Part shown: positions 1-64,000 of the stretch, piece by piece | How positions within the stretch are numbered: position 1 is the first letter of the stretch | How the letters are laid out: every line of letters begins with the position of its first letter | DNA from: Pirellulaceae bacterium | GTDB taxonomy: Bacteria; Planctomycetota; Planctomycetia; Pirellulales; Pirellulaceae | NCBI GenBank assembly: GCA_020852965.1 | Contig: JADYZV010000111.1 | Coordinates: 124,001-188,000, forward strand | Length of the DNA: 64,000 nt | Direction of reading: 5' to 3' | The notes under the pieces: model-generated | What the model saw: only the letters and a program-made list of their open reading frames with translations | Told to the model about the DNA's origin: nothing | The model's database searches: none | Made by a program: the position numbers and the translations under genes

Positions 1-1059
1 GGCGATTCGCAGTTTACCAAACATGCCCGGTGTTAAAATTCCGTCATCGTTTTCAAAAATAGCACGCGCCGTCATCGTTGCCGTGACTGGATCGAAGCGG
101 TTGTCGACAAAGTCCAAATAGCCTCGATGCGGGAATCCCGTTTCATCTTCTAAACGCATGTAGGCAGGATACTTGACATCACGAGCACTTTTGCGAGCAC
201 CTTCCAGGATCAATCGCTGAAAGCGCAATACCTGTTGCTCGCTGGCATCAAACAACATGTAGATCGGATCGAGCGATACGATGGTTGTCAGCACCACCGA
301 TTGGTCATTGCCACCGCTGATCAGGTTGCCTTCGGTCACGTTCTTGCGACTGGTACGACCAGCAACCGGCGCGGTGATGCGAGTGTAGTCCAAATTCAAT
401 TGAGCCTCATTGACGGCCGCTTGCGCAGTAACGATCGTCGCCTTGGCCGTGGAAATCGCTGCCCTGGCCGATGCAATCTCCGCATCGGAACCCTGCACCT
501 GCGCGCTCGCTGTCTTATACTCGTTGCGAGCGCGATCGAAGTCCGACTGAGAACTCACGTTGCGTTGTTGCAAAGTCTTCTGTCGGTCAAACTCGCTAGT
601 CGTGAATTCCAAGTTGGACTCGGCGGTCAGCTTGTTCGCAGCCGCAGTCGCCAGTTGAGCCTCCGCTTGCTCGCCACGCGCCTTCGCCTCTTCCAAGTTC
701 GCTTTGGCGGTCTCCAACGCGGCTTCAAACGGACGCGGATCGACAACAAACAGTAAGTCGCCCGCTTCGATGAGTTGTCCTTCCTGGAACTCAACCGATT
801 TCAAGTAGCCGCTCACGCGAGAGCGTATCTCGACGAAATCGACCGCTTGCAAACGGCCCGTGAACTCCGCCCACTCGACCACTTCACGCTCTACAGGAAT
901 GGCGACACGAACAATTGGCAGCTCGGTACCCGCACTGGGAGGACCAGCGGGCGATGATTTCCGACTGCATCCCGCAATCGAGAATAGAACCAACGCTGTA
1001 GAGGAAGTCGCCACTACCACTCGGAAGGCGTGTGAGAGAAAATGTTTGAAAAAGCTCAA
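1..1059 (-). CDS. RND efflux periplasmic adaptor lipoprotein (partial, C-terminus outside window)
   Basis: Membrane-fusion protein that would link an inner-membrane RND pump to an outer-membrane channel. The start is a TTG at 1059 preceded by a GAAGG-type ribosome site; it gives a lipoprotein signal peptide ending in the lipobox S-I-A-G-C. The mature part begins with the typical adaptor core (EFTGRLQAVDFVEIRSRVSG), then a lipoyl-like half (DLLFVVDPRPFEA) and an alanine/glutamate-rich helical hairpin with LQQRNVSSQSDFD. No stop is reached before the window edge, so 353 codons are visible. The cognate permease is probably further left. It is separate from the second RND pair at 8.5-13 kb. Confidence 0.9.
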   Translation of the reverse strand, partial: MSFFKHFLSHAFRVVVATSSTALVLFSIAGCSRKSSPAGPPSAGTELPIVRVAIPVEREVVEWAEFTGRLQAVDFVEIRSRVSGYLKSVEFQEGQLIEAGDLLFVVDPRPFEAALETAKANLEEAKARGEQAEAQLATAAANKLTAESNLEFTTSEFDRQKTLQQRNVSSQSDFDRARNEYKTASAQVQGSDAEIASARAAISTAKATIVTAQAAVNEAQLNLDYTRITAPVAGRTSRKNVTEGNLISGGNDQSVVLTTIVSLDPIYMLFDASEQQVLRFQRLILEGARKSARDVKYPAYMRLEDETGFPHRGYLDFVDNRFDPVTATMTARAIFENDDGILTPGMFGKLRIA

Positions 1060-1095
1060 AGGGAACTACCTTCACGAAAAGATTGAACGGGATGT

Positions 1096-1245
1096 CTAGT
1101 GCATCATCCAGCCTTATTTTGGGGTTGTACGCAGTGGACGAGGTTACGAGTCCAAAAAGTATTGCGAGTCCGTATGACTTGGTAGATGACAGGGCCTCGT
1201 AACCTCGTCCACTACCTACCATTCTTAGTGTGGATGATATACTAG
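1096..1245. repeat. Family A nested palindromic element, copy 1 (MITE-like)
   Basis: The centre is a long imperfect hairpin: GTGGACGAGGTTACGAGTCC at 1134 pairs with the CTCGTAACCTCGTCCACTAC arm ending at 1215. Outside it is a second inverted pair, CTAGTGCATCATCCA at about 1096 and TGGATGATATACTAG at about 1231 (13 of 15 pair). This nested layout recurs at 2.4, 23.9 and 25.1 kb. No coding capacity; it looks like a non-autonomous mobile or REP-like element. Confidence 0.8.
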
Positions 1246-1247
1246 GT

Positions 1248-1856
1248 TCATTTCCCATCAGATTGCTGGACGGCCTCGATGTTGACTTCGATCGAAACCT
1301 CCTCACCAACCAACGCCACTCCCGTTTTCAGTACGGCATCGAAGTTCATTCCATAGTCTTTGCGATTGATCGTGAGCTTGCCTTCCAGTCCAATCCGAGT
1401 CTTGCCATCCTGGTCTTTAATTGGGCCATTGAGCTTGACCGGCAAACGCACGACTTTCGTCACTCCCCGAATGGTGAAATCCGCGATGAGCACGAACTGA
1501 TCGTCCTTCTTTTCCACACTCTTTGTCGTGAAGGTAATGACTGGATATTTGGTGGCGTCAAAGAAGTCCGCCGATCGCAAGTGATCATCGCGTTGCTTGA
1601 CACCCGTGTCGATGCTCTTAACCTGCATCGTGGCGTCTGCTTTCTTGATGGCCCCTTGGTCCAACACGATCGTACCTGCAAATTCGCCGAAATGCCCCCT
1701 GACATTGCTGATCCCCAAGTGGCGGACTGAAAACGCGAGGCTGGTGTGCGCCGGATCGACGCTGTAGGTTTCGGCCGAGACTGCGGTTCCCATGAGTAGC
1801 AACGCAGTAGAGGCAAAACCGATCATCAGTTTCGTTCGCATGGCTGAATCTTTCAT
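1248..1856 (-). CDS. YceI family exported lipid-binding protein
   Basis: 202 aa with an N-terminal signal peptide (residues 6-28, cleavage near VSA-ET). The mature part is a YceI-type lipocalin-like barrel: YSVDPAHTSLAFSVRHLGIS at the start, then VRGHFGEFAGTI, DDHLRSADFFDATKYP and DFTIRGVTKVVRLPV, all family signatures. Such proteins bind polyisoprenoid or amphiphilic molecules in the periplasm, and some respond to stress; the ligand here is unknown. A second in-frame Met at 1841 is an alternative start. The DoxX gene lies 31 bp upstream on the same strand, so they may be co-transcribed. Confidence 0.9.
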   Translation of the reverse strand: MKDSAMRTKLMIGFASTALLLMGTAVSAETYSVDPAHTSLAFSVRHLGISNVRGHFGEFAGTIVLDQGAIKKADATMQVKSIDTGVKQRDDHLRSADFFDATKYPVITFTTKSVEKKDDQFVLIADFTIRGVTKVVRLPVKLNGPIKDQDGKTRIGLEGKLTINRKDYGMNFDAVLKTGVALVGEEVSIEVNIEAVQQSDGK

Positions 1857-1887
1857 ATTGTGAATTTTGCGTGTCGGTTGACGTTCT

Positions 1888-2310
1888 TTACTGATCGCTT
1901 GTTTCGACTCTAGTTTTGCAAAACAATCTCCCGTCCAGCGAGCAGCGGCCGGGGCCGGTGATGAAGATGACTGCGTAGACCGTCAGGAAGATAGCTGCTA
2001 GCTCCTTCACTTTCCACGGATCGGCTGCGTGAACGACGAACAAGGCCACGATCATCGTGAATGCCAGTGGAATAACAGCTATTCGCGTGCCAAGCCCAAG
2101 AATCAAAAGGAGTGAACAACCGACCTCAGCACCAATCGCCATAACGAGGCTGAGTTGGCTTCCCATGCCGATCGGGTCGGGAAACTTATCCGCCATTTCA
2201 CTAAAACCCATCAGCTTTTGAATGCCGTGAACGAGCATGAAACAACCGATGGCAACACGCAGTACGAATAGCCCCGAATCAATTTGTTTTTGAGTACCTA
2301 GTAACATCAT
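1888..2310 (-). CDS. DoxX family membrane protein
   Basis: 140 aa with four hydrophobic segments and the DoxX hallmark near the N-terminus (LRVAIGCFMLVHGIQKLMGF), then FPDPIGMGS and EVGCSLLLILGLGTR. DoxX proteins are small inner-membrane proteins linked to oxidative stress and thiol or quinone redox chemistry; the exact role here is unknown. Two adjacent ATG codons (2310 and 2307) follow an AAGGAG site; the second has the better spacing. YceI follows on the same strand, and a MarR gene lies upstream beyond a family A repeat, so MarR control is possible but unproven. Confidence 0.9.
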   Translation of the reverse strand: MMLLGTQKQIDSGLFVLRVAIGCFMLVHGIQKLMGFSEMADKFPDPIGMGSQLSLVMAIGAEVGCSLLLILGLGTRIAVIPLAFTMIVALFVVHAADPWKVKELAAIFLTVYAVIFITGPGRCSLDGRLFCKTRVETSDQ

Positions 2311-2340
2311 TTGCTCCTTAAGACAATTGAGAAACCACAG

Positions 2341-2474
2341 CTAGTGCTTTGACCGCATTTAATATTGGGGTTAATTGTAGTGGACGAGGTCCGCGAGTCT
2401 GTTTGCTTCGGTGGATGTTCGGGACTCGCAACCTCGTCCACTAACTCAAACTTAAATGTGGTTCAAGCGCTCGA
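2341..2474. repeat. Family A nested palindromic element, copy 2
   Basis: The central hairpin runs from GTAGTGGACGAGGTCCGCGA at 2377 to GACTCGCAACCTCGTCCACT ending near 2442. Weaker outer arms are visible (CTAGTGCTTTGACC near 2341 and GGTTCAAGCGCTC near 2460). It sits between the DoxX gene and the MarR gene, both on the minus strand. Confidence 0.75.
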
Positions 2475-2536
2475 GTTGATTGAACGTCCTTTGCGAATGA
2501 CTCAGTCCTTTTACACGTAAAAACAGGCTAGTAAAC

Positions 2537-3010
2537 TCAGTCGTCAACTCCCGCGCGAGCGGTTTCGAGGATTTTGTTAAGCGTCTTCAAGTCAGAGTTG
2601 GAAACGTGGCCCAACAGCGAATGGTGCAGCGACTGAATGGGAGCGTCAAGTTTTTTCAGCAATCCCATTCCTGCTAGTGTCAATCCGACCAAAAACACTC
2701 GGCGATCCTCGCTGGATTGCTGCTTCTCAATCAGCCCTCGGCCAACCAATTGATCGACTACTCGCGTGATCGCTGGCGCAACTTGAATCATGCGCCCAGC
2801 GACCTCCAAACAGGGCATGGGCTTGCCTTCGCCACGCATGATTCGCATCGCGTTGTATTGCGATGGTGTCAGATCAAATTCGCGCAGCAGACGAGCCAAG
2901 CGGTTCTCCAATAGATCGCTCGTTCGCATGATCCCCAGCATTGCCTCCTGTTCGAGCGAATCGAATGGGCCTCTCTTTTTGAGCTGCTGGCGAAGTGATG
3001 CGGACGACAC
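2537..3010 (-). CDS. MarR family transcriptional regulator
   Basis: 157 aa winged-helix regulator. The start is GTG at 3010 behind a strong AGGAGAA site. Visible parts are the helical dimer arm (SLEQEAMLGIMRTSDLLENR), the DNA-binding helix-turn-helix (LTPSQYNAMRIMRGEGKPMP then CLEVAGRMIQVAPAITRVVD) and the wing (GLIEKQQSSEDRRVFLVGLT). The wing motif SSEDRRV is typical of MarR proteins that sense phenolics or oxidants. Likely targets are the DoxX/YceI genes just downstream on the same strand, which is inference from position only. Confidence 0.92.
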   Translation of the reverse strand: MSSASLRQQLKKRGPFDSLEQEAMLGIMRTSDLLENRLARLLREFDLTPSQYNAMRIMRGEGKPMPCLEVAGRMIQVAPAITRVVDQLVGRGLIEKQQSSEDRRVFLVGLTLAGMGLLKKLDAPIQSLHHSLLGHVSNSDLKTLNKILETARAGVDD

Positions 3011-3351
3011 CGTTTGATTCTCCTGTTAGGTGATTTTGATAGTTTACATGTAATGTACTGGGTGTCAAGGGCGTTCCTGGTATAAATTTGCAGAACGGTT
3101 GTTGTGTGGCAATTGGCAGTTTTTTGGTGCGGCCACCTGTTCACCAATCAGGATAATATTCGATCGGGCGAATAAAGCTCGCAAAGGCTCCCGAGCGATT
3201 TTGCTTGTACACCAACAATCACCAGCCCTCGTCGGTAGGATCGCTCAACAGTATCTCGCCAGGCAGACGCCAACCGATCCCAGCCAATAGGACGGTAGCA
3301 AAGATGCCAACGATAGCTATTCGTTTCGCGGGCGACCACTTCGATACCCAC
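3011..3351. other. Intergenic region without a recognisable gene
   Basis: The first part is the MarR promoter region. A short minus-strand frame (3219-3422) encodes one plausible membrane helix (KRIAIVGIFATVLLAGIGWR) followed by DPTDEGW and a stop, but I cannot match it to a family. It abuts the pirin relic and is probably decayed sequence. Confidence 0.4.
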
Positions 3352-3606
3352 CTATCGAACACCGCGATCAAGCCAGATCTGCAAAAAGTGATTTGAATCA
3401 GACGCCGACGGATTGTACTCACTGTGCGTGATCCCCGTTCCCGCCGACATCATTTGAATATCATCGGGCGTGATGATCGCTCCCTTGCCGGTACTGTCGT
3501 TGAATTGCAAGGAACCATCGAGCACGCTGGTAACATTTCCCAGCCTATTTAGAAGACGCATAAAAACCGACCAGCCTCTCCTATCCACGCGTACGCGCCC
3601 GCTCAC
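3352..3606 (-). pseudogene. Pirin-family relic (central cupin segment only)
   Basis: Residues from about 25 to 80 of this frame match the pirin core: [18 protein letters not shown], then [20 protein letters not shown] and NHFLQIW. In intact pirins (about 230-290 aa) this block is preceded by the metal-binding HPHRDMEI segment and followed by a second cupin domain. Here both are missing: upstream is unrelated sequence and the frame stops right after [10 protein letters not shown]. It is therefore a truncated relic with the first metal-ligand histidines lost. Confidence 0.7.
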
Positions 3607-3627
3607 TTTTCAGTCGAAGATGTCGGC

Positions 3628-4359
3628 TTACATCACATCACCACTATTAGGCCCCAGAGTCTGCCCCAGGTAGAGATCTCCGTCGGGGGAGGACGCCAGC
3701 AGCAGCGCTGTTGGTGCAACTTCGTCAACGGTGCCGAAGCGTCCAAGAGGCAACGCCGCTTCTTTCTCTCTAACCCAGTCCTCACTCACTCCGCCGAGCA
3801 TCGCAGTCATGATGGGTCCGGGAGCGATCACATTGCTGAGCACATTGTGCGGTGCCAGTTCCAGCGCCAACGACTTGGTCAGGCCCAGGACACCCGCTTT
3901 GGCCGCCGTGTAATGCGCCATACCCACGCCCCCTTTTAGCGCCAACTGCGACGCAATATTAATGATCCGTCCAGCCTTTTGCTCCACCATATGTGGTGCA
4001 ACGTAACGGCACGTCAGAAATATCCCGCGAAGGTTCACCGCCAGCATGTCATCAAAAGTTTTTGGTGACATTTCCAGTATCGAGCATTCGTTCAATATGC
4101 CGGCGCTGTTCACTAGAATGTCGATACGCCCGTATCGCGCGATAACGGCCTGTACCAAGGCCTCGACCGACTCACTCGAGGTGACGTCAACGCGGTGGGT
4201 ACTACTCTCACCTCGGATAGTTGCCGTGCAGGATTCTTCGTTTAGATCCGCCAGAGCCACAGTCGCACCTTCGGTCTGATAGAGTTCAGCAATGGCCCGG
4301 CCTATGCCGCTACCCGCGCCGACTATCAATGCAATTCTATTCTTCAATTTGTTCATCAT
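3628..4359 (-). CDS. SDR family NAD(P)-dependent oxidoreductase
   Basis: 243 aa, full length for a classical short-chain dehydrogenase. The Rossmann motif is GAGSGIG near residue 15, the NSAG motif is at VNSAGIL, the catalytic Ser lies in IINIASQLA and the catalytic YxxxK in [12 protein letters not shown] follows. The acidic D38 in LADLNEE suggests NAD preference. The substrate cannot be told. Its start overlaps by 23 bp the 3' end of the hydrolase-OsmC relic upstream. It appears intact although its neighbours on both sides are relics. Confidence 0.92.
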
Positions 4360-4678
4360 GAGATTCCTTGAGATTGGTGCTGTGGATGATGATTTCGGAT
4401 TGCAGGGTGCGGTGGACGGGGCAGCGGTCGGCGATTTCCATCAGGCGAGTGGGTTGAGCGTCATCGAGTTCGCCAAGCAATTCGATCGTCTTGTCAATAC
4501 GGTCAATGCGGCCTTCCTTGGTTTCGCAGTCTTCGCAATCCTCTGCGTGGATATCTTTGGAACAGGTGAAGCAATGCGCGAAGATGGCAAAGTCGCGAGG
4601 TTGCGCAGCGGGCATATCAAGCCTGGCTGCCAATGAGACACCCTGAGACCCTTCAAATTCAATTTTTTTGATCAGCAT
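4337..4678 (-). pseudogene. Alpha/beta-hydrolase-OsmC fusion with a large in-frame internal deletion
   Basis: 113 aa open frame made of two ends of a known bifunctional family of roughly 400 aa. Residues 1-42 match the hydrolase N-terminus ([24 protein letters not shown]). From residue 43 it jumps to the OsmC C-terminal part ([20 protein letters not shown], then [15 protein letters not shown]). About 280-300 residues are missing, including the serine nucleophile, the rest of the hydrolase fold and the first OsmC cysteine; the second cysteine (CPVH) remains. No frame is lost at the junction. Probably non-functional, though it is still translatable and overlaps the SDR start. Confidence 0.8.
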
Positions 4679-4684
4679 TTTTAC

Positions 4685-4773
4685 TATCTATTTAGAGAAG
4701 TATCTATTTAGAGAAGTGAGGTGTAAGCGATTTTCCTGCTTCATCAGGGGGCATCCGCATCAGGGGGCATCCG
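4685..4773. repeat. Two perfect 16-bp tandem duplications
   Basis: TATCTATTTAGAGAAG occurs twice head to tail at 4685-4700 and 4701-4716. CATCAGGGGGCATCCG occurs twice at 4742-4757 and 4758-4773. The second pair spans the stop codon of the downstream DoxX gene. Both look like recent slippage-type duplications with the same unit length. Confidence 0.85.
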
Positions 4774-5179
4774 AGCGACCTTCGTCGTCCGAACGCGCGA
4801 ACATGCGGCGCAGTGACTGGGATTGTTTCCGGCGCAAGAAGATGACCACTGTGCAGCCGATCCAGACGGCTGCTGCCATGAGTCCGCCCTGTCCCTCGTC
4901 GCCTTGAAAACCGAGACGCGAGCCATGTGCGATGAGGGCACCTGTCATTATTCCCCATCCGAGGACCGCGCCCCAGACGATGCTTTGAGGGGTCAGTAAT
5001 AGCAACGCGGCCACTAGCTCCAACGCACCGACGAGATAACGACCGCCGGGATCGAAATCGAGTTGCTGAAACATGGCGACCGATTCGGGACGGCTCATGA
5101 GTTTCCCCGTGGCAGCCATGACTAGCACAGCGGATACGGCGAGTTGAAGGATCCAACTGAGGAGGTTGGCGGGTTTCAT
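4760..5179 (-). CDS. DoxX family membrane protein
   Basis: 139 aa, four predicted membrane segments with the DoxX signature (AVSAVLVMAATGKLMSRPES, LVGALELVAALLLLTP). Its ATG overlaps the TGA of the glutamate synthase-like gene by four bases (ATGA), which indicates translational coupling. The C-terminal tail (RRMFARSDDEGRSDAP) is short and polar. Function is unknown; coupling to an FMN/iron-sulfur oxidoreductase suggests a redox role. The stop lies inside a tandem 16-bp duplication, so the tail may have been altered recently. Confidence 0.88.
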   Translation of the reverse strand: MKPANLLSWILQLAVSAVLVMAATGKLMSRPESVAMFQQLDFDPGGRYLVGALELVAALLLLTPQSIVWGAVLGWGIMTGALIAHGSRLGFQGDEGQGGLMAAAVWIGCTVVIFLRRKQSQSLRRMFARSDDEGRSDAP

Positions 5180-6804
5180 GATTCACTGTGGGGAGTTGGA
5201 GCGACGCTTTCGGTCTCCGTCTGGAGCGCTTCGCGCAGGAGCGGTTCCTTGTCGACGAATTGCCACAGATTGCTGCCGCTGGGGATGAAAAGGTTAGACA
5301 CGCTTAGCTCGCTGGGACAACACTTGCCGGTCGCCACGAGCATCTCTTTCAGATCGCGCTGCGTGTTTTCAACGTAGTGAGCGACTCGAGCTGCTTTCAG
5401 TTCAGGATCTAGGCCCGCTTGGAGCTGTGGATCATGCGTGGTGATGCCGACCGGGCAGGTGTTGCGTCCGCATTCTAGCGCCTGAATGCAGCCGAGCGCG
5501 AGCATGAATCCACGGGCCGTATAACAGGCGTCAGCCCCGAGAGCAAAGGCGGTGAGTTGGCGGCCGGCGTTGATCAGTTTTCCGGCGGCGAGGAGTTTGA
5601 CCCGGTCGCGCACCCCCTCTCGCTCAAGGATTTTCACGACCCCGTAGAGAGCTGGATAGAGTGGCAACCCGATGCGATCCATGAAGGCAGCGGGGGCAGC
5701 TCCGGTTCCGCCTTCGCCACCATCGATCGTGATGAAATCGGGGAATCGGTTCTGGCGTTTCATTTCGCGGACGAAATCGTGAAACTCCTTGAATGAGCCG
5801 ATGCAGAGTTTGATTCCAGCCGGAATTTCGACGAGGTCCTGAATCCGCGCGATGAAAGCGACTGTGGACGGAACATCGTGGCATTCCTTTTGATAAGGGG
5901 GAGACACGACGTCTTCGCCCATGGGCACACCGCGCAATTTGGCAATCTCCGGAGTGATCTTTTCTGCGGGCAACAGACCTCCCTTCCCCGGTTTCGCTCC
6001 TTGGGAAAATTTGATTTCGATCATGCGAATCTGCTCGTGATTGGCAAGTTCACGGAGAGCTGTTTCATCGAGCTCGCCATCGGAATTCCGAACGCCGAAT
6101 TTCGCGGTGCCGATCTGGAAGATGACATCCGCACCTTCCATGAGGTGATATTTGGGGTAGCCACCTTCACCGGTGTTCATGGGAATGCCGGCTCGGGCCG
6201 CTCCACGTGCGATAGCGCGAATGGCGTTTTGTCCGAGGGAGCCGAAGCTCATCGCACTGACGAGCATTGGGTTCTTCAGAGTGTAGGGGCGTGTCACCCC
6301 GCTGCGATTACCAAAGGTGACGCGGAATGGCCGAACGCCTCCCTCTCGGGTTGGAAACATGGAGTGGCGCAGCTTGATCTCGGTGGCACCGTAGTCGAGC
6401 AATGTACCAAAGGAGTCGGAGGAATCGACGTTTTTTGCCTTGCGGTATACTTCACTGCGCTCCGTACGATTAAAGGGGCGTTCTTCGCGGTCGTTGAGGA
6501 AAAGATACTGGCGAAATTCAGGGCCGAGGCTCTCGATCAGGTAGCGGCCCTGTCCAATGATGCCGAAATTTCTCAACAGGGCGTGATCTTTCTGAACGTG
6601 CCTATAGGAGAAATTCACCAAAAGCAGAAACAGGGACGCCACCGTGAGAATGTGGAAGTAAAACGAGATGTAATAGCCGGCTGCAAAGAACAACGCCGGC
6701 AGAAGGAGCAGCATCGTATTGGCGAAACGCGCGAGGCGGATCAGGTCGACAGAAAGTGCTTTGGGCATAGTTTGTGCGTGTCTGGAAAAGGACTCTGTTG
6801 GCAT
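5176..6804 (-). CDS. Membrane-anchored FMN-binding glutamate synthase family protein
   Basis: 542 aa. Two hydrophobic helices at residues 28-65 precede a GltB-type FMN-binding TIM-barrel domain. Visible signatures are MSFGSLGQNAIRAIARGA, MNTGEGGYPKYH, KFSQGAKPGKGGLLPA, ITIDGGEGGTGAAP and a Cys cluster (ALECGRNTCPVGITTHD) typical of the 3Fe-4S site. The glutaminase domain of true glutamate synthase is absent, as usual in this stand-alone family. Real substrate unknown; glutamate synthesis should not be assumed. It forms a coupled pair with the DoxX gene downstream. Confidence 0.9.
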   Translation of the reverse strand: MPTESFSRHAQTMPKALSVDLIRLARFANTMLLLLPALFFAAGYYISFYFHILTVASLFLLLVNFSYRHVQKDHALLRNFGIIGQGRYLIESLGPEFRQYLFLNDREERPFNRTERSEVYRKAKNVDSSDSFGTLLDYGATEIKLRHSMFPTREGGVRPFRVTFGNRSGVTRPYTLKNPMLVSAMSFGSLGQNAIRAIARGAARAGIPMNTGEGGYPKYHLMEGADVIFQIGTAKFGVRNSDGELDETALRELANHEQIRMIEIKFSQGAKPGKGGLLPAEKITPEIAKLRGVPMGEDVVSPPYQKECHDVPSTVAFIARIQDLVEIPAGIKLCIGSFKEFHDFVREMKRQNRFPDFITIDGGEGGTGAAPAAFMDRIGLPLYPALYGVVKILEREGVRDRVKLLAAGKLINAGRQLTAFALGADACYTARGFMLALGCIQALECGRNTCPVGITTHDPQLQAGLDPELKAARVAHYVENTQRDLKEMLVATGKCCPSELSVSNLFIPSGSNLWQFVDKEPLLREALQTETESVAPTPHSES

Positions 6805-6831
6805 TCGAACTCCAACAGTGTGTACCCAGCG

Positions 6832-7308
6832 TTACGACTCTCGAGGGACTTTGATGTCAATGCCGTACTTCGGCGAAACGTCGATTAGACGCTGTTTGTC
6901 TTCTGGCGTTACGATGGCAGAATCAAGCGACGTGTCGGTGGCTGCTCGACCTGCTTCGAGAAAGAAGTCGTCGAGCCCTGCGGGTGTGGCCATAATCAAT
7001 ATTCGACCAACGTCCGCTCCGATATTCCTAAAGTAATGCAGCGACTCTTTGGCGAGAGTCACCCAATCGCCCGGACCTGCGGTCAGCACATCGTCATCAA
7101 TATGCACCTCGAACTGCCCTTTGATGATGTAGAATGCTTCATCTTCGCGGTGATGCACGTGAGGCGGCGGCCCCGAACCGGACGGCACCGAAACCTCGAT
7201 CAGCGTGAAGACGCCACCCGTTTCCGCGCCACTCGCCTTGACCGTGTACAGATCGCCGACAACCCACACGGATGGGCCTTCGCCGGACCGTTTCATTGCG
7301 TTTTCCAT
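6832..7308 (-). CDS. Cupin domain-containing protein
   Basis: 158 aa single-domain cupin. Motif 1 is GSGPPPHVHHREDEAFYIIK with the metal-binding HxH and Glu; motif 2 is AGPGDWVTLAKESLHYFRN with the last His. The start at 7308 follows a GAGAAG site. The C-terminal part (VTPEDKQRLIDVSPKYGIDI) resembles the quercetin-dioxygenase-like branch of cupins, but no activity can be assigned. It lies 27 bp upstream of the glutamate synthase-like gene on the same strand and may be in the same operon. Confidence 0.88.
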   Translation of the reverse strand: MENAMKRSGEGPSVWVVGDLYTVKASGAETGGVFTLIEVSVPSGSGPPPHVHHREDEAFYIIKGQFEVHIDDDVLTAGPGDWVTLAKESLHYFRNIGADVGRILIMATPAGLDDFFLEAGRAATDTSLDSAIVTPEDKQRLIDVSPKYGIDIKVPRES

Positions 7309-7393
7309 GTGTGCTTCTCTTGCAGCTACGTGACAAACGGAAACAACTCACGTAGGATACGGCATGCACAGTCAAAAACAAGGAGCAGGACGA

Positions 7394-7474
7394 ATGATCG
7401 AAATACGCAAAGCAAAATTGGAACAGATTATCGCCATGTATAAAGCAGAAAACTCATGCGTGGGTGACTTCTAG
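7394..7474 (+). other. Short frame of 26 codons, possible gene relic
   Basis: An ATG at 7394 with an AGGAGCAGGA site upstream opens a frame (MIEIRKAKLEQIIAMYKAEN...) that stops at 7474, directly before the DsbA-like relic in another frame. The first residues recall an acetyltransferase start, but this is too short to assign. Confidence 0.25.
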
Positions 7475-7701
7475 CTGAATGGATCCTCGACCATGATAAA
7501 GTGCGTTCCTTTCCGACATTGCTACTGGAGCACGATGGTAAGACACAGCGGCTGGCCGAGGGATATGTGACGGCAGAGCCAATACTCTCTCGATTGCGGC
7601 AAGAGCTGGCCGATTCGAGCGGCCGATTCGACTTTTCTCATGTGACTAGTTTGCTACAATGGACGCGGTTCGCTGGAAACAATCTCGCTCGACTTAGATG
7701 A
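7471..7701 (+). pseudogene. DsbA-family thioredoxin-fold relic (C-terminal end)
   Basis: The open frame reads LAEWILDHDKVRSFPTLLLE then HDGKTQRLAEGYVTAEPILS and RLRQEL. The cis-proline loop (V-R-S-F-P-T) and the G-Y-x-x-A-E-P-I-L end match the last third of DsbA/FrnE-like oxidoreductases of about 210 aa. The CxxC active site and helical insert are missing, and a stop precedes the segment at 7467. It lies 12 bp before the carbonic anhydrase start. Confidence 0.6.
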
Positions 7702-7713
7702 GAAAACAGAATA

Positions 7714-8358
7714 ATGCGTCTACTACCTCACCTCATCGAGAACAATCGCGCATGGGCCGAAAGCGTTCTTCAAGAGGATCCAGAATTCTTTGCCAAACTT
7801 GCCAAAGGCCAAAAACCGGAAATACTGTGGATCGGCTGTGCCGATAGCAGGGTGCCAGCCAACCAGATAATCGGGCTAAAACCAGGCGATGTTTTCGTCC
7901 ATCGCAACATTGCGAATGTAGTCGTTCACAGCGATTTCAATTGTCAAAGCGTCATTGAGTTTGCGGTCAGTGTCATCCGTGTAAAGCATATTATCGTTTG
8001 TGGGCATTACAGTTGCGGTGGCGTGAAAGCGGCGTCGCAGGATCATCATGTCGGGCTTATCGATGGCTGGCTACGTCATATTCGCGATGTCCGTCAGAAG
8101 CACGATGCGATCTTGCGAAAGATCAGCGACGAGGACCAACTGATTGACCGTCTCTGCGAGCTAAACGTGGTCGAGCAGGCCAAGAACGTATGCTATTCCA
8201 CCGTGGTCCAGGAGGCCTGGGAACATGGCCGCGAGCTGTCGGTACACGGCTGGATTTACGCAATAAAAGATGGATTGCTGCGTGACTTGAACGTCACAAT
8301 TAGTGGGGCCACTGAGATTGCGGATGCATATCGGGTTGCTGTAAACCGGCCAGGCTAA
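7714..8358 (+). CDS. can: Beta-carbonic anhydrase
   Basis: 214 aa, the usual length of the Can type. It interconverts CO2 and bicarbonate in the cytoplasm. The zinc ligands and catalytic dyad are visible: C42 and D44-R46 in GCADSR, H98 and C101 in GHYSCGG. Further family blocks are FVHRNIANVV, LIDGWLRHIRD, LCELNVVEQ and VHGWIYAIKDGLLRDL, close to the E. coli Can pattern. No signal peptide. It stands alone on the plus strand, between a DsbA relic and a minus-strand RND operon. Confidence 0.95.
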   Translation: MRLLPHLIENNRAWAESVLQEDPEFFAKLAKGQKPEILWIGCADSRVPANQIIGLKPGDVFVHRNIANVVVHSDFNCQSVIEFAVSVIRVKHIIVCGHYSCGGVKAASQDHHVGLIDGWLRHIRDVRQKHDAILRKISDEDQLIDRLCELNVVEQAKNVCYSTVVQEAWEHGRELSVHGWIYAIKDGLLRDLNVTISGATEIADAYRVAVNRPG

Positions 8359-8499
8359 GAGTCTGCGGACGAGTCTGTTCAATAAGGCAATGGTTCGGTA
8401 AAGCCCGCGCGGTCTGTGGAGCCGTACCCGGACCTCGAAGCCTCGTCCCGAAGTCTACATGAACGCCCGTGACGCGCTGTCTGTCCAGTCGCAGCGGTG

Positions 8500-11400
8500 C
8501 TATCGCTCTGAACCGGCAGGTTCGTCTCGACCGTAGAGCAATGCGTAAACAGTGGGTATGACGACCAAGGTGAATAGAGTCGAAGTGGCGATACCAAAAA
8601 TGATGGCCCAGGCGAGACCGGAGAAAACTGGGTCGAGAGTGATGACCCAATTGGCAAGCAATGTCGTGCCAGCAGTCAGCATGATTGGACGCGTGCGGAC
8701 GGCGACACTTTGAATGATTGCTTCACGCAGCGGCTGGCCTTCCCGTTGTGCCATCTGAATGAAGTCGATCAGGACCACAGAGTTGCGGACAACAATTCCC
8801 GCCAATGCAATCATGCCGATCATCGCCGTCGCGGTGAAAAACGTCGGGTTCGGATAGCTGCCAATAGGCCCACCATACAGTTTGTTGAGCAACCAAAAGC
8901 CTGGCATGATGCCGATCAGCGTCAACGGAATCGCCAGCATGATTGTCAGCGGTAGTAAGCGGGATCCTGTTTGAAACATCAGAATCATGAATATGCCGAG
9001 TTGGGCCGCTGCGAAGGCGAGGCCCAAATCGCGGAATACGTCGAGAGTGATCTTCCATTCGCCTTCGCCAGCCCAATTCACGGTCATCCCATCGGCAACC
9101 GCCCAATAGTCGTTTCCACCTGGTGAAAACCATGTGCGCTGCTCGACCGGTCGGACCTCAGCTTGTACAGGGGTAGTGAGTTCGGACGTTTGGTCCGATT
9201 GAATGTCGACGATGACGTCTGCAGGTGGACGTCCGGCGATCTCGCCATAGACGTACACGACGCGCTGCAGATTCTTGTGGTAGATGGTCTTGTCGTCAAT
9301 TCGTTCAACAAATCGGCCCAGGCCACCCAGTTGAACCAATTGTCCTTGATCGCCTTGAACGTATAGTTCGGTCAATTCGTCGATGGCTGACCGGTTGGCT
9401 CTGGGCAGACGCAAGTCGACCCACAGTGGGTCAACTTCGTTCGGCTTGTGAATCACCGTCGTCTTGTCACCGCCGAGCGCGATTGCCAGAGTCTGCGTGA
9501 TTCGCTCGGTGGAGATTCCAGACAACGCGGCCTTCGGCTTGTCCGCCTCAAATGCCCACCTGACCTGGTCCGCTTCGACGCTCGAGTCGACGTCAACCAC
9601 ACCTGGCTCGCGTGCCAGACGCTTTTCGACTTCTTTGCCGGCCATAGCCAAGTCGTTGTAATGCACGCCGGTAGGGCCATAGACCTCGGCGGTCAACGTC
9701 GAAAGCACGGGCGGACCAGGCGGTACTTCAACGAGTTTGATGTTCGCACCTAACGTTTCGGCGAGTTCGGTCAGTTGCTTGCGAACGCGAAGCAGTATCT
9801 CATGCGATTGCTGAACTCTTTTCTCTTTGGGCACAAGGTTCACACGAATATCAGCGACGTTGGTTCCTTTGCGAAGGAAGTAATGCCGGACCATGCCATT
9901 GAAGTCCATTGGCGAAGATATTCCCACATAGACTTGGTAGTCGCGCACCTCGGGCTGGATGGCCAATTCGCTAGCTAACCGTCGTGCCACCGCGTCAGTC
10001 CGGTCGAGCGTTGTCCCCTCGGGCATGTCGATGACGACTTGAAATTCATTCTTATTGTCGTAGGGAAGCATCTTCAACGGTACAGCACGAAACAGCGGCA
10101 AGGCCATTGCTCCCACAAGAAGCATGCCAATTCCGAGCAGTACGAGCCATGCGATAGCGCGGTGATCGACGATTGGTCCAAGAATGGCCTGTGAGAGTCG
10201 GTAAACCGGTCCGCGCGTCACGTCGTAGGGCTCTTCGTCGCTTGGCCGGTCAATCAGCTTGCCCAATGCAAACATCGCCATCCAAGGTGTCATCACGATT
10301 GCGACCAACGTCGAAATGGCCACGGTGAGAGGTACGTTCAACGCCATCGGGGCCATGTAAGGTCCCATCATCCCAGTGATGAAGAAGAGCGGAAGAAAGC
10401 TGGCAATAATCGCCAAAGTGGACAACAACAAGGCCGGCATCACCTCTTGAATGGCACGCAACACGGATTTCCTTTTCGGAAACGCGCGCATCGTAAAGTA
10501 TCGAGAAATGTTCTCGACGTTGGTGATAGGGTCGTCGACAAGCAATCCTAGCGCGAGTATCAACGCGAACATAGTCACGCGATTGATCGTGTATCCTGCC
10601 AACAAGTTGACGAACAGGGTGAGACTATAGCAAACGGGAATGGCTAGGGCGACAACCAGTGCCGGACGCCAGCCCATCGACAGTCCAATCAGAGCGACGA
10701 CGGTTAGCACAGCCACAATCAGACCCTCGATCAGCTCATTGACTTTGTCATTGGCCGTTTCACCGTAGTCGCGCGTGATGCGATAGTGGACGCCTTCAGG
10801 CAAGTGCGAACTGGACAACTCCTGCAAACGTTGTTCGACAGCCTTCGCCACGCTGACGGCGTTCGTTCCCTTTCGCTTGGCTACGGCGATGTGAACGGCC
10901 GGATAGAATTCGTCGCTATCACGCGACCGATCTGCGTTTAATTCAGCTTGCTCGTCGGCCGGACCGAATCCAATCCAACTATAGCTTTCAACTTCCGCTG
11001 GACCGTCGATGACGGTGGCAACATCCTTCAAGTATACCGGGCGTCCCCCCGTAGTACTTACGACTAAGTTCGGCAGGTCACTTGCATCCTTGAAGAATGC
11101 ACCAGACTCAACGATGAATTGCTGGTCCTGTTGCTCAAACTGGCCAATCGTTTCATTTACATTGCCGGCCCGCAGCGCCTTGGCCAGCTGTAATGGTGAA
11201 GTTTGCCTTGCGGCCAAACGCTGAGGGTCAAACTCGACGCGAATGCGTCGAGGTCGACCGCCTGTGATCCAGACCTGATTCGTATTGGGGATCGCCTGCA
11301 ATTCATTTTGTACCTCTTCGGCGATCCGCCGCAGGTCGTGGTCGCCATACTCCTGTGTTCGGTCGGTCCAAAGCGTCGCGATAACAATCGGTACGTCGTC

Positions 11401-11847
11401 AATCTCAATCGGCTTGACGACCCACGACGTAACGACGGGGGGGATCTGATCGGTGTTCGAATTGATTTTGTTGTAGAGCTTGACCAGCGAGTCTTCGCGA
11501 TCTTCGTTGACAAAGAAGCGTACCGTAACGATGCTTTGTTCGGGGCGCGACATGGAGTAAACGTACTCTACACCATCAATCTGGTAGAGCAATTTCTCAA
11601 GTCGTCGCGTTACCTGTTGTTCAACCTCTGCCGCCGATAAGCCAGGGGCGCTGACAAACACATCAGCCATTGGAACGACGATTTGAGGCTCCTCCTCACG
11701 AGGAGTGAGCAGTAGTGCGGCGCCCCCCAACATGAGAGATACGATAACGAATAGAATTGCGACATCACCGCGGAGAAAGACTTCGACCACTCGAGTCATG
11801 ATCGGAGTCGATTCGCGTGCGTCGCCCGATGGTGCTTCGACACTCAT
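8500..11847 (-). CDS. RND family efflux permease (AcrB type)
   Basis: 1115 aa, typical of a resistance-nodulation-division inner-membrane pump with 12 membrane helices and two large periplasmic loops. Signatures include VFVSAPGLSAAEVEQQVTRR in the first porter domain, the proton-relay helix 4 region LALGLLVDDPITNVENI, and the helix 10-12 region MIGMIALAGIVVRNSVVLID with RTRPIMLTAGTTLLAN. It starts with ATG overlapping the adaptor stop by four bases, so the two are coupled. The substrate is not evident: the IAxxxGLLVDD pattern fits drug or lipid exporters of the hydrophobe type better than metal pumps, but this is inference. Confidence 0.95.
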   Translation of the reverse strand: MSVEAPSGDARESTPIMTRVVEVFLRGDVAILFVIVSLMLGGAALLLTPREEEPQIVVPMADVFVSAPGLSAAEVEQQVTRRLEKLLYQIDGVEYVYSMSRPEQSIVTVRFFVNEDREDSLVKLYNKINSNTDQIPPVVTSWVVKPIEIDDVPIVIATLWTDRTQEYGDHDLRRIAEEVQNELQAIPNTNQVWITGGRPRRIRVEFDPQRLAARQTSPLQLAKALRAGNVNETIGQFEQQDQQFIVESGAFFKDASDLPNLVVSTTGGRPVYLKDVATVIDGPAEVESYSWIGFGPADEQAELNADRSRDSDEFYPAVHIAVAKRKGTNAVSVAKAVEQRLQELSSSHLPEGVHYRITRDYGETANDKVNELIEGLIVAVLTVVALIGLSMGWRPALVVALAIPVCYSLTLFVNLLAGYTINRVTMFALILALGLLVDDPITNVENISRYFTMRAFPKRKSVLRAIQEVMPALLLSTLAIIASFLPLFFITGMMGPYMAPMALNVPLTVAISTLVAIVMTPWMAMFALGKLIDRPSDEEPYDVTRGPVYRLSQAILGPIVDHRAIAWLVLLGIGMLLVGAMALPLFRAVPLKMLPYDNKNEFQVVIDMPEGTTLDRTDAVARRLASELAIQPEVRDYQVYVGISSPMDFNGMVRHYFLRKGTNVADIRVNLVPKEKRVQQSHEILLRVRKQLTELAETLGANIKLVEVPPGPPVLSTLTAEVYGPTGVHYNDLAMAGKEVEKRLAREPGVVDVDSSVEADQVRWAFEADKPKAALSGISTERITQTLAIALGGDKTTVIHKPNEVDPLWVDLRLPRANRSAIDELTELYVQGDQGQLVQLGGLGRFVERIDDKTIYHKNLQRVVYVYGEIAGRPPADVIVDIQSDQTSELTTPVQAEVRPVEQRTWFSPGGNDYWAVADGMTVNWAGEGEWKITLDVFRDLGLAFAAAQLGIFMILMFQTGSRLLPLTIMLAIPLTLIGIMPGFWLLNKLYGGPIGSYPNPTFFTATAMIGMIALAGIVVRNSVVLIDFIQMAQREGQPLREAIIQSVAVRTRPIMLTAGTTLLANWVITLDPVFSGLAWAIIFGIATSTLFTLVVIPTVYALLYGRDEPAGSER

Positions 11848-12968
11848 AAGGTCGCACCATCATTCGCCGTGGTGGTAGGGTAAACCGAAGATTGAAGAAT
11901 GACGCGATCGCCAGACTTTAGCCCACTAAGTACTTCGATGCGATCGGGCATTCCTAGCCGACCGGTCTTGATGAACCGCCTTTCAATTCGATCATCCTCC
12001 GTCACCACCTCGACGAACTCCAATTGGCCAATGCTCTGAATGGCATCCGTTGCCAGACACAAGTGGCGTCGCTGTCCGGCCGGAATGCGCAATCGGCCGA
12101 ACATTCCTTCGAACAGGTTATCCGAGCGCGGAACGCTCGCTTTGACGAGAAACGAACGACTCGGGGCATCGGCTTGAGGAACAATTTCGTCGATCGTCGA
12201 TTCCACCTCGCGTTGGATTGCGTCGATATAGACGCTCAACTTGTCTCCCACACGCAGCCCTACGGCTAAGTGTTCCGAGACGGGCGACTCCAGCCGCAAG
12301 GAGGTGGCATCGTAGAGCACCAAGAGTGGCTCTCCTGGACGAACTGTATCACCGGGTTCCGCGAGTCGTTCCACGATACGCCCGCTCCGGGATGCATGGA
12401 TGGTCGCGTAGGATAGAAGTACCTTGGATTCGTTGACGGCATGCTCGGCTCCCAATTCTTCTGCGATCGCAACTTCCAGTCGACGTTTGGACTCATCGAA
12501 CTCTGCACGCGACACAACATTTTGTTGACTTAACAGCTTGCTGCGATCATGGCTCAAATCCGCTTCTTTGCGTGTCGCCGTGGCTGCGATCAGGGACTGC
12601 TGCGCCTGCTCTAGTCGTGCTTCGAGGTCTTTACTATCGAGTCGTACTAGCAGGTCACCCTGATTGACCTGATCTCCGGCTGAGACCGCGATCTCATCGA
12701 TGGTCGCCAACACCTTGGCGGAAACCACCGTTCGGCTGGCGGCTTTCAAGGTTCCAATGGCTTCCTCGATATAATCCTTTGTCACCTCATGAACTTCAGC
12801 AGTTGGTTGGTTCGTAAGCTTGCGGTGAGTCGCCAGCGGCGTGCTGGGCTGGATTTTGGAATTGAACGCCCCCGCGAGCCAGCCGATCACCAGCGCTAAG
12901 CAGGCCAACCCGACCGCTGCCGGCACGATCTTCCATAGCACCCTCAAAACATTCAATAAGCGATTCAT
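11844..12968 (-). CDS. RND efflux periplasmic adaptor (membrane fusion protein)
   Basis: 374 aa. The start at 12968 follows a GAGAGG site and puts a single membrane anchor at residues 10-32 (VPAAVGLACLALVIGWLAGA). After it come a beta-barrel/lipoyl part (VLATIDEIAVSAGDQVNQGD, LLVRLDSKDLEARL), a helical hairpin (LEQAQQSLIAATATRKEADL, LLSQQNVVSRAEFDESKRRL) and the second lipoyl half (GRIVERLAEPGDTVRPGEPL). It is the partner of the permease, whose start overlaps its stop (ATGA). No outer-membrane channel gene is adjacent. Confidence 0.92.
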   Translation of the reverse strand: MNRLLNVLRVLWKIVPAAVGLACLALVIGWLAGAFNSKIQPSTPLATHRKLTNQPTAEVHEVTKDYIEEAIGTLKAASRTVVSAKVLATIDEIAVSAGDQVNQGDLLVRLDSKDLEARLEQAQQSLIAATATRKEADLSHDRSKLLSQQNVVSRAEFDESKRRLEVAIAEELGAEHAVNESKVLLSYATIHASRSGRIVERLAEPGDTVRPGEPLLVLYDATSLRLESPVSEHLAVGLRVGDKLSVYIDAIQREVESTIDEIVPQADAPSRSFLVKASVPRSDNLFEGMFGRLRIPAGQRRHLCLATDAIQSIGQLEFVEVVTEDDRIERRFIKTGRLGMPDRIEVLSGLKSGDRVILQSSVYPTTTANDGATL

Positions 12969-13149
12969 CGCAACCTCTCGACGTGGTAAACGTGCAGCAG
13001 CGCATTGGGAGCGACCCGACCGTTGGATCAAGGAGTATACATTAAGACATTAAGCCTAGCAGCGAGTCTAACGCAGCGCATCTGACCGATAGTTGCATGT
13101 TGTTTGGCTGCCCCCTGTGAATCCTGCGGTGATTCTCCCATGCACGGCA

Positions 13150-13608
13150 TCAATCGAGATAGCTCGTCAACATCCATACCGCCTTCTGATGTACTTGTTT
13201 GCGTCCGATCATCATGTCCTCGGTCGCTAAGTCCTTCGCCTCGCCGGCCCTGTCACGCACAATTGCGACATCTTCAAGCACTTTCTGGTGGGCTTCCAGT
13301 AGGTGTTGCACCATCTGATCCGCTGTCGCATCCTCGGCGATCTCCTTGATCCCGGCCTTCTGTGCGAGAGTGCCCAGACCTCCGGGTGCCAGCCCACCGA
13401 TCGCTCGGATGCGCTCTGCAATCTCATCCACTGCCGTGAAGAGCTCGGTGTACTGCGCTTGGAATGCGTCGTGCAGGCTAAAGAACGATTTGCCGCGCAC
13501 GTTCCAATGGCAGAGATGGAGCTGTCCCATCAGTGCGTAGGTGCTCGCCACCGTCTGGCGTAGCGCGTCGATTACTTGTTGGTTCGACTTATCTTCTTTT
13601 TTGTTCAT
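13150..13608 (-). CDS. dps: Dps family DNA-starvation/ferritin-like protein
   Basis: 152 aa four-helix ferritin-like protein forming dodecamers that oxidise and store iron and protect DNA. Family marks are LHLCHWNVRGKSFFSLHDAF (first half of the inter-subunit di-iron site: H and W/D/H positions), EIAERIRAIGG and TEDMMIGRKQVHQKAVWMLT. The start follows a CGGAGAAAC site. It is a single gene, and its surroundings fit an oxidative stress role. Confidence 0.93.
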   Translation of the reverse strand: MNKKEDKSNQQVIDALRQTVASTYALMGQLHLCHWNVRGKSFFSLHDAFQAQYTELFTAVDEIAERIRAIGGLAPGGLGTLAQKAGIKEIAEDATADQMVQHLLEAHQKVLEDVAIVRDRAGEAKDLATEDMMIGRKQVHQKAVWMLTSYLD

Positions 13609-13690
13609 TTTGTTTCTCCGATTTCCTAAATTAGGTTGCTACAGCTATTAAACGAGGCAGCTTAACCACTGGGCCAGCTTGCCGACATGA

Positions 13691-13846
13691 CATTTGGAGG
13701 CTGCCGACAGTCAGCAGCACTTCGACGAGAAGGCTCTCGTCGATCTGACGCTGGCGATCATCGCGATCAATGGCTGGAACCGGATGAACGTCGCCTTCCG
13801 CACATTGGTTGGCGACTACGTGAGTCCACACGCGGCGGAGCGCTGA
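13691..13846 (+). pseudogene. Carboxymuconolactone decarboxylase/AhpD-like relic (C-terminal end)
   Basis: The frame HLEAADSQQHFDEKALVDLT continues as LAIIAINGWNRMNVAFRT, the last helices of a peroxidase-related CMD protein. A stop lies immediately upstream at 13688 and the CxxxH active site is absent. It ends at a TGA at 13844. Too short for the predicted-gene threshold but clearly homologous in pattern. Confidence 0.65.
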
Positions 13847-13971
13847 AGATCCACCGGAGACATCACCGTGTAGGAAATATATGGACGCCAAGAACAGCGG
13901 ACCTGAAAACAACGTCATCCATGCTCAGAACGCTTTCGCGCAGCTTTGAGCTTTCCGTGGAGTGCTATGAT

Positions 13972-14973
13972 CTAACCCCGCAAGCCAGCAAGAATATCGA
14001 ATGAATGCAGACGATCTTTGTGCTCATACAAATCACAGGTAAAAATAAGCTCATCCGCTTGGGTATGTTGCAACAACACCTGCAACTTCTGCTCGATTGT
14101 CTGTGCGCTACCAATCATTGCCATACTTAAAAACTCAATGACCGCCTGCTCTTCACGCGGCTGCCAGAGGCCTCGCATACTTTCAACCGGTGGACGCATC
14201 AGCAGGCTTTGGCCGCGAATCAAGGCCAAGATGCGCTGGAAGGTCGTGGTGGCTAAAAACTCTGCTCGTGCATCGGTATCCGCTGCAACTAAGGGGACCG
14301 CAAGCATCACATACGGCTTATCCAACACCGCTGATGGCTTAAAGAGGCGGCGGTACAGCTCGATGGCTTGCATCATCATGCGTGGGGCAAAATGCGAAGC
14401 AAACGCGTACGGCAAACCCTTCTCGGCGGCTAACTGCGCACTGAATAGACTGGAACCCAAGATCCAAATTGGCACGTTGCTGTCCACGCCTGGCATCGCA
14501 ATGACTTGCTGCCCTGTGGCACGCGGCCCTAGATACCTTTGCAACTCGGCTAGATCTTCAGGAAAGTCATCGGAACTACCACTGCGATACTTGCGTAAAG
14601 CCCGCGCAGTTTGTGGATCAGTACCCGGTGCTCGACCGAGTCCCAAGTCAATTCGCCCTGGATACAGCGCCTCTAAGGTACCGAACTGCTCAGCAATCAC
14701 TAAGGGCGCATGGTTCGGCAACATCACCCCACCTGCACCGACGCGAATCCGCTGCGTACCTGCCGCCAGATAACCAATCAGCAGCGAAGTTGCCGAGCTG
14801 ACAATGGCATCCATATTGTGATGTTCGGCGACCCAAAAGCGGGTGAATCCCAAACGTTCAACATGTTGAGCCAATTCTAACGACCGCTGCAATGCGGGCG
14901 CAGGACCTTGGTCAGTATCTTTACGCGACGCCAGGTCCAATACAGAAAAAGCTACTTTTGGATGGTCACTCAT
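13972..14973 (-). CDS. LLM class flavin-dependent oxidoreductase
   Basis: 333 aa luciferase-like monooxygenase. Family pattern: [13 protein letters not shown] at the N-terminus, [20 protein letters not shown], then [40 protein letters not shown] and [20 protein letters not shown]. It is the MsnO8/YhbW-like group, which uses reduced flavin and O2 on unknown substrates. A typical full-length gene with no partner flavin reductase next to it. The sequence is slightly more AT-rich in codon choice than its neighbours, which could mean transfer, but I cannot quantify it. Confidence 0.93.
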
Positions 14974-15165
14974 ATCATTGCTTCGCTTTAAACTGGTTCG
15001 GTTGGGCTGATCTGGGGAATTTCTCAGGTAGAAGATAGCCGGTAGGAAATTTGCTCAGGTATCTTCTGCGCGCGCTTTTGGGGGGATGCATTGGGAGAAC
15101 ATAGTGCCGATCACATCGTCGGTTCCAACCGTCGATTTAACGACAGAGGGATGGGGCAAGATAGA

Positions 15166-15312
15166 CTACGGGACCAGCCAACGCCACGACCCTCCGTCGT
15201 CCCGGCTGACAAATAGCTTGCTGGGCTCCTTTCGGAAAAGTCTTTCGCCATTCACGACATAAGGATGTGATCCAGTCCAAACCGAAGAGTAGGCAGGTCT
15301 GCCATTTTCATT
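15166..15312 (-). pseudogene. C-terminal relic of an exported beta-propeller-like protein
   Basis: Within the 405-bp gap between the luciferase-like gene and the deaminase, a minus-strand frame without a start reads GRPAYSSVWTGSHPYVVNGE and then KLFVSRDDGGSWRWLVP before a TAG at 15166. The S-R-D-D-G-G-S-W stretch is an Asp-box as in sialidase/BNR repeats. The rest of the gene is missing. The remainder of the gap (14974-15165 and 15313-15378) shows nothing recognisable. Confidence 0.45.
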
Positions 15313-15378
15313 TCCATTTCATTTCCTCGTGGTGTAAGACGACGAACTTCCGAACTCTTCGGAGAATACCTGATGATC

Positions 15379-16467
15379 TTAGCTTTTCAAACCGGACGTA
15401 GTCTTCCTGAACAGATCGAGCTCGATATCGTAGCGCGGTTCGGGACGCTTGAAGAGGTATTCGCCATGGCGGATCGATGCCAGCACATCGGCTCGCTGAC
15501 GCACGGCCTCGAAGGGCGTATTGGCACCTAGCACCAGGAAGTTGGCGGGCTTGTGCTCCTCAATGCCGTAGTGGTTTTCCACATTGAGAGTCTTGGCGCC
15601 GTTGTAGGTGATCAAGTCCAGGCAGCGGTCCAGCTCGTCAAACGACATCGTCTGCGCCAGGTGAATGCCGTTGTCCAGAATGTTCATCAGGTTGCCGTTG
15701 CCGACCGGATACCACGGATCGTTGATCGAGTCCTGACCGAAACAGACGTTGACGCCGCTCTCCCACAACTCCTTCACCCGAGTCAAGCCACGGCGCTTGG
15801 GATAGGAGTCCTGGCGGCCCTGCAGATAAGCATTTTCGGCTGGCAGCGAGATGAAGTTCAGCCCCGACTGCTGGAATAGACTCATCATGCGGAACGCGCA
15901 GGCGTTATCCGCCGAACCGAGCGAGCAGGTGTGGCTGGCGGCCGTGCGCGTGCCAATGCCTTCGATCATCACCAGCGCGTTGAGCAGTTCGACGAAGCGG
16001 CTCATGATGTCGTCGGTCTCGCCGCAATGCACGTCGATCAGTTTGTCGTGTTTCACGGCCAGCTCCACTGTGCGATGGACGGATTTCTCGCCGATCTCTC
16101 GTGCCCACTCGAAGTGCGGGATGGATGCGACACAATCCGCGCCCATCTTCAGCGCCTCCTCGACCATCTCGTCGCCACCCTTATAGGCGTACATGCCCTC
16201 CTGCGGGAAAGCGACGATCTGGATCGTGACGTTATCCTTGAGTTCTTCTCGGATTTCCAACATCGCCTTCAGGCCGGTGAGCTTTGGATCGTCCACGTCG
16301 ATGTGGGGATCGACGTAAGGTGGAACGACTAGACGACCCTGCAGGTCGATCTCCTCATCTGCCTTGGGCAAATTCTTGCCGATCTGCTTGATGACGCCCT
16401 TATCGACCAAGATCTCGCTGGCTTTATCGTGCTGTCGGTAGATTCGAGCATTTGTGAACTTTTTCAT
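15379..16467 (-). CDS. codA: Cytosine deaminase-like amidohydrolase with an internal deletion
   Basis: 362 aa; CodA-type enzymes are about 400-430 aa. Start at 16467 follows a GAAGGAGAA site. From residue 70 on the match to CodA is close: TGLKAMLEIREELKD, IQIVAFPQEGMYAYKGGDE, DVHCGETDD (metal and catalytic His/Glu), CFGQDSINDPWYP (metal Asp). But the N-terminal metal site is spoiled: the family reads PHIHLD, then about 55-60 residues, then THxDVDDP, whereas here it reads PYVDPHIDVDDPKLTG directly. The deletion is in frame and removes the second His of HxH and a helical segment. The reading frame is open, but deaminase activity is doubtful. Confidence 0.85.
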   Translation of the reverse strand: MKKFTNARIYRQHDKASEILVDKGVIKQIGKNLPKADEEIDLQGRLVVPPYVDPHIDVDDPKLTGLKAMLEIREELKDNVTIQIVAFPQEGMYAYKGGDEMVEEALKMGADCVASIPHFEWAREIGEKSVHRTVELAVKHDKLIDVHCGETDDIMSRFVELLNALVMIEGIGTRTAASHTCSLGSADNACAFRMMSLFQQSGLNFISLPAENAYLQGRQDSYPKRRGLTRVKELWESGVNVCFGQDSINDPWYPVGNGNLMNILDNGIHLAQTMSFDELDRCLDLITYNGAKTLNVENHYGIEEHKPANFLVLGANTPFEAVRQRADVLASIRHGEYLFKRPEPRYDIELDLFRKTTSGLKS

Positions 16468-16499
16468 AGTATTCTCCTTCAAAGGGTGGAAGATTTGAA

Positions 16500-16555
16500 G
16501 TGGCGCAAGCTTCCAGCTTGCGGTCCAGAAAACGCAGTTGTAAGCTTACGCCACG
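16500..16555. repeat. Family B hairpin repeat, copy B1
   Basis: Inverted arms TGGCGCAAGCTTCCAGCTTG and TAAGCTTACGCCACGG enclose a short loop. It is upstream of the deaminase and before the YdhR-like gene. The same core recurs at 21.3, 24.3, 27.0, 29.5 and 52.4 kb. Confidence 0.8.
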
Positions 16556-16637
16556 GTCAAAACTCTCCACACCGCATGTTGTTGGAGCGTATCGCTACCG
16601 CGCAATTGTCATTTCTAAACAGAGAAAGCAGTTTCTC

Positions 16638-16940
16638 ATGAGCTACGTACTTCAGGTTGATTTCCCTTATGCCGGCCCTTGGGGAAAGGCCATGACCGAT
16701 GCCATGGAGGATCTTGCGCGCTCGATTGCCGAAGAACCGAGGTTGCTGTGGAAGATATGGACAGAAAACGAGGCTGCCGGCGAAGCGGGCGGCATCTACC
16801 TGTTCAAGGACCTGGCGAGCGCCGAAGTCTACCTAGCGATGCACACTGCACGCCTCAAAGGTTTCGGGATTCCGCACGTGAATGGAAAGATCTTTGCCGT
16901 GAACGAAACGCTGTCGCAGATAGATCGTGGCCCAGTTTAA
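16638..16940 (+). CDS. YdhR-like putative mono-oxygenase
   Basis: 100 aa. The start at 16638 gives MSYVLQVDFPYAGPWGKAMT, then LARSIAEEPRLLWKIWTENE, GGIYLFKDLASAEVYLAMH and a C-terminal VNETLSQI. This matches the YdhR family (ferredoxin-like alpha/beta fold, dimer), annotated as mono-oxygenases by structural similarity only. The longer frame upstream runs through the family B repeat and is unlikely to be coding. Confidence 0.85.
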   Translation: MSYVLQVDFPYAGPWGKAMTDAMEDLARSIAEEPRLLWKIWTENEAAGEAGGIYLFKDLASAEVYLAMHTARLKGFGIPHVNGKIFAVNETLSQIDRGPV

Positions 16941-17046
16941 CGGTGGGCTGGGTATGCTTCCCATCGGCGTGGCGATAAGTCAAAAAATTCCCGCGTAGGG
17001 GCGTCGGCGACCCGCCAAGCCATCCGTGGTTTCGTAGACTTCGCAA

Positions 17047-17703
17047 TCAAAGTGCTCGCGATCGAATTGCTTGCTCTGCCATCGCATTGGTGAAAAAATC
17101 AAACGCACCTGCTAGTATAAACTGCACACCAATCGCCACCAAAATCAAGCCAAAAAATCGCAGTAATATCTTCTGGCCAAGAGGGCCAAGCAGTCGTTGG
17201 ACCCCTTGCGACAACAATAGCGTTACCCACAGCACCGATGCTAAGACCACGATCGCCGTCAAAGCGACAGTTAGGTTCTGCCAATAGGGCTCGGACAACG
17301 CAATGGTGATCACGGTGGTGATCGCCCCCGGCCCGGCGACGAGCGGCATCGCGATTGGAACAAAGATCTTACTTTGGCGTTCGTAATGAGTGAGTGACTC
17401 CTTTTGAACTCTCGACGTGCGCCCTTGCAGCATCGTTAGCCCCATCAGCAGGATCACCAATCCACCACCACAACGAAACGCGGAGATGGAAATGCCGAAA
17501 ATGTCTAGCACCCAGTTGCCCGCGACGGCAGCGACGAGCAGAATTGCGAAAACGGAAACCGCCGCCAGCGAAGCCGATTTGCGTCGCTGCGCCTTGTCTA
17601 GTCCGTCGACCGCCTGCAGAAACACCGGAACTGCAGAGAGCGGGTTGGCGATCGCCAGCAAGGCGACAATCGCTTGTATGTACTGGTCCATTGAAATGTT
17701 CAT
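17047..17703 (-). CDS. MarC family integral membrane protein
   Basis: 218 aa with six hydrophobic segments. Family marks: LLAIANPLSAVPVFLQ at the first helix, FGISISAFRCGGGLVILLMG, and FVPIAMPLVAGPGAITTVIT. MarC/UPF0056 proteins are inner-membrane proteins of uncertain function, now not considered multidrug resistance factors. No operon partner: a divergent hypothetical gene lies beyond its start. Confidence 0.92.
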   Translation of the reverse strand: MNISMDQYIQAIVALLAIANPLSAVPVFLQAVDGLDKAQRRKSASLAAVSVFAILLVAAVAGNWVLDIFGISISAFRCGGGLVILLMGLTMLQGRTSRVQKESLTHYERQSKIFVPIAMPLVAGPGAITTVITIALSEPYWQNLTVALTAIVVLASVLWVTLLLSQGVQRLLGPLGQKILLRFFGLILVAIGVQFILAGAFDFFTNAMAEQAIRSRAL

Positions 17704-17863
17704 CTAAATAGAATGACTGCGTCAGTTTTCGCGGATCTCCGATTGAGATGGGAGTGGCGAAGCCTGAAAAGGTAGAGCGATCAGCGAGTATAACAACAGA
17801 TCGCTGGAGCGATCGGCAACCATCAAGCAATCTTGTCCGGTCATCTCCGCAACGCCTTCAAGC

Positions 17864-18376
17864 TTGACTGCATGTGCTCCCAAGGTCACGATGTTCAATG
17901 GACAATGTGGGATGATCAGTGATCTAGTGCAACGTCCCTTCGTGACGGACATCATTGAGAATCCTGAAAACCAAGCGGTTGCGCTTCAGCCCAAAATTTC
18001 TGTCGTTGAAGACGGTTGGAAATTCTTGATGAAGTCGACCGTGACTAATGACGAGAAAGTGAAGCTGCAAATAGTGCTCAATCACTCCAGTATCGACGGA
18101 GTCAAACTCGCCAGCCTTCCAATCTTGGACAACGAATCGAACGGAAAGGTGACAATTCAAGTTCCTAGCGTTCAATCGAGTTCGATTGCGGTGGAGAGCG
18201 TCTTGAGCGAGGACGAAGCGTTGCTTGTTTTTTCACCCACACCCTATCCGAGTGAAGAAAGCGACACAGGCTCCAATTTTGCCCGCAGTATGGGGTGGGT
18301 GTATATGGTCCGCACGCAAGTGTTCTCGGACAGCGACGTTTTAAAGAGCTACGTTACAACGAAAACCGAAGAGTAG
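17864..18376 (+). CDS. Hypothetical protein, probably N-terminally truncated
   Basis: About 170 codons. The frame is open from 17768 but has no ATG and no convincing ribosome site; the given start is a TTG. The content (APKVTMFNGQ, VQRPFVTDI, KVTIQVPSVQSSSIAVESVL, NFARSMGWVYMVRTQVF) recalls the C-terminal beta-rich part of a Planctomycetes secreted family with a VTxFNGQ motif, similar to the ends of secretin-associated domains. I do not recognise it firmly. With no start, it may be a relic of a larger protein. Confidence 0.5.
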   Translation: MTACAPKVTMFNGQCGMISDLVQRPFVTDIIENPENQAVALQPKISVVEDGWKFLMKSTVTNDEKVKLQIVLNHSSIDGVKLASLPILDNESNGKVTIQVPSVQSSSIAVESVLSEDEALLVFSPTPYPSEESDTGSNFARSMGWVYMVRTQVFSDSDVLKSYVTTKTEE

Positions 18377-18446
18377 CATTGCAGGTGCCGCTAGTGGTTG
18401 TGGTATAATCAAGCCTTCCATTTCGTAGAAATCTCCGAGGACTTTG

Positions 18447-18695
18447 ATGAGCAATTCGTTCCCCACACAGCTTTTTGAAGCAGAGAAGCAGCAGTTGATG
18501 GATCGTCTGCTTGAAGAAAACCGCAACGGTATTATTTCGCCCGCAGACCTTCAAGTCCTGCAAGGCTTGGTTGAAGAGGCCGAGAAGTTGATGATGGAGA
18601 ACGCCAAAAACTTGGCCGCCACAGCCGATCCGCAGCTTATCCACGGATACGGGAATCATCGTCGGACGCACTCCGAGGGGCCAAGCTACCGTTAA
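18447..18695 (+). CDS. Small hypothetical helical protein
   Basis: 82 aa starting at an ATG with a CCGAGG site seven bases upstream. Highly charged and helical (LFEAEKQQLMDRLLEENRNG, LVEEAEKLMMENAKNLAA), with a polar C-terminus rich in His and Arg. No membrane segment or known motif. A coiled-coil or small regulatory protein is possible, but the function is unknown. Confidence 0.55.
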   Translation: MSNSFPTQLFEAEKQQLMDRLLEENRNGIISPADLQVLQGLVEEAEKLMMENAKNLAATADPQLIHGYGNHRRTHSEGPSYR

Positions 18696-18795
18696 AGCTC
18701 TCAACGTTAATAGTGCCAATCGCCTCTATGCTCGCATGCTTCAAATCCAAATCGGCTTGCTAAGCTAGAAGTCAATTTTGGCTTAGTTTCCTATT

Positions 18796-19057
18796 TCAAC
18801 CAACAGTCTGGCCAGCTAAAAGCGTCAGCCTGCATAGCGGCATTGCATTTATGCCCACTGGGTAGAATCGACCGGAGTAGTTCTCGGGCGCGTTAGCCGC
18901 GGCAAACACTTGCTTCAGCATAGCGTCGGCGCGCTGCATTTCGGGAAGCGTGTACAAGCCGTCTTCGGTGCAGCTTTGATTCGTAGAGAGTTGTCGCGCT
19001 CACGGCGGCTGTGGTCGCTAAGAATTGCGTCCGCGACAGAATATCGAGTTGGTCCAT
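18796..19057 (-). pseudogene. Frameshifted Tat-exported protein relic
   Basis: An ATG at 19057 begins MDQLDILSRTQFLATTAAVS, a Tat-type leader close to the SRRQFLATTAA consensus. After about 26 codons the frame loses meaning, while the next frame continues as DGLYTLPEMQRADAMLKQVF and APENYSGRFYPVGINA until a TGA at 18796. This indicates at least one frameshift and a lost C-terminus. Parent family not identified. The rest of the gap 18696-19129 holds nothing else I can see. Confidence 0.5.
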
Positions 19058-19129
19058 GTTGGCAATTTACTATAGCTTATTCTGCGCGTGTGTACGTGCG
19101 AGTACAGCGTATGTATCGAACGGTTTGCT

Positions 19130-21229
19130 TCAATGTTGAGTAGGCTCATTTGATAGGATGACAACGGATCGACCGCTTACAGTATAGAAAGCTTGTTGGA
19201 CGGTCTCGACTGGTGACTCTGCGAACTCTTGAGGGCTGGGGAGTGAAGTGTCGACGATGCGATGCCAGGAGCCGGGAGAGCCTTCGTGAATTCCGAAATC
19301 GATCGAATGCGAATCCGCGTTGATCATCACATACAGATCCGTGTCGTTTTGCGACGCACCGTGAAGGCAGTAGGCAAGTTGTTGGGAGGTCGGCGACATG
19401 TCGACCAGGTGCCCGGTTCCGTACCATTTGATATCCTCTCGCCAGAAGCGTGAACGACTGATCGACGGATGGGATCTGCGAAACGCGATCATCTTGGCGA
19501 CGAAGCGCTGCATGTCGGCGTGCTCGCCCAAGCGGTTCCAGTCCAGCCAGCTCGTTTCGTTGTCTTGATTGTACGGGTTATTGTTCCCCCCTTGAGTCTG
19601 CAAGAACTCATCGCCCATGCGAAACATCGGCGTACCATTGGATAGCAGCAACAACGCGACGAAGTTCTTCGCCTGCTGTTTGCGCAGTCGAACTACTTCC
19701 ACCGGGACGTTCTCGTCGCCTTCCCAGCCCGAATTCCAACGATACTCGAGCGAGCCATCTCGATTTTCTTCACCGTTAGCCCAATTGCGTTTGTGATTGT
19801 AGGCGGTCAGGTCGTAGAGAGTGCTACCGTCGTGCGAGGTGACGTAGTTGATGCTCAGCGCCGGCTGCAAGGCGTTTGCCAAGTCGTCGGGAAACAGATC
19901 GCAACTGCCATACAGTCGCGTCATCAAGTCGGGGACCATCCCGCCGTCGCCACGCACGAACCGCTGCAACGTGTCGCGATAGTGCGCGTTCCATTGCATC
20001 CAGCGCTGGCCGGGAAACTTTTGTCCGAGTTGAAATTCGCCACCAGCGTCCCAAGGTTCGGCGATTAAGCGGTTGTCGCTGAGGTCCGAGTCGGTGCCAA
20101 TTTCGATGACGATTGGCGGGTCATCCAAATTGATGGAACCGTCACTATTGCGAGTGAACACGGACGCTAGGTCGAAGCGGAAACCGTCGACGTGCATGTG
20201 CTTGTCCCAGAACCGAAGACTATCGACGATCATTCGCCGAATTGCTCGGTTGGCGGTATGTAGCGTGTTGCCAGTGCCACTGTAGTTGGCGTAGGGAGCG
20301 TCTATATTGCCGGTCATCATGTAGGCCATGCTGCTGTCGATGCCTTTCCAACTGTACATCGGCCCGTGGTGGTCGCCCTCGCAGGTGTGGTTGTAGACGA
20401 CATCCAGGATCACTTCGATTCCCGCAGCATGCAGTGCTTTGACCATCGTGCGAAACTCATCGTGTTGATGGCAGGCGACAGGGTCGGTTGCGTAGGCGTG
20501 ATGGGGCGCAAAGAAGTTCAGCGGCATGTATCCCCAATAGTTCCCATCGTCAGGATCGAATTGAAAGACAGGCATCAGTTCCACAGCGGTGATTCCCAGT
20601 TCGACAAGATAGGGGATTTTGTCGACGACACCCAAGTAGGTGCCACGGTGCGATTCGGGAACGCCCGAGTTGGGATTCATCGTGAAGCCACGCACGTGCA
20701 TTTCGTAGATGACCAAATCGTGGCCGTGCCGAGGTCTGTGGTCCTCCTCCCAGTCGAAGGGACAGAACTGAGTCGGCAAGATTCCAAGCGGAGCTTGTCC
20801 GGCGTTGGATCCGGGACGGCAAGCCGCCTCGCGAGAGAACGCTTCCGGGAAGAAGACGCCGAGCGCCATCGGATCGAGCAGAATCTTTTCAAAGTCAAAA
20901 TTATGGAAATCATAACCGTCTGTAGGATCCGGCCCGTCGACTCGGTAGGCGTAGTAGGCAAGGTCCCCGGGCGGATGACAAGGGATTCGGCAATGCCAGA
21001 TCGGCCCAGATTTGTTTTTGAGATAATCCAGCTCTACTTCAATAGCTGGGTGGACCAAGTCGTCGAGCGAATACAGCAACACACGAACGACGGTTGCATT
21101 GCGTGAATACAATGCAAAATTGAGTGCTGATCGATCTGGATTCCAGCTCACACCGAGCGGAAACGGTGAGCCTTCGGCTTGCTCCCATGCATTCGTGGTG
21201 GGATGAGCGACATGGGGTTTAACCTTCAT
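19130..21229 (-). CDS. glgX: Glycogen debranching enzyme (GlgX/isoamylase type)
   Basis: 699 aa GH13 protein that hydrolyses alpha-1,6 branches of glycogen or limit dextrin in the cytoplasm. Domains: N-terminal CBM48 (about 20-130; PFPLGVSWNPDRSALNFALY), GH13 barrel (about 170-570) and a C-terminal beta domain. Conserved regions: ILDVVYNHT, VDGFRFDLAS (nucleophile Asp), NRLIAEPWDAGG (acid/base Glu), NYVTSHDGSTLYD (transition-state Asp), and NGEENRDG typical of GlgX. Start chosen at the ATG at 21229; a longer TTG start is possible. No other glycogen genes are nearby. Confidence 0.93.
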   Translation of the reverse strand: MKVKPHVAHPTTNAWEQAEGSPFPLGVSWNPDRSALNFALYSRNATVVRVLLYSLDDLVHPAIEVELDYLKNKSGPIWHCRIPCHPPGDLAYYAYRVDGPDPTDGYDFHNFDFEKILLDPMALGVFFPEAFSREAACRPGSNAGQAPLGILPTQFCPFDWEEDHRPRHGHDLVIYEMHVRGFTMNPNSGVPESHRGTYLGVVDKIPYLVELGITAVELMPVFQFDPDDGNYWGYMPLNFFAPHHAYATDPVACHQHDEFRTMVKALHAAGIEVILDVVYNHTCEGDHHGPMYSWKGIDSSMAYMMTGNIDAPYANYSGTGNTLHTANRAIRRMIVDSLRFWDKHMHVDGFRFDLASVFTRNSDGSINLDDPPIVIEIGTDSDLSDNRLIAEPWDAGGEFQLGQKFPGQRWMQWNAHYRDTLQRFVRGDGGMVPDLMTRLYGSCDLFPDDLANALQPALSINYVTSHDGSTLYDLTAYNHKRNWANGEENRDGSLEYRWNSGWEGDENVPVEVVRLRKQQAKNFVALLLLSNGTPMFRMGDEFLQTQGGNNNPYNQDNETSWLDWNRLGEHADMQRFVAKMIAFRRSHPSISRSRFWREDIKWYGTGHLVDMSPTSQQLAYCLHGASQNDTDLYVMINADSHSIDFGIHEGSPGSWHRIVDTSLPSPQEFAESPVETVQQAFYTVSGRSVVILSNEPTQH

Positions 21230-21248
21230 TACATTATCCAAAGAATGA

Positions 21249-21304
21249 CGTAAGCTTTCAGTTGGCGGGTAGCCCAGGTTCGCACACTGGAAGCTTGCGC
21301 CACG
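21249..21304. repeat. Family B hairpin repeat, copy B2
   Basis: Arms CGTAAGCTTTCAGTTGGCGG and ACTGGAAGCTTGCGCCACGG. It sits just upstream of glgX and 0.7 kb upstream of atpC, close to one breakpoint of the inferred ATPase rearrangement. Confidence 0.7.
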
Positions 21305-21323
21305 GGGAACAAGAAGCGAAACT

Positions 21324-21584
21324 CTAAGAAGCCGAGAAGCGGATCAATGGCTTCAGCATGCAGTCTTCTTTGGTTTCCATCATGTGCAGCGCCTTGCCGA
21401 CGTCCTGGAAATCAAACTGGTGTGTCGTCAGCGGCGAAGGGTCGACACATCCGTGCTCGATCAACTTCAACAGCCGGGACATCCGCACGTTTCCGCCGGG
21501 GCACAATCCTGTGCGAATCACCCTGTCCACGAACTCCGTACGCCCGATGCCCTGCATCACAGACGCTTGCATCAGATTAGCCAT
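21324..21584 (-). pseudogene. Zinc-type alcohol dehydrogenase relic
   Basis: 86 aa frame starting at an ATG with an AGGAAA site. Residues 25-86 match the C-terminal end of NAD-dependent zinc alcohol dehydrogenases: RTGLCPGGNVRMSRLLKLIE, CVDPSPLTTHQFDFQDVGKA and ETKEDCMLKPLI. The catalytic domain and the Rossmann fold (about 270 residues) are missing, while the start and ribosome site are kept. It looks like an in-frame internal deletion, again leaving an open frame. Confidence 0.7.
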
Positions 21585-22029
21585 ATCCGTTTCCTGTCTC
21601 AGTAGGGGGAAGCATGCCGCTTGATAGGCACATCGCAAGCTGGATACACTCAAGCATGGTTGCAATCGATGTGCCATTGCAACTGTGATCCTCGGTACGA
21701 ATCTTGCACTGGCGGCCTAAGCCTCCAAATTTGCGATCGGTGGTCGAACACAAGCTCAGTGCCTATGCCCACTTTCTCTCGGAGCATTCATTGACCAGTT
21801 GACCAGCTCGCCTTGCGCAGCGGCAGCCTGCTACGGCTCAGCGCGAAACGATTCCCCCGAGTCGATGCGAATTGTATAGCGCCTAGCCGAAGTGGCCAGT
21901 GGATTGGGAGTGTTACTACTACGGAGAGTTGACTCGAACGGGACCTGTCAATGATCACAAGCCAAATATCCGCAGCAAACTTCCAACCTAGCTTCCCGAG
22001 CGATGCATACGACTCCCCGAGGTTTCGAG
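21585..22029 (+). promoter_or_regulatory. Non-coding region upstream of the atpC-G block
   Basis: About 445 bp without a credible gene. If atpC-Q-R-B-E-F-A-G is transcribed as read, its promoter must lie here, because the usual first gene atpD is not upstream. I could not pick out a confident -35/-10 pair. A GAGG ribosome site precedes the atpC ATG. Confidence 0.4.
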
Positions 22030-22425
22030 ATGAGATTGAGGCTCAACACACCCAACGAGGTCATGCTGGACGAAGCGGTGACCAAGGTGACCGCCGAGGG
22101 AATTCATGGACTTTTCTGCCTTTTACCCCAGCACATCGATTTTCTGGCCGCATTGGTTCCTGGTTTGCTCAGTTGGGAGGACGAGTCGGGCGATGAAGCA
22201 TTCGCCGCTGTCGGAAGTGGCGTCTTGGTCAAGCAAGCCGATCTAGTGATGGTTTCGACAGAGCAAGCGACGCATGGCGGCCAGCTGAGCGAATTGAAAC
22301 GAATCGTTCGTGAAGAGTTTTCTCAGTTGGACGAGCGGCAGCGCGCCGCGCACGAGGCTATCGCGATGATGGAAGCGAGCTTCCTGAGGCAAACGATGAA
22401 CTTGGTCCGAGACGAAGTGGTGTGA
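22030..22425 (+). CDS. atpC: N-type ATPase subunit epsilon
   Basis: 131 aa. The ATG at 22030, seven bases after CCGAGG, gives MRLRLNTPNEVMLDEAVTKV, the beta-sandwich domain; blocks TAEGIHGLFCLLPQHIDFLA and VGSGVLVKQADLVMVSTEQA follow, and the helical C-terminal part ends with RDEVV. It is the F1 central-stalk subunit, of the N-ATPase kind judging from the operon (AtpQ and AtpR follow). In typical N-ATPase operons atpD lies directly upstream; here it does not. Confidence 0.88.
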   Translation: MRLRLNTPNEVMLDEAVTKVTAEGIHGLFCLLPQHIDFLAALVPGLLSWEDESGDEAFAAVGSGVLVKQADLVMVSTEQATHGGQLSELKRIVREEFSQLDERQRAAHEAIAMMEASFLRQTMNLVRDEVV

Positions 22426-22484
22426 ACCTACGGCTCGCGTTGTTTAATGTTAAGAATTCGGCACCCTCAAGCCACGGAAGTAGA

Positions 22485-22769
22485 ATGAATCGGCGCGAAA
22501 CCGTGCGAAAAGACGTGGAAGCCAAACGCTCACGCAAGCTTGATGCGCGCGAGCAAGGCGACCGTTCAGCTTGGTTCGGGCTAGGGATGTTTGGCTTGGT
22601 CGGATGGTCGATCGTGGTTCCCACATTACTGGGTATCGCGGCGGGGATTTGGATCGACGAGCGATGGCCGAGTCGGTACTCGTGGACCTTGATGTTGCTG
22701 GTGTTTGGTGTGCTCGTCGGTTGTTTGAACGCGTGGTGGTGGGTGATTCGGGAGAATGAAAATGAATGA
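22485..22769 (+). CDS. atpQ: N-ATPase subunit AtpQ (AtpI-like membrane protein)
   Basis: 94 aa. A charged N-terminus (RRETVRKDVEAKRSRKLDAR) is followed by two membrane helices around 35-57 and 67-88 (GLVGWSIVVPTLLGIAAGIW, WTLMLLVFGVLVGCLNAWWW), as in AtpI/AtpQ. Start at 22485 follows CGGAAG. AtpQ is diagnostic for N-type ATPase operons and is thought to help assemble the rotor ring. It overlaps the start of atpR by 14 bp. Confidence 0.85.
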   Translation: MNRRETVRKDVEAKRSRKLDAREQGDRSAWFGLGMFGLVGWSIVVPTLLGIAAGIWIDERWPSRYSWTLMLLVFGVLVGCLNAWWWVIRENENE

Positions 22770-23103
22770 CAGTCTGGGAATCACGTTCGCGTTCTTGGCG
22801 GGCCTCGCCGCAGGCATGTTTTTTCTGTGGTCGTTGTGGTCGAGCGTTCGCAGGCTGCCAAACTCGCAAAACCCAGCGTTGCTGATGCTGACGGGTTTCC
22901 TGGTGAGGATGACCGTGGTCCTTGGCGTCTTGGGAGGATTGGCGATGCGCGGTGATTGGCGATGGCTGGTCGCCGCCGCCATAGGTTTCGCGCTGATCCG
23001 CACAGTTGGTGTGCGCGTTATCGCGCAGCGCGACCTAAGTTTCCAGCTTGGGGAAAACAACCCGTCGCAAACTGGAAATCTACGCCATGGGAGAGCGGGA
23101 TGA
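22756..23103 (+). CDS. atpR: N-ATPase subunit AtpR
   Basis: 115 aa, three hydrophobic helices (FAFLAGLAAGMFFLWSLWSS, LLMLTGFLVRMTVVLGVLGG, WRWLVAAAIGFALIRTVGVR). The conserved Arg within the second helix is the hallmark of AtpR, proposed to shield the c-ring carboxylate during assembly. Two ATGs (22756 and 22762) are available. Its TGA overlaps the ATG of atpB by four bases. Confidence 0.85.
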   Translation: MKMNDSLGITFAFLAGLAAGMFFLWSLWSSVRRLPNSQNPALLMLTGFLVRMTVVLGVLGGLAMRGDWRWLVAAAIGFALIRTVGVRVIAQRDLSFQLGENNPSQTGNLRHGRAG

Positions 23104-23786
23104 GTGGCGTGCAAATTACGGCCGATCAATGGGTGATCTGGCAATCGGAAACATGGCCGATGGTCAGAATTAATGCAACGCTTGTCTTCACTTGGGGCCT
23201 AATGCTGATCTTGGTCGTCGGATCGTGGCTCGTCACGCGGCGTCTCACCAGCGATACCGCGATTCCACGTTGGCAGAATCTGCTCGAAGTGCTTGTCACA
23301 GGGATGCGAGACCAGATTCGCGAGGTCAGTCACCAAGACCCAGGAGTCTATCTTCCATTCGTGGGGACGTTGTTCCTGTTTATTGCAGTCGCAAATCTAC
23401 TTGCCATCGTTCCCGGCTATATCCCTCCTACGGGATCGCTTTCCACGACTGCGGCGCTGGCCACCTGTGTCTTCGTTGCCGTGCCGATTTTTGGAATCGC
23501 GTCGCAAGGGTTCGGCGGATATCTGAAACAGTACGTCCGCCCAACGCCATTGATGCTACCATTCAACGTCATCGGCGAACTGTCACGCACCTTGGCGCTG
23601 GCAGTGCGCCTTTACGGAAACATGATGAGCGGCACAGTGATTGCAGCCATCCTGATCGGATTCGTTCCGTTGTTCATTCCGATCTTGATGCAAATTCTCG
23701 GGCTGCTGACGGGTATGATCCAAGCTTACATATTTGCCGTCCTGGCGATGGTTTACATCGCTTCAGCCACCCGAGCGGCCAAATAG
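23100..23786 (+). CDS. atpB: N-ATPase subunit a
   Basis: 228 aa integral stator subunit forming the ion half-channels. Five to six helices; the essential Arg is R170 in ALAVRLYGNMMSG, and NVIGELSRTLALA precedes it. The N-terminal helix (TLVFTWGLMLILVVGSW) and QVYIPPTGSL-like loop (NLLAIVPGYIPPTGSLST) fit the N-ATPase branch. It is coupled to atpR by ATGA and followed by a 200-bp gap with a family A repeat. Confidence 0.92.
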   Translation: MSGVQITADQWVIWQSETWPMVRINATLVFTWGLMLILVVGSWLVTRRLTSDTAIPRWQNLLEVLVTGMRDQIREVSHQDPGVYLPFVGTLFLFIAVANLLAIVPGYIPPTGSLSTTAALATCVFVAVPIFGIASQGFGGYLKQYVRPTPLMLPFNVIGELSRTLALAVRLYGNMMSGTVIAAILIGFVPLFIPILMQILGLLTGMIQAYIFAVLAMVYIASATRAAK

Positions 23787-23809
23787 CGAGAAAAACGGGT
23801 TAGTTGCGA

Positions 23810-23957
23810 ATGCTTCAAGTGGTCTGTCAAGAAACAATTTATGGGTAGTGGACGAGGTTACGAGTCCCTTCGAATCGTTACACGTCGGGGACTCGCAACC
23901 TCGTCCACTACCCCAACCCAAAAAATCAAGACTGGATGATCACTAGAAGCTTACGCC
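23810..23957. repeat. Family A nested palindromic element, copy 3
   Basis: The central hairpin GGGTAGTGGACGAGGTTACG (23843) pairs with CGCAACCTCGTCCACTACCC (ending near 23914), nearly perfect over 30 bp. Outer arms are GCTTCAAGTGGTCTGTC at about 23812 and GGATGATCACTAGAAGC at about 23934. It separates atpB from atpE, so it may act as an RNA hairpin that sets the relative level of the c subunit. Confidence 0.85.
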
Positions 23958-23988
23958 GCTTTACCGCATACATTATCAGGAACACATC

Positions 23989-24255
23989 ATGGACAGTGCC
24001 ACCGCGATCGCACTCGCATCCATCGTCACGGCGGGAATCACGATTTCCGTTGGTTCGATTGGCCCGGCGCTCGGTGAAGGGCGAGCCGTTTCACAAGCTC
24101 TGAGCAGTATCGCCCAGCAACCGGATTCGTCAAACATTATCACTCGAACTCTGTTCGTCGGCTTGGCGATGATCGAATCGACTGCCATTTACTGTTTCGT
24201 GGTCGCGATGATTCTGCTGTTTGCCAATCCGTTCTGGAATCACTTTGTGGAGTAG
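23989..24255 (+). CDS. atpE: N-ATPase rotor subunit c
   Basis: 88 aa two-helix hairpin. The ion site on helix 2 is E63-S64-T65 with Y68 (MIESTAIYC), the pattern of sodium-type rings such as Ilyobacter. On helix 1 the position of the sodium-ligand Gln is Glu here (E30 in PALGEGRA), giving two carboxylates per hairpin as in many N-ATPases. Ion specificity therefore cannot be settled from sequence. The end LLFANPFWNHFVE is typical. Preceded by AGGAACACATC. Confidence 0.93.
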   Translation: MDSATAIALASIVTAGITISVGSIGPALGEGRAVSQALSSIAQQPDSSNIITRTLFVGLAMIESTAIYCFVVAMILLFANPFWNHFVE

Positions 24256-24283
24256 GCGACTGGCTTGCCATGGAATCTTGTGG

Positions 24284-24337
24284 GGGCGAGCTTCCAGCTT
24301 GCCTTGGTTCGTATACCGCAAGTTGGCTGCTGCGCCA
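24284..24337. repeat. Family B hairpin repeat, copy B3
   Basis: Arms GGCGAGCTTCCAGCTTGCC and GCAAGTTGGCTGCTGCGCCA lie between atpE and atpF and end two bases before an alternative atpF start (ATG 24339). Confidence 0.65.
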
Positions 24338-24350
24338 AATGAAAAAACTT

Positions 24351-25091
24351 ATGTCGATTGATTGGTTCACTTTCGTTGCTCAGATTGTCAACTTTCTGAT
24401 CTTGGTCGGACTGTTGCGATACTTTTTGTATGGTCCTATCGTGCGCACGATGCAAGAGCGTGAGGGCAGGGTTACGCAAAAACTCAGCGATGCAGAGGCC
24501 GTACAGGCAGACGCTGAACAAAAACGAAAACAACTCGAAGCAGAAATGCAAGCGATCGAGCAACAGCGAGACAGCCTCTTGGAGCAGGCTGTCCAAGAGG
24601 CCGACGCCGAGCGACAACGGTTGGTTCGCGACGCTCGAAACGAAGTTGAAAGCCGTCGCCAACAATGGAACCAAGCCTTTGAACGCGAGCAACGAGATTT
24701 GGTCAGTGCAACTCAGCGTCAGATTCAGATAATAAGTCTACAGGCGGCACATCACACGATTTCCCGATTGTCCGACACGGACTTGCAGAGCCAAATATGC
24801 CGAGTGTTAATTCGGCAATTGCAATCGCTCGACGAATCCGCACGTAAAGAAGTGCAGATGCAACTGGAAGAGGCACAGGGTATCGTGTTGGTACGTAGTA
24901 CGAAACAGCTTGGCGAAGAAGATCGTCAACTATTGACCAGCACGATCAGCCAAACTTTCCAACAAGGCTCCGACGTGCGTTTCAAAATTGACGAATCACT
25001 TGTATGTGGATTGGAAATTGAAGCCGGTGGATATAGCCTGCGATGGAACGCCGCCGATACGCTCAATCAGTTGGAGGCCAGCGTGGTGTAA
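24351..25091 (+). CDS. atpF: N-ATPase subunit b (b/delta type)
   Basis: 246 aa. One N-terminal helix (MSIDWFTFVAQIVNFLILVG) then a long charged coiled coil (about 30-150) rich in Gln, Glu and Arg. The extra C-terminal region (IVLVRSTKQLGEEDRQLLTS, IDESLVCGLEIEAGGYSLRW) resembles subunit delta, as is usual for N-ATPases, which lack a separate atpH. Start chosen at MSIDWF; ATG 24339 adds MKKL. The stop TAA lies within a family B type motif (GTGTAAGCTTCCAG), so the last residues may be repeat-derived. Confidence 0.9.
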   Translation: MSIDWFTFVAQIVNFLILVGLLRYFLYGPIVRTMQEREGRVTQKLSDAEAVQADAEQKRKQLEAEMQAIEQQRDSLLEQAVQEADAERQRLVRDARNEVESRRQQWNQAFEREQRDLVSATQRQIQIISLQAAHHTISRLSDTDLQSQICRVLIRQLQSLDESARKEVQMQLEEAQGIVLVRSTKQLGEEDRQLLTSTISQTFQQGSDVRFKIDESLVCGLEIEAGGYSLRWNAADTLNQLEASVV

Positions 25092-25230
25092 GCTTCCAGT
25101 GCATCATCCGCACTTAGCTAGCGCGTAGTGGCCGAGCTTACGAGTCCCTGACGTTTATCGAATCAATCGGACTCGTAGCCTCGTCCACTAGGTGCAAACT
25201 CATAATCAAAAATGGATGAAGCACGAGCTT
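25086..25230. repeat. Family A nested palindromic element, copy 4 (joined to a family B half-site)
   Basis: Begins with TGTAAGCTTCCAGTGCATCATCC overlapping the atpF stop, then the central hairpin CGTAGTGGCCGAGCTTACGA (25124) with ACTCGTAGCCTCGTCCACTA (ending 25190), and an outer arm ATGGATGAAGCACGAGCTT near 25212. Lies between atpF and atpA. Confidence 0.75.
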
Positions 25231-25276
25231 GTGTTTTGTGCTAACGGCAAGCTAGACATATACCCCACGAAAAACG

Positions 25277-26797
25277 ATGACAACCTATCAATCTGTTCTC
25301 GACCAAGCGGCGATTCAGTTCGATGCAAACCTACGTCAATACCAAGACGAGGCGAAACTAACGCCCGTCGAGATTGGCGTCGTCGAGCAGGTCGAGCGTG
25401 GCGTTGCCCGAGTGCGTGGACTGCCCCACGTCCAAATTGACGAGATGTTACGATTTGCAGGTGGCCAGCGTGGCTATGCGTTTAATCTCGACCCCGACGA
25501 AGTTGGTTGCGTCCTGCTGGACTCCGGAGAACGAATCGCCGCAGGCACTCGTGTCGAAAGGATGCACACGGTCCTGGACACACCCGTCGGCGATGAACTG
25601 CTGGGCCGCGTGATCGACCCCGTCGGTCGGTCGCTCGACGGAGGGCGGTCGCTCGACACTTTGGCACGTCTACCTTGTGAACGCGATGCACCGCCGATCA
25701 TGCACCGATCGCCAGTCACGGTACCACTGCAAACGGGCTTGAAAGTCATTGACGCCATGATCCCGATCGGTCGTGGTCAGCGGCAACTGCTGCTGGGCGA
25801 TCGCCAGACCGGTAAGACCGCGATCGCCGTTGATACCATCATTAACCAGCGCGACCGCGACGTCGTCTGTATTTATTGCAGTATCGGGCAGCGAAGTACG
25901 GGGGTAGCACGGGTTATCGACAATTTGCGGAAACACGATGCCCTTTCGCATACCGTCGTTGTCATCGGAGCCAACGATGCTCCACCGGGCGTTCAGTTCA
26001 TCGCCCCCTACGCTGCCACGACGATCGGCGAGTACTTTATGCAACAAGGCCGTGATGTGTTGATCGTCTACGATGATCTGACATCTCACGCGCGTTCGTA
26101 TCGACATCTTTCCTTGCTGCTTCGGCGACCGCCCGGTCGGGAAGCCTTCCCAGGTGACATCTTTTACGTTCACTCGCGTTTGCTCGAACGCTCCACTCAC
26201 CTCCAGCCGAGTCACGGCGGCGGATCGCTGACCGCACTGCCCATCATTGAAACCGAGGGCCAGAACGTTTCCGCTTACATTCCCACCAACTTGATCTCGA
26301 TCACGGACGGACAAATTTATCTATCGCCAACGCTGTTTCGCAAAGGCATCCTGCCCGCCGTGGATGTGGGCCGTAGCGTATCGCGGGTCGGCGGTAAGAC
26401 GCAATTGCCGGCCTATCGAGTAGTCGCTGGCGACCTGCGTTTGACCTATTCCCAGTTCGAGGAACTCGAACGGTTTGCTCGATTCAGCAGCCAGTTGGAC
26501 GAAGACACTCAGGCCACGCTGACTCGAGGTCGCCTCATTCGCGAAATCCTGAAACAGCCTCAGTTTCACCCCTTGACCCTGACGCAGCAAATCGCATCGC
26601 TGGTTGCCGTCACCCGAGGCACGCTCGATGGAGTGCAAACAGACCAAGTACTCGGCCTGGAATTGGCGATACAGGAGGCTCTCCAGAAACAAGCCCCCGA
26701 GCTGTGCCAGGCAATGGAAGCGGGTGAGAAGCTCAGTAGCGAACAAGTGCAGCACGTCGAGGATATTGCCACAGGAGTCGTGCATGCCCACGCTTGA
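25277..26797 (+). CDS. atpA: N-ATPase subunit alpha
   Basis: 506 aa, full length. Non-catalytic nucleotide-binding subunit of F1: Walker A GDRQTGKT at 174-181, [20 protein letters not shown], the [11 protein letters not shown] block, [20 protein letters not shown] and [20 protein letters not shown]. The N-terminal region ([20 protein letters not shown]) is complete. The end ([13 protein letters not shown]) overlaps the start of atpG by 14 bp, implying coupled translation. Confidence 0.95.
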
Positions 26798-27707
26798 ATC
26801 TCTACACCGCCAGATCGCAACCGCCGAGGATCTCGGTTCCGTCGTTACAACCATGAAAACGCTCGCCGCAGTTAGCATCCATCAATACGAGCGCGCCGCC
26901 GACTCATTGGCTGACTACAATCGCACCATCGAACTCGGCCTGCAAGTCATCCTGCGGAGTCACCCTTGGCGTAGGCTTCCAGTTTGCGGCCAGCCGCTAT
27001 CACCGTCGTCGCAAGCTGGAAGCATGCGCCACGGGGCGATCGTGTTTGGCAGCGATCAAGGCATGTGCGGCCAATTTAACGAACAGATCACGGCAATGGC
27101 AATCCAGCGGAACACGATTCCTCCGGTGGCAGCCTGGGTCGTCGGCCAACGAGTCGCCCCCACACTGGCGGACGCCGGTTGGTCGATCGATCAAACGTTT
27201 CGCATCCCAACTTCAGTCCTAGAGATTTCCGATTGCGTCAGCGATCTATTGGCGAGCGTGGAACAACTGCGCCGTACTCGCGATCTGACAACGGTGCGAA
27301 TCTACTCCAACACTCGATCTTTGGCCGCCACCTACCAACCCCACGAAAGACAACTGCTGCCGATCGACCCGGACTGGTTGGACGACTTGCAAAGGCGCAA
27401 GTGGGACTCGCGTTGCTTGCCAACATACGGCGGTGACCCGGAGAAACTGATGTCATTGCTAGTTGGCCAAAGTCTATACGTGTCGCTCTACCGAGCATGC
27501 GCGGAATCGCTGGCGAGCGAGAACGCGAGTCGAATCGCTGCGATGCAAGCGGCGGAAAAGAACATCGACGAAACACTCGGCGACTTGAACACCGCATTTA
27601 AAACCAAGCGACAATCCGCCATCACCGAAGAACTGCTGGACGTCGTAATCGGCTTCGAGGCCCTCAAAAAAACTCGAGCTTTGTCGACATATAAATTTAG
27701 CGATTAG
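26784..27707 (+). CDS. atpG: N-ATPase subunit gamma with a repeat-derived insertion
   Basis: 307 aa. Start ATG 26784 overlaps atpA. The N-terminal helix ([20 protein letters not shown]) and C-terminal helix ([35 protein letters not shown]) form the rotating coiled coil; [19 protein letters not shown] is the conserved Rossmann-like block. Residues about 61-84 ([20 protein letters not shown] and MRHG) are encoded by a complete family B hairpin at 26966-27034, 69 bp long and in frame. It falls in a surface region before the Rossmann-like domain, so the protein may tolerate it. Confidence 0.92.
26966..27034. repeat. Family B hairpin repeat, copy B4, inside atpG
   Basis: Left arm TTGGCGTAGGCTTCCAGTTT and right arm GCAAGCTGGAAGCATGCGCC pair at 19 of 22 core positions, with CACGG following as in copies B1 and B2. 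The 69-bp unit keeps the atpG frame open. It is the only copy inside a conserved gene. Confidence 0.85.
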
Positions 27708-27712
27708 CCGTT

Positions 27713-27750
27713 TTGGCGTAGGCTTGCGGCTGACTGCAAGCTCTCGCTAC
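27713..27750. repeat. Decayed family B half-element
   Basis: TTGGCGTAGGCTTGCGGCTG followed by CTGCAAGCTCTCGC directly after the atpG stop. It lies at the second breakpoint region of the inferred atpD rearrangement. Confidence 0.4.
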
Positions 27751-27791
27751 TGTATCCCCGTTCACGCTCCTTGGAGGATTGGGAGTTGTGT

Positions 27792-28063
27792 AAACCACGT
27801 AACGCACGAAGGACACGAAAAGGAATCTCTACTGGTGTTCTTGGTGGTCCTGCAGTGAGTCAGTGAGATGCGAGGTAAGGAGCATTATTGAAATACGTTT
27901 CAAAGATGAAGGTTGCAAAACTATGGAAGCGATATTCGAGTTATTCAAAGAGCGATATAAACCAATCGTCCACTAGAAGCTTTTGCGGATGGAGTCGTGG
28001 GTGTACTAAACAATTAAAAAAGAACAGAGCCAGGCTTTCGTGTACTTCGCGTTTTTCGTGGTC
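27792..28063 (+). mobile_element. Family C miniature element, copy C1, with GxxExxY-like frame remnant
   Basis: Ends are inverted CACGAA-type repeats: AACCACGTAACGCACGAAGG (27792) and TTTCGTGTACTTCGCGTTTT (28036). Inside, the frame 27881-27976 reads IIEIRFKDEGCKTMEAIFEL then FKERYKPIVH and stops; it fits the N-terminus of GxxExxY proteins (E-x-L-F-K-E-E-S-Y-x-I-x-G-A). The interior is similar along its length, in opposite orientation, to the element at 50.0 kb. It fills the gap between the convergent atpG and atpD genes. Confidence 0.6.
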
Positions 28064-28094
28064 AACAAACGAACTAGCTGCAAACGGATGCACG

Positions 28095-29582
<1,488 letters not shown>

Positions 29583-29612
29583 TCACCCCATTTTCAGACT
29601 GAGCAGATGCGA

Positions 29613-30163
29613 TCAATGAGCCTTGACAAAACGCTCATCGCCCTGGTTGGCTTTTGGTAGATGAGCTTGGTCGATCGCATCGGTTCGACGCGGTGAAGAC
29701 CAACGGCCGCTGTCGGTCCCGTCGCCATCCTCCAGTCCCACTTTCAATGCGATGAATTGCATCAGATCGCTGAGCGACAACAGGCCGACCAAACGCTCTC
29801 CGTCGACGACCATCATACGCGACACGCCCGCTTGACTCATTGTTACCAACGCCCGGATCGCATCGCTCGACGGAGAAATCGTATTTTCTTTTTTGCACTC
29901 TCGTGAGATGTGAGCCACTGTGGTGGTCGCCCACTCGTTTTGAGGCACCTGTTGCACATCGCGAGTCGTCACGCAGCCAATAAATTTGCCGTTGTCAGTG
30001 ACAGGGAACATCTTGTGGTGCAATCGGTAGATATAGTTCTCTACCAACTCAGCGAAGGATCAACCGTAACAACATTGGGCTGCATAAATCGTGCAACCGG
30101 TTCCCCCTCGAGTGCGCGGCGGACGAGCACTTGTTGATACGACATTTGCGCCGCGTTTCGCAA
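29613..30163 (-). pseudogene. Site-2 protease (M50)/CBS protein relic with frameshift
   Basis: Two frames join into the C-terminal part of a planctomycete-type rhomboid/M50 protease with CBS domains. Upstream frame (30163-30070): LRNAAQMSYQQVLVRRALEG, EPVARFMQPNVVTVDPSL, then a stop. Downstream frame (from 30050): VENYIYRLHHKMFPVTDNGK, FIGCVTTRDVQQVPQNEW and a second CBS motif AGVSRMMVVDGERLVGLLSL. A small frameshift around 30055-30062 breaks the CBS pair. The membrane protease domain is missing upstream. The downstream half may still be translated from an internal start. Confidence 0.7.
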
Positions 30164-30401
30164 TCATGAATAGGATTCCAAATTGAGGCAAGGGGTACTC
30201 GTTTACGGGACGCCCATTGTAGACACCGCTTAACCTCTTCTTTATGATGCAGGTTCCGTGCCAATCAGTCGCAAAAAGTGGAATGCGGAGCGCTGGAGCA
30301 CTTCGTCAAGCAAAGCCACCTCGAAAACGTCAACTACCAGTTTGAGGCGTCAACCGCGGAACGATCGTGCTAATGAACCGTTTTTTGAGTGAGCCGAGTG
30401 C

Positions 30402-31274
30402 ATGAAGACCATCGTAGTCGCAACAGATTTTTCGGAACGCTCGGATCGTGCGATTCGGCGCGCGAAGCTGCTGGCGCGTGAATTTGATGCCAATCTCCAT
30501 TTGGTCCACGTCGTGGATGACGACCAGGCCCAGCTAATTGTACAGGCAGAACGGGACGCTTCGACCAAACTTCTTGAGGAGCTGACGCATACTCTCGAAG
30601 AGCTTGACGCCGTGAAATGCGACTTTCGTGTCGTGCTTGGCAGACCGTCTTCAGGAATTGTGCAGGCGGCGCGAGATATTGACGCTGACTTAATCGTGAT
30701 TGGTCCGCACCGCAGACAGCTTCTGCGATATATTCTGATAGGGACAACGGCCGAGCGAACAATCCGGGCCGCTGACCGTCCCGTCTTGATGGCCAACGGT
30801 GTTCCGAAGGGCTCGTACCGTCGAGCCCTCCTGGCTACGGATCTATCCTCCTATTCAGAAGCAACGGTTCGTACCGCCAAATCACTTGGATTGCTCGATC
30901 GGCCCAACGTCTCTCTGCTGCATGTGTACAGCGCTCCAGGTGCTTCTCTGATGAGCCGCGCGACGTTGGGCGAAGGTCAGAAGCGAGCGTATGTCATGGA
31001 ACATAGGCAACAGGCGAACGAAGAGGTTAGGTCATTTGTTGACAGAGTCAACGTCGACGGGATGTCAACTATTCTGAAACCCGCCACTGGCGACATCGGC
31101 GAAACCATTTGCTCGACCGCCGATGAGCTGTCGGCCGAATTGATCGTGGTTGGAACCTGCGGCCGTTCGACGATCGTTCGGGCACTTCTAGGAAGCGTGA
31201 CCGAAGGCGTATTGCGAAACTTTGATCGAGACGTTCTCGCGATACCGCCGCAACCCATCGGAGCGGTAGCCTGA
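30402..31274 (+). CDS. Tandem universal stress protein
   Basis: 290 aa with two UspA domains (about 1-138 and 139-285). First domain starts MKTIVVATDFSERSDRAIRR and has IVIGPHRRQLLRYILIGTTA; second starts RRALLATDLSSYSEATVRTA and ends LIVVGTCGRSTIVRALLGSV. The G-x2-R/G-x9-G(S/T) ATP-binding pattern is kept in the second domain. Its stop overlaps the HAD start (TGATG), so the two are an operon. The 30164-30401 gap before it shows no gene. Confidence 0.93.
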   Translation: MKTIVVATDFSERSDRAIRRAKLLAREFDANLHLVHVVDDDQAQLIVQAERDASTKLLEELTHTLEELDAVKCDFRVVLGRPSSGIVQAARDIDADLIVIGPHRRQLLRYILIGTTAERTIRAADRPVLMANGVPKGSYRRALLATDLSSYSEATVRTAKSLGLLDRPNVSLLHVYSAPGASLMSRATLGEGQKRAYVMEHRQQANEEVRSFVDRVNVDGMSTILKPATGDIGETICSTADELSAELIVVGTCGRSTIVRALLGSVTEGVLRNFDRDVLAIPPQPIGAVA

Positions 31275-31933
31275 TGCCGGCAATCAAAGCTGTAGTCTTT
31301 GACATGGACGGATTGATGATTGATTCACAGCCCTACTGGCAAGACGCTCAGTTGGTCCTGCTTCCCCAGTTTGGCGTTCCAATCACGCGACAGGACACCA
31401 TCGACACCACGGGGATGCGGGTCGATGAGATTGTCCAGATGTGCTACGAAAAGTCGCCGTGGGATTCGGTTAGCCCGGAAGTTGTCTGCAAGCGAATCGT
31501 CGATCACGTGATTGAACTGGTTCAAAAGCACAAGCCTGCGATGCCAGGATTGAACCACGCGATTGACGTATGCCAGAAACAAGGCTTGAAACTAGCCCTC
31601 GCATCGTCGTCGCCGATGGCGTTGATCCAGGCGACGATCGACGCACTCAAGCTGCACGGCGTTTTCCAAGCAAAAGTGTCTGGCGCGGATTTGCGATATT
31701 CAAAGCCCCATCCCGAAGTCTATCTAAACGCGTGCGAGGCGTTGGATGTTCAACCTCACCAATGCGTCGCCCTGGAAGACTCGTTTGTCGGGTTGTTGGC
31801 AGCCAAAGCCGCTCAGATGAAGACGATCGTGATCCCGGAACACTCTGCGTCCAGCCAACAACATTTCGCTATCGCAGACAGGCAACTTGCTTCGTTGGAA
31901 GAATTGAGTGCAGATGTCCTTCAATCGCTTTGA
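31274..31933 (+). CDS. HAD-family sugar-phosphate phosphatase (HxpB-like)
   Basis: 219 aa. HAD motif I is VFDMDGLMIDSQPYW with the nucleophile Asp; motif II is LALASSS; motif III Lys in YSKPHPEVYL; motif IV ALEDSFVGLLAAKAA. The cap domain and LMIDSQPYWQDAQ pattern resemble hexitol/2-deoxyglucose-6-phosphatase (HxpB, YniC), which dephosphorylates sugar phosphates. Coupled to the upstream universal stress protein, suggesting a metabolite-repair role in stress. Confidence 0.9.
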   Translation: MPAIKAVVFDMDGLMIDSQPYWQDAQLVLLPQFGVPITRQDTIDTTGMRVDEIVQMCYEKSPWDSVSPEVVCKRIVDHVIELVQKHKPAMPGLNHAIDVCQKQGLKLALASSSPMALIQATIDALKLHGVFQAKVSGADLRYSKPHPEVYLNACEALDVQPHQCVALEDSFVGLLAAKAAQMKTIVIPEHSASSQQHFAIADRQLASLEELSADVLQSL

Positions 31934-32453
31934 ATAACCAAGTTTGGGTCGATGATAATCGCATCAATGTTGATCGACACCTGATGGAAACAAATGCGGA
32001 TTGCGTTGAATAAATCGCTGCTGGTTGAAATCGCTCAGCGACACCCACCGGGTAGTTCTCACTCTCCGTATCTAGCAGACGTGGACCGATGGCGACCAAC
32101 AATAGGCGATAACTTACCCATGGTTAACTCCGGTTGTCGCTCTGAGCACCTCCTGGGGTTACCTGTATTCCCCAGCGCGAACATTCGTACAGTAGGGAAT
32201 AGAAATAATGTTCGATTCTCGACTCCAGCGGTCGCTCCGGTTCAATTCCTGCTGCTGCTGGGGACTCTTCATGATTGCTGCGTCGATCTGTCAGGTCGCA
32301 ACGTTACCGCTGTGGCATACGTTTTGCACGAATTGCAGAGAGTTTCCTATTTGTCGTTAGAGCCGGGGTGCAAGGAATGGACATCGAAGCAATCGCAAGT
32401 CACGAAACGCGTTCAAAACCACACAAATAACCAATCTTATAGCGAGGCTCGCA
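31934..32453. other. 520-bp region without a recognisable gene
   Basis: Several overlapping open frames exist on both strands, but none shows a family motif or ribosome site. The right end is the leader of the RIC gene (GCGAGGCTCGC ribosome site). I looked for a TTGAT-N4-ATCAA FNR/DNR box and found no convincing one. Confidence 0.35.
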
Positions 32454-33188
32454 ATGTCCGAATTGAATGTTGGAAGCAGCGTCGGACGTTGGGTAGCCGA
32501 GCATCCGCAGACTGCGGACGTGTTTGAAATGTTCAACATCGACTACTGCTGTGGTGGCGACCAGTCGCTCGAGGAAGCGTGTTGGAAGAGCGGCCTGGAA
32601 ACGTTGCGTGTCCATTCACAACTACAGCGTGCGATCGCCGGCATCGATGACGAGTCGGTTGACGATTGGCTTCACGCGTCTTTGAGCGATCTGTGTGATC
32701 ATATTGAGCAAACTCACCATGTTTATCTGAAAGCGGAATTTTCACGTTTGACCGACCTTATCGCGAAGGTCGAAGCCGTTCATGGCGACGCCCACACGGA
32801 GCTCGTGGAAGTACAGCAACACTTCATTTCGCTGCGCACCGAGATGTTGCCACATACGGCGCGAGAGGAGAGCGTCCTCTTCCCCGCCATTCGGCAACTC
32901 GAACAGTCTGGCGCGTTGCCCAGTGATCGCGTCCACGGCATCGGAAAGCCAATTCGAACGATGTTGTTTGAGCATTTGGACGTTGGCGATGGATTGCGAA
33001 ATATTCGCAAAGCCGCGAACGACTTCGCTGTTCCAGCGGATGCGTGCGACAGCTATCGCGACATGCTCGCATCTCTACGGCGACTTGAAAACGATACACA
33101 TCATCACATCCACAAAGAGAACCACATTCTGTTTCCACGTGTGATCGAATTGGAATCGCAACTGGCATCCCACCACGAGGCAAAGTAG
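32454..33188 (+). CDS. ric: RIC/ScdA di-iron iron-sulfur cluster repair protein
   Basis: 244 aa. N-terminal DUF542 part (VGRWVAEHPQTADVFEMFNI, DYCCGGDQSLEEAC with the vicinal cysteines) and a hemerythrin-like four-helix domain whose metal ligands are seen in CDHIEQTHHVYLKAE, HTAREESVLFP, LFEHLDVGD and HIHKENHILFPRV. It repairs iron-sulfur clusters damaged by nitric oxide or peroxide. Typical length. A single gene here, followed by relics on the opposite strand. Confidence 0.93.
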   Translation: MSELNVGSSVGRWVAEHPQTADVFEMFNIDYCCGGDQSLEEACWKSGLETLRVHSQLQRAIAGIDDESVDDWLHASLSDLCDHIEQTHHVYLKAEFSRLTDLIAKVEAVHGDAHTELVEVQQHFISLRTEMLPHTAREESVLFPAIRQLEQSGALPSDRVHGIGKPIRTMLFEHLDVGDGLRNIRKAANDFAVPADACDSYRDMLASLRRLENDTHHHIHKENHILFPRVIELESQLASHHEAK

Positions 33189-33192
33189 CACA

Positions 33193-33366
33193 TTTCAAGC
33201 GTCGGATCAGCTCGATCGACTCGTCGAGCGTTACTCCACCGTCCACCCAGTCGGTGACTGACAGGCGAACGGTCAACGGCAGACGCTGCGGCCAGACCTC
33301 ACGAACCGCTGCAAATGTTTCCATCATGAAGCGAATGCGATTATCGAAGCCACCACTGATTCGCGT
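33193..33366 (-). pseudogene. Old Yellow Enzyme (NADH:flavin oxidoreductase) relic
   Basis: The frame reads ISGGFDNRIRFMMETFAAVR, EVWPQRLPLTVRLSVTDWV and GGVTLDESIELIRRLK. This is the barrel segment of OYE/YqjM proteins (family: GGSFENRIRFLLE...VREVWP). Only about 58 of about 350 residues remain; the pieces before and after are unrelated. It directly joins the metallo-beta-lactamase relic upstream. Confidence 0.75.
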
Positions 33367-33514
33367 GACTGGTGGAAAGGTCTGCCAGCGTGGTCCAGCT
33401 CTGGCCGCCCGAAGGGACATACTGCCGCTCATCATCACAAATCGGACAATGCTCTGGTGTGCTGTCACTGTTCGGAAACGATGTTCCACAGGTTGTGCAA
33501 ATGAAATTCGCCAT
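33341..33514 (-). pseudogene. Metallo-beta-lactamase-fold protein relic (N-terminal zinc-ribbon segment)
   Basis: 57-codon frame starting MANFICTTCGTSFPNSDSTP followed by EHCPICDDERQYVPSGGQSW and TTLADL. The two CxxC pairs and DERQYV-x-x-G-G-Q-x-W-T match the rubredoxin-like start of an MBL-fold metallohydrolase family. The hydrolase domain (HxHxDH) is absent; the sequence runs straight into the OYE relic in a different frame. The rest up to 33658 holds nothing clear. Confidence 0.65.
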
Positions 33515-33658
33515 GTTTGCTACTGACAATGTTCGCTCTTGCGATGCTCACAGCGTTGGGGGCGAAGCCGCCTCTGGACTACTCCGTGTCATCGGCGGCA
33601 AGCGCGGCGTTTTTGCTATTCGCGGTTTCCAAATCTCACAGAACGATCTGATTTGTAT

Positions 33659-34057
33659 CTATTCTTTAGGCTGCAATGACTTCAACTTCGACGCATGTGT
33701 TTCAATCCACTCTTTCAGAGCGACCGCTTGATTGTGTTCGTCGTCCTTGGCACCGTAGATCAACAAAATCGTTCGCTTGCCGGCATCTTCGAGCATCTTG
33801 GAGACTTGATCTTGGACTTTACCAAGTTCTTTGAAGTATCGCTTGCGAAACTCTTCCCATCGCTCGGGGTCGTGGTCAAACCATTTACGAAGTTCGGAAC
33901 TCGGTGATAGCTCTTTCAACCAGACATCAATATCGAGGTCTTCTTTCTTCACGCCACGCGGCCACAATCGATCCACCAACACGCGAAAATGACCGTTGTC
34001 ACGAGGGATGGTATCGTAGGCTCGGATGAGTTCAACTTGTAATTTTTGTTTTGCCAC
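33659..34057 (-). CDS. DUF488 family protein
   Basis: 132 aa from a GTG at 34057; a longer start at 34105 (148 aa) is possible. Family marks: IRAYDTIPRDNGHFRVLVDR, LWPRGVKKEDLDIDVWLKEL, SPSSELRKWFDHDPERWEEF, and ILLIYGAKDDEHNQAVALKE. This is the YeaO-like DUF488 subgroup, of unknown biochemical function. It is the third gene on the minus strand after ovoA and the ATP-grasp gene. Confidence 0.88.
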   Translation of the reverse strand: MAKQKLQVELIRAYDTIPRDNGHFRVLVDRLWPRGVKKEDLDIDVWLKELSPSSELRKWFDHDPERWEEFRKRYFKELGKVQDQVSKMLEDAGKRTILLIYGAKDDEHNQAVALKEWIETHASKLKSLQPKE

Positions 34058-34196
34058 AGTTGTTTTCCCTTTGGATGCGGAAGTGAATGAATGGGACCGT
34101 TCCACTTTTTAGCTGCCGGGCAAAAAGGGCTACGCGGATTACCCAGCTTTGGATGCGGCCTAAAGGACATGAATTGAATTTGTTATGCTAACTTAC

Positions 34197-35402
34197 CTAT
34201 GGCTCGGCCAATAACTCGGTCAAGATGTGTTGATTGCGCTGCTGTGAATCCGAGCTGACCGAGAGGTGGCAGAGGGTCGTCACGGCGGTATCGGACGTTG
34301 TTTCTTCAAACGCACTCAATACGACGATCCGTGCATCGCGAGTGCTCTCGGCAACGTCAATGAGTTGCTCAAACGATCCCCAAAACCGACAGCTCGCTTG
34401 ATAGATACCCTCATTTAGTCCCTCCCCACGAGCAAAAATCCTCGACGCCATCAGAAACGGCGTGATTCCGGTCAACCTTGGATTCACATCGACCACAAAG
34501 CAACGGTCTGCGGAGTCTCTCAAAACGTCTACACCAACCAAGCCGAAGTAGCCTTGACGATGAAGATGTTCTCCAACGGGTTCTATGATCAGGGCCAATC
34601 TTTCAAAAAGTTGACTTTGCAAATTCAGAGAGAACGTACCTCCACACCACTTTTTGTTCGCGTCGAAGTGTTGCTCAGTCAGTCCTAACCAGACCAGCCC
34701 GCCGTTTTTCCCAAGGTAAAATTGAACTCCGTAGTCTCCCACGATGTTGTCGACAATCGAATTGATAACGACGGTCGCGGCGGGCCAATGCGTTGACAGT
34801 TGCCGCCGCATCTCCAATTCGTCTTCCGCATCGCGGATGATAAAATTGCCGAGCCCTGCGTAACCATGGCTCAACTTGACGATGCAGGGGGGCACGACAC
34901 GCTCGAGGAGAGGAGCCTGCGGACAGTCGATCTCGGCAATAACTTCCTTTGAATGAAGCGAATAGTTCGCGTCGGGATCGACGACCTGTTGCTGCGGAGA
35001 CAACGACTCGTGAGGGAAAAGCGTGATGTACCTCGATTGTTCATCGAGATCGCCCGACACCGCACCAGCGCTATCAAGCGGGCACGGTTGCCAAACCGGG
35101 CATCCCTCGTCGCCGAAGACATATCGCCAGTGCTCAATCAACAGTGACGGCGGCGGGATTTCCGAAGCCACCGGCAGCCCGCGCCCCCAAACGCACATCA
35201 AATGGTGCGGGCCAAGCACTTTCAACAATGCACGACTTGGCGGTGGAAACGGATCGTGAATAATATATTTGGAACGGTTCTGGAATTGAGTTGCATCGCT
35301 GTTGGACGAAGGATATTCGGCGAGCAATACGGCACCAGGTGTATCCTGAACATAAAGTTCGGATAGGTACGTCAGATCGGGTTGTCGATAGATGTGTGTC
35401 AA
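34197..35402 (-). CDS. ATP-grasp domain protein next to ovoA
   Basis: About 401 aa. The central and C-terminal parts fit an ATP-grasp ligase: CIVKLSHGYAGLGNFIIRDA (glycine-rich ATP loop), VVINSIVDNIVGDYGVQFYL, GYFGLVGVDVLRDSADRCFV and VDVNPRLTGITPFLMAS (metal-binding D-x-N-P-R). Such enzymes join a carboxylate to an amine or thiol. The best start is a TTG at 35402 with no clear ribosome site, and a family C repeat begins 16 bp upstream, so the original start may have been changed. Substrate unknown; its place after ovoA suggests a histidine-derived thiol. Confidence 0.82.
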   Translation of the reverse strand: MTHIYRQPDLTYLSELYVQDTPGAVLLAEYPSSNSDATQFQNRSKYIIHDPFPPPSRALLKVLGPHHLMCVWGRGLPVASEIPPPSLLIEHWRYVFGDEGCPVWQPCPLDSAGAVSGDLDEQSRYITLFPHESLSPQQQVVDPDANYSLHSKEVIAEIDCPQAPLLERVVPPCIVKLSHGYAGLGNFIIRDAEDELEMRRQLSTHWPAATVVINSIVDNIVGDYGVQFYLGKNGGLVWLGLTEQHFDANKKWCGGTFSLNLQSQLFERLALIIEPVGEHLHRQGYFGLVGVDVLRDSADRCFVVDVNPRLTGITPFLMASRIFARGEGLNEGIYQASCRFWGSFEQLIDVAESTRDARIVVLSAFEETTSDTAVTTLCHLSVSSDSQQRNQHILTELLAEP

Positions 35403-35417
35403 GTTAGTTCATTTGTA

Positions 35418-35475
35418 GACCACGAAAAACACCGGCAGAGATTTCTTTCGTGTGCTTCGTGGGTTTCGTGGTTAA
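35418..35475. mobile_element. Family C miniature element, copy C2 (ends only)
   Basis: GACCACGAAAAACACCGGCA and TTTCGTGTGCTTCGTGGGTT, inverted, with about 10 bp between the arms. It lies between the ATP-grasp and ovoA genes. It keeps the ends of copies C1 and C3 but has lost the interior. Confidence 0.7.
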
Positions 35476-35533
35476 AAGTATTTCCAATGTTCCAACTTTG
35501 TGACCGCTTATACAATAACTCTGGCGAGGTTTG

Positions 35534-37696
35534 CTACGCAACCTTTTCCCATATGCTCAATTCTGAAATGCTGTGCTGATACTTGCGTGCTGTTTCTCGA
35601 ATGACGAATGGGATATCGGCTGGCTCGCCAAGCATGCGGAACTGCGGTGTTAGCAGCTCGGTGATACCTTGCAGCGTGTGATAGTTTTCGCCGGTGGCGG
35701 CTTTAAAGCCGCCCAACCACTTGTCTCGTGGCGTGTAGGCTTCCTGCCAAGTGTAGGTCGATGACAATACGAGCAAACCGTCCTTTCGAATGCGACCCTT
35801 AATCAATTCCAAAAACCGGCGGGGATCATAAAGTCGTTCCAGCAAATTGCCAGCGAATACGAGATCGTAATCATCGAACTTTTCCTGCAGGTTGCATGCA
35901 TCACCTTGCATGAAGGTCACTCGATCTTGGATGTCTTCATAGCCAACCATGTCGTCTAAGCGAATCTCACGATAGAGCGATAATTCTCCTTCATCACAGA
36001 CAACGTATCGTTGTCGCCCTGATTTCTGCAGATTTGCCGGCGCCTCAATGAGTCGAACCGAGAAATCTACGGCATCGACATGATCGAAAATCGTCGCGAG
36101 CTCGAAGGACGCACGACCACTCGCGCAGCCGATATCCAACGCCCGCCGAGTTTGACGAACCTTAACGAAAGGGCGGATGTGTTCGATACAGGTAACCGGG
36201 AAGTTGTTTACGCCCAGGTTCGGCTTGCCGTAGTGCGCGTCGAGATACTTGGAAATCATCTGATCGGTTTCATACACGTTCAGCTCAATATCCGGCAATG
36301 GTTCGGCCTCGACATAGCGCAGCCCAGCGCACTGGAAGAAGTGTCGCCGAAACGCGTAGCGCGCATCCTTGGTGGCTTCGTTACCGGTCGATATCCACGA
36401 TCCGCCTTTGAACAGATTATGCCTTCCATCAAATGTAGGAGTTGAGAAATCGTCGTACGCTGGATGGACTTCATATCCGTCGTATCCGTCAATCGGAGTC
36501 TCCGTCCACTGCCAGACGTTCCCGATGATGTCATAGAATCCATCATGAAATTCATGACGATCGACTGGGCAACAGGACATTTCGTATTCCAGGTTGATGT
36601 TACCTGGTGCGCGATCCCAACTGGGTTGATCGGTTTCAAGCCCGTTTCTTAGTTGAAACCATTCGGCTTCCGTCGGCATCCGAATACATCGGTTGGTGAC
36701 CTTAGATTTCCAATTGCAGAAGGCTTTCGCTTCCAAGTAGTTGATCTCGACAGGCCAGTTCCAGGGCATGTCATCCACTTTTAACATCGACCGATAACGA
36801 TATTCGTCAGCGTTACTGACCCAGTAAGCGGGGTGTGTCGCCTGACTGAATTCCAGCCACTGCTTGCCTTCGGCAGTCCAGTACTGCGAGTCCTGATAGC
36901 CACCCGCGTCCATAAACTCACGGAATTCTTGGTTGGAAACGAGGTACTGGGATGCGGCAAACGACTTGACTTTCACGCAGCTATAGCCGTACTCGACATC
37001 CCAGCCATAGAGCGGATTCGATTTCGCTTTTCCCAGTTCCACTTTGCCGCCGGAGACCGGAATCATCCGATTCTCAGGAGCCACTCCCGATTGCAGACAA
37101 ACGTTGCCCCAAACCGGATGATCGAGTACCAGCTCAACTGGCAACTCACGAATGAGGACAGACGAGGTTTCCAAGTGGATCCGTTCGTGTTCGATCCCCA
37201 TTAAAACAATCCACATCGGGCTGTTCCAGTCGATGGGGAGATCGAAATCGCACTGGCGGATGAACCGATCCACCGCTTCACGGGTTTTGTCTCGATAGGC
37301 TTTGACCTGGGAAGGAGTTGGCCATTGAAAATGCTCTTCGTTCAAGTCGTCCCATGACATTTCATCCACGCCGACCGCCAGGCTGGATTCAAGCTGGGGA
37401 TCAATCCGTGTGTCGATCCAATTTGCGGCGTTCAATTTGTTGATGAAAAACACAGCCGTATGGCCATAGTAGAAGATCAACGGATACCGCAAGCGGTTGG
37501 CGCGAGCATAAAAAGCCTCATCGCTGGCCAGACACTCGAACAGACTTTCATACAATGTGAACGTATGATGAAAGTACTCCAGAATCTGTGTGCGTTTGGA
37601 GGCGACATCGCCTGTGTCGAGGATTGGAGTCTTCGTTACAAGCAGTGCGCTTTCTCCCGACCTTGTGGTCACACATAAGTCTGTTTGCGAGATCAT
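35534..37696 (-). CDS. ovoA: Ovothiol synthase OvoA (5-histidylcysteine sulfoxide synthase with methyltransferase domain)
   Basis: 720 aa, three domains. Residues 30-180: DinB-like part with H79 and the HxxxHxE iron triad at 170-176 (HERIHLE). Residues 200-470: formylglycine-generating-enzyme-like fold (RMPTEAEWFQLRNGLE, GNVWQWTETPIDGYDG, KGGSWISTGNEATKDARYAF). Residues 485-720: SAM methyltransferase (ALDIGCASGRASFELA, VFAGNLLERLYDP). It oxidatively joins cysteine and histidine to 5-histidylcysteine sulfoxide and the C-terminal domain methylates the later 5-thiohistidine. OvoB, the PLP lyase needed between these steps, is not in the window. Confidence 0.95.
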   Translation of the reverse strand: MISQTDLCVTTRSGESALLVTKTPILDTGDVASKRTQILEYFHHTFTLYESLFECLASDEAFYARANRLRYPLIFYYGHTAVFFINKLNAANWIDTRIDPQLESSLAVGVDEMSWDDLNEEHFQWPTPSQVKAYRDKTREAVDRFIRQCDFDLPIDWNSPMWIVLMGIEHERIHLETSSVLIRELPVELVLDHPVWGNVCLQSGVAPENRMIPVSGGKVELGKAKSNPLYGWDVEYGYSCVKVKSFAASQYLVSNQEFREFMDAGGYQDSQYWTAEGKQWLEFSQATHPAYWVSNADEYRYRSMLKVDDMPWNWPVEINYLEAKAFCNWKSKVTNRCIRMPTEAEWFQLRNGLETDQPSWDRAPGNINLEYEMSCCPVDRHEFHDGFYDIIGNVWQWTETPIDGYDGYEVHPAYDDFSTPTFDGRHNLFKGGSWISTGNEATKDARYAFRRHFFQCAGLRYVEAEPLPDIELNVYETDQMISKYLDAHYGKPNLGVNNFPVTCIEHIRPFVKVRQTRRALDIGCASGRASFELATIFDHVDAVDFSVRLIEAPANLQKSGRQRYVVCDEGELSLYREIRLDDMVGYEDIQDRVTFMQGDACNLQEKFDDYDLVFAGNLLERLYDPRRFLELIKGRIRKDGLLVLSSTYTWQEAYTPRDKWLGGFKAATGENYHTLQGITELLTPQFRMLGEPADIPFVIRETARKYQHSISELSIWEKVA

Positions 37697-37887
37697 GGCT
37701 GGTTCTTGAGCCTATTTGATAGGGTGAAGGTCTATACGTTTCTGGTATTTTACGAAAGCTAATCGCCATGCGGTTCCAGCCGTTGATTGCAGCCCATGCG
37801 GCAGTTGGATCTATTTTTCTGTTGTAGCATGTTATGTGCCAAACTTCGAACGCGAACCTTGACGTGCCTACCTGTCAACCCGTGTTG

Positions 37888-38835
37888 TCAACTCGTGTTG
37901 TCGCGTACGGAAGGCGTTAACCGCAGATGTCCTCCGGTCGCAAGCTTGTCGAGCAGGAGGTGGAAGTAAATGAGCCCGCCGAAGTGTTTCCAGCGTTCCA
38001 ACACGCGCGCTACGTTTTCATAGTCGAGTCGCTCGGACAATCCCAGCCAGCGGCAGAGGTTGTTTCGCGCACCGACATCGTCACCAGGGAAGACATGGTG
38101 TCGACCGAGGCCGCGAAGTAGCGCGTACTCAGCCGTCCAACGACCCACACCACGTAAGCGACACAGTTCGGCGACGGCTGCTTCGTCAGAAAGCGTTTGT
38201 AGCTGATCCAGCTTGAACTCGCCTGCTCTCTCCAATCGGGCCAAGCCCAGCAGTGCGACGGCCTTGTGTCGACTGAACCCGATCGCGCGAAGTTCCTCTT
38301 CGTGGGTCAAACTCAAATCTTCGGGGCGAGGAAATGCAAAGGAGCGGGAATCGCTGCTTTGAAACGACTTTCCGAATGTTTCGGAAAACCGATTCAGAAT
38401 TTGAACTCCAGCCGCCAGCGAGAATTGTTGGCAGGCGATTGCATTGGCTAGACACTCGAAACCGGTCAAAAAACGTGGCGGTTTCATTCCGCGAAACCGA
38501 GCGGCGAGCGGGCCGAGCTGTGGTTTGCCAGCCGCGAATTCGTAGAAGTCCGCCAAGTCCGTCCGGATACCAAGTAGCCGCTCGACCGCAGCAGTTGCTT
38601 CATGCCTAAGCCCAAGGGACTCATTGTCGCTGTGGACGCGCACCGATAATCGAGGCCTCCCCCCGCTCGAAAGCTGCGCGACTTCGATCAGTGCGACTTC
38701 TTCCTTGACGGGCAACACCCGGCGATAGACGCTGCCGTCCCACTGGTCGACCGCGTTCTCGGGCCGCCGGCGCAACGTCCAGACGGCCAGATCAAGCTGA
38801 AAGGGTGGCCTCGGTTTTAGCACAAATTCAATCAC
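37888..38835 (-). CDS. DNA-3-methyladenine glycosylase (AlkA type)
   Basis: 315 aa from a GTG at 38835; the longer upstream frame lacks family character. Helix-hairpin-helix glycosylase: N-terminal beta domain (FQLDLAVWTLRRRPENAVDQ), CLANAIACQQFSLAAGVQIL, the HhH motif LCRLRGVGRWTAEYALLRGL, and FPGDDVGARNNLCRWLGL with the catalytic Asp (P-G-D-D). It removes alkylated bases for base-excision repair. Monocistronic. Confidence 0.9.
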   Translation of the reverse strand: MIEFVLKPRPPFQLDLAVWTLRRRPENAVDQWDGSVYRRVLPVKEEVALIEVAQLSSGGRPRLSVRVHSDNESLGLRHEATAAVERLLGIRTDLADFYEFAAGKPQLGPLAARFRGMKPPRFLTGFECLANAIACQQFSLAAGVQILNRFSETFGKSFQSSDSRSFAFPRPEDLSLTHEEELRAIGFSRHKAVALLGLARLERAGEFKLDQLQTLSDEAAVAELCRLRGVGRWTAEYALLRGLGRHHVFPGDDVGARNNLCRWLGLSERLDYENVARVLERWKHFGGLIYFHLLLDKLATGGHLRLTPSVRDNTS

Positions 38836-39220
38836 CGAAAACCAACATGTCAGAAACGCTCTGGAAACGTGAGACCGATCAGTCGAGTGGCTTGCGAACG
38901 CAATACACGCTACGTGCGAGTCAAAAGCCGCAGCGGACAAATTATTATTGCCGAGCAAAACGCGCGCCGACAATTGGTAGAAGACCAACTGGACGGTGTT
39001 CGCACATAGAAGCAGGCTTACGGTCAATCGACCGCACGGCGACGAACTAATTACTCACAATGGGTTGGGCGATTGTTAGTCGTGGCGAGCAAGCTCTATT
39101 CGTAACTGCTCAATAGTCCCTCGGCGATTCTTTTCGTTCTCCATTTCGCAGGCGTCAGAACCTCGCCATTTCGCGAAGTCAAAATCGGCTTTTAGGAGTT
39201 CGACTATTGGGTTATTCCAT
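38836..39220. other. Intergenic region without a recognisable gene
   Basis: 385 bp between the glycosylase start and the sigma-factor relic. A few short frames are open, but none has a motif or ribosome site. The right part may be decayed sequence of the sigma gene 5' half. Confidence 0.3.
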
Positions 39221-39550
39221 AATCCTCAAGCCAGCGCGAGCAACAACGAACTCGGACAGGTCTTGGCAGACGTAGTTGATCAGTTGCCGGACGAACTGCG
39301 CAGTGTATTCACACTGCGTGTTGTCGAAGGGCTCGATACCTTGGAGACCGCCGAGTGTCTCAGTCTTTCCACCGCGAATGTTAAAACGCGCCTTCACCGT
39401 GCGCGGCAGGAGTTGAGGACACGGGTCGATGCCAAAATTGGTGAAGACATCCGGAAGCTATATCAGTTCGATGGTCAACGTTGCGACCGAATTGTTGACA
39501 ACGTTATGAAACGTCTTCACCAACTCTCTAACGATGCGCGCCCAAAATAA
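39221..39550 (+). pseudogene. ECF sigma factor relic (region 4 only)
   Basis: Frame NPQASASNNELGQVLADVVD, QLPDELRSVFTLRVVEGLDT, LETAECLSLSTANVKTRLHR and ARQELRTRVDAKIG. This is sigma-70 region 4 with its helix-turn-helix; region 2 (about 90 residues) is missing and there is no start with a ribosome site. Intact relatives are about 190-220 aa. The tail (RCDRIVDNVMKRLHQL) is kept, so the loss is at the 5' side. Confidence 0.7.
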
Positions 39551-39604
39551 ACACGATTTTGCGTGACTCCGATCGTTGTCCATTCCACTCAAGGAAAACA
39601 GATT

Positions 39605-40318
39605 ATGAAAACAAACGTACAACTAATCGACAAAAAGACGATTGCCGAGGGCACCATGGAATTTCGCTTCGCCAAGCCGGATGGTTTTGAATTTCGAGCG
39701 GGTCAATGGACCGACTTTGCGCTCATCGATCCGCCCGAGACGGACGAGAAGGGCAACGTCCGAGGGTTTTCACTAGTCCAGGCACCCTACGAACCTGATC
39801 TAGCCTTCGCTACTCGAATGCGCAATACCGCCTACAAAAGTATGTTGAAGGAGCTGCCGATTGGTAGCGAAGTCAAGTTGGATGGACCGGGCGGCGACTT
39901 CACTCTGCACAAGACCACGACGACGCCAGCGGTATTTCTAATTGGCGGTATCGGTGTCACTCCGGTTCGCAGCATGATCGCCCAAGCGACCCATGACAAG
40001 TCTAGCCATCGGCTCATTCTGCTACATGCCAGTCGCACGCCAGCGGCGTTACCATACAAAAGCGACTTCGAGCGGTTCGCCAAAGACAATCCGAACTTCA
40101 CCTATGTCGCGGTCGCCACCGATTCGGCGCCCGACGACTGGAGCGGCGAGCGCGGCCGTATCCATGCCGAGATGATCAAGAAGTACGTTCCCGATTTAAG
40201 TCAGCCGATCTATTATCTTTCAGGGCCTAGCAACATGGTGAAGGCCATGCGCCAGTTGCTGGTCGAACTGCAAGTCAACGAAGACAAGATTCGTACCGAA
40301 GAGTTTTCTGGCTACTGA
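39605..40318 (+). CDS. FAD-dependent ferredoxin-NADP reductase-like oxidoreductase
   Basis: 237 aa. Start ATG 39605 follows AAGGAAAA. FAD domain has GQWTDFALIDPP and RGFSLVQAP (an R-x-F/Y-S-x variant of the RxYS motif); the NAD(P) domain has VFLIGGIGVTPVRSMIAQ and IYYLSGPSNMVKAM. No iron-sulfur domain is attached, so it probably passes electrons to a separate acceptor. It stands alone after the sigma relic. Confidence 0.9.
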   Translation: MKTNVQLIDKKTIAEGTMEFRFAKPDGFEFRAGQWTDFALIDPPETDEKGNVRGFSLVQAPYEPDLAFATRMRNTAYKSMLKELPIGSEVKLDGPGGDFTLHKTTTTPAVFLIGGIGVTPVRSMIAQATHDKSSHRLILLHASRTPAALPYKSDFERFAKDNPNFTYVAVATDSAPDDWSGERGRIHAEMIKKYVPDLSQPIYYLSGPSNMVKAMRQLLVELQVNEDKIRTEEFSGY

Positions 40319-40664
40319 GTCTGACCAGACAACCCCCAGTTCCACAAAACCTCTGGTAAGTTTTTCCTGCATGCCTGGTTGGTTAGCGCCACTATGAACG
40401 CGTGCTTTATTCGCGAAGTTTCTGGAGATCAGTCGTTGGATGCGTTGCATGTCCAGCGCTGTATGGCGGCTAGCCTATATTCAACGGGTCACGGTAGGGC
40501 TGCCATCGGTGCTGACGCTGCGGGTTACAATTGCACAGCAGACTGTTTCTTGTTGCAAGGACTTAAACCTATTCGCTGTCATCGTTTACTTCGTTTTGAG
40601 GCAAGCTCATGGATAATCCGAGTTTAATCCCGAAACACAATCCTAAAAGTGAAAGTCAACTTTG
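40319..40664. other. Intergenic region without a recognisable gene
   Basis: 346 bp. One frame from 40394 (MNACFIREVSGDQSLDALHV) is open for about 75 codons but matches nothing I know and lacks a good ribosome site. The last bases form the leader of the cupin gene. Confidence 0.3.
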
Positions 40665-40994
40665 ATGTCCATTCCCCACGCAGCGCCTGGTATGGCGGCG
40701 GATCTTCAGCCACTAGGCGAATTGCTATCCCAGGCGACCACGTACGCGCTCGTCAAAAACGATGCGTTCGAGGTGATTCGTATGGCGATTCGCAAGGACC
40801 ACGAGGCTTGTCACGACCACAGTGTGCCAGGTCCCATTACGATCCAATGCTTGCAAGGCTGGATTGAGCTTACGGCCGCTGGCAAAACACATTTGCTCAA
40901 GGCGGGGCAGTGGTCGTTCCTACTCGGCGGAGTCCCGCATACGATCAAGGGTGTAGAAGATTCCTTGGTTCTCTTGACTGTGATGTTCCGTTGA
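40665..40994 (+). CDS. Small cupin protein
   Basis: 109 aa single cupin domain: HEACHDHSVPGPITIQCLQG (motif 1 with two His and the glutamine-rich strand), LLKAGQWSFLLGGVPHTIKG (motif 2 with the final His). A typical sensor-like or isomerase-like cupin; function unknown. A TTG three bases upstream is an alternative start. The convergent exporter gene ends 36 bp downstream. Confidence 0.85.
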   Translation: MSIPHAAPGMAADLQPLGELLSQATTYALVKNDAFEVIRMAIRKDHEACHDHSVPGPITIQCLQGWIELTAAGKTHLLKAGQWSFLLGGVPHTIKGVEDSLVLLTVMFR

Positions 40995-41029
40995 TTGAGA
41001 CTCTGGACTCAAACCGTACGTTGGCGATG

Positions 41030-42295
41030 TTAACGTCTTCGGTGTGGAGTTGGCAAGAAGACTGTCAATAGCCCAGCGGCTGGAAGGAACGCACAGACAC
41101 GGTAAACGTACTCGATGCTTGTTTGATCGGCGACCCAACCCAAGAGGGCTGCACCGACGCCAGCGATGCCAAATGCGAAACCGAAGAACAGACCCGCTAC
41201 CATACCCACGCGGTTGGGAAGTAACTCTTGCGCGAATACGATAATGGCGGGAAAGGCGGATGCCAGCACCAGCCCAATCGGCACGGTCAGCATCACGGTC
41301 CAGAACAGATTTGCGTGTGGCAAAACCAACGTGAATGGCAGCACTCCCAGGATCGACACCCAAATCACCATCCTAAATCCAATGCGGTCACCAAGTGGTC
41401 CGCCTCCGATCGTGCCGGCAGCCACTGCGGCTAGAAAAACAAACAGATAGATCTGTGACTGCTGTGTGGTAACTCCGAAGTGATTGATCAAATACAAGGT
41501 GTAATAGGTCGACAGACTGACTAGATATATATGTTTGGAAAAAACTAGCACCAACAGGACGGCCAGCGCCCATCGCACGCGTGTAGACGAAAGCTGTGGA
41601 GCGGCGATCGCTGCGGTGGTTCGCTTCTTGGTTCGCAATTCGGCGATATGTCGTTGATACCAGCGTCCCACGCCAGTCATGATGAATATCCCCAATAGCG
41701 CCCCAAGCGTAAACCAAGCGATGCTTCTTTGGCCGAATGGAACCACAACGAACGCTGCTAGTAAGGGGCCCAACGCGCTGCCGCAGTTGCCGCCGACCTG
41801 AAACAATGACTGGGCGAAGCCATAACGCCCGCCCGATGCCAAACGGGCCACGCGCGAAGCTTCGGGATGAAATACGGACGAACCAATGCCCACCAAGGCC
41901 GCCGCAAACAGAATCGCTCCAAAGCTGCCGGCGGTCGCCAACAGGATCAATCCGCACAACGTGCTCGCCATACCGCATGGTAGTGAGTAGGGGCGTGGCC
42001 GCCGATCGGTATAAATACCCACCAACGGTTGCAATAACGAAGCCGTCAATTGGAATGTGAACGTAATCAAACCGACCTGAAAGAAGCTCAAGCTGTATTT
42101 CGCCTGCAATATCGGATAGATTGCGGGCAACAACGACTGCATGATGTCGTTGAGCATATGCGAAATGCTCAGTGCAACCAACACGGCCACGACGGCGGAG
42201 GCCGGCTCCGCTTGAGACGCGGACGCATCAATGGATGGTTCCGGCTCGGTCAAGTTGATCGGAGCGGTAGCGACAGGTTCTTTGAGGGGGGGCAT
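41030..42295 (-). CDS. fsr: MFS exporter, fosmidomycin-resistance (Fsr) type
   Basis: 421 aa from ATG 42295, 12 membrane helices. Very close to the Fsr pattern: SISHMLNDIMQSLLPAIYPI, YSLSFFQVGLITFTFQLTAS, LVGIGSSVFHPEASRVARLA, GGRYGFAQSLFQVGGNCGSA and LGPLLAA. Fsr proteins export fosmidomycin and probably other small anions. The frame extends upstream to 42439, but those 48 residues are not of the family and are probably intergenic. Confidence 0.92.
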   Translation of the reverse strand: MPPLKEPVATAPINLTEPEPSIDASASQAEPASAVVAVLVALSISHMLNDIMQSLLPAIYPILQAKYSLSFFQVGLITFTFQLTASLLQPLVGIYTDRRPRPYSLPCGMASTLCGLILLATAGSFGAILFAAALVGIGSSVFHPEASRVARLASGGRYGFAQSLFQVGGNCGSALGPLLAAFVVVPFGQRSIAWFTLGALLGIFIMTGVGRWYQRHIAELRTKKRTTAAIAAPQLSSTRVRWALAVLLVLVFSKHIYLVSLSTYYTLYLINHFGVTTQQSQIYLFVFLAAVAAGTIGGGPLGDRIGFRMVIWVSILGVLPFTLVLPHANLFWTVMLTVPIGLVLASAFPAIIVFAQELLPNRVGMVAGLFFGFAFGIAGVGAALLGWVADQTSIEYVYRVCAFLPAAGLLTVFLPTPHRRR

Positions 42296-42649
42296 CGGGG
42301 ATGGCCTTCGGTAGGCAACATTGTAGCCATGGAGGGCATCAACACTACAACCCCATGCTCGGAGGAGATCGATTATAGCTTGCGTCCAACACGAAGCGAA
42401 GTCCCATTCTGGACCACCGTTCAACATGAATATCCGCAAAATTAATATTCGTGCGATAACTTTTCACGTCGGTGGCACGTTCACTGAACCGCAGCAAGTC
42501 CGCTTCTTGCCGAATTTGAGTTCGCCAATCTCCAATTCATGTTGTGCTTTGCGAAAACGGCGCGGATTTTGCTTCGCATTTACTGGATAGTTCTAAGGGC
42601 ACTGAATGCGCTGTTTCCACAGTTTCGATTGCAATAGGAGTTTTGAGTG

Positions 42650-43012
42650 ATGAACGAGCAAGAACAGGTTTACCCTACTGTGACCAGGCAGCTTGCCGAG
42701 CAGCGAAAGCAGTTGGCTCCTGGACCTGCCGAGGCTTTCAAAGCGTTCAGCCGCAGCGTGTTTGCCGAAGGGACGCTTTCTGTGAAGACGAAGCAATTGA
42801 TCGCCGTGGCCGTGGCACATGTGACGCAATGCCCCTATTGCATTCGGGGACATGCCAGCGGTGCGCACCACGCGGGGGCCACAGACGAGGAAATCATGGA
42901 GGCGATCTGGGTTGCCGCCGAGATGCGCGCAGGCGGGGCCTACGCACATTCCGCTCTGGCGTTGGACACGATCGCAAAGGAGAAGGAGAAGCATTCCACG
43001 CAGGCACCATGA
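42650..43012 (+). CDS. Carboxymuconolactone decarboxylase family protein (AhpD-like)
   Basis: 120 aa. The family core is VKTKQLIAVAVAHVTQCPYC followed by IRGHASGAHHAGATDEEIME, with the AhpD-type CxxCxxxH (C-P-Y-C-I-R-G-H) active site intact. These trimeric proteins are peroxidase-like reductases. Start ATG behind TAGGAG; GTG three bases upstream is an alternative. Its stop overlaps the DUF488 relic start by four bases. A second, broken member of this family lies at 13.7 kb. Confidence 0.9.
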   Translation: MNEQEQVYPTVTRQLAEQRKQLAPGPAEAFKAFSRSVFAEGTLSVKTKQLIAVAVAHVTQCPYCIRGHASGAHHAGATDEEIMEAIWVAAEMRAGGAYAHSALALDTIAKEKEKHSTQAP

Positions 43013-43155
43013 CACGCTCCCCTTGTACGCTATTTACCGTAGGTCACTCGACGCGAAGCATTGACGAATTGGTGCGCCTGCTGCGGATGCACGGCGTCGA
43101 GCGGTTGATCGATGTACGCAGCATTCCGGTTACCTATCCGCCGCTGCTCGCGTAA
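43009..43155 (+). pseudogene. DUF488 relic (N-terminal end)
   Basis: 48-codon frame overlapping the AhpD-like gene by ATGA: CTLFTVGHSTRSIDELVRLL then RMHGVERLIDVRSIPV. This is the start of the COG5483-type DUF488 family (TIGHS...DVRxxP). The remaining 80-130 residues are gone; a TAA follows a short unrelated tail (TYPPLLA). The gap to 43281 shows nothing clear. Confidence 0.7.
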
Positions 43156-43281
43156 TTCTATCACGACAAGATAAAGTCCAGCTGAGCGTGAGATTTGAAG
43201 CACTGCTCCCTCATCCCAATGCTTGGCTGGTCAGCACAATCTAGCTCGGAACGGAATTTCTATACTTCTACCATCACGAGG

Positions 43282-43731
43282 TTAGTCCTGGCGAGTAAAA
43301 TTGGCGATTTGGCGGTTTTTCGTTTCTTCCAGATCACGCAATCGCTTTGCTAAGCTCAACACTGACGCGGCGGCGCTGCATCCCTCCAGGCGGTGAAGCA
43401 ATTGATCGAGCAAATGGTCCGACTCCAATGCACAGGCGAGTGCTTCCTGGAATGTGGGATTGTCATCACAGTGACTATCACTCGCGTGCGTTGCCTCGTC
43501 GCTTAACACCGGACCCGACGTCAAGAACGTCGTTTGCTTTGGATCGAGCTGCTGCATTTCACCTCGGACCACTTTGAGCGAATGATCTTCAAGTTCGACA
43601 AGGTGTTCCAGCAGAATTTGAGCCATCGTATCCGTGGCTTGGCTGGCAAGACCTGCGTAGGTTGACAACCGATCCGCGTGGTACTTTTCGAGCAACTGCA
43701 ATAACTCGTAGACGGTCCGCGGATTGCTCAC
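43282..43731 (-). CDS. Hypothetical helical protein
   Basis: 149 aa from a GTG behind GGAGAGAACC. All-helical, acidic, with His and Glu spaced along helices (LLEKYHADRLSTYAGLASQA, LLEHLVELEDHSLKVVRGEM, LESDHLLDQLLHRLEG). The pattern H-x-x-L-x-x-Y...E-x-H resembles ferritin-like or DUF2383-type four-helix bundles, but I cannot confirm metal sites. No partner gene. Confidence 0.65.
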   Translation of the reverse strand: MSNPRTVYELLQLLEKYHADRLSTYAGLASQATDTMAQILLEHLVELEDHSLKVVRGEMQQLDPKQTTFLTSGPVLSDEATHASDSHCDDNPTFQEALACALESDHLLDQLLHRLEGCSAAASVLSLAKRLRDLEETKNRQIANFTRQD

Positions 43732-43954
43732 GGTTCTCTCCTCTGACTAGTACATCACCCCGCTGGGTGGATTCCTGGAAGCCCACATTCTACGCTTGCT
43801 GATGCACATTACAAAGGCCAGACCAAGAACCAGGAGTGAGCGAAGAGTGAATTCGAAGCATCCTTTCACCCGGCGAAGAACTTGACAACCGCAGCTCAAG
43901 CGGCAATAGTGGAGACGCGGGTCAGGAATTCGTGAATGTGGGAGTGCGAGCAAG

Positions 43955-46900
43955 ATGAGCGTGAGGCGTGACAGCTACCGTGGTGTGTTACTGGCTTTCC
44001 TGCTGGGATGGCTGGGCATCGCTTCAGACGTACGGTGCGAAGAATTCCTCGGCGACCGTTCGGTGCACATCGATTGGACGCACCAGCAGCAATGGGGTGA
44101 CTTCGGCCTGCAAACCGCCGCGGCTGCGCCAGGTGCGCCAGGCTCCCCACTGCGCATCGGTGAAAAGACGTTCGAGCGAGGACTCGGGCATCACGCCAAC
44201 GGTGAGATTGTGATCGACCTGAAGGGGCAATTCGTCGAGTTTCGCTCGCTGATTGGCGTCCAATGGCAAGGCGGAAACAGAGGGAGCGTGGTCTTCCGCA
44301 TCGCCGTTGATGGCGCTGTCGTTTTTGAAAGCCCGCCGATGTCCGACAGCGACCCGGCTCAGGAAGTGACCGTGCCTCTACAGCATGCTCATGAACTGCG
44401 TTTGATTGCGACCGATGCCGGCGACGGTATCGGTAGCGACATGGCCAACTGGGTCGAGGCACGACTTGTCCGCGACCTGCACTCGCCACGCTTCGGTAAG
44501 ATCACCACAAGGCTGGCTGGCCAGCCGGCGCCCCCAGCCAGCGCCAGTACTTGCGGCTTCTCGCTAATCGCGAGTGACGCTGGTCCTCAAGTCGCCGTGA
44601 TGCAATTAGCCAATACATGTACGGTAAGTGTGCGGCAGGGGGAAACGGTCGACTTCGGTATCCCAGTAGAAAACCTCGCCGTACCGATGCGGGTCTCGGT
44701 GCAAGCCGCGATCCTTTACGGTCAGCAAGCGGAGGTGTCACTGGCGATCGATGAAAAACAGGTAGTCCAGTCAATCGAGGTTGGCGATTGGGTGACACTG
44801 GAGATCGAGGTCAGCTCGGCCGATCAGCTTTCCAAGATCGCTCTAGCCACTCACGGCATGGATGACGAGGCGGGCGTTCGCTGGCGACGACTGCGCTGCG
44901 TGACGGCGGAGTCATCGTTCGATGTTCCACTGGATTTTCCACAAGGCGAACAGCAGTTACCACCACGAATACTGCCGCCGCTACGTCCAGCCATCGAGCA
45001 AGAGCTCGTCGAGTGGGACTGGCGGATGCAGGATGGGATCGAGACCGAGCGAGAGTCTCGCACTTGGGAACAAGCGATCGAAAATGTCATGCAGCGCGGG
45101 GACAACCTGCTTCGCGATCTTGTTGCGGCGGGGAGTCCGCTGGTTGGGCTGACGAAGAGCTGGGAGGAACTGCGCAGCGAGCTACAGCGACTGTCGGCCA
45201 ACCCTCAAGCGAATGAATCGCAGTGGGAAGATCTTTGGCGACGTGTCCATCGCATTCGTAGAGATATCGCCTTCGCAAATCCGCTGGCGGACATCGGCCC
45301 GCTGTTGTTTGTCAAACGCGTTCCGAGCGCGTTTAGCCATCAATTGACACAGTATTCCGGCATACACGCCCGGCCTGGAGGGGGCGTTTTCGTGCTTGAC
45401 AATCCCGGTACTTCGATGCACAGCCGTCAGCTCGCCACGCTACCGGAGGGGAGCTATCAACATCCCGAAGTATCGTGGGATGGGAAACGTGTGATGTTTG
45501 CGTTCTGCGAAACTGAATCGGCAACGTCCGATCCGTCAAGCACTCAGGAGCAGCACTACCACCTTTTCGAAGTGGCCAGCGATGGCTCCGATCTCCGGCA
45601 GGTGACCGATGGCCCCTACGATGACTTTTCACCACGCTATCTGCCGAACGGGAAGATCCTCTTTCTGTCGACGCGACGGGGCGGATTCCATCGATGCGGC
45701 CGCGGCCCCTGCCCTGTCTACACACTGGCGGTCGCTGAGGCGGATGGCTCGAATCCACACGTCGTCTCTTTCCACGAAACTCAGGAATGGGATCCGGCTG
45801 TCCTCAACGATGGTCGCGTGATCTATACCCGTTGGGACTATGTCGACCGAAACGCGGTCCACTATCAGCAACTGTGGAGCGTGCGCCCCGATGGCAGCGA
45901 CGTCAGGGCGTACTACGGCAACAACACTTTTAATCCCGTCGGAATCTGGGAAGCGCGTCCCATCCCGGGCTCGGGGCGCGTCATGGCGACCGCCGGCGCG
46001 CACCACGCCATGACGGCGGGCTCGATCATCCTGGTCGATGTAACTCAGGGAGTCGACGGTCCCGAGCCGATCATGCGACTCACTCCCGACGCGCTCTTTC
46101 CGGAGAGCGAATTTCCTGTCCAAGGCTGGCATGCTCCCACGGGCGTGCCCACTCCGCCGCAGATACCGCCCGAGGAGCAGCGTTGGCCAGGGCACTGCTA
46201 TCGCACTCCCTACCCACTTTCCGAAAGCTACTTCCTAGCCGCCTACAGTTTCGACCCGCTGATCGGTGAGCCGCATGCCAACCCGGCCAACATGTTTGGT
46301 CTGTATCTCGTCGATCGGTTTGGAAATAAGGAGTTGATCTACCGCGATGCGAACATCGGCAGTCTCTGGCCAACTCCGTTGCGGGCTCGTCCATCCCCGC
46401 CCGCTCTGGCTTCCACGTTGCAAGAAACGTACGAGGGCGAAGGAACGTTTCTGGTGCAGAATCTCCACGAGAGCTGGCCGAAACTCCCACAGCAGACAAA
46501 GATTGAGCGACTCCGCATTCTGCAAGTGTTGTTAAAGACGACGCCTCATGCGAACACTCCAAAAGTTGGACTGGCCAACGCTTCGCCGGGTAAGCAAGTC
46601 CTGGGGACCGTGCCCGTCGAGCCCGATGGCTCGGCCTACTTCCGCGCCCCAGCCGGAGTTCCGCTTCTATTCCAGGCGTTGGACGAGCAAGGAATGGCGG
46701 TGCAGACGATGCGCAGCCTGACCTACTTGCAGCCGGGTGAGCAGGCCACATGCATCGGCTGTCACCAATACCCTGGCCGCGTTCCCAAGCCCGGTTTTTC
46801 CGCAGTGGCTCAGTCGCGAGCGCCTTCGACGATCGCTGCCGGCCCCGATGGCTCCAAGCCGATGAGCTATCCGATTCTGGTTCAACCGGTTCTCGATAAG

Positions 46901-47263
46901 CACTGCATCGACTGTCACAGTGGTGTGTCAGCAGCGGGGGGCGTTGACCTGACGGATACTCCCGACGGAAGTTTTACCGCATCGTACAACGCCCTGGCAC
47001 CGCTGGTCTCGTTCTCCGAGTGGAATGGTCCGCCGAGTGCCAACGCTGAGCCACAGACTCGACCAGACATTTTTGGTGCGCGGGCCAGCAAACTGATGGC
47101 GATGCTACTCAATGGGCACGAGGGGGTTAAACTCGACGCCGACGATATCGAGCGCCTGGCTACATGGATGGACGCAAACGCGCTGTTCTATGGCACCTTC
47201 GACTTGGATGGCCAGCAACGCCAGCAGAGCGGCGAACGCATCGCAGAACCGTCTCTGAAGTGA
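43955..47263 (+). CDS. Exported NPCBM/HzsA-like protein with CxxCH motifs
   Basis: 1102 aa with a signal peptide (cleavage near RC-EE, residue 28). Residues 30-175 form an NPCBM carbohydrate-binding module (GLGHHANGEIVIDLKGQFVE, GNRGSVVFRIAVDGAVVFES). The middle has Tol/PD40-like propeller blades (SWDGKRVMFAFCETESATSD, FSPRYLPNGKILFLSTRRGG) in the arrangement of the HzsA-related family. C-terminal CIGCH (about 933-937) and CIDCH (about 984-988) are possible c-type haem sites. Function unknown; a role in extracellular polysaccharide use is inferred. Hydrazine synthase activity is not implied. Confidence 0.88.
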   Translation: MSVRRDSYRGVLLAFLLGWLGIASDVRCEEFLGDRSVHIDWTHQQQWGDFGLQTAAAAPGAPGSPLRIGEKTFERGLGHHANGEIVIDLKGQFVEFRSLIGVQWQGGNRGSVVFRIAVDGAVVFESPPMSDSDPAQEVTVPLQHAHELRLIATDAGDGIGSDMANWVEARLVRDLHSPRFGKITTRLAGQPAPPASASTCGFSLIASDAGPQVAVMQLANTCTVSVRQGETVDFGIPVENLAVPMRVSVQAAILYGQQAEVSLAIDEKQVVQSIEVGDWVTLEIEVSSADQLSKIALATHGMDDEAGVRWRRLRCVTAESSFDVPLDFPQGEQQLPPRILPPLRPAIEQELVEWDWRMQDGIETERESRTWEQAIENVMQRGDNLLRDLVAAGSPLVGLTKSWEELRSELQRLSANPQANESQWEDLWRRVHRIRRDIAFANPLADIGPLLFVKRVPSAFSHQLTQYSGIHARPGGGVFVLDNPGTSMHSRQLATLPEGSYQHPEVSWDGKRVMFAFCETESATSDPSSTQEQHYHLFEVASDGSDLRQVTDGPYDDFSPRYLPNGKILFLSTRRGGFHRCGRGPCPVYTLAVAEADGSNPHVVSFHETQEWDPAVLNDGRVIYTRWDYVDRNAVHYQQLWSVRPDGSDVRAYYGNNTFNPVGIWEARPIPGSGRVMATAGAHHAMTAGSIILVDVTQGVDGPEPIMRLTPDALFPESEFPVQGWHAPTGVPTPPQIPPEEQRWPGHCYRTPYPLSESYFLAAYSFDPLIGEPHANPANMFGLYLVDRFGNKELIYRDANIGSLWPTPLRARPSPPALASTLQETYEGEGTFLVQNLHESWPKLPQQTKIERLRILQVLLKTTPHANTPKVGLANASPGKQVLGTVPVEPDGSAYFRAPAGVPLLFQALDEQGMAVQTMRSLTYLQPGEQATCIGCHQYPGRVPKPGFSAVAQSRAPSTIAAGPDGSKPMSYPILVQPVLDKHCIDCHSGVSAAGGVDLTDTPDGSFTASYNALAPLVSFSEWNGPPSANAEPQTRPDIFGARASKLMAMLLNGHEGVKLDADDIERLATWMDANALFYGTFDLDGQQRQQSGERIAEPSLK

Positions 47264-47334
47264 ACTACAGCCCGCTAGTGCCACGAGCGAGTAAGCTCAT
47301 GGGCAGCGAGGTAGGCTTATCGAGGCGATCGATT

Positions 47335-47461
47335 GTTTAACCGCGCAGCGCGCCCGCATGGTGAATTGAGACCGAGAAGACAGCCCTAGCGGCACAGATG
47401 GTCGCCCCAATGGGTGTCGCAATTTGAGCCAGCACTTAGGCGGCGCGCTGCGCGGCTAAAC
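47335..47461. repeat. Inverted repeat pair with 20-bp arms
   Basis: Left arm GTTTAACCGCGCAGCGCGCC at 47335 and right arm GGCGCGCTGCGCGGCTAAAC ending 47461 pair at 19 of 20 positions around 87 bp. It lies in the 354-bp gap before the GH99-like gene, which holds no gene otherwise. Could be a small MITE; only one copy seen here. Confidence 0.7.
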
Positions 47462-47617
47462 AGACCCAATTGGCTTCGAGCCGTGAAGTCAGCACTCAGA
47501 CACTGGACGGAACTTAAGGCTTAAGGCACCAAGGCCGAAGCGGCTAATTATGCGAAGGACCTTATGCATTGTCGCTCACTCTATTAACCTGCAACAGAAA
47601 CCCAAGAGGCATTTTCA

Positions 47618-49987
47618 ATGCGAATAGATCTACTGGTATGGACGCTGGCAGCGAGCCTGATTGTGCAGCTAGGTTCGGATCGCACGGCCATCGCGCAATC
47701 GGCTGTTACGGTCCAAGAATGGACGTTCGATACTGCTGGCAATCGAGAGCATTGGAGTGGAGCGAGTGGTGTCACAGACATCGTCGTCCGCGATGGCGTG
47801 CTTCGTGGTGTCATCAGCGGACGCGATCCGTTTATTTCCATTTCAGATCTCGACATTCCTGCGCGACCCTGGAATGTGTTTCAGGCGCGATTGCGCATCG
47901 TTCAAGACGAGCCATTATCGCAGCAGCAGGGGGAACTGTTTTATGCCAATTCCAATGTTGGACCGTACGCTGGCTTCTCTCAGGCAAAATCGAATCCCTG
48001 GACCGTGCCGGAGGCCAATACCTGGGAGGTGTTTACTATTTACCCGTTTTGGAGTGAAGAAAAAAAGATCATCAAACTTCGGCTCGATTTTCCTGCGCCC
48101 ACGGAGGAACAGATCGGCAAGGCGATTGTCGAAATCGATTGGATGAAAATCAGCGACTTGAAATTGGAGACGCAGTCGGAGATCAAACCCTCCTGGACGA
48201 TCGAGGGGGGCCAGTTGAACTCCTGGGACTCACCCATGTTCTCGCTGGATACGAAGCAAATCGGGAGCTGGCTGACAATCGATGCATCCTGGGATACTCC
48301 ACGACCCGTCGAATTTTCCTGGATGAACGATTCGGGAGATTTTAATTCGACGATCATTGAACTCGATGGGAATTCGAGCCGACTGGTAAACATTGATCTA
48401 GCCAACAGCAAGTACTGGCAGGGGCGCATTCATCAGTTCAAGTTGCGCGCGCTCTCCGGTTCGGAATCACCGGCCGCTGTCATATTTCGATCGGTGGCAG
48501 TGAATCCTTCACCGCAGGGACCAGCCCATATCGGCGTGATGTTCAGTGGAATTGAGGATGCCATCGTCCGCGCCGGATACGAAACTGCATTTTTTCTAGA
48601 TTTGGTCAACAACGGTGGCGAGGTCACACCCGAACTGAGACTTGGCGACATCAAATTGCCTCAAGGAGTCACGCTGATTTCAACGCCGGACCAGCCAACG
48701 ATCGCTGCTTTAAAAGTCGGTGAACGACGCCGGATGTTGTTTCCGTTGAAAGTGACCAAAGCGGTCGAGGGAACGATCGCCTTGAATTTGACCGCTGCTG
48801 GAGAAGAGCAATTCCAGGCGACCGCTGTGGAGATTCCGATTTCCGTCCTGCCCTCCTTGAATCTTTCCAAGGTGGGCTACGTGCCAGAGCCAGAACCGGT
48901 GAAATCAGAATTTGAAGTCGGTGCATTCTATTTTCCCGGCTGGTATCACGGGCATTCCTGGTCCCGTGTTTGGAACCGTTGTCCCGTTCGGCGGCCTTTG
49001 TTGGGATGGTACAACGAATCTAGTCCGGAAGTGATCGACTGGCAGATCAAGTGGTCGGTCGAAAACGGAATCCAGTTTTATATGGTCGATTGGTATTGGA
49101 GCAAAGGCAATCGCCAACTGGAACATTGGATCGAAGGCTTTCAGAAGGCAAAGTACAAGTCCTACTTGAAGTGGGCCGTGATGTGGGCCAACCACAACGG
49201 CCCCGGCAGCCACTCCCTAGAAGATCAGACGCAAGTCACGCAGTATTGGATCGACCACTACTTCAACACACCTGAATACTACTGCATCGATGGTAAGCCT
49301 GTCGTGATGATCTGGTCTCCAGCCGGTATGGATAACGACATCTTGGCGATCGAAAAAGCGCAGGGGCGCGAGCTTAAGAAGGGCCAAGGGGTCAAGCAAT
49401 TGCTCGATCTGTCACAGGAAATGGCGAAAGAGGCGGGCCTCGAAGGGATCTATTTCGTGGCGATGAAGTTCCCCGAGGCGTCGACCGATGCCGCCGATAT
49501 CCAGTGGCTAGCTGACGCCGGATTTGAAATGACCTCGATCTATCATTTTATGGAAGATGGAGGGATGGCGCGCGATCGGCGCAAGTTCGACTTCGAACTC
49601 GTCGTTGAGGCATCGAAGCCCTTCTGGGAGCGCAGGAACAAGACGGGAATACTGCCGTTCCTCCCCAATTTGTCGACCGGTTGGGACGATCGTCCGTGGA
49701 ATGATCATCGATGGATCGCCGAAAGAACTCCAGCCAAGTTCGCAGGGATTTGCCGACAATTCCGAGAGTTCTCGAAGGAGTCTGGAATCAAGCGGGCGCT
49801 GCTTGCTCCGGTGAATGAATGGGGCGAAGGCTCGTATGCCGAACCCTGTCGCGAGTTCGGATTCGGAATGTACGAAGCGATTCGTGACAACCTTTGCGAG
49901 CGCCCTGAAGCCGGGTGGCCGCTCAACTACGGCCCCAAAGACGTCGGACTGGGACCCTACGAATACACCGATGGTGCGAAGTATTAA
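47618..49987 (+). CDS. Exported GH99-like (WbsX-type) domain protein
   Basis: 789 aa; signal peptide to about residue 26. An N-terminal beta-sandwich region (30-300) and an Ig-like part (300-420) precede a GH99-like/WbsX domain (about 430-770): EVGAFYFPGWYHGHSWSRVW, QFYMVDWYWSKGNRQLEHWI, YYCIDGKPVVMIWSPAGMD and VNEWGEGSYAEPCREFGF. GH99 enzymes cut endo-alpha-mannosides; in this distant branch the substrate is unknown. Start behind AAGAGGC. The neighbouring genes are also exported, suggesting a polysaccharide-use region. Confidence 0.88.
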   Translation: MRIDLLVWTLAASLIVQLGSDRTAIAQSAVTVQEWTFDTAGNREHWSGASGVTDIVVRDGVLRGVISGRDPFISISDLDIPARPWNVFQARLRIVQDEPLSQQQGELFYANSNVGPYAGFSQAKSNPWTVPEANTWEVFTIYPFWSEEKKIIKLRLDFPAPTEEQIGKAIVEIDWMKISDLKLETQSEIKPSWTIEGGQLNSWDSPMFSLDTKQIGSWLTIDASWDTPRPVEFSWMNDSGDFNSTIIELDGNSSRLVNIDLANSKYWQGRIHQFKLRALSGSESPAAVIFRSVAVNPSPQGPAHIGVMFSGIEDAIVRAGYETAFFLDLVNNGGEVTPELRLGDIKLPQGVTLISTPDQPTIAALKVGERRRMLFPLKVTKAVEGTIALNLTAAGEEQFQATAVEIPISVLPSLNLSKVGYVPEPEPVKSEFEVGAFYFPGWYHGHSWSRVWNRCPVRRPLLGWYNESSPEVIDWQIKWSVENGIQFYMVDWYWSKGNRQLEHWIEGFQKAKYKSYLKWAVMWANHNGPGSHSLEDQTQVTQYWIDHYFNTPEYYCIDGKPVVMIWSPAGMDNDILAIEKAQGRELKKGQGVKQLLDLSQEMAKEAGLEGIYFVAMKFPEASTDAADIQWLADAGFEMTSIYHFMEDGGMARDRRKFDFELVVEASKPFWERRNKTGILPFLPNLSTGWDDRPWNDHRWIAERTPAKFAGICRQFREFSKESGIKRALLAPVNEWGEGSYAEPCREFGFGMYEAIRDNLCERPEAGWPLNYGPKDVGLGPYEYTDGAKY

Positions 49988-50044
49988 ATCTAAACAGCAA
50001 GTGGCATAAAGTAAGGTGTAACCGATCACGAGTCAGTCGTTTGT

Positions 50045-50303
50045 TGACCACGAAAAGCACGAAGGACACGAAAGGTGGTTCTGTTCTTCTTCAATTGTTT
50101 CGTGCACCCCTAGATTTCATCCTCGAAATATTTTAGTGGACGAATCGTTCATATTGCCCTGTGTAAACTTTGGATTGCGCTCCCATGATTCTGCAACTTC
50201 CTTCTTTGAACAGTATTTCAGCATTGCTTATTACATCATTGCTGGATCGCAAAAAACAGCCGCAGAGTTTTTTTCGTGTCCTTCGTGTGTTTCGTGGTTA
50301 ATA
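50045..50303 (-). mobile_element. Family C miniature element, copy C3, with GxxExxY-like frame remnant
   Basis: Ends: TGACCACGAAAAGCACGAAG at 50045 and TTTCGTGTCCTTCGTGTGTT with TTCGTGGTTAAT ending 50303. On the minus strand the frame 50225-50133 reads NAEILFKEGSCRIMGAQSKV, YTGQYERFVH and a stop, parallel to the frame in copy C1. Both copies stop at the same VH codons, just after the same point of the parental frame. It fills the 363-bp gap before the GxGYxYP gene. Confidence 0.65.
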
Positions 50304-50350
50304 CAACTCACAACCCTCCAAGTTCGTGAACAATTAAAGTAAGGTTTGCC

Positions 50351-52228
50351 ATGTACACACTTTCCCGCTTAACAATCGCTCTCGCTCTACTGCTGGCAAC
50401 CGACATCGCGCGCGCCCAGGTGCCTGCGCCCGCCGAGGTGTTTTTCTACGACGCGGGGCAACTGCACGCACTGGATCTTGCGCAGCCGAGCAATGCAACT
50501 CGCGTGTGGGATACACTCCATGCCCTGTCCGCTTTGCAAGGGATCGTCAATCGCGAATCACCGCGTTTAATGATTAGTTACTGTCGCGAGTATGGTATCA
50601 ATACGGACCAATTCTGGCTGGATTGGTTGCGCAATGAGGATGGTTGGCTGGGCCAGGCTTCGCTCGTTTCGCTGGAGTCTCTAGAAGCCATCGTGACGAA
50701 TTTTCGGAATGACATTGAAGGGGTCGTTGTCTATGACCCAGCCGTCCCCGCCACCTCGTGTGCCGCATCGACCGCAGCCGGCTGCGAGGATTTAATTCCG
50801 GTGAGGTTCAGTCGTGAACCGGAATCGGTCTATCGGCTGCTAACTGAAAAACTTGGTTTGTCAGTGAAGCTATGGCTGGTTCATCCTGACGGTTCAAGCA
50901 TGTTCACAGGCCAGGGGACACTTCCGAACTCGGATGAGCCCAGCAGCGGCAGCGCCAAGGTGGACGTCTATCGCTGGGCAATCTCGCGCTACATCCGGCC
51001 CGAGAGTAAGTGTGACACTCGCTATGCCGCATACTACATCGATGCGTTTTGGATGTCGCGACCGAACAATGCCAGTTTCGATATGCACACGCTGACCAAC
51101 CACGATTACTTTATTTCTAAGCGAGCTTTCTTTTTTGATCTTTCGCCGTGGGGTGACGAACCGCCGGTGGATGATCCGCTGCAACCACTTGGACTCGACA
51201 AACAAACCCTACTCTCAGTGCTGGCAGGGCTCCAGCGGGCTGCACCTCAAAGCATCATTAAGATTGGCGGCTTTCCCCCTTGGCCATTCAAATACACCGC
51301 CCACGGCGGTTCAGGAAAACATGAGGGCGTTCCGACCGAGTGGGAGTTTACCCGTTTGATCTCACAGTTCAATGCCTACCACGAAGCCGACGCTGCCTCC
51401 CTGGGTGGGATCGCCAACGCATCGTTCATGACTCACTATCCGCTTGCCGATCGCTATCCTCAGCCCAATCCCAAACCGACTCTTTCGCAGTGGCAAGCGG
51501 CCGGGCACGTGAATGCGGAGGGTGAGCTAGCGGCGAAACTATTCGTCGGCCACTACGCCGGTGACTACGACTCGCCCGCTTGGCTTTACAAGGCGGTTCC
51601 CGCGTTCTTTAGTGACGATCAGCGCGGGCAGATTCCGTTGGCTTGGGCGTTTGATCCTAACCTTGCCGACCGCGCGCCCCAAGCACTTGTCTACGCCTAC
51701 CAGCGCGCAAGCAAGAACGATTTCTTCATTGCCGGTGATTCGGGAGCTGGCTATTTGAATCCACGCGCGCTGAGCGTACGACCCGATTCAAAGCTGCCAT
51801 CCGGTCTAGCGCTGTGGCAAGCTCACAATCAACACTATTACGATCGCTGGGGAATGACGATTACCGGCTTCATGCTCGATGGATCAGCGGGCGGTTCCAC
51901 GGCGGAAGAATTGTTGGCCTATCGAGCATTCAGCCCGGACGGTTGCGGCGTCCACTACGGTTGGCCAGCGCCACCAAGCGTGATCGCCGACGTAGCCACT
52001 TGTCCCTATCGCGATTTGCCTAACTCTCCGCAGGCTGCGGCCGCCTTCATTGCCGGCGAAGCTCGGAAGGTAACCAACTCAGCTCGCTTCCTGTGGGCGC
52101 GCAGCATTCTCAAACCGCCCACCTGGTACGCCAACGTGTCACGGATTTTACGAGAGCAATACCCAGACGCGCTAGTTGAAGTGGTCGACCCCTACACGTT
52201 TTTTGGACTAGTGCGTTTTCAAAAATAA
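50351..52228 (+). CDS. GxGYxYP-family exported protein
   Basis: 625 aa with a signal peptide to about residue 23. N-terminal region FYDAGQLHALDLAQPSNATR, VWDTLHALSALQGIVNRESP is the GxGYxYP N-terminal domain; the family motif appears as DSGAGYLNP at about 463-471, where the second Tyr is Asn. These are putative glycoside hydrolases with a TIM-barrel-like fold, found near polysaccharide-use genes; no reaction is known. Start behind TAAGG. Confidence 0.85.
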   Translation: MYTLSRLTIALALLLATDIARAQVPAPAEVFFYDAGQLHALDLAQPSNATRVWDTLHALSALQGIVNRESPRLMISYCREYGINTDQFWLDWLRNEDGWLGQASLVSLESLEAIVTNFRNDIEGVVVYDPAVPATSCAASTAAGCEDLIPVRFSREPESVYRLLTEKLGLSVKLWLVHPDGSSMFTGQGTLPNSDEPSSGSAKVDVYRWAISRYIRPESKCDTRYAAYYIDAFWMSRPNNASFDMHTLTNHDYFISKRAFFFDLSPWGDEPPVDDPLQPLGLDKQTLLSVLAGLQRAAPQSIIKIGGFPPWPFKYTAHGGSGKHEGVPTEWEFTRLISQFNAYHEADAASLGGIANASFMTHYPLADRYPQPNPKPTLSQWQAAGHVNAEGELAAKLFVGHYAGDYDSPAWLYKAVPAFFSDDQRGQIPLAWAFDPNLADRAPQALVYAYQRASKNDFFIAGDSGAGYLNPRALSVRPDSKLPSGLALWQAHNQHYYDRWGMTITGFMLDGSAGGSTAEELLAYRAFSPDGCGVHYGWPAPPSVIADVATCPYRDLPNSPQAAAAFIAGEARKVTNSARFLWARSILKPPTWYANVSRILREQYPDALVEVVDPYTFFGLVRFQK

Positions 52229-52364
52229 AAGGTAATCGCTCACGAGCTTCTTACTTAGACGGATAACAGGCACAGACGACAACTTTGCTCGCTTCCACGC
52301 ATTCTTACAGTGCCAGGCGAATGGCACGAGCGATTGCAAAACGCGTCAACGGCTACGATAAAAG

Positions 52365-52431
52365 GTGGGGTAGGCTTCCAGCTTGCCTTTTTAGAAACAT
52401 TCGAGAAATGCAGTTCGGAAGCTTACGCCAC
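52365..52431. repeat. Family B hairpin repeat, copy B6, overlapping a stop codon
   Basis: Arms GTGGGGTAGGCTTCCAGCTTGC and GCAGTTCGGAAGCTTACGCCAC. On the minus strand the right arm provides GTGGCGTAA, which is the end (V-A-stop) of the ceramidase-like gene. The gap 52229-52364 has no gene. Confidence 0.75.
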
Positions 52432-53853
52432 TGTTCGCTCGAGCAATTGCACGACCGCAGCCGTCAATTCAGCGGCGGCGGTGGACGTGAACGGAGGGAT
52501 GTCGAGGATCTTGGGGACGGTCAAAGCTTCGTATTCACCGTTGCGATAGGCGGCTGCGTCGGTCAGATAGCCGATCAAACCGTCGGTGTAGCCAACCACA
52601 AAGGTCTCCGACAGGGGTGAACTTCGCTGGATCGCCAGACCGTAGTAGCTGTATAATTCGGACGGATGGAAGATGAATCCCACTTCGCCGATCTGCATGG
52701 CACTGATCATGACTGGTAACTCTTTACGGTCTGATGGTCGATTGAAATTGCTTTCATACCACGCCTGCGCAAAACCTGCGTCGACCCAATCATGGCTCGC
52801 GCACAACTCGGGATTGTCACGATAACGCTGCAGCCAAGCGTTGAACATATCCAAGTTGAGCGCGACGCCATGCGAGGTGGTCTGCATCCGAAGAGTCGTT
52901 ACGGGGACCTCTTTCAAGTTGTGCATCGCCTCCTCGATCGCCGCGTGCACGGCCTGTGCTGTTTGCTCTGCATCTCCTCGCCAGGGATCGCCGGCACCTG
53001 GATTGACGTCTCCCGCATGCCCTTGCAGAAAAGAGGGGGCGACGTGAAGGCTCTCGATCACTCGTTGACGTACCAGGCCTGGCCAATCGGGCCCCGCCTG
53101 TTCGTCGGCATAACAGACCGGATGAGCGGAGAAGTGATACCACAGCAAGTTGGGCTTGTCGCCGCTGCGTTCGAAATACAAGACGCGAACCATTGTATCC
53201 AGCCAGCGCTCGGAATCGGTCGAATTCGCACCGAACAGGTCGTCGCTTTTAAAGTCTTTGGTAGTACGATTAAAATTGCCACCGACCGCGCGGCTCTTAC
53301 CAACCAGAAGTTTTGCTGGCGCCAGATCTGCCTGAGCTAGTTTGACTGCTTCGACCGCCTTGTTCTCGACGGTCGACATGTAATCTTCGGGAATGGCTCC
53401 CCATTGGCGCAGATAGAGGAAGGCAGGCATCGAATGCGTGTGCGTCGAGCAGACTCGCACGTTGGCTGCAGGGATCTGTGTCGCCACAGCGACTTGTTGC
53501 TGAATGCGGCGAGCCACTTCATCGGACGCACCGGCTAAATCGAGCGAGATCAAAGCCACTTGGGCATCACCGAGTTGCAGCACCAATGCGCGGGCAGCGG
53601 TCGGTTGACGAATTCCCTCGACACGACGCTCGTTGCCGGGGACACGATGGAAGCCACCCATTTCGATCCCGAGGGGAGGCGTCGTATCGACCACTCCCTC
53701 GCCGACCGAGAAAGTTCCACCGTTAGCTTTCACAGCATAGACATTCGGCAATATACCTAGCGAGGCGCTGCAGATCCCTGTACCTAGCGTGCCTGCCAGA
53801 AATGTGCGACGGCGTATGTCAGAGCGTGAACTATGGTTTTTCGAGTTAGTCAT
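52423..53853 (-). CDS. Neutral/alkaline ceramidase-like exported protein
   Basis: 476 aa. The start at 53853 follows GGAAAC and gives a Tat leader with RRRTFLAG at residues 14-21. The mature protein matches the N-terminal domain of neutral/alkaline non-lysosomal ceramidase: VGEGVVDTTPPLGIEMGGF, ALVLQLGDAQVALISLDLAG, RVCSTHTHSMPAF (zinc ligands in HTH), FSAHPVCYA and FLQGHAGDVNPGAG. It is shorter than true ceramidases (about 650 aa), as usual in bacteria where the substrate is unproven. The last two codons come from a family B repeat. Confidence 0.88.
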   Translation of the reverse strand: MTNSKNHSSRSDIRRRTFLAGTLGTGICSASLGILPNVYAVKANGGTFSVGEGVVDTTPPLGIEMGGFHRVPGNERRVEGIRQPTAARALVLQLGDAQVALISLDLAGASDEVARRIQQQVAVATQIPAANVRVCSTHTHSMPAFLYLRQWGAIPEDYMSTVENKAVEAVKLAQADLAPAKLLVGKSRAVGGNFNRTTKDFKSDDLFGANSTDSERWLDTMVRVLYFERSGDKPNLLWYHFSAHPVCYADEQAGPDWPGLVRQRVIESLHVAPSFLQGHAGDVNPGAGDPWRGDAEQTAQAVHAAIEEAMHNLKEVPVTTLRMQTTSHGVALNLDMFNAWLQRYRDNPELCASHDWVDAGFAQAWYESNFNRPSDRKELPVMISAMQIGEVGFIFHPSELYSYYGLAIQRSSPLSETFVVGYTDGLIGYLTDAAAYRNGEYEALTVPKILDIPPFTSTAAAELTAAVVQLLERTVA

Positions 53854-54380
53854 GACTGCTGTTTCCGTTTTCTTTCTGGTGGAGGGAAGGATAGGCACTC
53901 AGGCAAAAGCAACTTCTACCATGCTGACGATTGTGGCTGGAAGCCAAACGACATTACTGCGGCGAAACCGGCTTGCCTTACTCGTGTATGACAGCCAAGT
54001 ATACCGAGTATCGATCATAGGGTTCGAAGAATATGTACGCAGGCCGCTCGTGAACTGTATACGACCTACGAAGCGCGGCGCGGTTAAACTCATGAGCTCT
54101 TCGGCCGCACGAAAGTGCTGCCGAGAAAGCTTCTGTTGATCGTCTGCAGGAGTCAGACAATACCCAGACGTGGGGGGTTGGGATTGTCAAGAGGCTTCAA
54201 ACAGTCCATGCTTTCAATAGAGGCCTACTGTCCAAAGTGATAGCGGACTAAGAACAACCACGATCATGGCAGGTAAGCCGCTTTCTGTTTCGCTCAATTC
54301 CCAAAGGATCCCTCAAGCTCCGCCAGAGCCCTTGCGGGTTGCTGGTCACGCACAGATCCGTTGACACAAAGGGCCCACCA
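53854..54380. other. Intergenic region without a recognisable gene
   Basis: 527 bp between divergent genes, so it should hold the promoters of the ceramidase-like gene (minus) and the TPR gene (plus). Open frames exist but lack motifs. Nothing else seen. Confidence 0.35.
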
Positions 54381-57300
54381 ATGATGAGACTACTGCGATG
54401 CTGTTACCTTGCTGCGCTGTTGATTCCGTTCTGCACTGCATTTGCTCAGGAGCAGGCGAGTCCGGTCGGAACAAAAGTGATTGTTGTTGCGTCGGATGTG
54501 GAACTGTCGTCCGATGAGGCGGGCATTCGACGGGCTCAGTATGGTGACGTGGCGACCGTCGCGAAAGTTGACGGGCAAAAGTTGTGGCTGCAGGAGAAGG
54601 GAGGATGGATTCGGGCCGAACAGGTCATACCGGCCGAAGGAGCCATGCAGACGTGGAACAAGCTTTTCTCGGACATGCAGGATCAGAATGACTACGACGC
54701 TGATGTCGCTCTGAAATTTGCCGCAGCGTTGTCAGCGTACAATCAAATGACGGCAGTTCAGCAGGTTACCAGTCAAATCATTCAAAAGGATCCCTCGGTG
54801 GCGGAAGCCTACCGACTGCGTGGCTTGTGCCTCGCGCTGGACAATAAGTTTCCGGCGGCGTTGGCAGATTTCAACAAGGCCGTTTCTCTGGAGCCCAAGT
54901 CGGCTGATCTGCGAATCAATCGAGCCATCTGTCAGGTCGGAGTCGGGCAATTCGACGCGGCGATTAAGCAACTCACGGAAGTGCTAGCAGATGAAGTGGA
55001 TCACGTTGAAGCGCTGTACCGGCGCGCCACCGTTTACCGATTACAGGAACAGCACGACGCGGCGTTGCGCGACTATGCTCGAGTGCTGAAATTGTCACCG
55101 CAACATATCAAGGCACTGCGAGAGCGAGCTGAACTGCTGTGTTCGCGAGGCGATTTCGATCTAGCCATCGCGGACGCCGAAAGCTGGATCGAAGCGGATC
55201 CGGAAGACTCACGAAGTTACGTACTGCTCGGCGACATTTACCGCGACGCCGAAGACGCTGAGAATGCAGTCAAAGCGTATTCCCGAGCACTCGACGTCGA
55301 TCCAAACCGACTGACGGCATTTTCCGGTCGCGGAAGTGCGCTGCTGATGATGGATCAACGCGACGAAGCTGTGGAGGACTTCCAGCGGGCGCTGGAACTC
55401 TATCCGCAGCATGTACCTGCGCTTCTCGAACTTGGACGCATCCTTGTCGAAGACGGAGAAGATCTGCAGACTGCCCTCGGCTACTTTCAGCAGGCTTGCG
55501 AAGAGGATCCCCAGAACGTAGACGCTCATGCGAAAATCGGCGATATATTTCTGGCACACGATCAACTGGACCAAGCCGTCAACTCCTACTCAGAAGCGCT
55601 CAACATCGCCCCGGATTCGGCCTGGATTCTGACGAATCGTGGTGTGGCATATGAATTCATGAGCCAATTGCCCGAAGCGATCGCCGACTATTCGCGTGCG
55701 ATCGAACTGGAACCAACGGCGATTGATGCGAGGCGGAATCGAGCCGGTGTTTACACACAGCAGGCGGAATACGACAAAGCGATTGCGGACTATTCAGAAG
55801 GCATCGCTCTAGATCCTGAATTTGCCGACCTCTACATAGGTCGCGCGGGCGCCTACACGGGACTCGGCGATATCGCCAGCCTCAAAGCGGCTGTTGCAGA
55901 CTGTGACAAATCCATCGCTCTGGAGCCCGATAGCTTTTATGCCTTTTCCGCTCGCGGCTACGCAAGCCAGCAACTTGGTGCCTTGGATGCCGCCATCGCC
56001 GATTTTCGAAAGGCGATCGATCTGGATGGTCCAGCCGGCGAAGCTCATCGCCTGCTTGGCTATGTCCTGTATCTCAAGGGCGACATGGACGCGGCTCTGG
56101 CGGAATTAACGCAAGCGATTGCCTTGAATTACGAAAACGCTGAAAGCTACCGCCTTCGTGGCATAGTCCATAGTCACAATGGCAGCTACGACCTTTCATG
56201 GCAAGACCTTGAGACGGCATTAGTTCTTGCACCAGACGATGTGGATACTTTGGTGGAGCTCGCCAACACCTACGACGAAATGTGGAAGCACGACGACGCT
56301 CTTGCTGCGGCTCAACGAGCCATTCAGCTTTCACCTGAAAATGTGTGGGCGTTGAACTACCGAGCTTATCTCCTGGGTTGCGGTCCGGAGCACCTACGGC
56401 AACCGGAGCAAGCACTCGAAGATGCCCTTCTGGCGAATCGACTGGCAGACGGCGCCGATGCGGCGGTGTTGGACACATTAGCCTGTGCGTACGCGGCAAC
56501 CGGAGATTTCGAACGGGCTATTGCCACAGGAAATCTGGCGATTGCGAAAGCCGAGGGCGATGAAGGCATTCGCAAGAACGTGAACGAACATCTTGAATTG
56601 TTTAAGCAGAAGCAAGTGTTTCTCCTGCCGGAAGATCGCCCCATTGATCTGGAAACCGGACCATCCGTAGATGGTGTTGCTGCCATAGAAGGTGCGGTGG
56701 ATACAACGTTTGTACCAGCCGATTGTTTTGCAGCTTTGCATCTTCGACCCGCAGACATTCTTGCGCTCCCTCATCTTAGCTCATTCCCTAAGGAAACATC
56801 TATTCAGCCGTTGCTGTCTGAATTTGGGACCAACGCAGGGCTGGTTGAAGAAGTCCTGGTCCCCATGTTTCCGTCCAGGGACCTACCGCCAGCGTTCTTA
56901 CTTCGCTTCAACCGACCTGTCGGGCCAGATCGAGTGGCCGAGCATCCCTCCCTGGATGTGACGGGTTGGAAGCCATGCGAGTACTCTGGCCGCGAGTGTT
57001 TTGGGAAGCTGGGCCGCGTGACATGTTTTGTTGATGACCACACGGTGATTACTGGCCCCAGAGCGGCCGTGAAGCGAATGCTGGCGGCCGACGGAACTCC
57101 CAGTCGGCTGCGCAACGCTCTTGGACAAAAAGAACGAACCGCTGCTTTTTTGGTTCAGATTGAATTCTCCGTTTGCCCCGAATTCATCGCCGCAGTTGCC
57201 AAACAGCAGGCGGAAAAAAGCGAAACGGCCGCGTTCGCCCAATTCATGCCGGAAGCTCGTTCGTTTTCAGCGAGCCTGACCTCAGCAGAGCACCTGGTTC

Positions 57301-57587
57301 TGAAGGGTACCGCCGAAATGAACGACGCCGTGGTCGCCTCACGTCTCAACCTAAGCCTCAACGAAGCTTTGCAGGACCTGCAGTCGTCGATGACCACGAT
57401 GGGCTACGACGCTGTCCCATTGGAGCCTGCGGCGATCTCCGAACTGAAGACGATCGTCAACGGCCTGCTTGCCAACGCAACGTTGTCCGTCTCCGGTTCA
57501 TCCGCAAAACTGGAAGTCAGTACAACCAATGCAATTGAAGCTGCGCTACAGAAGCTGGGCAAACAGTTGGCGTCGGTGTCGAAATAA
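54381..57587 (+). CDS. Exported SH3-like/TPR-repeat protein
   Basis: 1068 aa. Signal peptide to about residue 22, then an SH3-like domain (about 25-80: GTKVIVVASDVELSSDEAGI, GGWIRAEQVIP). From about 120 to 750 there are at least fifteen TPR units with the A-x3-Y-x3-AL-x2-P pattern (DYSRAIELEPTAIDARRNRA, AIADFRKAIDLDGPAGEAHR). The last 300 residues (LETGPSVDGVAAIEGAVDTT onward) are a separate, non-TPR domain I do not recognise. Probably a periplasmic scaffold. Confidence 0.85.
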   Translation: MMRLLRCCYLAALLIPFCTAFAQEQASPVGTKVIVVASDVELSSDEAGIRRAQYGDVATVAKVDGQKLWLQEKGGWIRAEQVIPAEGAMQTWNKLFSDMQDQNDYDADVALKFAAALSAYNQMTAVQQVTSQIIQKDPSVAEAYRLRGLCLALDNKFPAALADFNKAVSLEPKSADLRINRAICQVGVGQFDAAIKQLTEVLADEVDHVEALYRRATVYRLQEQHDAALRDYARVLKLSPQHIKALRERAELLCSRGDFDLAIADAESWIEADPEDSRSYVLLGDIYRDAEDAENAVKAYSRALDVDPNRLTAFSGRGSALLMMDQRDEAVEDFQRALELYPQHVPALLELGRILVEDGEDLQTALGYFQQACEEDPQNVDAHAKIGDIFLAHDQLDQAVNSYSEALNIAPDSAWILTNRGVAYEFMSQLPEAIADYSRAIELEPTAIDARRNRAGVYTQQAEYDKAIADYSEGIALDPEFADLYIGRAGAYTGLGDIASLKAAVADCDKSIALEPDSFYAFSARGYASQQLGALDAAIADFRKAIDLDGPAGEAHRLLGYVLYLKGDMDAALAELTQAIALNYENAESYRLRGIVHSHNGSYDLSWQDLETALVLAPDDVDTLVELANTYDEMWKHDDALAAAQRAIQLSPENVWALNYRAYLLGCGPEHLRQPEQALEDALLANRLADGADAAVLDTLACAYAATGDFERAIATGNLAIAKAEGDEGIRKNVNEHLELFKQKQVFLLPEDRPIDLETGPSVDGVAAIEGAVDTTFVPADCFAALHLRPADILALPHLSSFPKETSIQPLLSEFGTNAGLVEEVLVPMFPSRDLPPAFLLRFNRPVGPDRVAEHPSLDVTGWKPCEYSGRECFGKLGRVTCFVDDHTVITGPRAAVKRMLAADGTPSRLRNALGQKERTAAFLVQIEFSVCPEFIAAVAKQQAEKSETAAFAQFMPEARSFSASLTSAEHLVLKGTAEMNDAVVASRLNLSLNEALQDLQSSMTTMGYDAVPLEPAAISELKTIVNGLLANATLSVSGSSAKLEVSTTNAIEAALQKLGKQLASVSK

Positions 57588-58193
57588 GCTGAAGTAGCAA
57601 TTGAACTTGAATGTGACAGACCAACTTTGGCCATTTGTAACGCCGCAGAGTCTTCTTCCTTCAAAACGTGAGCTCATCAAGTTCGGCGGTGGCAACATTA
57701 GCATTTGACGTCCCCAATTCAACCAAGCGATCTTGAGTGCATCGTCTGAACCCCACGAAGTCCACTCCACGTTGTGCCGGTTATCTGAGTCAAAACTTGG
57801 CTTATCTGGATCCCACCAATTCCAAAGGTCCGGCCGTCCCTGCCACCAAATCTCACCATCGATCTGGATATAGATCGGAGTTTCAGTCTGTTCGGCAAGC
57901 TGCATTGCGTCGCGAATCGAGGCAACCACCCGTTCGTCATTGTCGGAAGCAAGATAAGAAAAGATGCAACCGACGCCAAGCTTTATACGGCCATCCTGCG
58001 CAGTCGGAATTTTGGTGTGAATTTCGCCCAGCACTTCCCGAGTAACTTTGCGTACATTAATCAACAAGTATTGATGTTTATTGTCTGGCGCGACGTCGAT
58101 TGCGTCCCGATCAGCGGCCTTGGCGGGTAAACCCATCGCCAACAGAACACTGGCCGTGATAGTTAGTCGCAAGCGGTGATAACAGGTATTCAT
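57546..58193 (-). CDS. Exported hypothetical protein, C-terminally truncated
   Basis: 215 aa from ATG 58193. Signal peptide (LRLTITASVLLAMGLPAKAA), then QYLLINVRKVTREVLGEIHT, PIYIQIDGEIWWQGRPDLWN and WTSWGSDDALKIAWLNWGRQ, which belongs to a planctomycete family of larger exported proteins. After PPPNLMSS the sequence turns into an unrelated tail rich in Phe and Arg that overlaps the end of the TPR gene by 42 bp. The C-terminal domain seems lost by deletion, so it may be a pseudogene. Confidence 0.6.
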   Translation of the reverse strand: MNTCYHRLRLTITASVLLAMGLPAKAADRDAIDVAPDNKHQYLLINVRKVTREVLGEIHTKIPTAQDGRIKLGVGCIFSYLASDNDERVVASIRDAMQLAEQTETPIYIQIDGEIWWQGRPDLWNWWDPDKPSFDSDNRHNVEWTSWGSDDALKIAWLNWGRQMLMLPPPNLMSSRFEGRRLCGVTNGQSWSVTFKFNCYFSLFRHRRQLFAQLL

Positions 58194-58512
58194 TTCATCA
58201 TTCTTTTGGGCAGCGACATGTAACAGTTTAGTCACTGCGGATTGATATTGGAGGAGATTCCTTGGAGTGCTTCGAGTCCTCGGAGCTTTGGCCTGGAGAG
58301 CGGTTCAATGCGCAAGCGAACGAAACGGCAAAAACGAAGTTGGCAGCGCTCAGGGTGGTTGCAGTTGGGTCGAGATCGATACCTTCATCATAGCAGCGGG
58401 AAGCAGCGACCCAAATTACGCTCGAGCTTTCGATCGTGCTTCATGCACTGCCGGAAACACAAAGGGTCCAGCGGATAAACTCGGTAGCCCAGGTAAAACG
58501 AAATTAATTCAA
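58194..58512. other. Intergenic region without a recognisable gene
   Basis: 319 bp between the truncated exported gene and the ketosynthase gene. It contains the promoter region of the former. Small frames present on both strands, but none convincing. Confidence 0.35.
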
Positions 58513-59733
58513 TTAGCCTTCTTCAAGACGTTGCAGTACCAAGCATGCATTGGTGCCGCCAAAACCGAAGTTATTGCTCATGACGGTGTTCAGGCCAGCG
58601 TTCTCTTCAGTCTTCCGCAACACCGGCATGCCTTCAGCCTTCGGGTCCAACTCGACAATGTTGGCCGAGCCTGCCATGAAATTGTTTTCGAGCATGAGAA
58701 GGCAATGAATCGCCTCCTGGACGCCGGCAGCACCGAGCGAATGTCCACACAGCGACTTGCTTGAACTGAAGCGCGGAATCGAGTCTTTGAATACCTCGCG
58801 CATCGCGTCGAGTTCGGCAATATCTCCGGCCGGTGTACTGGTGCCGTGCGTGTTGATGTAGTCGACCGGTGCATCGACCGTGGCAATAGCCTGCCGCATG
58901 CAGCGCACGGCACCTTCACCCGACGGGGTAACCATACTTGCGCCGTCGGATGTTGCGCCATAGCCGACGACTTCTGCATAAATTTTGGCATCCCGAGTCC
59001 TGGCATGTTCGAGTTCTTCCAGCACCAGCATGCCACCACCGGCGGCGATGACGAATCCATCCCGTCCGCTGTCGTAGGCTCGCGATGCCATCGCTGGCTG
59101 GTCGTTGTACTTGGTTGACAAGGCGCCCATGGCATCGAACATCATCGCCAAGACCCAATCCTCTTCTTCACCGCCACCGGCAAAAATTAGATCCTGCTTG
59201 CCCCACTGAATTTGTTCCATCGCGGCACCAATGCAATGGGTGCTGGTAGCGCAGGCAGAGGTAATGGAATAGTTGAGTCCACGAATACCAAAGTGCGTGG
59301 CTAAGCAAGCGGAAACGGTACTGCTCATGGTGCGCGGCACCAGGTAGGGGCCTACCCGGCGCAAGCCTCTTTCCCGCAATGTGTCTGCGCCCCAAACCAA
59401 GTTGGCGCTCGACGCGCCGCCCGAACCTGCGATCAATCCCGTGCGCGGATTCGAAATATCTTCGGTAGCCAAACCTGCATCAGTGATCGCATTTTGCATC
59501 GCCACGTAAGCATAGGCAGCGGCATCGCCCATGAAGCGACGAGCTTTGCGATCGATATACTCACCCAGGTCGATATCGACCGATCCGCAAACCGTGCTAC
59601 GCAAGCCCATTTCTGCGAACTTTTCATTGAAGCGAATACCCGATCTTCCGTGACGTAAAGAATCAACCACGGATTCCCTGGTATTGCCCAGACAGGAAAC
59701 CAGCCCCATACCCGTGACAACCACTCGCCGCAT
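58513..59733 (-). CDS. Beta-ketoacyl-ACP synthase (FabB/FabF type)
   Basis: 406 aa condensing enzyme. Catalytic Cys161 in [13 protein letters not shown], the two His in [11 protein letters not shown] and [11 protein letters not shown], and the Lys in SSSKSLCG. The gatekeeper loop and the end [20 protein letters not shown] are typical. It extends acyl-ACP with malonyl-ACP. Length and motifs resemble FabB slightly more than FabF. No ACP, dehydratase or other fatty-acid gene is next to it, so a stand-alone copy or specialised lipid role is possible. Confidence 0.93.
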
Positions 59734-59862
59734 GTCAGTTATCTCGCTGATGTTAAATTTTGATTTCGCACAGTCTACCAGGACGACTCACAAACGAACG
59801 TTTATACTCAAGAAGCAGGGAAACTACGAGGTGGTCGGTGTTGATCGAAAAAGGATGAAAGA

Positions 59863-61569
59863 ATGTTAGAGATCATTTGTTGCGGCTATATGAAAAACGC
59901 TTGGCGCGTATCGGTCTTGCTGGCATCGCTTTGTATGGCGTCACCCGAGGTACTGCAGGTTTCGGCTGCCGACACGGTCTTCCACATACAAGACGAAGTG
60001 CTGCATTCCATCGATCCGCGTCTGTTCGGACAGTTCATGGAGCGGCCAAGCTGGGGCGAGATCGGACCGGAAGGGGCCCTTGTCCCCGGAACCCATCGAC
60101 TTCAGCCCAAGGTGGTCGATCTGCTTGCGGAAATGCAGCCGCCTATGATGCGGTTTCCCGGAGGAACCGATGTAGACTTCATGGACTGGCGCGACATGGT
60201 CAGCAATGTTCCCGGCCGTGGGGCCGAGCGCCCCGTGAGCGTGGGCCACAAAGGACATCAAGTTACGAACAACTTTGGGTTCGATGAATTCTTCGCGCTG
60301 TGCGAGGAATTGAAATCCGACCCGATCATCGTGGTCAATCTCCGCAACGCGTTGCTGCAAAAGAAATCGGTTGCTCAGGCCGCACGGGACGCCGCCGCAC
60401 TGGTCGCGTACTGCAATGCTCCTGTTGGCTCGAAACTGCCCGATGGAATGCACGAGTGGCCCTCGATTAGGCAGAACAATGGCCACGCCATGCCCTACGG
60501 AGTTAAAATCTGGCAGATCGGCAACGAAACATGGTTCCCATTTGAGAAATTGAATGGGATGTCGAAAGAACAAAGGGACACACATGGTGCCAAGTGCATC
60601 GTAGACCTGTGTCGCGCGATGCTCGAAGTCGATCCGACGATTGAATTCATCGTGGACGGGCATGGCGAGACATTCCAAGCGGCGATGCTGGCACGCGAAG
60701 AACTTGGAGATAAGATCGCCTATTTCGTCTTTCATCAATACACTCCATGGAGAGTGACGGAAGTATTGAGAAACGGTAAGTCGGTGCCAATCGAATCTCT
60801 CTCCCAGTCCGATGTGTGGCATGCTTGGGTCGCCACACCCGAGTTTGACGCGGACGGCCTAGCCGTGTTCCGCAATCCGCTTGTGGCCCAAGCACGCCAA
60901 AAAGGACTGCGTATCGCGGTAACCGAATGGAATTGGAATGGCGGGTGGGGCAACAAGCAGTTGGCGCGGAACTCTGCACTGGACTCTGCACTGGCCAAGG
61001 GGGTTGGTGCCGCTGGCTTCTTGCACGCATTGATGCGCGCTGGGGACGTGGTGGACATTGGCTGCCAGTCCATGCTGGTCGGCAACAGTTGGCCGATCCA
61101 TGCGATCTATGCCGATCGAGAAGGCAAAGAGCCTCCCTATTTCATGCCCAGCGGGCAGGCGACAATGCTGTACTCCCATCATCACGGTCGCGATCGTCTA
61201 CAGGTCGTTGCGGAAAACGTTCCAACCTTTGAGCAGCCATTTAAAATGGGAGACATCCAGCCATGGGAGAAGTTGGCATGTCTAGATGCCGTGGCGACCG
61301 CTGGAGAGTCCGCCGTTTTCTTTCACGTTATCAACCGAAGTTTTGATCGAGCTTGCGCGATCGAGCTTGACGTCGCGAAAATGGGGCCATTGGGCATGAA
61401 AGCCATCCACCACATGCTCACCGGCAGGTTGAACGACGCACCCGAAGTGGGCGAACCGGTGCAAGTCGCCGAAATTGTCGACACAGAAATCGAATACGAC
61501 GGCAGGATGCTCACCGTCACACTTCCCGCTCGAACGATCTCGATCATCGAAATGCCGCGGCAGAAATAA
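59863..61569 (+). CDS. GH51 alpha-L-arabinofuranosidase
   Basis: 568 aa. Start 59863 follows AAAGGA; ATG 59890 is an alternative that gives a cleaner signal peptide (ALASLCMAS...VSAAD). GH51 marks: HSIDPRLFGQFMERPSWGEI, MMRFPGGTDVDFMDWRDMV, acid/base Glu222 in WQIGNETWF and nucleophile Glu355 in IAVTEWNWNGG. The C-terminal beta domain ends with ISIIEMP. It removes arabinofuranosyl side chains from plant or algal polysaccharides outside the cytoplasm. Divergent from the ketosynthase gene. Confidence 0.92.
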   Translation: MLEIICCGYMKNAWRVSVLLASLCMASPEVLQVSAADTVFHIQDEVLHSIDPRLFGQFMERPSWGEIGPEGALVPGTHRLQPKVVDLLAEMQPPMMRFPGGTDVDFMDWRDMVSNVPGRGAERPVSVGHKGHQVTNNFGFDEFFALCEELKSDPIIVVNLRNALLQKKSVAQAARDAAALVAYCNAPVGSKLPDGMHEWPSIRQNNGHAMPYGVKIWQIGNETWFPFEKLNGMSKEQRDTHGAKCIVDLCRAMLEVDPTIEFIVDGHGETFQAAMLAREELGDKIAYFVFHQYTPWRVTEVLRNGKSVPIESLSQSDVWHAWVATPEFDADGLAVFRNPLVAQARQKGLRIAVTEWNWNGGWGNKQLARNSALDSALAKGVGAAGFLHALMRAGDVVDIGCQSMLVGNSWPIHAIYADREGKEPPYFMPSGQATMLYSHHHGRDRLQVVAENVPTFEQPFKMGDIQPWEKLACLDAVATAGESAVFFHVINRSFDRACAIELDVAKMGPLGMKAIHHMLTGRLNDAPEVGEPVQVAEIVDTEIEYDGRMLTVTLPARTISIIEMPRQK

Positions 61570-61725
61570 AAGCCATGCTCACATAGAGGACGCACTACCG
61601 CGACGGGATTAGGGGGGAACAGAGCCATACTGTTGGCGCTCGGATCGCTGCGACTTGAGTTCAGCGATTTCTAGGCGCTTGGACAAAGTTGAGAGGGCAA
61701 AAAGTTGGTGCCCCCTTCTCCACCT

Positions 61726-64000
61726 TTATTGCTCAACCATCGGGCCATACTGTACATAAGCGATCAAATCACGGATTTCTTCATCGCTGAGGGCGTCGAG
61801 CAAACCCATCGGCATGATCGAATCGCGCGACAGCTTTCGCTCGGCGATGTCTTCCAGTGGCAACACCACGCGTTCATTCAATGTTCGTACTACCAATGTC
61901 TCGCCGCCGGTTGCTTCGACCAATCCAGTCACCACGCGATCATCGACCGTCCGCAGAATCTCCATTTGATAGTCCTTCGAGACGGCTGCGTTGGGATCGA
62001 TGATATTCTCCAATAGATAATCGAGATTCTGCCGCTGCGCGCCGGTGATATCGGGACCAATGTCCCCCCCCTGGCCAAAAAACTTGTGGCAGGCGGCGCA
62101 TTGTTTTACAAACAGTTCCAAGCCGTGTCCGCGATCGGCGCTGGCAAGCGTTGGGGCGTCGAGCCATTTTTTTAGCTTGGCGATCTGCTCGGTCCGTTCT
62201 CGGGGAGATTCACGCACCGCCCCCCACAGCGCATTCAATTTGGTGTCGATAAGATCATTCCCGAGCTCGCGCATCACCCGCACTGGAAAAGCGGTCAAAT
62301 CGTGGCTGGGAACTCGCTGGGCCTCGATTGCTTCCAACAAAGTCAGGGCCCATGCTTCGCGGCCCGCGAGCGTCAAGAGCGCGGTCTGCCTGTCGCGATT
62401 ACTCAACTCCGCATAAACTTGCAGAACGGCTCGCGGCGTGTCGGGATGTTGAAATGCAGCTAGCGACTTGAGCACATCCGATCGAATTGCAGTATCGCTC
62501 AAGAGTTCAATTAGCTCGGCATCCCAACCGGGCAATCGCTTGGCGACCAGCGCCTTGATAGCCCGCTGACGATTGGCGACGGACTCCTTGCTGTCGCGGG
62601 CAACGCGCTGCAAACTGGTCAGAGCCTGTTGATCGTCCAGCAGTACCGCCAAGCTGACAGCCCGGTCGCGAACAGCGTCCGATTCACTGCTGGCCAATCG
62701 CTCGTAGGCGTCGGGCCACGACTTGGGTATGGCGACGCGCCTCTCCCCTTCCGTCCCTTGCAGGATTCCCTCCAGCAGATCCGCCGCGACCTCGTCATCC
62801 CACTCCACATCGTCCCGCAAGCCATTATCCGGCGAATCTCCGAGCCGCTGCATCAGCATCTCGAACCCATCATCTCGACGATTCGAATCCATGATTCGTC
62901 GCGCTCCGTTGATCCGTACCCGCGAGATTTCTGCTCGGCCAATCAAAGTTTCAAAGCGCCGCAAATCTGCATGCACCAGCGGTTCACAACCATACCAAAT
63001 CATCAAAGGCAGGTTCTGATCGGTTTCATCCTCATGATGACTGGCCAGTCCGGCCGCTAATTCCCAGCAACGATCGGGGGGCAGCCGCTGCAATGCACAA
63101 GCCAAATTCAGTCGCACTAAAGGCGATTCATCCGCGCGGGACAACTCCACGCAGCGCTGCAGCAAGGCTTCCGTAGGTTGGCCAGTCTCACATAGTAACG
63201 TAACAGCCCAAGCGCGTACGTCCTCCGATGCGTGAAACAAGCATTGCAGTAGCAAGCTCTCATCCAACCCATCGGTCACATGCAGGGCCCACAGGGCCCG
63301 GAGCTTGCGCGGTACGTCCAAGCCGGCCTCGGAGAACTTGTGCAACAACCGCCTATGCACGGCGCTCATCGCGTCTCCCCGAGCAGCTCTTTCCTGCAAC
63401 TGCCGACGAGCGTGGCGCACATACCAATCGTTGGCATGCCACTGCAAATCGACCAACTCCAGATCCGCTAGCTCCGACAATTCGACCGATGGCGCGACAA
63501 CTTCACCGTGGGTCAAGCGGTAGATGCGTCCTGTATTCTTGCGTGTGTTACGAATACTGTGACACTCTCCCGTGTCGGACCAATCGCTGACGTAAATCTC
63601 ACCCGCTGGCCCATACGCCAACGTGACTCCCATGAACCATGGATCCAGAGATCGCATAAGGTCAGCCCCGTGGGATGCCACATAGCCCGAGCCTTTGCGC
63701 GCCAGGATGTCGTTATTGATTCGGCGACCATGGATGTTGTTGGTAAATAGCGTATTGCGATACTCGGCGGGAAAGTTATCTCCCAGATAGATCATCGTGC
63801 CGCAGTGCGCATGCCCACCGCCGGCAGCGTCTTCCTCGGCGGAACCCAAGCCGCTTAGCACATTTTTCAATCCAACGAAATGCAAGTGATCGGCGATCGT
63901 ATCGATACGTTGGTACGCATACTGGCTGCTCTCGCGTCCCCGCCAAGGTTCGTAGTGTGCTCCCTGGAGGACTTGGAACAGATGCCGATTGACGCAGTTG
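61726..64000 (-). CDS. PVC-type haem-binding CxxCH/HEAT-repeat protein (partial, N-terminus outside window)
   Basis: The frame is open to the window end; about 757 codons are visible. It begins inside the beta-propeller dehydrogenase domain (CVNRHLFQVLQGAHYEPWRG, NTLFTNNIHGRRINNDILAR, MGVTLAYGPAGEIYVSDWSD), continues with HEAT-like repeats (SEDVRAWAVTLLCETG, ALVAKRLPGWDAELIELL) and ends with a cytochrome c domain: FVKQCAACHKFFGQGGDIGP with the CxxCH motif. This domain order is typical of Planctomycetota secreted proteins annotated as membrane-bound dehydrogenase/PVC cytochrome. Substrate unknown. Confidence 0.92.
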   Translation of the reverse strand, partial: NCVNRHLFQVLQGAHYEPWRGRESSQYAYQRIDTIADHLHFVGLKNVLSGLGSAEEDAAGGGHAHCGTMIYLGDNFPAEYRNTLFTNNIHGRRINNDILARKGSGYVASHGADLMRSLDPWFMGVTLAYGPAGEIYVSDWSDTGECHSIRNTRKNTGRIYRLTHGEVVAPSVELSELADLELVDLQWHANDWYVRHARRQLQERAARGDAMSAVHRRLLHKFSEAGLDVPRKLRALWALHVTDGLDESLLLQCLFHASEDVRAWAVTLLCETGQPTEALLQRCVELSRADESPLVRLNLACALQRLPPDRCWELAAGLASHHEDETDQNLPLMIWYGCEPLVHADLRRFETLIGRAEISRVRINGARRIMDSNRRDDGFEMLMQRLGDSPDNGLRDDVEWDDEVAADLLEGILQGTEGERRVAIPKSWPDAYERLASSESDAVRDRAVSLAVLLDDQQALTSLQRVARDSKESVANRQRAIKALVAKRLPGWDAELIELLSDTAIRSDVLKSLAAFQHPDTPRAVLQVYAELSNRDRQTALLTLAGREAWALTLLEAIEAQRVPSHDLTAFPVRVMRELGNDLIDTKLNALWGAVRESPRERTEQIAKLKKWLDAPTLASADRGHGLELFVKQCAACHKFFGQGGDIGPDITGAQRQNLDYLLENIIDPNAAVSKDYQMEILRTVDDRVVTGLVEATGGETLVVRTLNERVVLPLEDIAERKLSRDSIMPMGLLDALSDEEIRDLIAYVQYGPMVEQ

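Follow-up and report, generated by a model that had tools for sequence, protein, structure and literature searches.

The gamma-subunit gene (atpG) of an N-ATPase operon from a Pirellulaceae bacterium contains, in frame, a palindromic repeat that belongs to a dispersed family, and this gene is intact. The repeat was analyzed in the window, which is the whole stretch of 64,000 nucleotides, and in the genome to which the window belongs. A complete palindromic mobile repeat probably entered atpG in the lineage of the window after the parting from the Rhodopirellula group (our label for genus g342), and was tolerated in a loop of the protein.

Results

A palindromic repeat is located in frame within atpG

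AtpG matched the TIGR03323 model over its full length (positions 1 to 285 of 285) with a score of 378.5 bits, well above the curated cut-off of 282.35. The first-pass annotation, which reported a palindromic repeat lying in frame inside the ATPase gamma gene, was correct on this point: the two arms pair at 22 of 26 positions on either side of a 21-nucleotide spacer and the reading frame is open (Table 1). The assignment of both arms to a repeat family, designated family B, was also confirmed. Of the 46 arm positions, 41 in the atpG copy agree with the consensus. Twenty copies from this genome, not including those of atpG and atpR, served to build a covariance model. This independent model recovered the atpG copy from position 1 to 59 of 59 with 54.4 bits and an E-value of 4.7e-11, the E-values of this model being rough. 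The score is comparable to those of intergenic copies.

Table 1. Positions in the window of atpG, atpR, and copies of the repeat family.
Feature	Position	Strand	Details
atpG, N-ATPase gamma subunit	26784..27707	+	307 aa; TIGR03323, PF00231
Family B palindromic repeat within atpG, 67-bp core	26966..27032	+	Residues 61-83, in frame; pairing extends to 26963-27035
atpG palindrome, left arm	26963..26988	+	22/26 positions complementary to right arm
atpG palindrome, right arm	27010..27035	+	22/26 positions complementary to left arm
atpR, N-ATPase AtpR subunit	22756..23103	+	115 aa; PF12966 at residues 10-91
Second in-frame copy, AtpR C-terminal tail	23030..23088	+	Residues 92-111; 35.4 bits, E 3.2e-6
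Intergenic copy 5' of the N-ATPase operon	21245..21303	+	54.5 bits
Copy between atpE and the likely atpF start	24281..24338	+	42.9 bits on the minus strand, 35.4 bits on the plus strand
Shortened copy directly 3' of the atpG stop	27713..27750	+	22.7 bits, E 0.005
Copy at or upstream of the start of the inverted beta gene (ORF 28095-29573, minus)	29519..29591	+	53.9 bits
Further window copy	16500..16554	+	64.2 bits
Further window copy, 67 bp as in atpG	52365..52431	+	58.8 bits

In the AlphaFold model of the gamma subunit (mean pLDDT of 90.3), the value falls to 70 for residues 61 to 70 and to 52 for residues 71 to 80, with residues 73 to 78 below 50. The repeat segment is predicted to form a low-confidence loop within an otherwise confident fold.

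The repeat family is dispersed in the genome

The family consensus consists of GTGGCGTAAGCTTCCAGCTTGCG, a spacer, and the reverse complement of GTGGCGTAAGCTTCCAGCTTGCG. Searching the complete genome (8.37 Mb, 199 contigs) with the covariance model gave 102 matches up to an E-value of 1, almost all of them paired, one per strand at a given place. These matches correspond to 52 places, with a best E-value of 0.01 or less in 48 of them. The working list also comprises 52 places: 51 of those found genome-wide, the weakest (C59, E-value of 0.87) having been dropped, and the shortened copy at 27713. Three listed copies are shorter than 50 bp. The core is mostly 55 to 59 bp in length and is exactly 67 bp in six copies, including that of atpG. 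The other five also share the 21-nucleotide spacer length with atpG. A half-site pattern matched the genome 33 times, versus 3 for the reversed control, and the arm pattern matched the 64-kb window 6 times, versus 0 in 100 shuffles. At least three of the six reading frames are open in 43 of the 49 copies of at least 50 bp. The family is dispersed and probably mobile.

An outer inverted repeat, GTGCGGAAAAT/ATTTTCCGCAC, was present on both sides at 9 or more of 11 positions in 8 of the 52 listed copies. It was absent from the six copies of the N-ATPase operon, including those of atpG and atpR. A RAYT transposase was considered as the mover and was not retained: the genome has seven matches to Y1_Tnp (PF01797), two of them near a contig end, and no repeat copy was found in the stretches of 3.5 to 6.2 kb around any of the seven. 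There was likewise no sign of selection for an RNA structure: compensatory changes were not in excess of shuffles (changes on both sides of a pair in 9 cells for 20 copies, versus 8.9).

The family was also detected in other genomes. A copy is located just 3' of the a-subunit gene of the outgroup genome G559 (L196:5757-5812; 35.2 bits, E-value of 3.6e-6), indicating that the family is not limited to the lineage of the window. In the whole genomes of two relatives, half-site matches on both strands numbered 345 in G404 (0 for the reversed control) and 531 in G618 (1 for the control), those of G404 being mostly, among the matches listed, of the variant GGGATAAGCTTCCAGCTTGT. Local clusters of the repeat were present on contigs C899 and C192 of G402, a genome of the same genus.

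The gamma loop varies in length and, among the loops compared, contains the repeat only in the window

The gamma comparison comprised 144 rows, some of them identical, of which 140 were used and 4 lacked a readable GSDQG anchor. The segment between the first helix and this anchor is variable in length among gamma proteins. The anchor is most often found at residue 80 (54 of 140 rows). It is located at residue 88 in AtpG of the window, at residue 91 in the five closest rows, and at residue 78 in the next two (L142 and L143). The five closest rows (L039, which is Rhodopirellula europaea 6C and gives the group its label, and L138 to L141, L139 being from G565 and sharing the loop of L039) represent four genomes and are 65 to 68% identical to AtpG of the window. 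Relative to the window, the four closest genomes thus have 3 more loop residues and the next two rows 10 fewer, which rules out a simple insertion of 23 residues. The first-pass annotation, which held that the repeat adds about 23 residues, was thus inaccurate as worded.

Among the 138 distinct gamma loops, rows without an anchor being left out, the repeat was present in that of the window only, the next best loop matching 24 of the 46 arm positions. The first-pass annotation had regarded a homologous, non-palindromic segment of the same length in related gamma subunits as evidence against its proposal. In the closest gammas, the corresponding segment is indeed non-palindromic and of about the same length (28 residues versus 25 in the window), and this observation removes the claim of a simple insertion. 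It leaves the repeat itself intact because the loops of the Rhodopirellula group matched the repeat no better than codon shuffles. The left arm was matched at no more than 13 of 23 positions in L138 and L140 (669 and 477 of 5000 codon shuffles do as well, respectively) and at no more than 11 of 23 in L141 and L039 (3376 and 2913 shuffles, respectively). The covariance model, run with default filters, gave no match in these loops up to an E-value of 10. The presence of a decayed repeat in the loop of the Rhodopirellula group is unsupported by the codon-shuffle comparison. No empty site of equal loop length was found among the compared gammas, and the longer, unrelated loop of the four closest genomes prevents the boundaries and the net length change of the insertion from being fixed. 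Within this set of sequences, the gamma repeat appears to be confined to the lineage of the window.

A second copy of the repeat forms the C-terminal tail of AtpR

The Pfam match of AtpR ends at residue 91 and the repeat starts at residue 92. The atpR copy matched 36 of 46 arm positions, a value reached by none of 3000 codon shuffles. The in-frame location of this copy and of others elsewhere in the genome contradicts the first-pass claim that the family is otherwise found only between genes.

In four genomes of the Rhodopirellula group (L192 to L195), AtpR is also 115 residues long and ends with a peptide close to that of the repeat, containing RD-x-SFQLA and, near the end, LRP or LHP. The DNA of these tails matched 29 to 33 of the 46 arm positions, and 0 of 3000 codon shuffles reached this level in any of the four. 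The covariance model responded weakly to L192 (11.3 bits, E-value of 4.1) and gave no match for L193 to L195. AtpR of the next relative, L196, ends at AQEAL and is devoid of the tail. More distant AtpR tails are of variable length, the outgroup evidence coming from L196. Among the four genomes, pN/pS was 0.44 to 0.75 for the tail versus 0.07 to 0.15 for the body of the protein, and the four SFQL codons showed synonymous differences only in all five AtpR sequences. These values suggest that the tail is under weak constraint at most, SFQL being kept. As RNA, the atpR copy has lost its hairpin (z-score of -0.26), and the corresponding stretches of L192 are unremarkable (z-scores of -0.76 and -1.49). 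The AtpR event thus looks old and retained with a decayed palindrome, and the gamma copy looks younger.

In-frame copies are present in other genes

The first-pass annotation had also suggested a search of the genome for family B copies inside genes, and several were found. Twelve open reading frames were inspected closely for the 52 listed copies. We counted as internal cases atpG, a histidine kinase, a permease-kinase and, less firmly, an O-antigen ligase, in addition to the C-terminus of AtpR. The in-gene sites examined are loops, linkers, and termini. Homologues free of the repeat were found for the kinase, for the permease, and for AtpR (one outgroup).

In the PAS-HisKA-HATPase kinase, the in-frame repeat occupies residues 213 to 236, between HisKA (115-174) and HATPase_c (243-350). 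All 19 aligned homologues are devoid of the repeat: 17 of them show a gap of 21 residues and the other two (L285 and L286) have five extra residues at this place. Locus L244 (1114-3360) encodes a fusion of an amino-acid permease and a Ser/Thr kinase. The repeat coincides exactly with the junction of the two, at residues 455 to 474 between the permease domain (15-424) and the protein kinase domain (482-735). This protein has matches at an E-value of 1e-60 or better in 133 of 240 family genomes, including that of the window. Among the matches listed, those found elsewhere end by residue 505, and those that extend past residue 466 read through a stop. Five genomes of the same genus encode the permease, and the 5 kb surrounding it yielded no kinase. 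In the O-antigen ligase (L247), the in-frame repeat is located in a loop that is naturally variable. By eye, the repeat peptide is missing from those homologues whose alignment covers the site; three rows of the alignment fall short of it and three are duplicates of other rows. A clean insertion was not retained for this protein since the loop is variable and some homologues (L305 and L310) are similar in length to the query.

In G402, a DUF2291 gene contains an in-frame copy (L324:13772-13844) that agrees with the consensus at all 46 arm positions. Another copy of G402 lies close to the beginning of a PF07632-matching gene, whose true start is uncertain. At the same locus L324, a full copy (12146-12215) provides a stop codon at 12152-12154. 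An open reading frame of 600 residues without a Pfam match (L240) is a candidate only. Seven loci (L241, L243, L248, L250, L258, L264, and L280) were dropped because the repeat is near a possibly false upstream start, and L274 was dropped as a doubtful in-gene case.

The N-ATPase operon is rich in repeats

Besides gamma, the N-ATPase subunits scanned were alpha, a, c, I, and R, and all five pass their models. The usual order of the N-ATPase genes and the presence of this enzyme in R. baltica are reported in PMC4154653. In the window, the beta gene is located downstream of the gamma gene and inverted (28095-29573, minus strand). In L192, it is the first gene of the operon (3335-4738, plus strand). 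Six of the 52 listed copies are located within 8.3 kb around the operon (21245-29591), a density far above the genome average, and those at 21245, 27713, and 29519 are perhaps near the break points of the move of the beta gene. Weak half-sites at 24247-24269 (17 of 23 positions) and 25083-25105 (15 of 23), which were not counted as copies, coincide in part with the atpE and atpF stop codons and look as though they supplied TAG and TAA. Two other repeats are present in the window. The first (CGAGTC...CCTCGTCCACTA) is found in operon junctions at 23846-23911 and 25125-25190, and also at 1165-1227 and 2394-2456. The second (TTTCGTGTxCTTCGTGxGTTTCGTGGT and its inverse) is scattered at 27770-28072, 35442-35510, and 50037-50336.

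Discussion

Origin of the repeat in atpG

The proposed acquisition in the lineage of the window would involve the entry of a full copy of the short palindromic mobile repeat into atpG, by transposition or copying, following the split from the Rhodopirellula group. The repeat would have landed in the loop that follows the N-terminal helix and precedes the next domain, a region that tolerates changes in length, and may have replaced or displaced resident residues there. Since several frames of the repeat are free of stop codons, atpG would have stayed open and the repeat would be read as about 23 loop residues, with a near-neutral effect on the rotary motor. The family would repeat such entries at the ends of proteins, in linkers, and in loops; the AtpR tail would represent an older, retained case. 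The absence of visible resemblance, by eye, between the atpG spacer and the spacers of the other 67-bp copies counts against this explanation.

An insertion predating the split from the Rhodopirellula group is unlikely. It would imply that the longer gamma loop of this group is a decayed copy and that the copy of the window stayed intact or was refreshed from another. The same course seems to have occurred in AtpR of the same operon, the gamma loops of both groups exceed those of the next two relatives (anchor at 91 and 88 versus 78), and L138 and L140 have LRHLPAS where the window has WRRLPVC. However, the gamma loops of the Rhodopirellula group remain at the level of codon shuffles, whereas no shuffle reaches the AtpR tails of that group, and the covariance model detected nothing in these loops. 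It is still less probable that the palindrome is kept for an mRNA hairpin, for example one slowing ribosomes or setting the expression of atpG. The predicted hairpin is very stable (-45.8 kcal/mol, z-score of -7.07, 0 of 200 shuffles as stable), but such a hairpin is expected from any fresh copy of the family, paired changes show no excess over shuffles, and the AtpR copy has lost its hairpin. That atpG is a decaying gene, in which case the repeat would not inform on a working subunit, is very improbable: the operon is rich in repeats and its beta gene has been moved and inverted relative to L192, but the open reading frame, the full-length match well above the curated cut-off, the confident predicted fold, and the subunits that pass their models argue against decay. 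An origin of the palindrome by chance or codon choice can be dismissed, as the inverted-repeat score of 14 is above the maxima of 100 codon shuffles (10) and 100 synonymous shuffles (12), the independent model recovers the atpG copy at an E-value of 4.7e-11, and at most 24 of 46 arm positions are matched in the 137 other gamma loops.

If atpG acquired its copy late, the young case (gamma, with an intact hairpin) and the old case (AtpR, with a peptide partly kept and a hairpin lost) form an unusually clear pair. Such a pair offers a way to test how a mobile repeat comes to be tolerated and is later absorbed as protein. The family appears to supply new protein sequence recurrently, although in small amounts. 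More tentatively, and with a probability that we place somewhat short of even, it may act in planctomycete relatives as a standing generator of coding sequence, contributing the gamma loop, the old AtpR tail kept across species, the linker of the permease-kinase fusion, and inserts in the histidine kinase, the ligase, and a lipoprotein, some of these peptides being later selected.

Comparison with known systems

We found no paper on this repeat family in the open-licence PMC literature, searched by title and start of abstract. The N-ATPase, or alternate F1Fo ATPase, of the window resembles others in that the scanned subunits fit their models, and differs from that of L192 by the position and orientation of the beta gene. 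REPs carrying the GTAG or CGTC tetranucleotide are, like the present family, short palindromes that are mostly intergenic with some located within ORFs (PMC3733652). According to the same source, REPs lie wholly inside ORFs in several species, including Opitutus terrae (section 15), over half of the inserts in ORFs are dimers or groups encoding 20 to 30 residues, and the ends of GTAG REPs often give neighbours a stop codon. Its main text names Planctomycetes among the REP phyla and does not contain the words Rhodopirellula and Pirellula. The family of the window ends with GTGG...CCAC instead of these tetranucleotides and, in contrast to RAYT-linked REPs, which adjoin Y1_Tnp genes, has no copy in the 3.5- to 6.2-kb stretches that surround the seven matches to Y1_Tnp.

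Like the present family, the bacterial MITEs with open reading frames described in PMC2229807 (ERIC/RU-1 and the 107-bp Correia element) are small, non-autonomous, and joined in frame to genes. Putative terminal inverted repeats are the outer repeats of the 8 listed copies mentioned above, which the atpG and atpR copies lack. According to PMC2229807, protein-coding repeats are best documented in Rickettsia, in which palindromic elements of 105 to 146 bp are inserted in 19 reading frames. The Rickettsia elements, like the family of the window, are short palindromes found both between genes and in frame within conserved genes. They differ by their length and host, the core of the present family being mostly 55 to 73 bp and its hosts being planctomycetes near Rhodopirellula. 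The comparison with Rickettsia elements made by the first-pass annotation was apt, since the family is also in frame in several other genes. Both show in-frame insertion with repeat-free homologues (19 of 19 for the histidine kinase; the tail absent from AtpR of L196), a likeness of behaviour only. In-frame palindromic repeats are therefore a known phenomenon, exemplified by Rickettsia elements and intragenic REPs. The present family extends repeat-to-protein cases to large-genome planctomycetes, with two of them in a single rotary ATPase.
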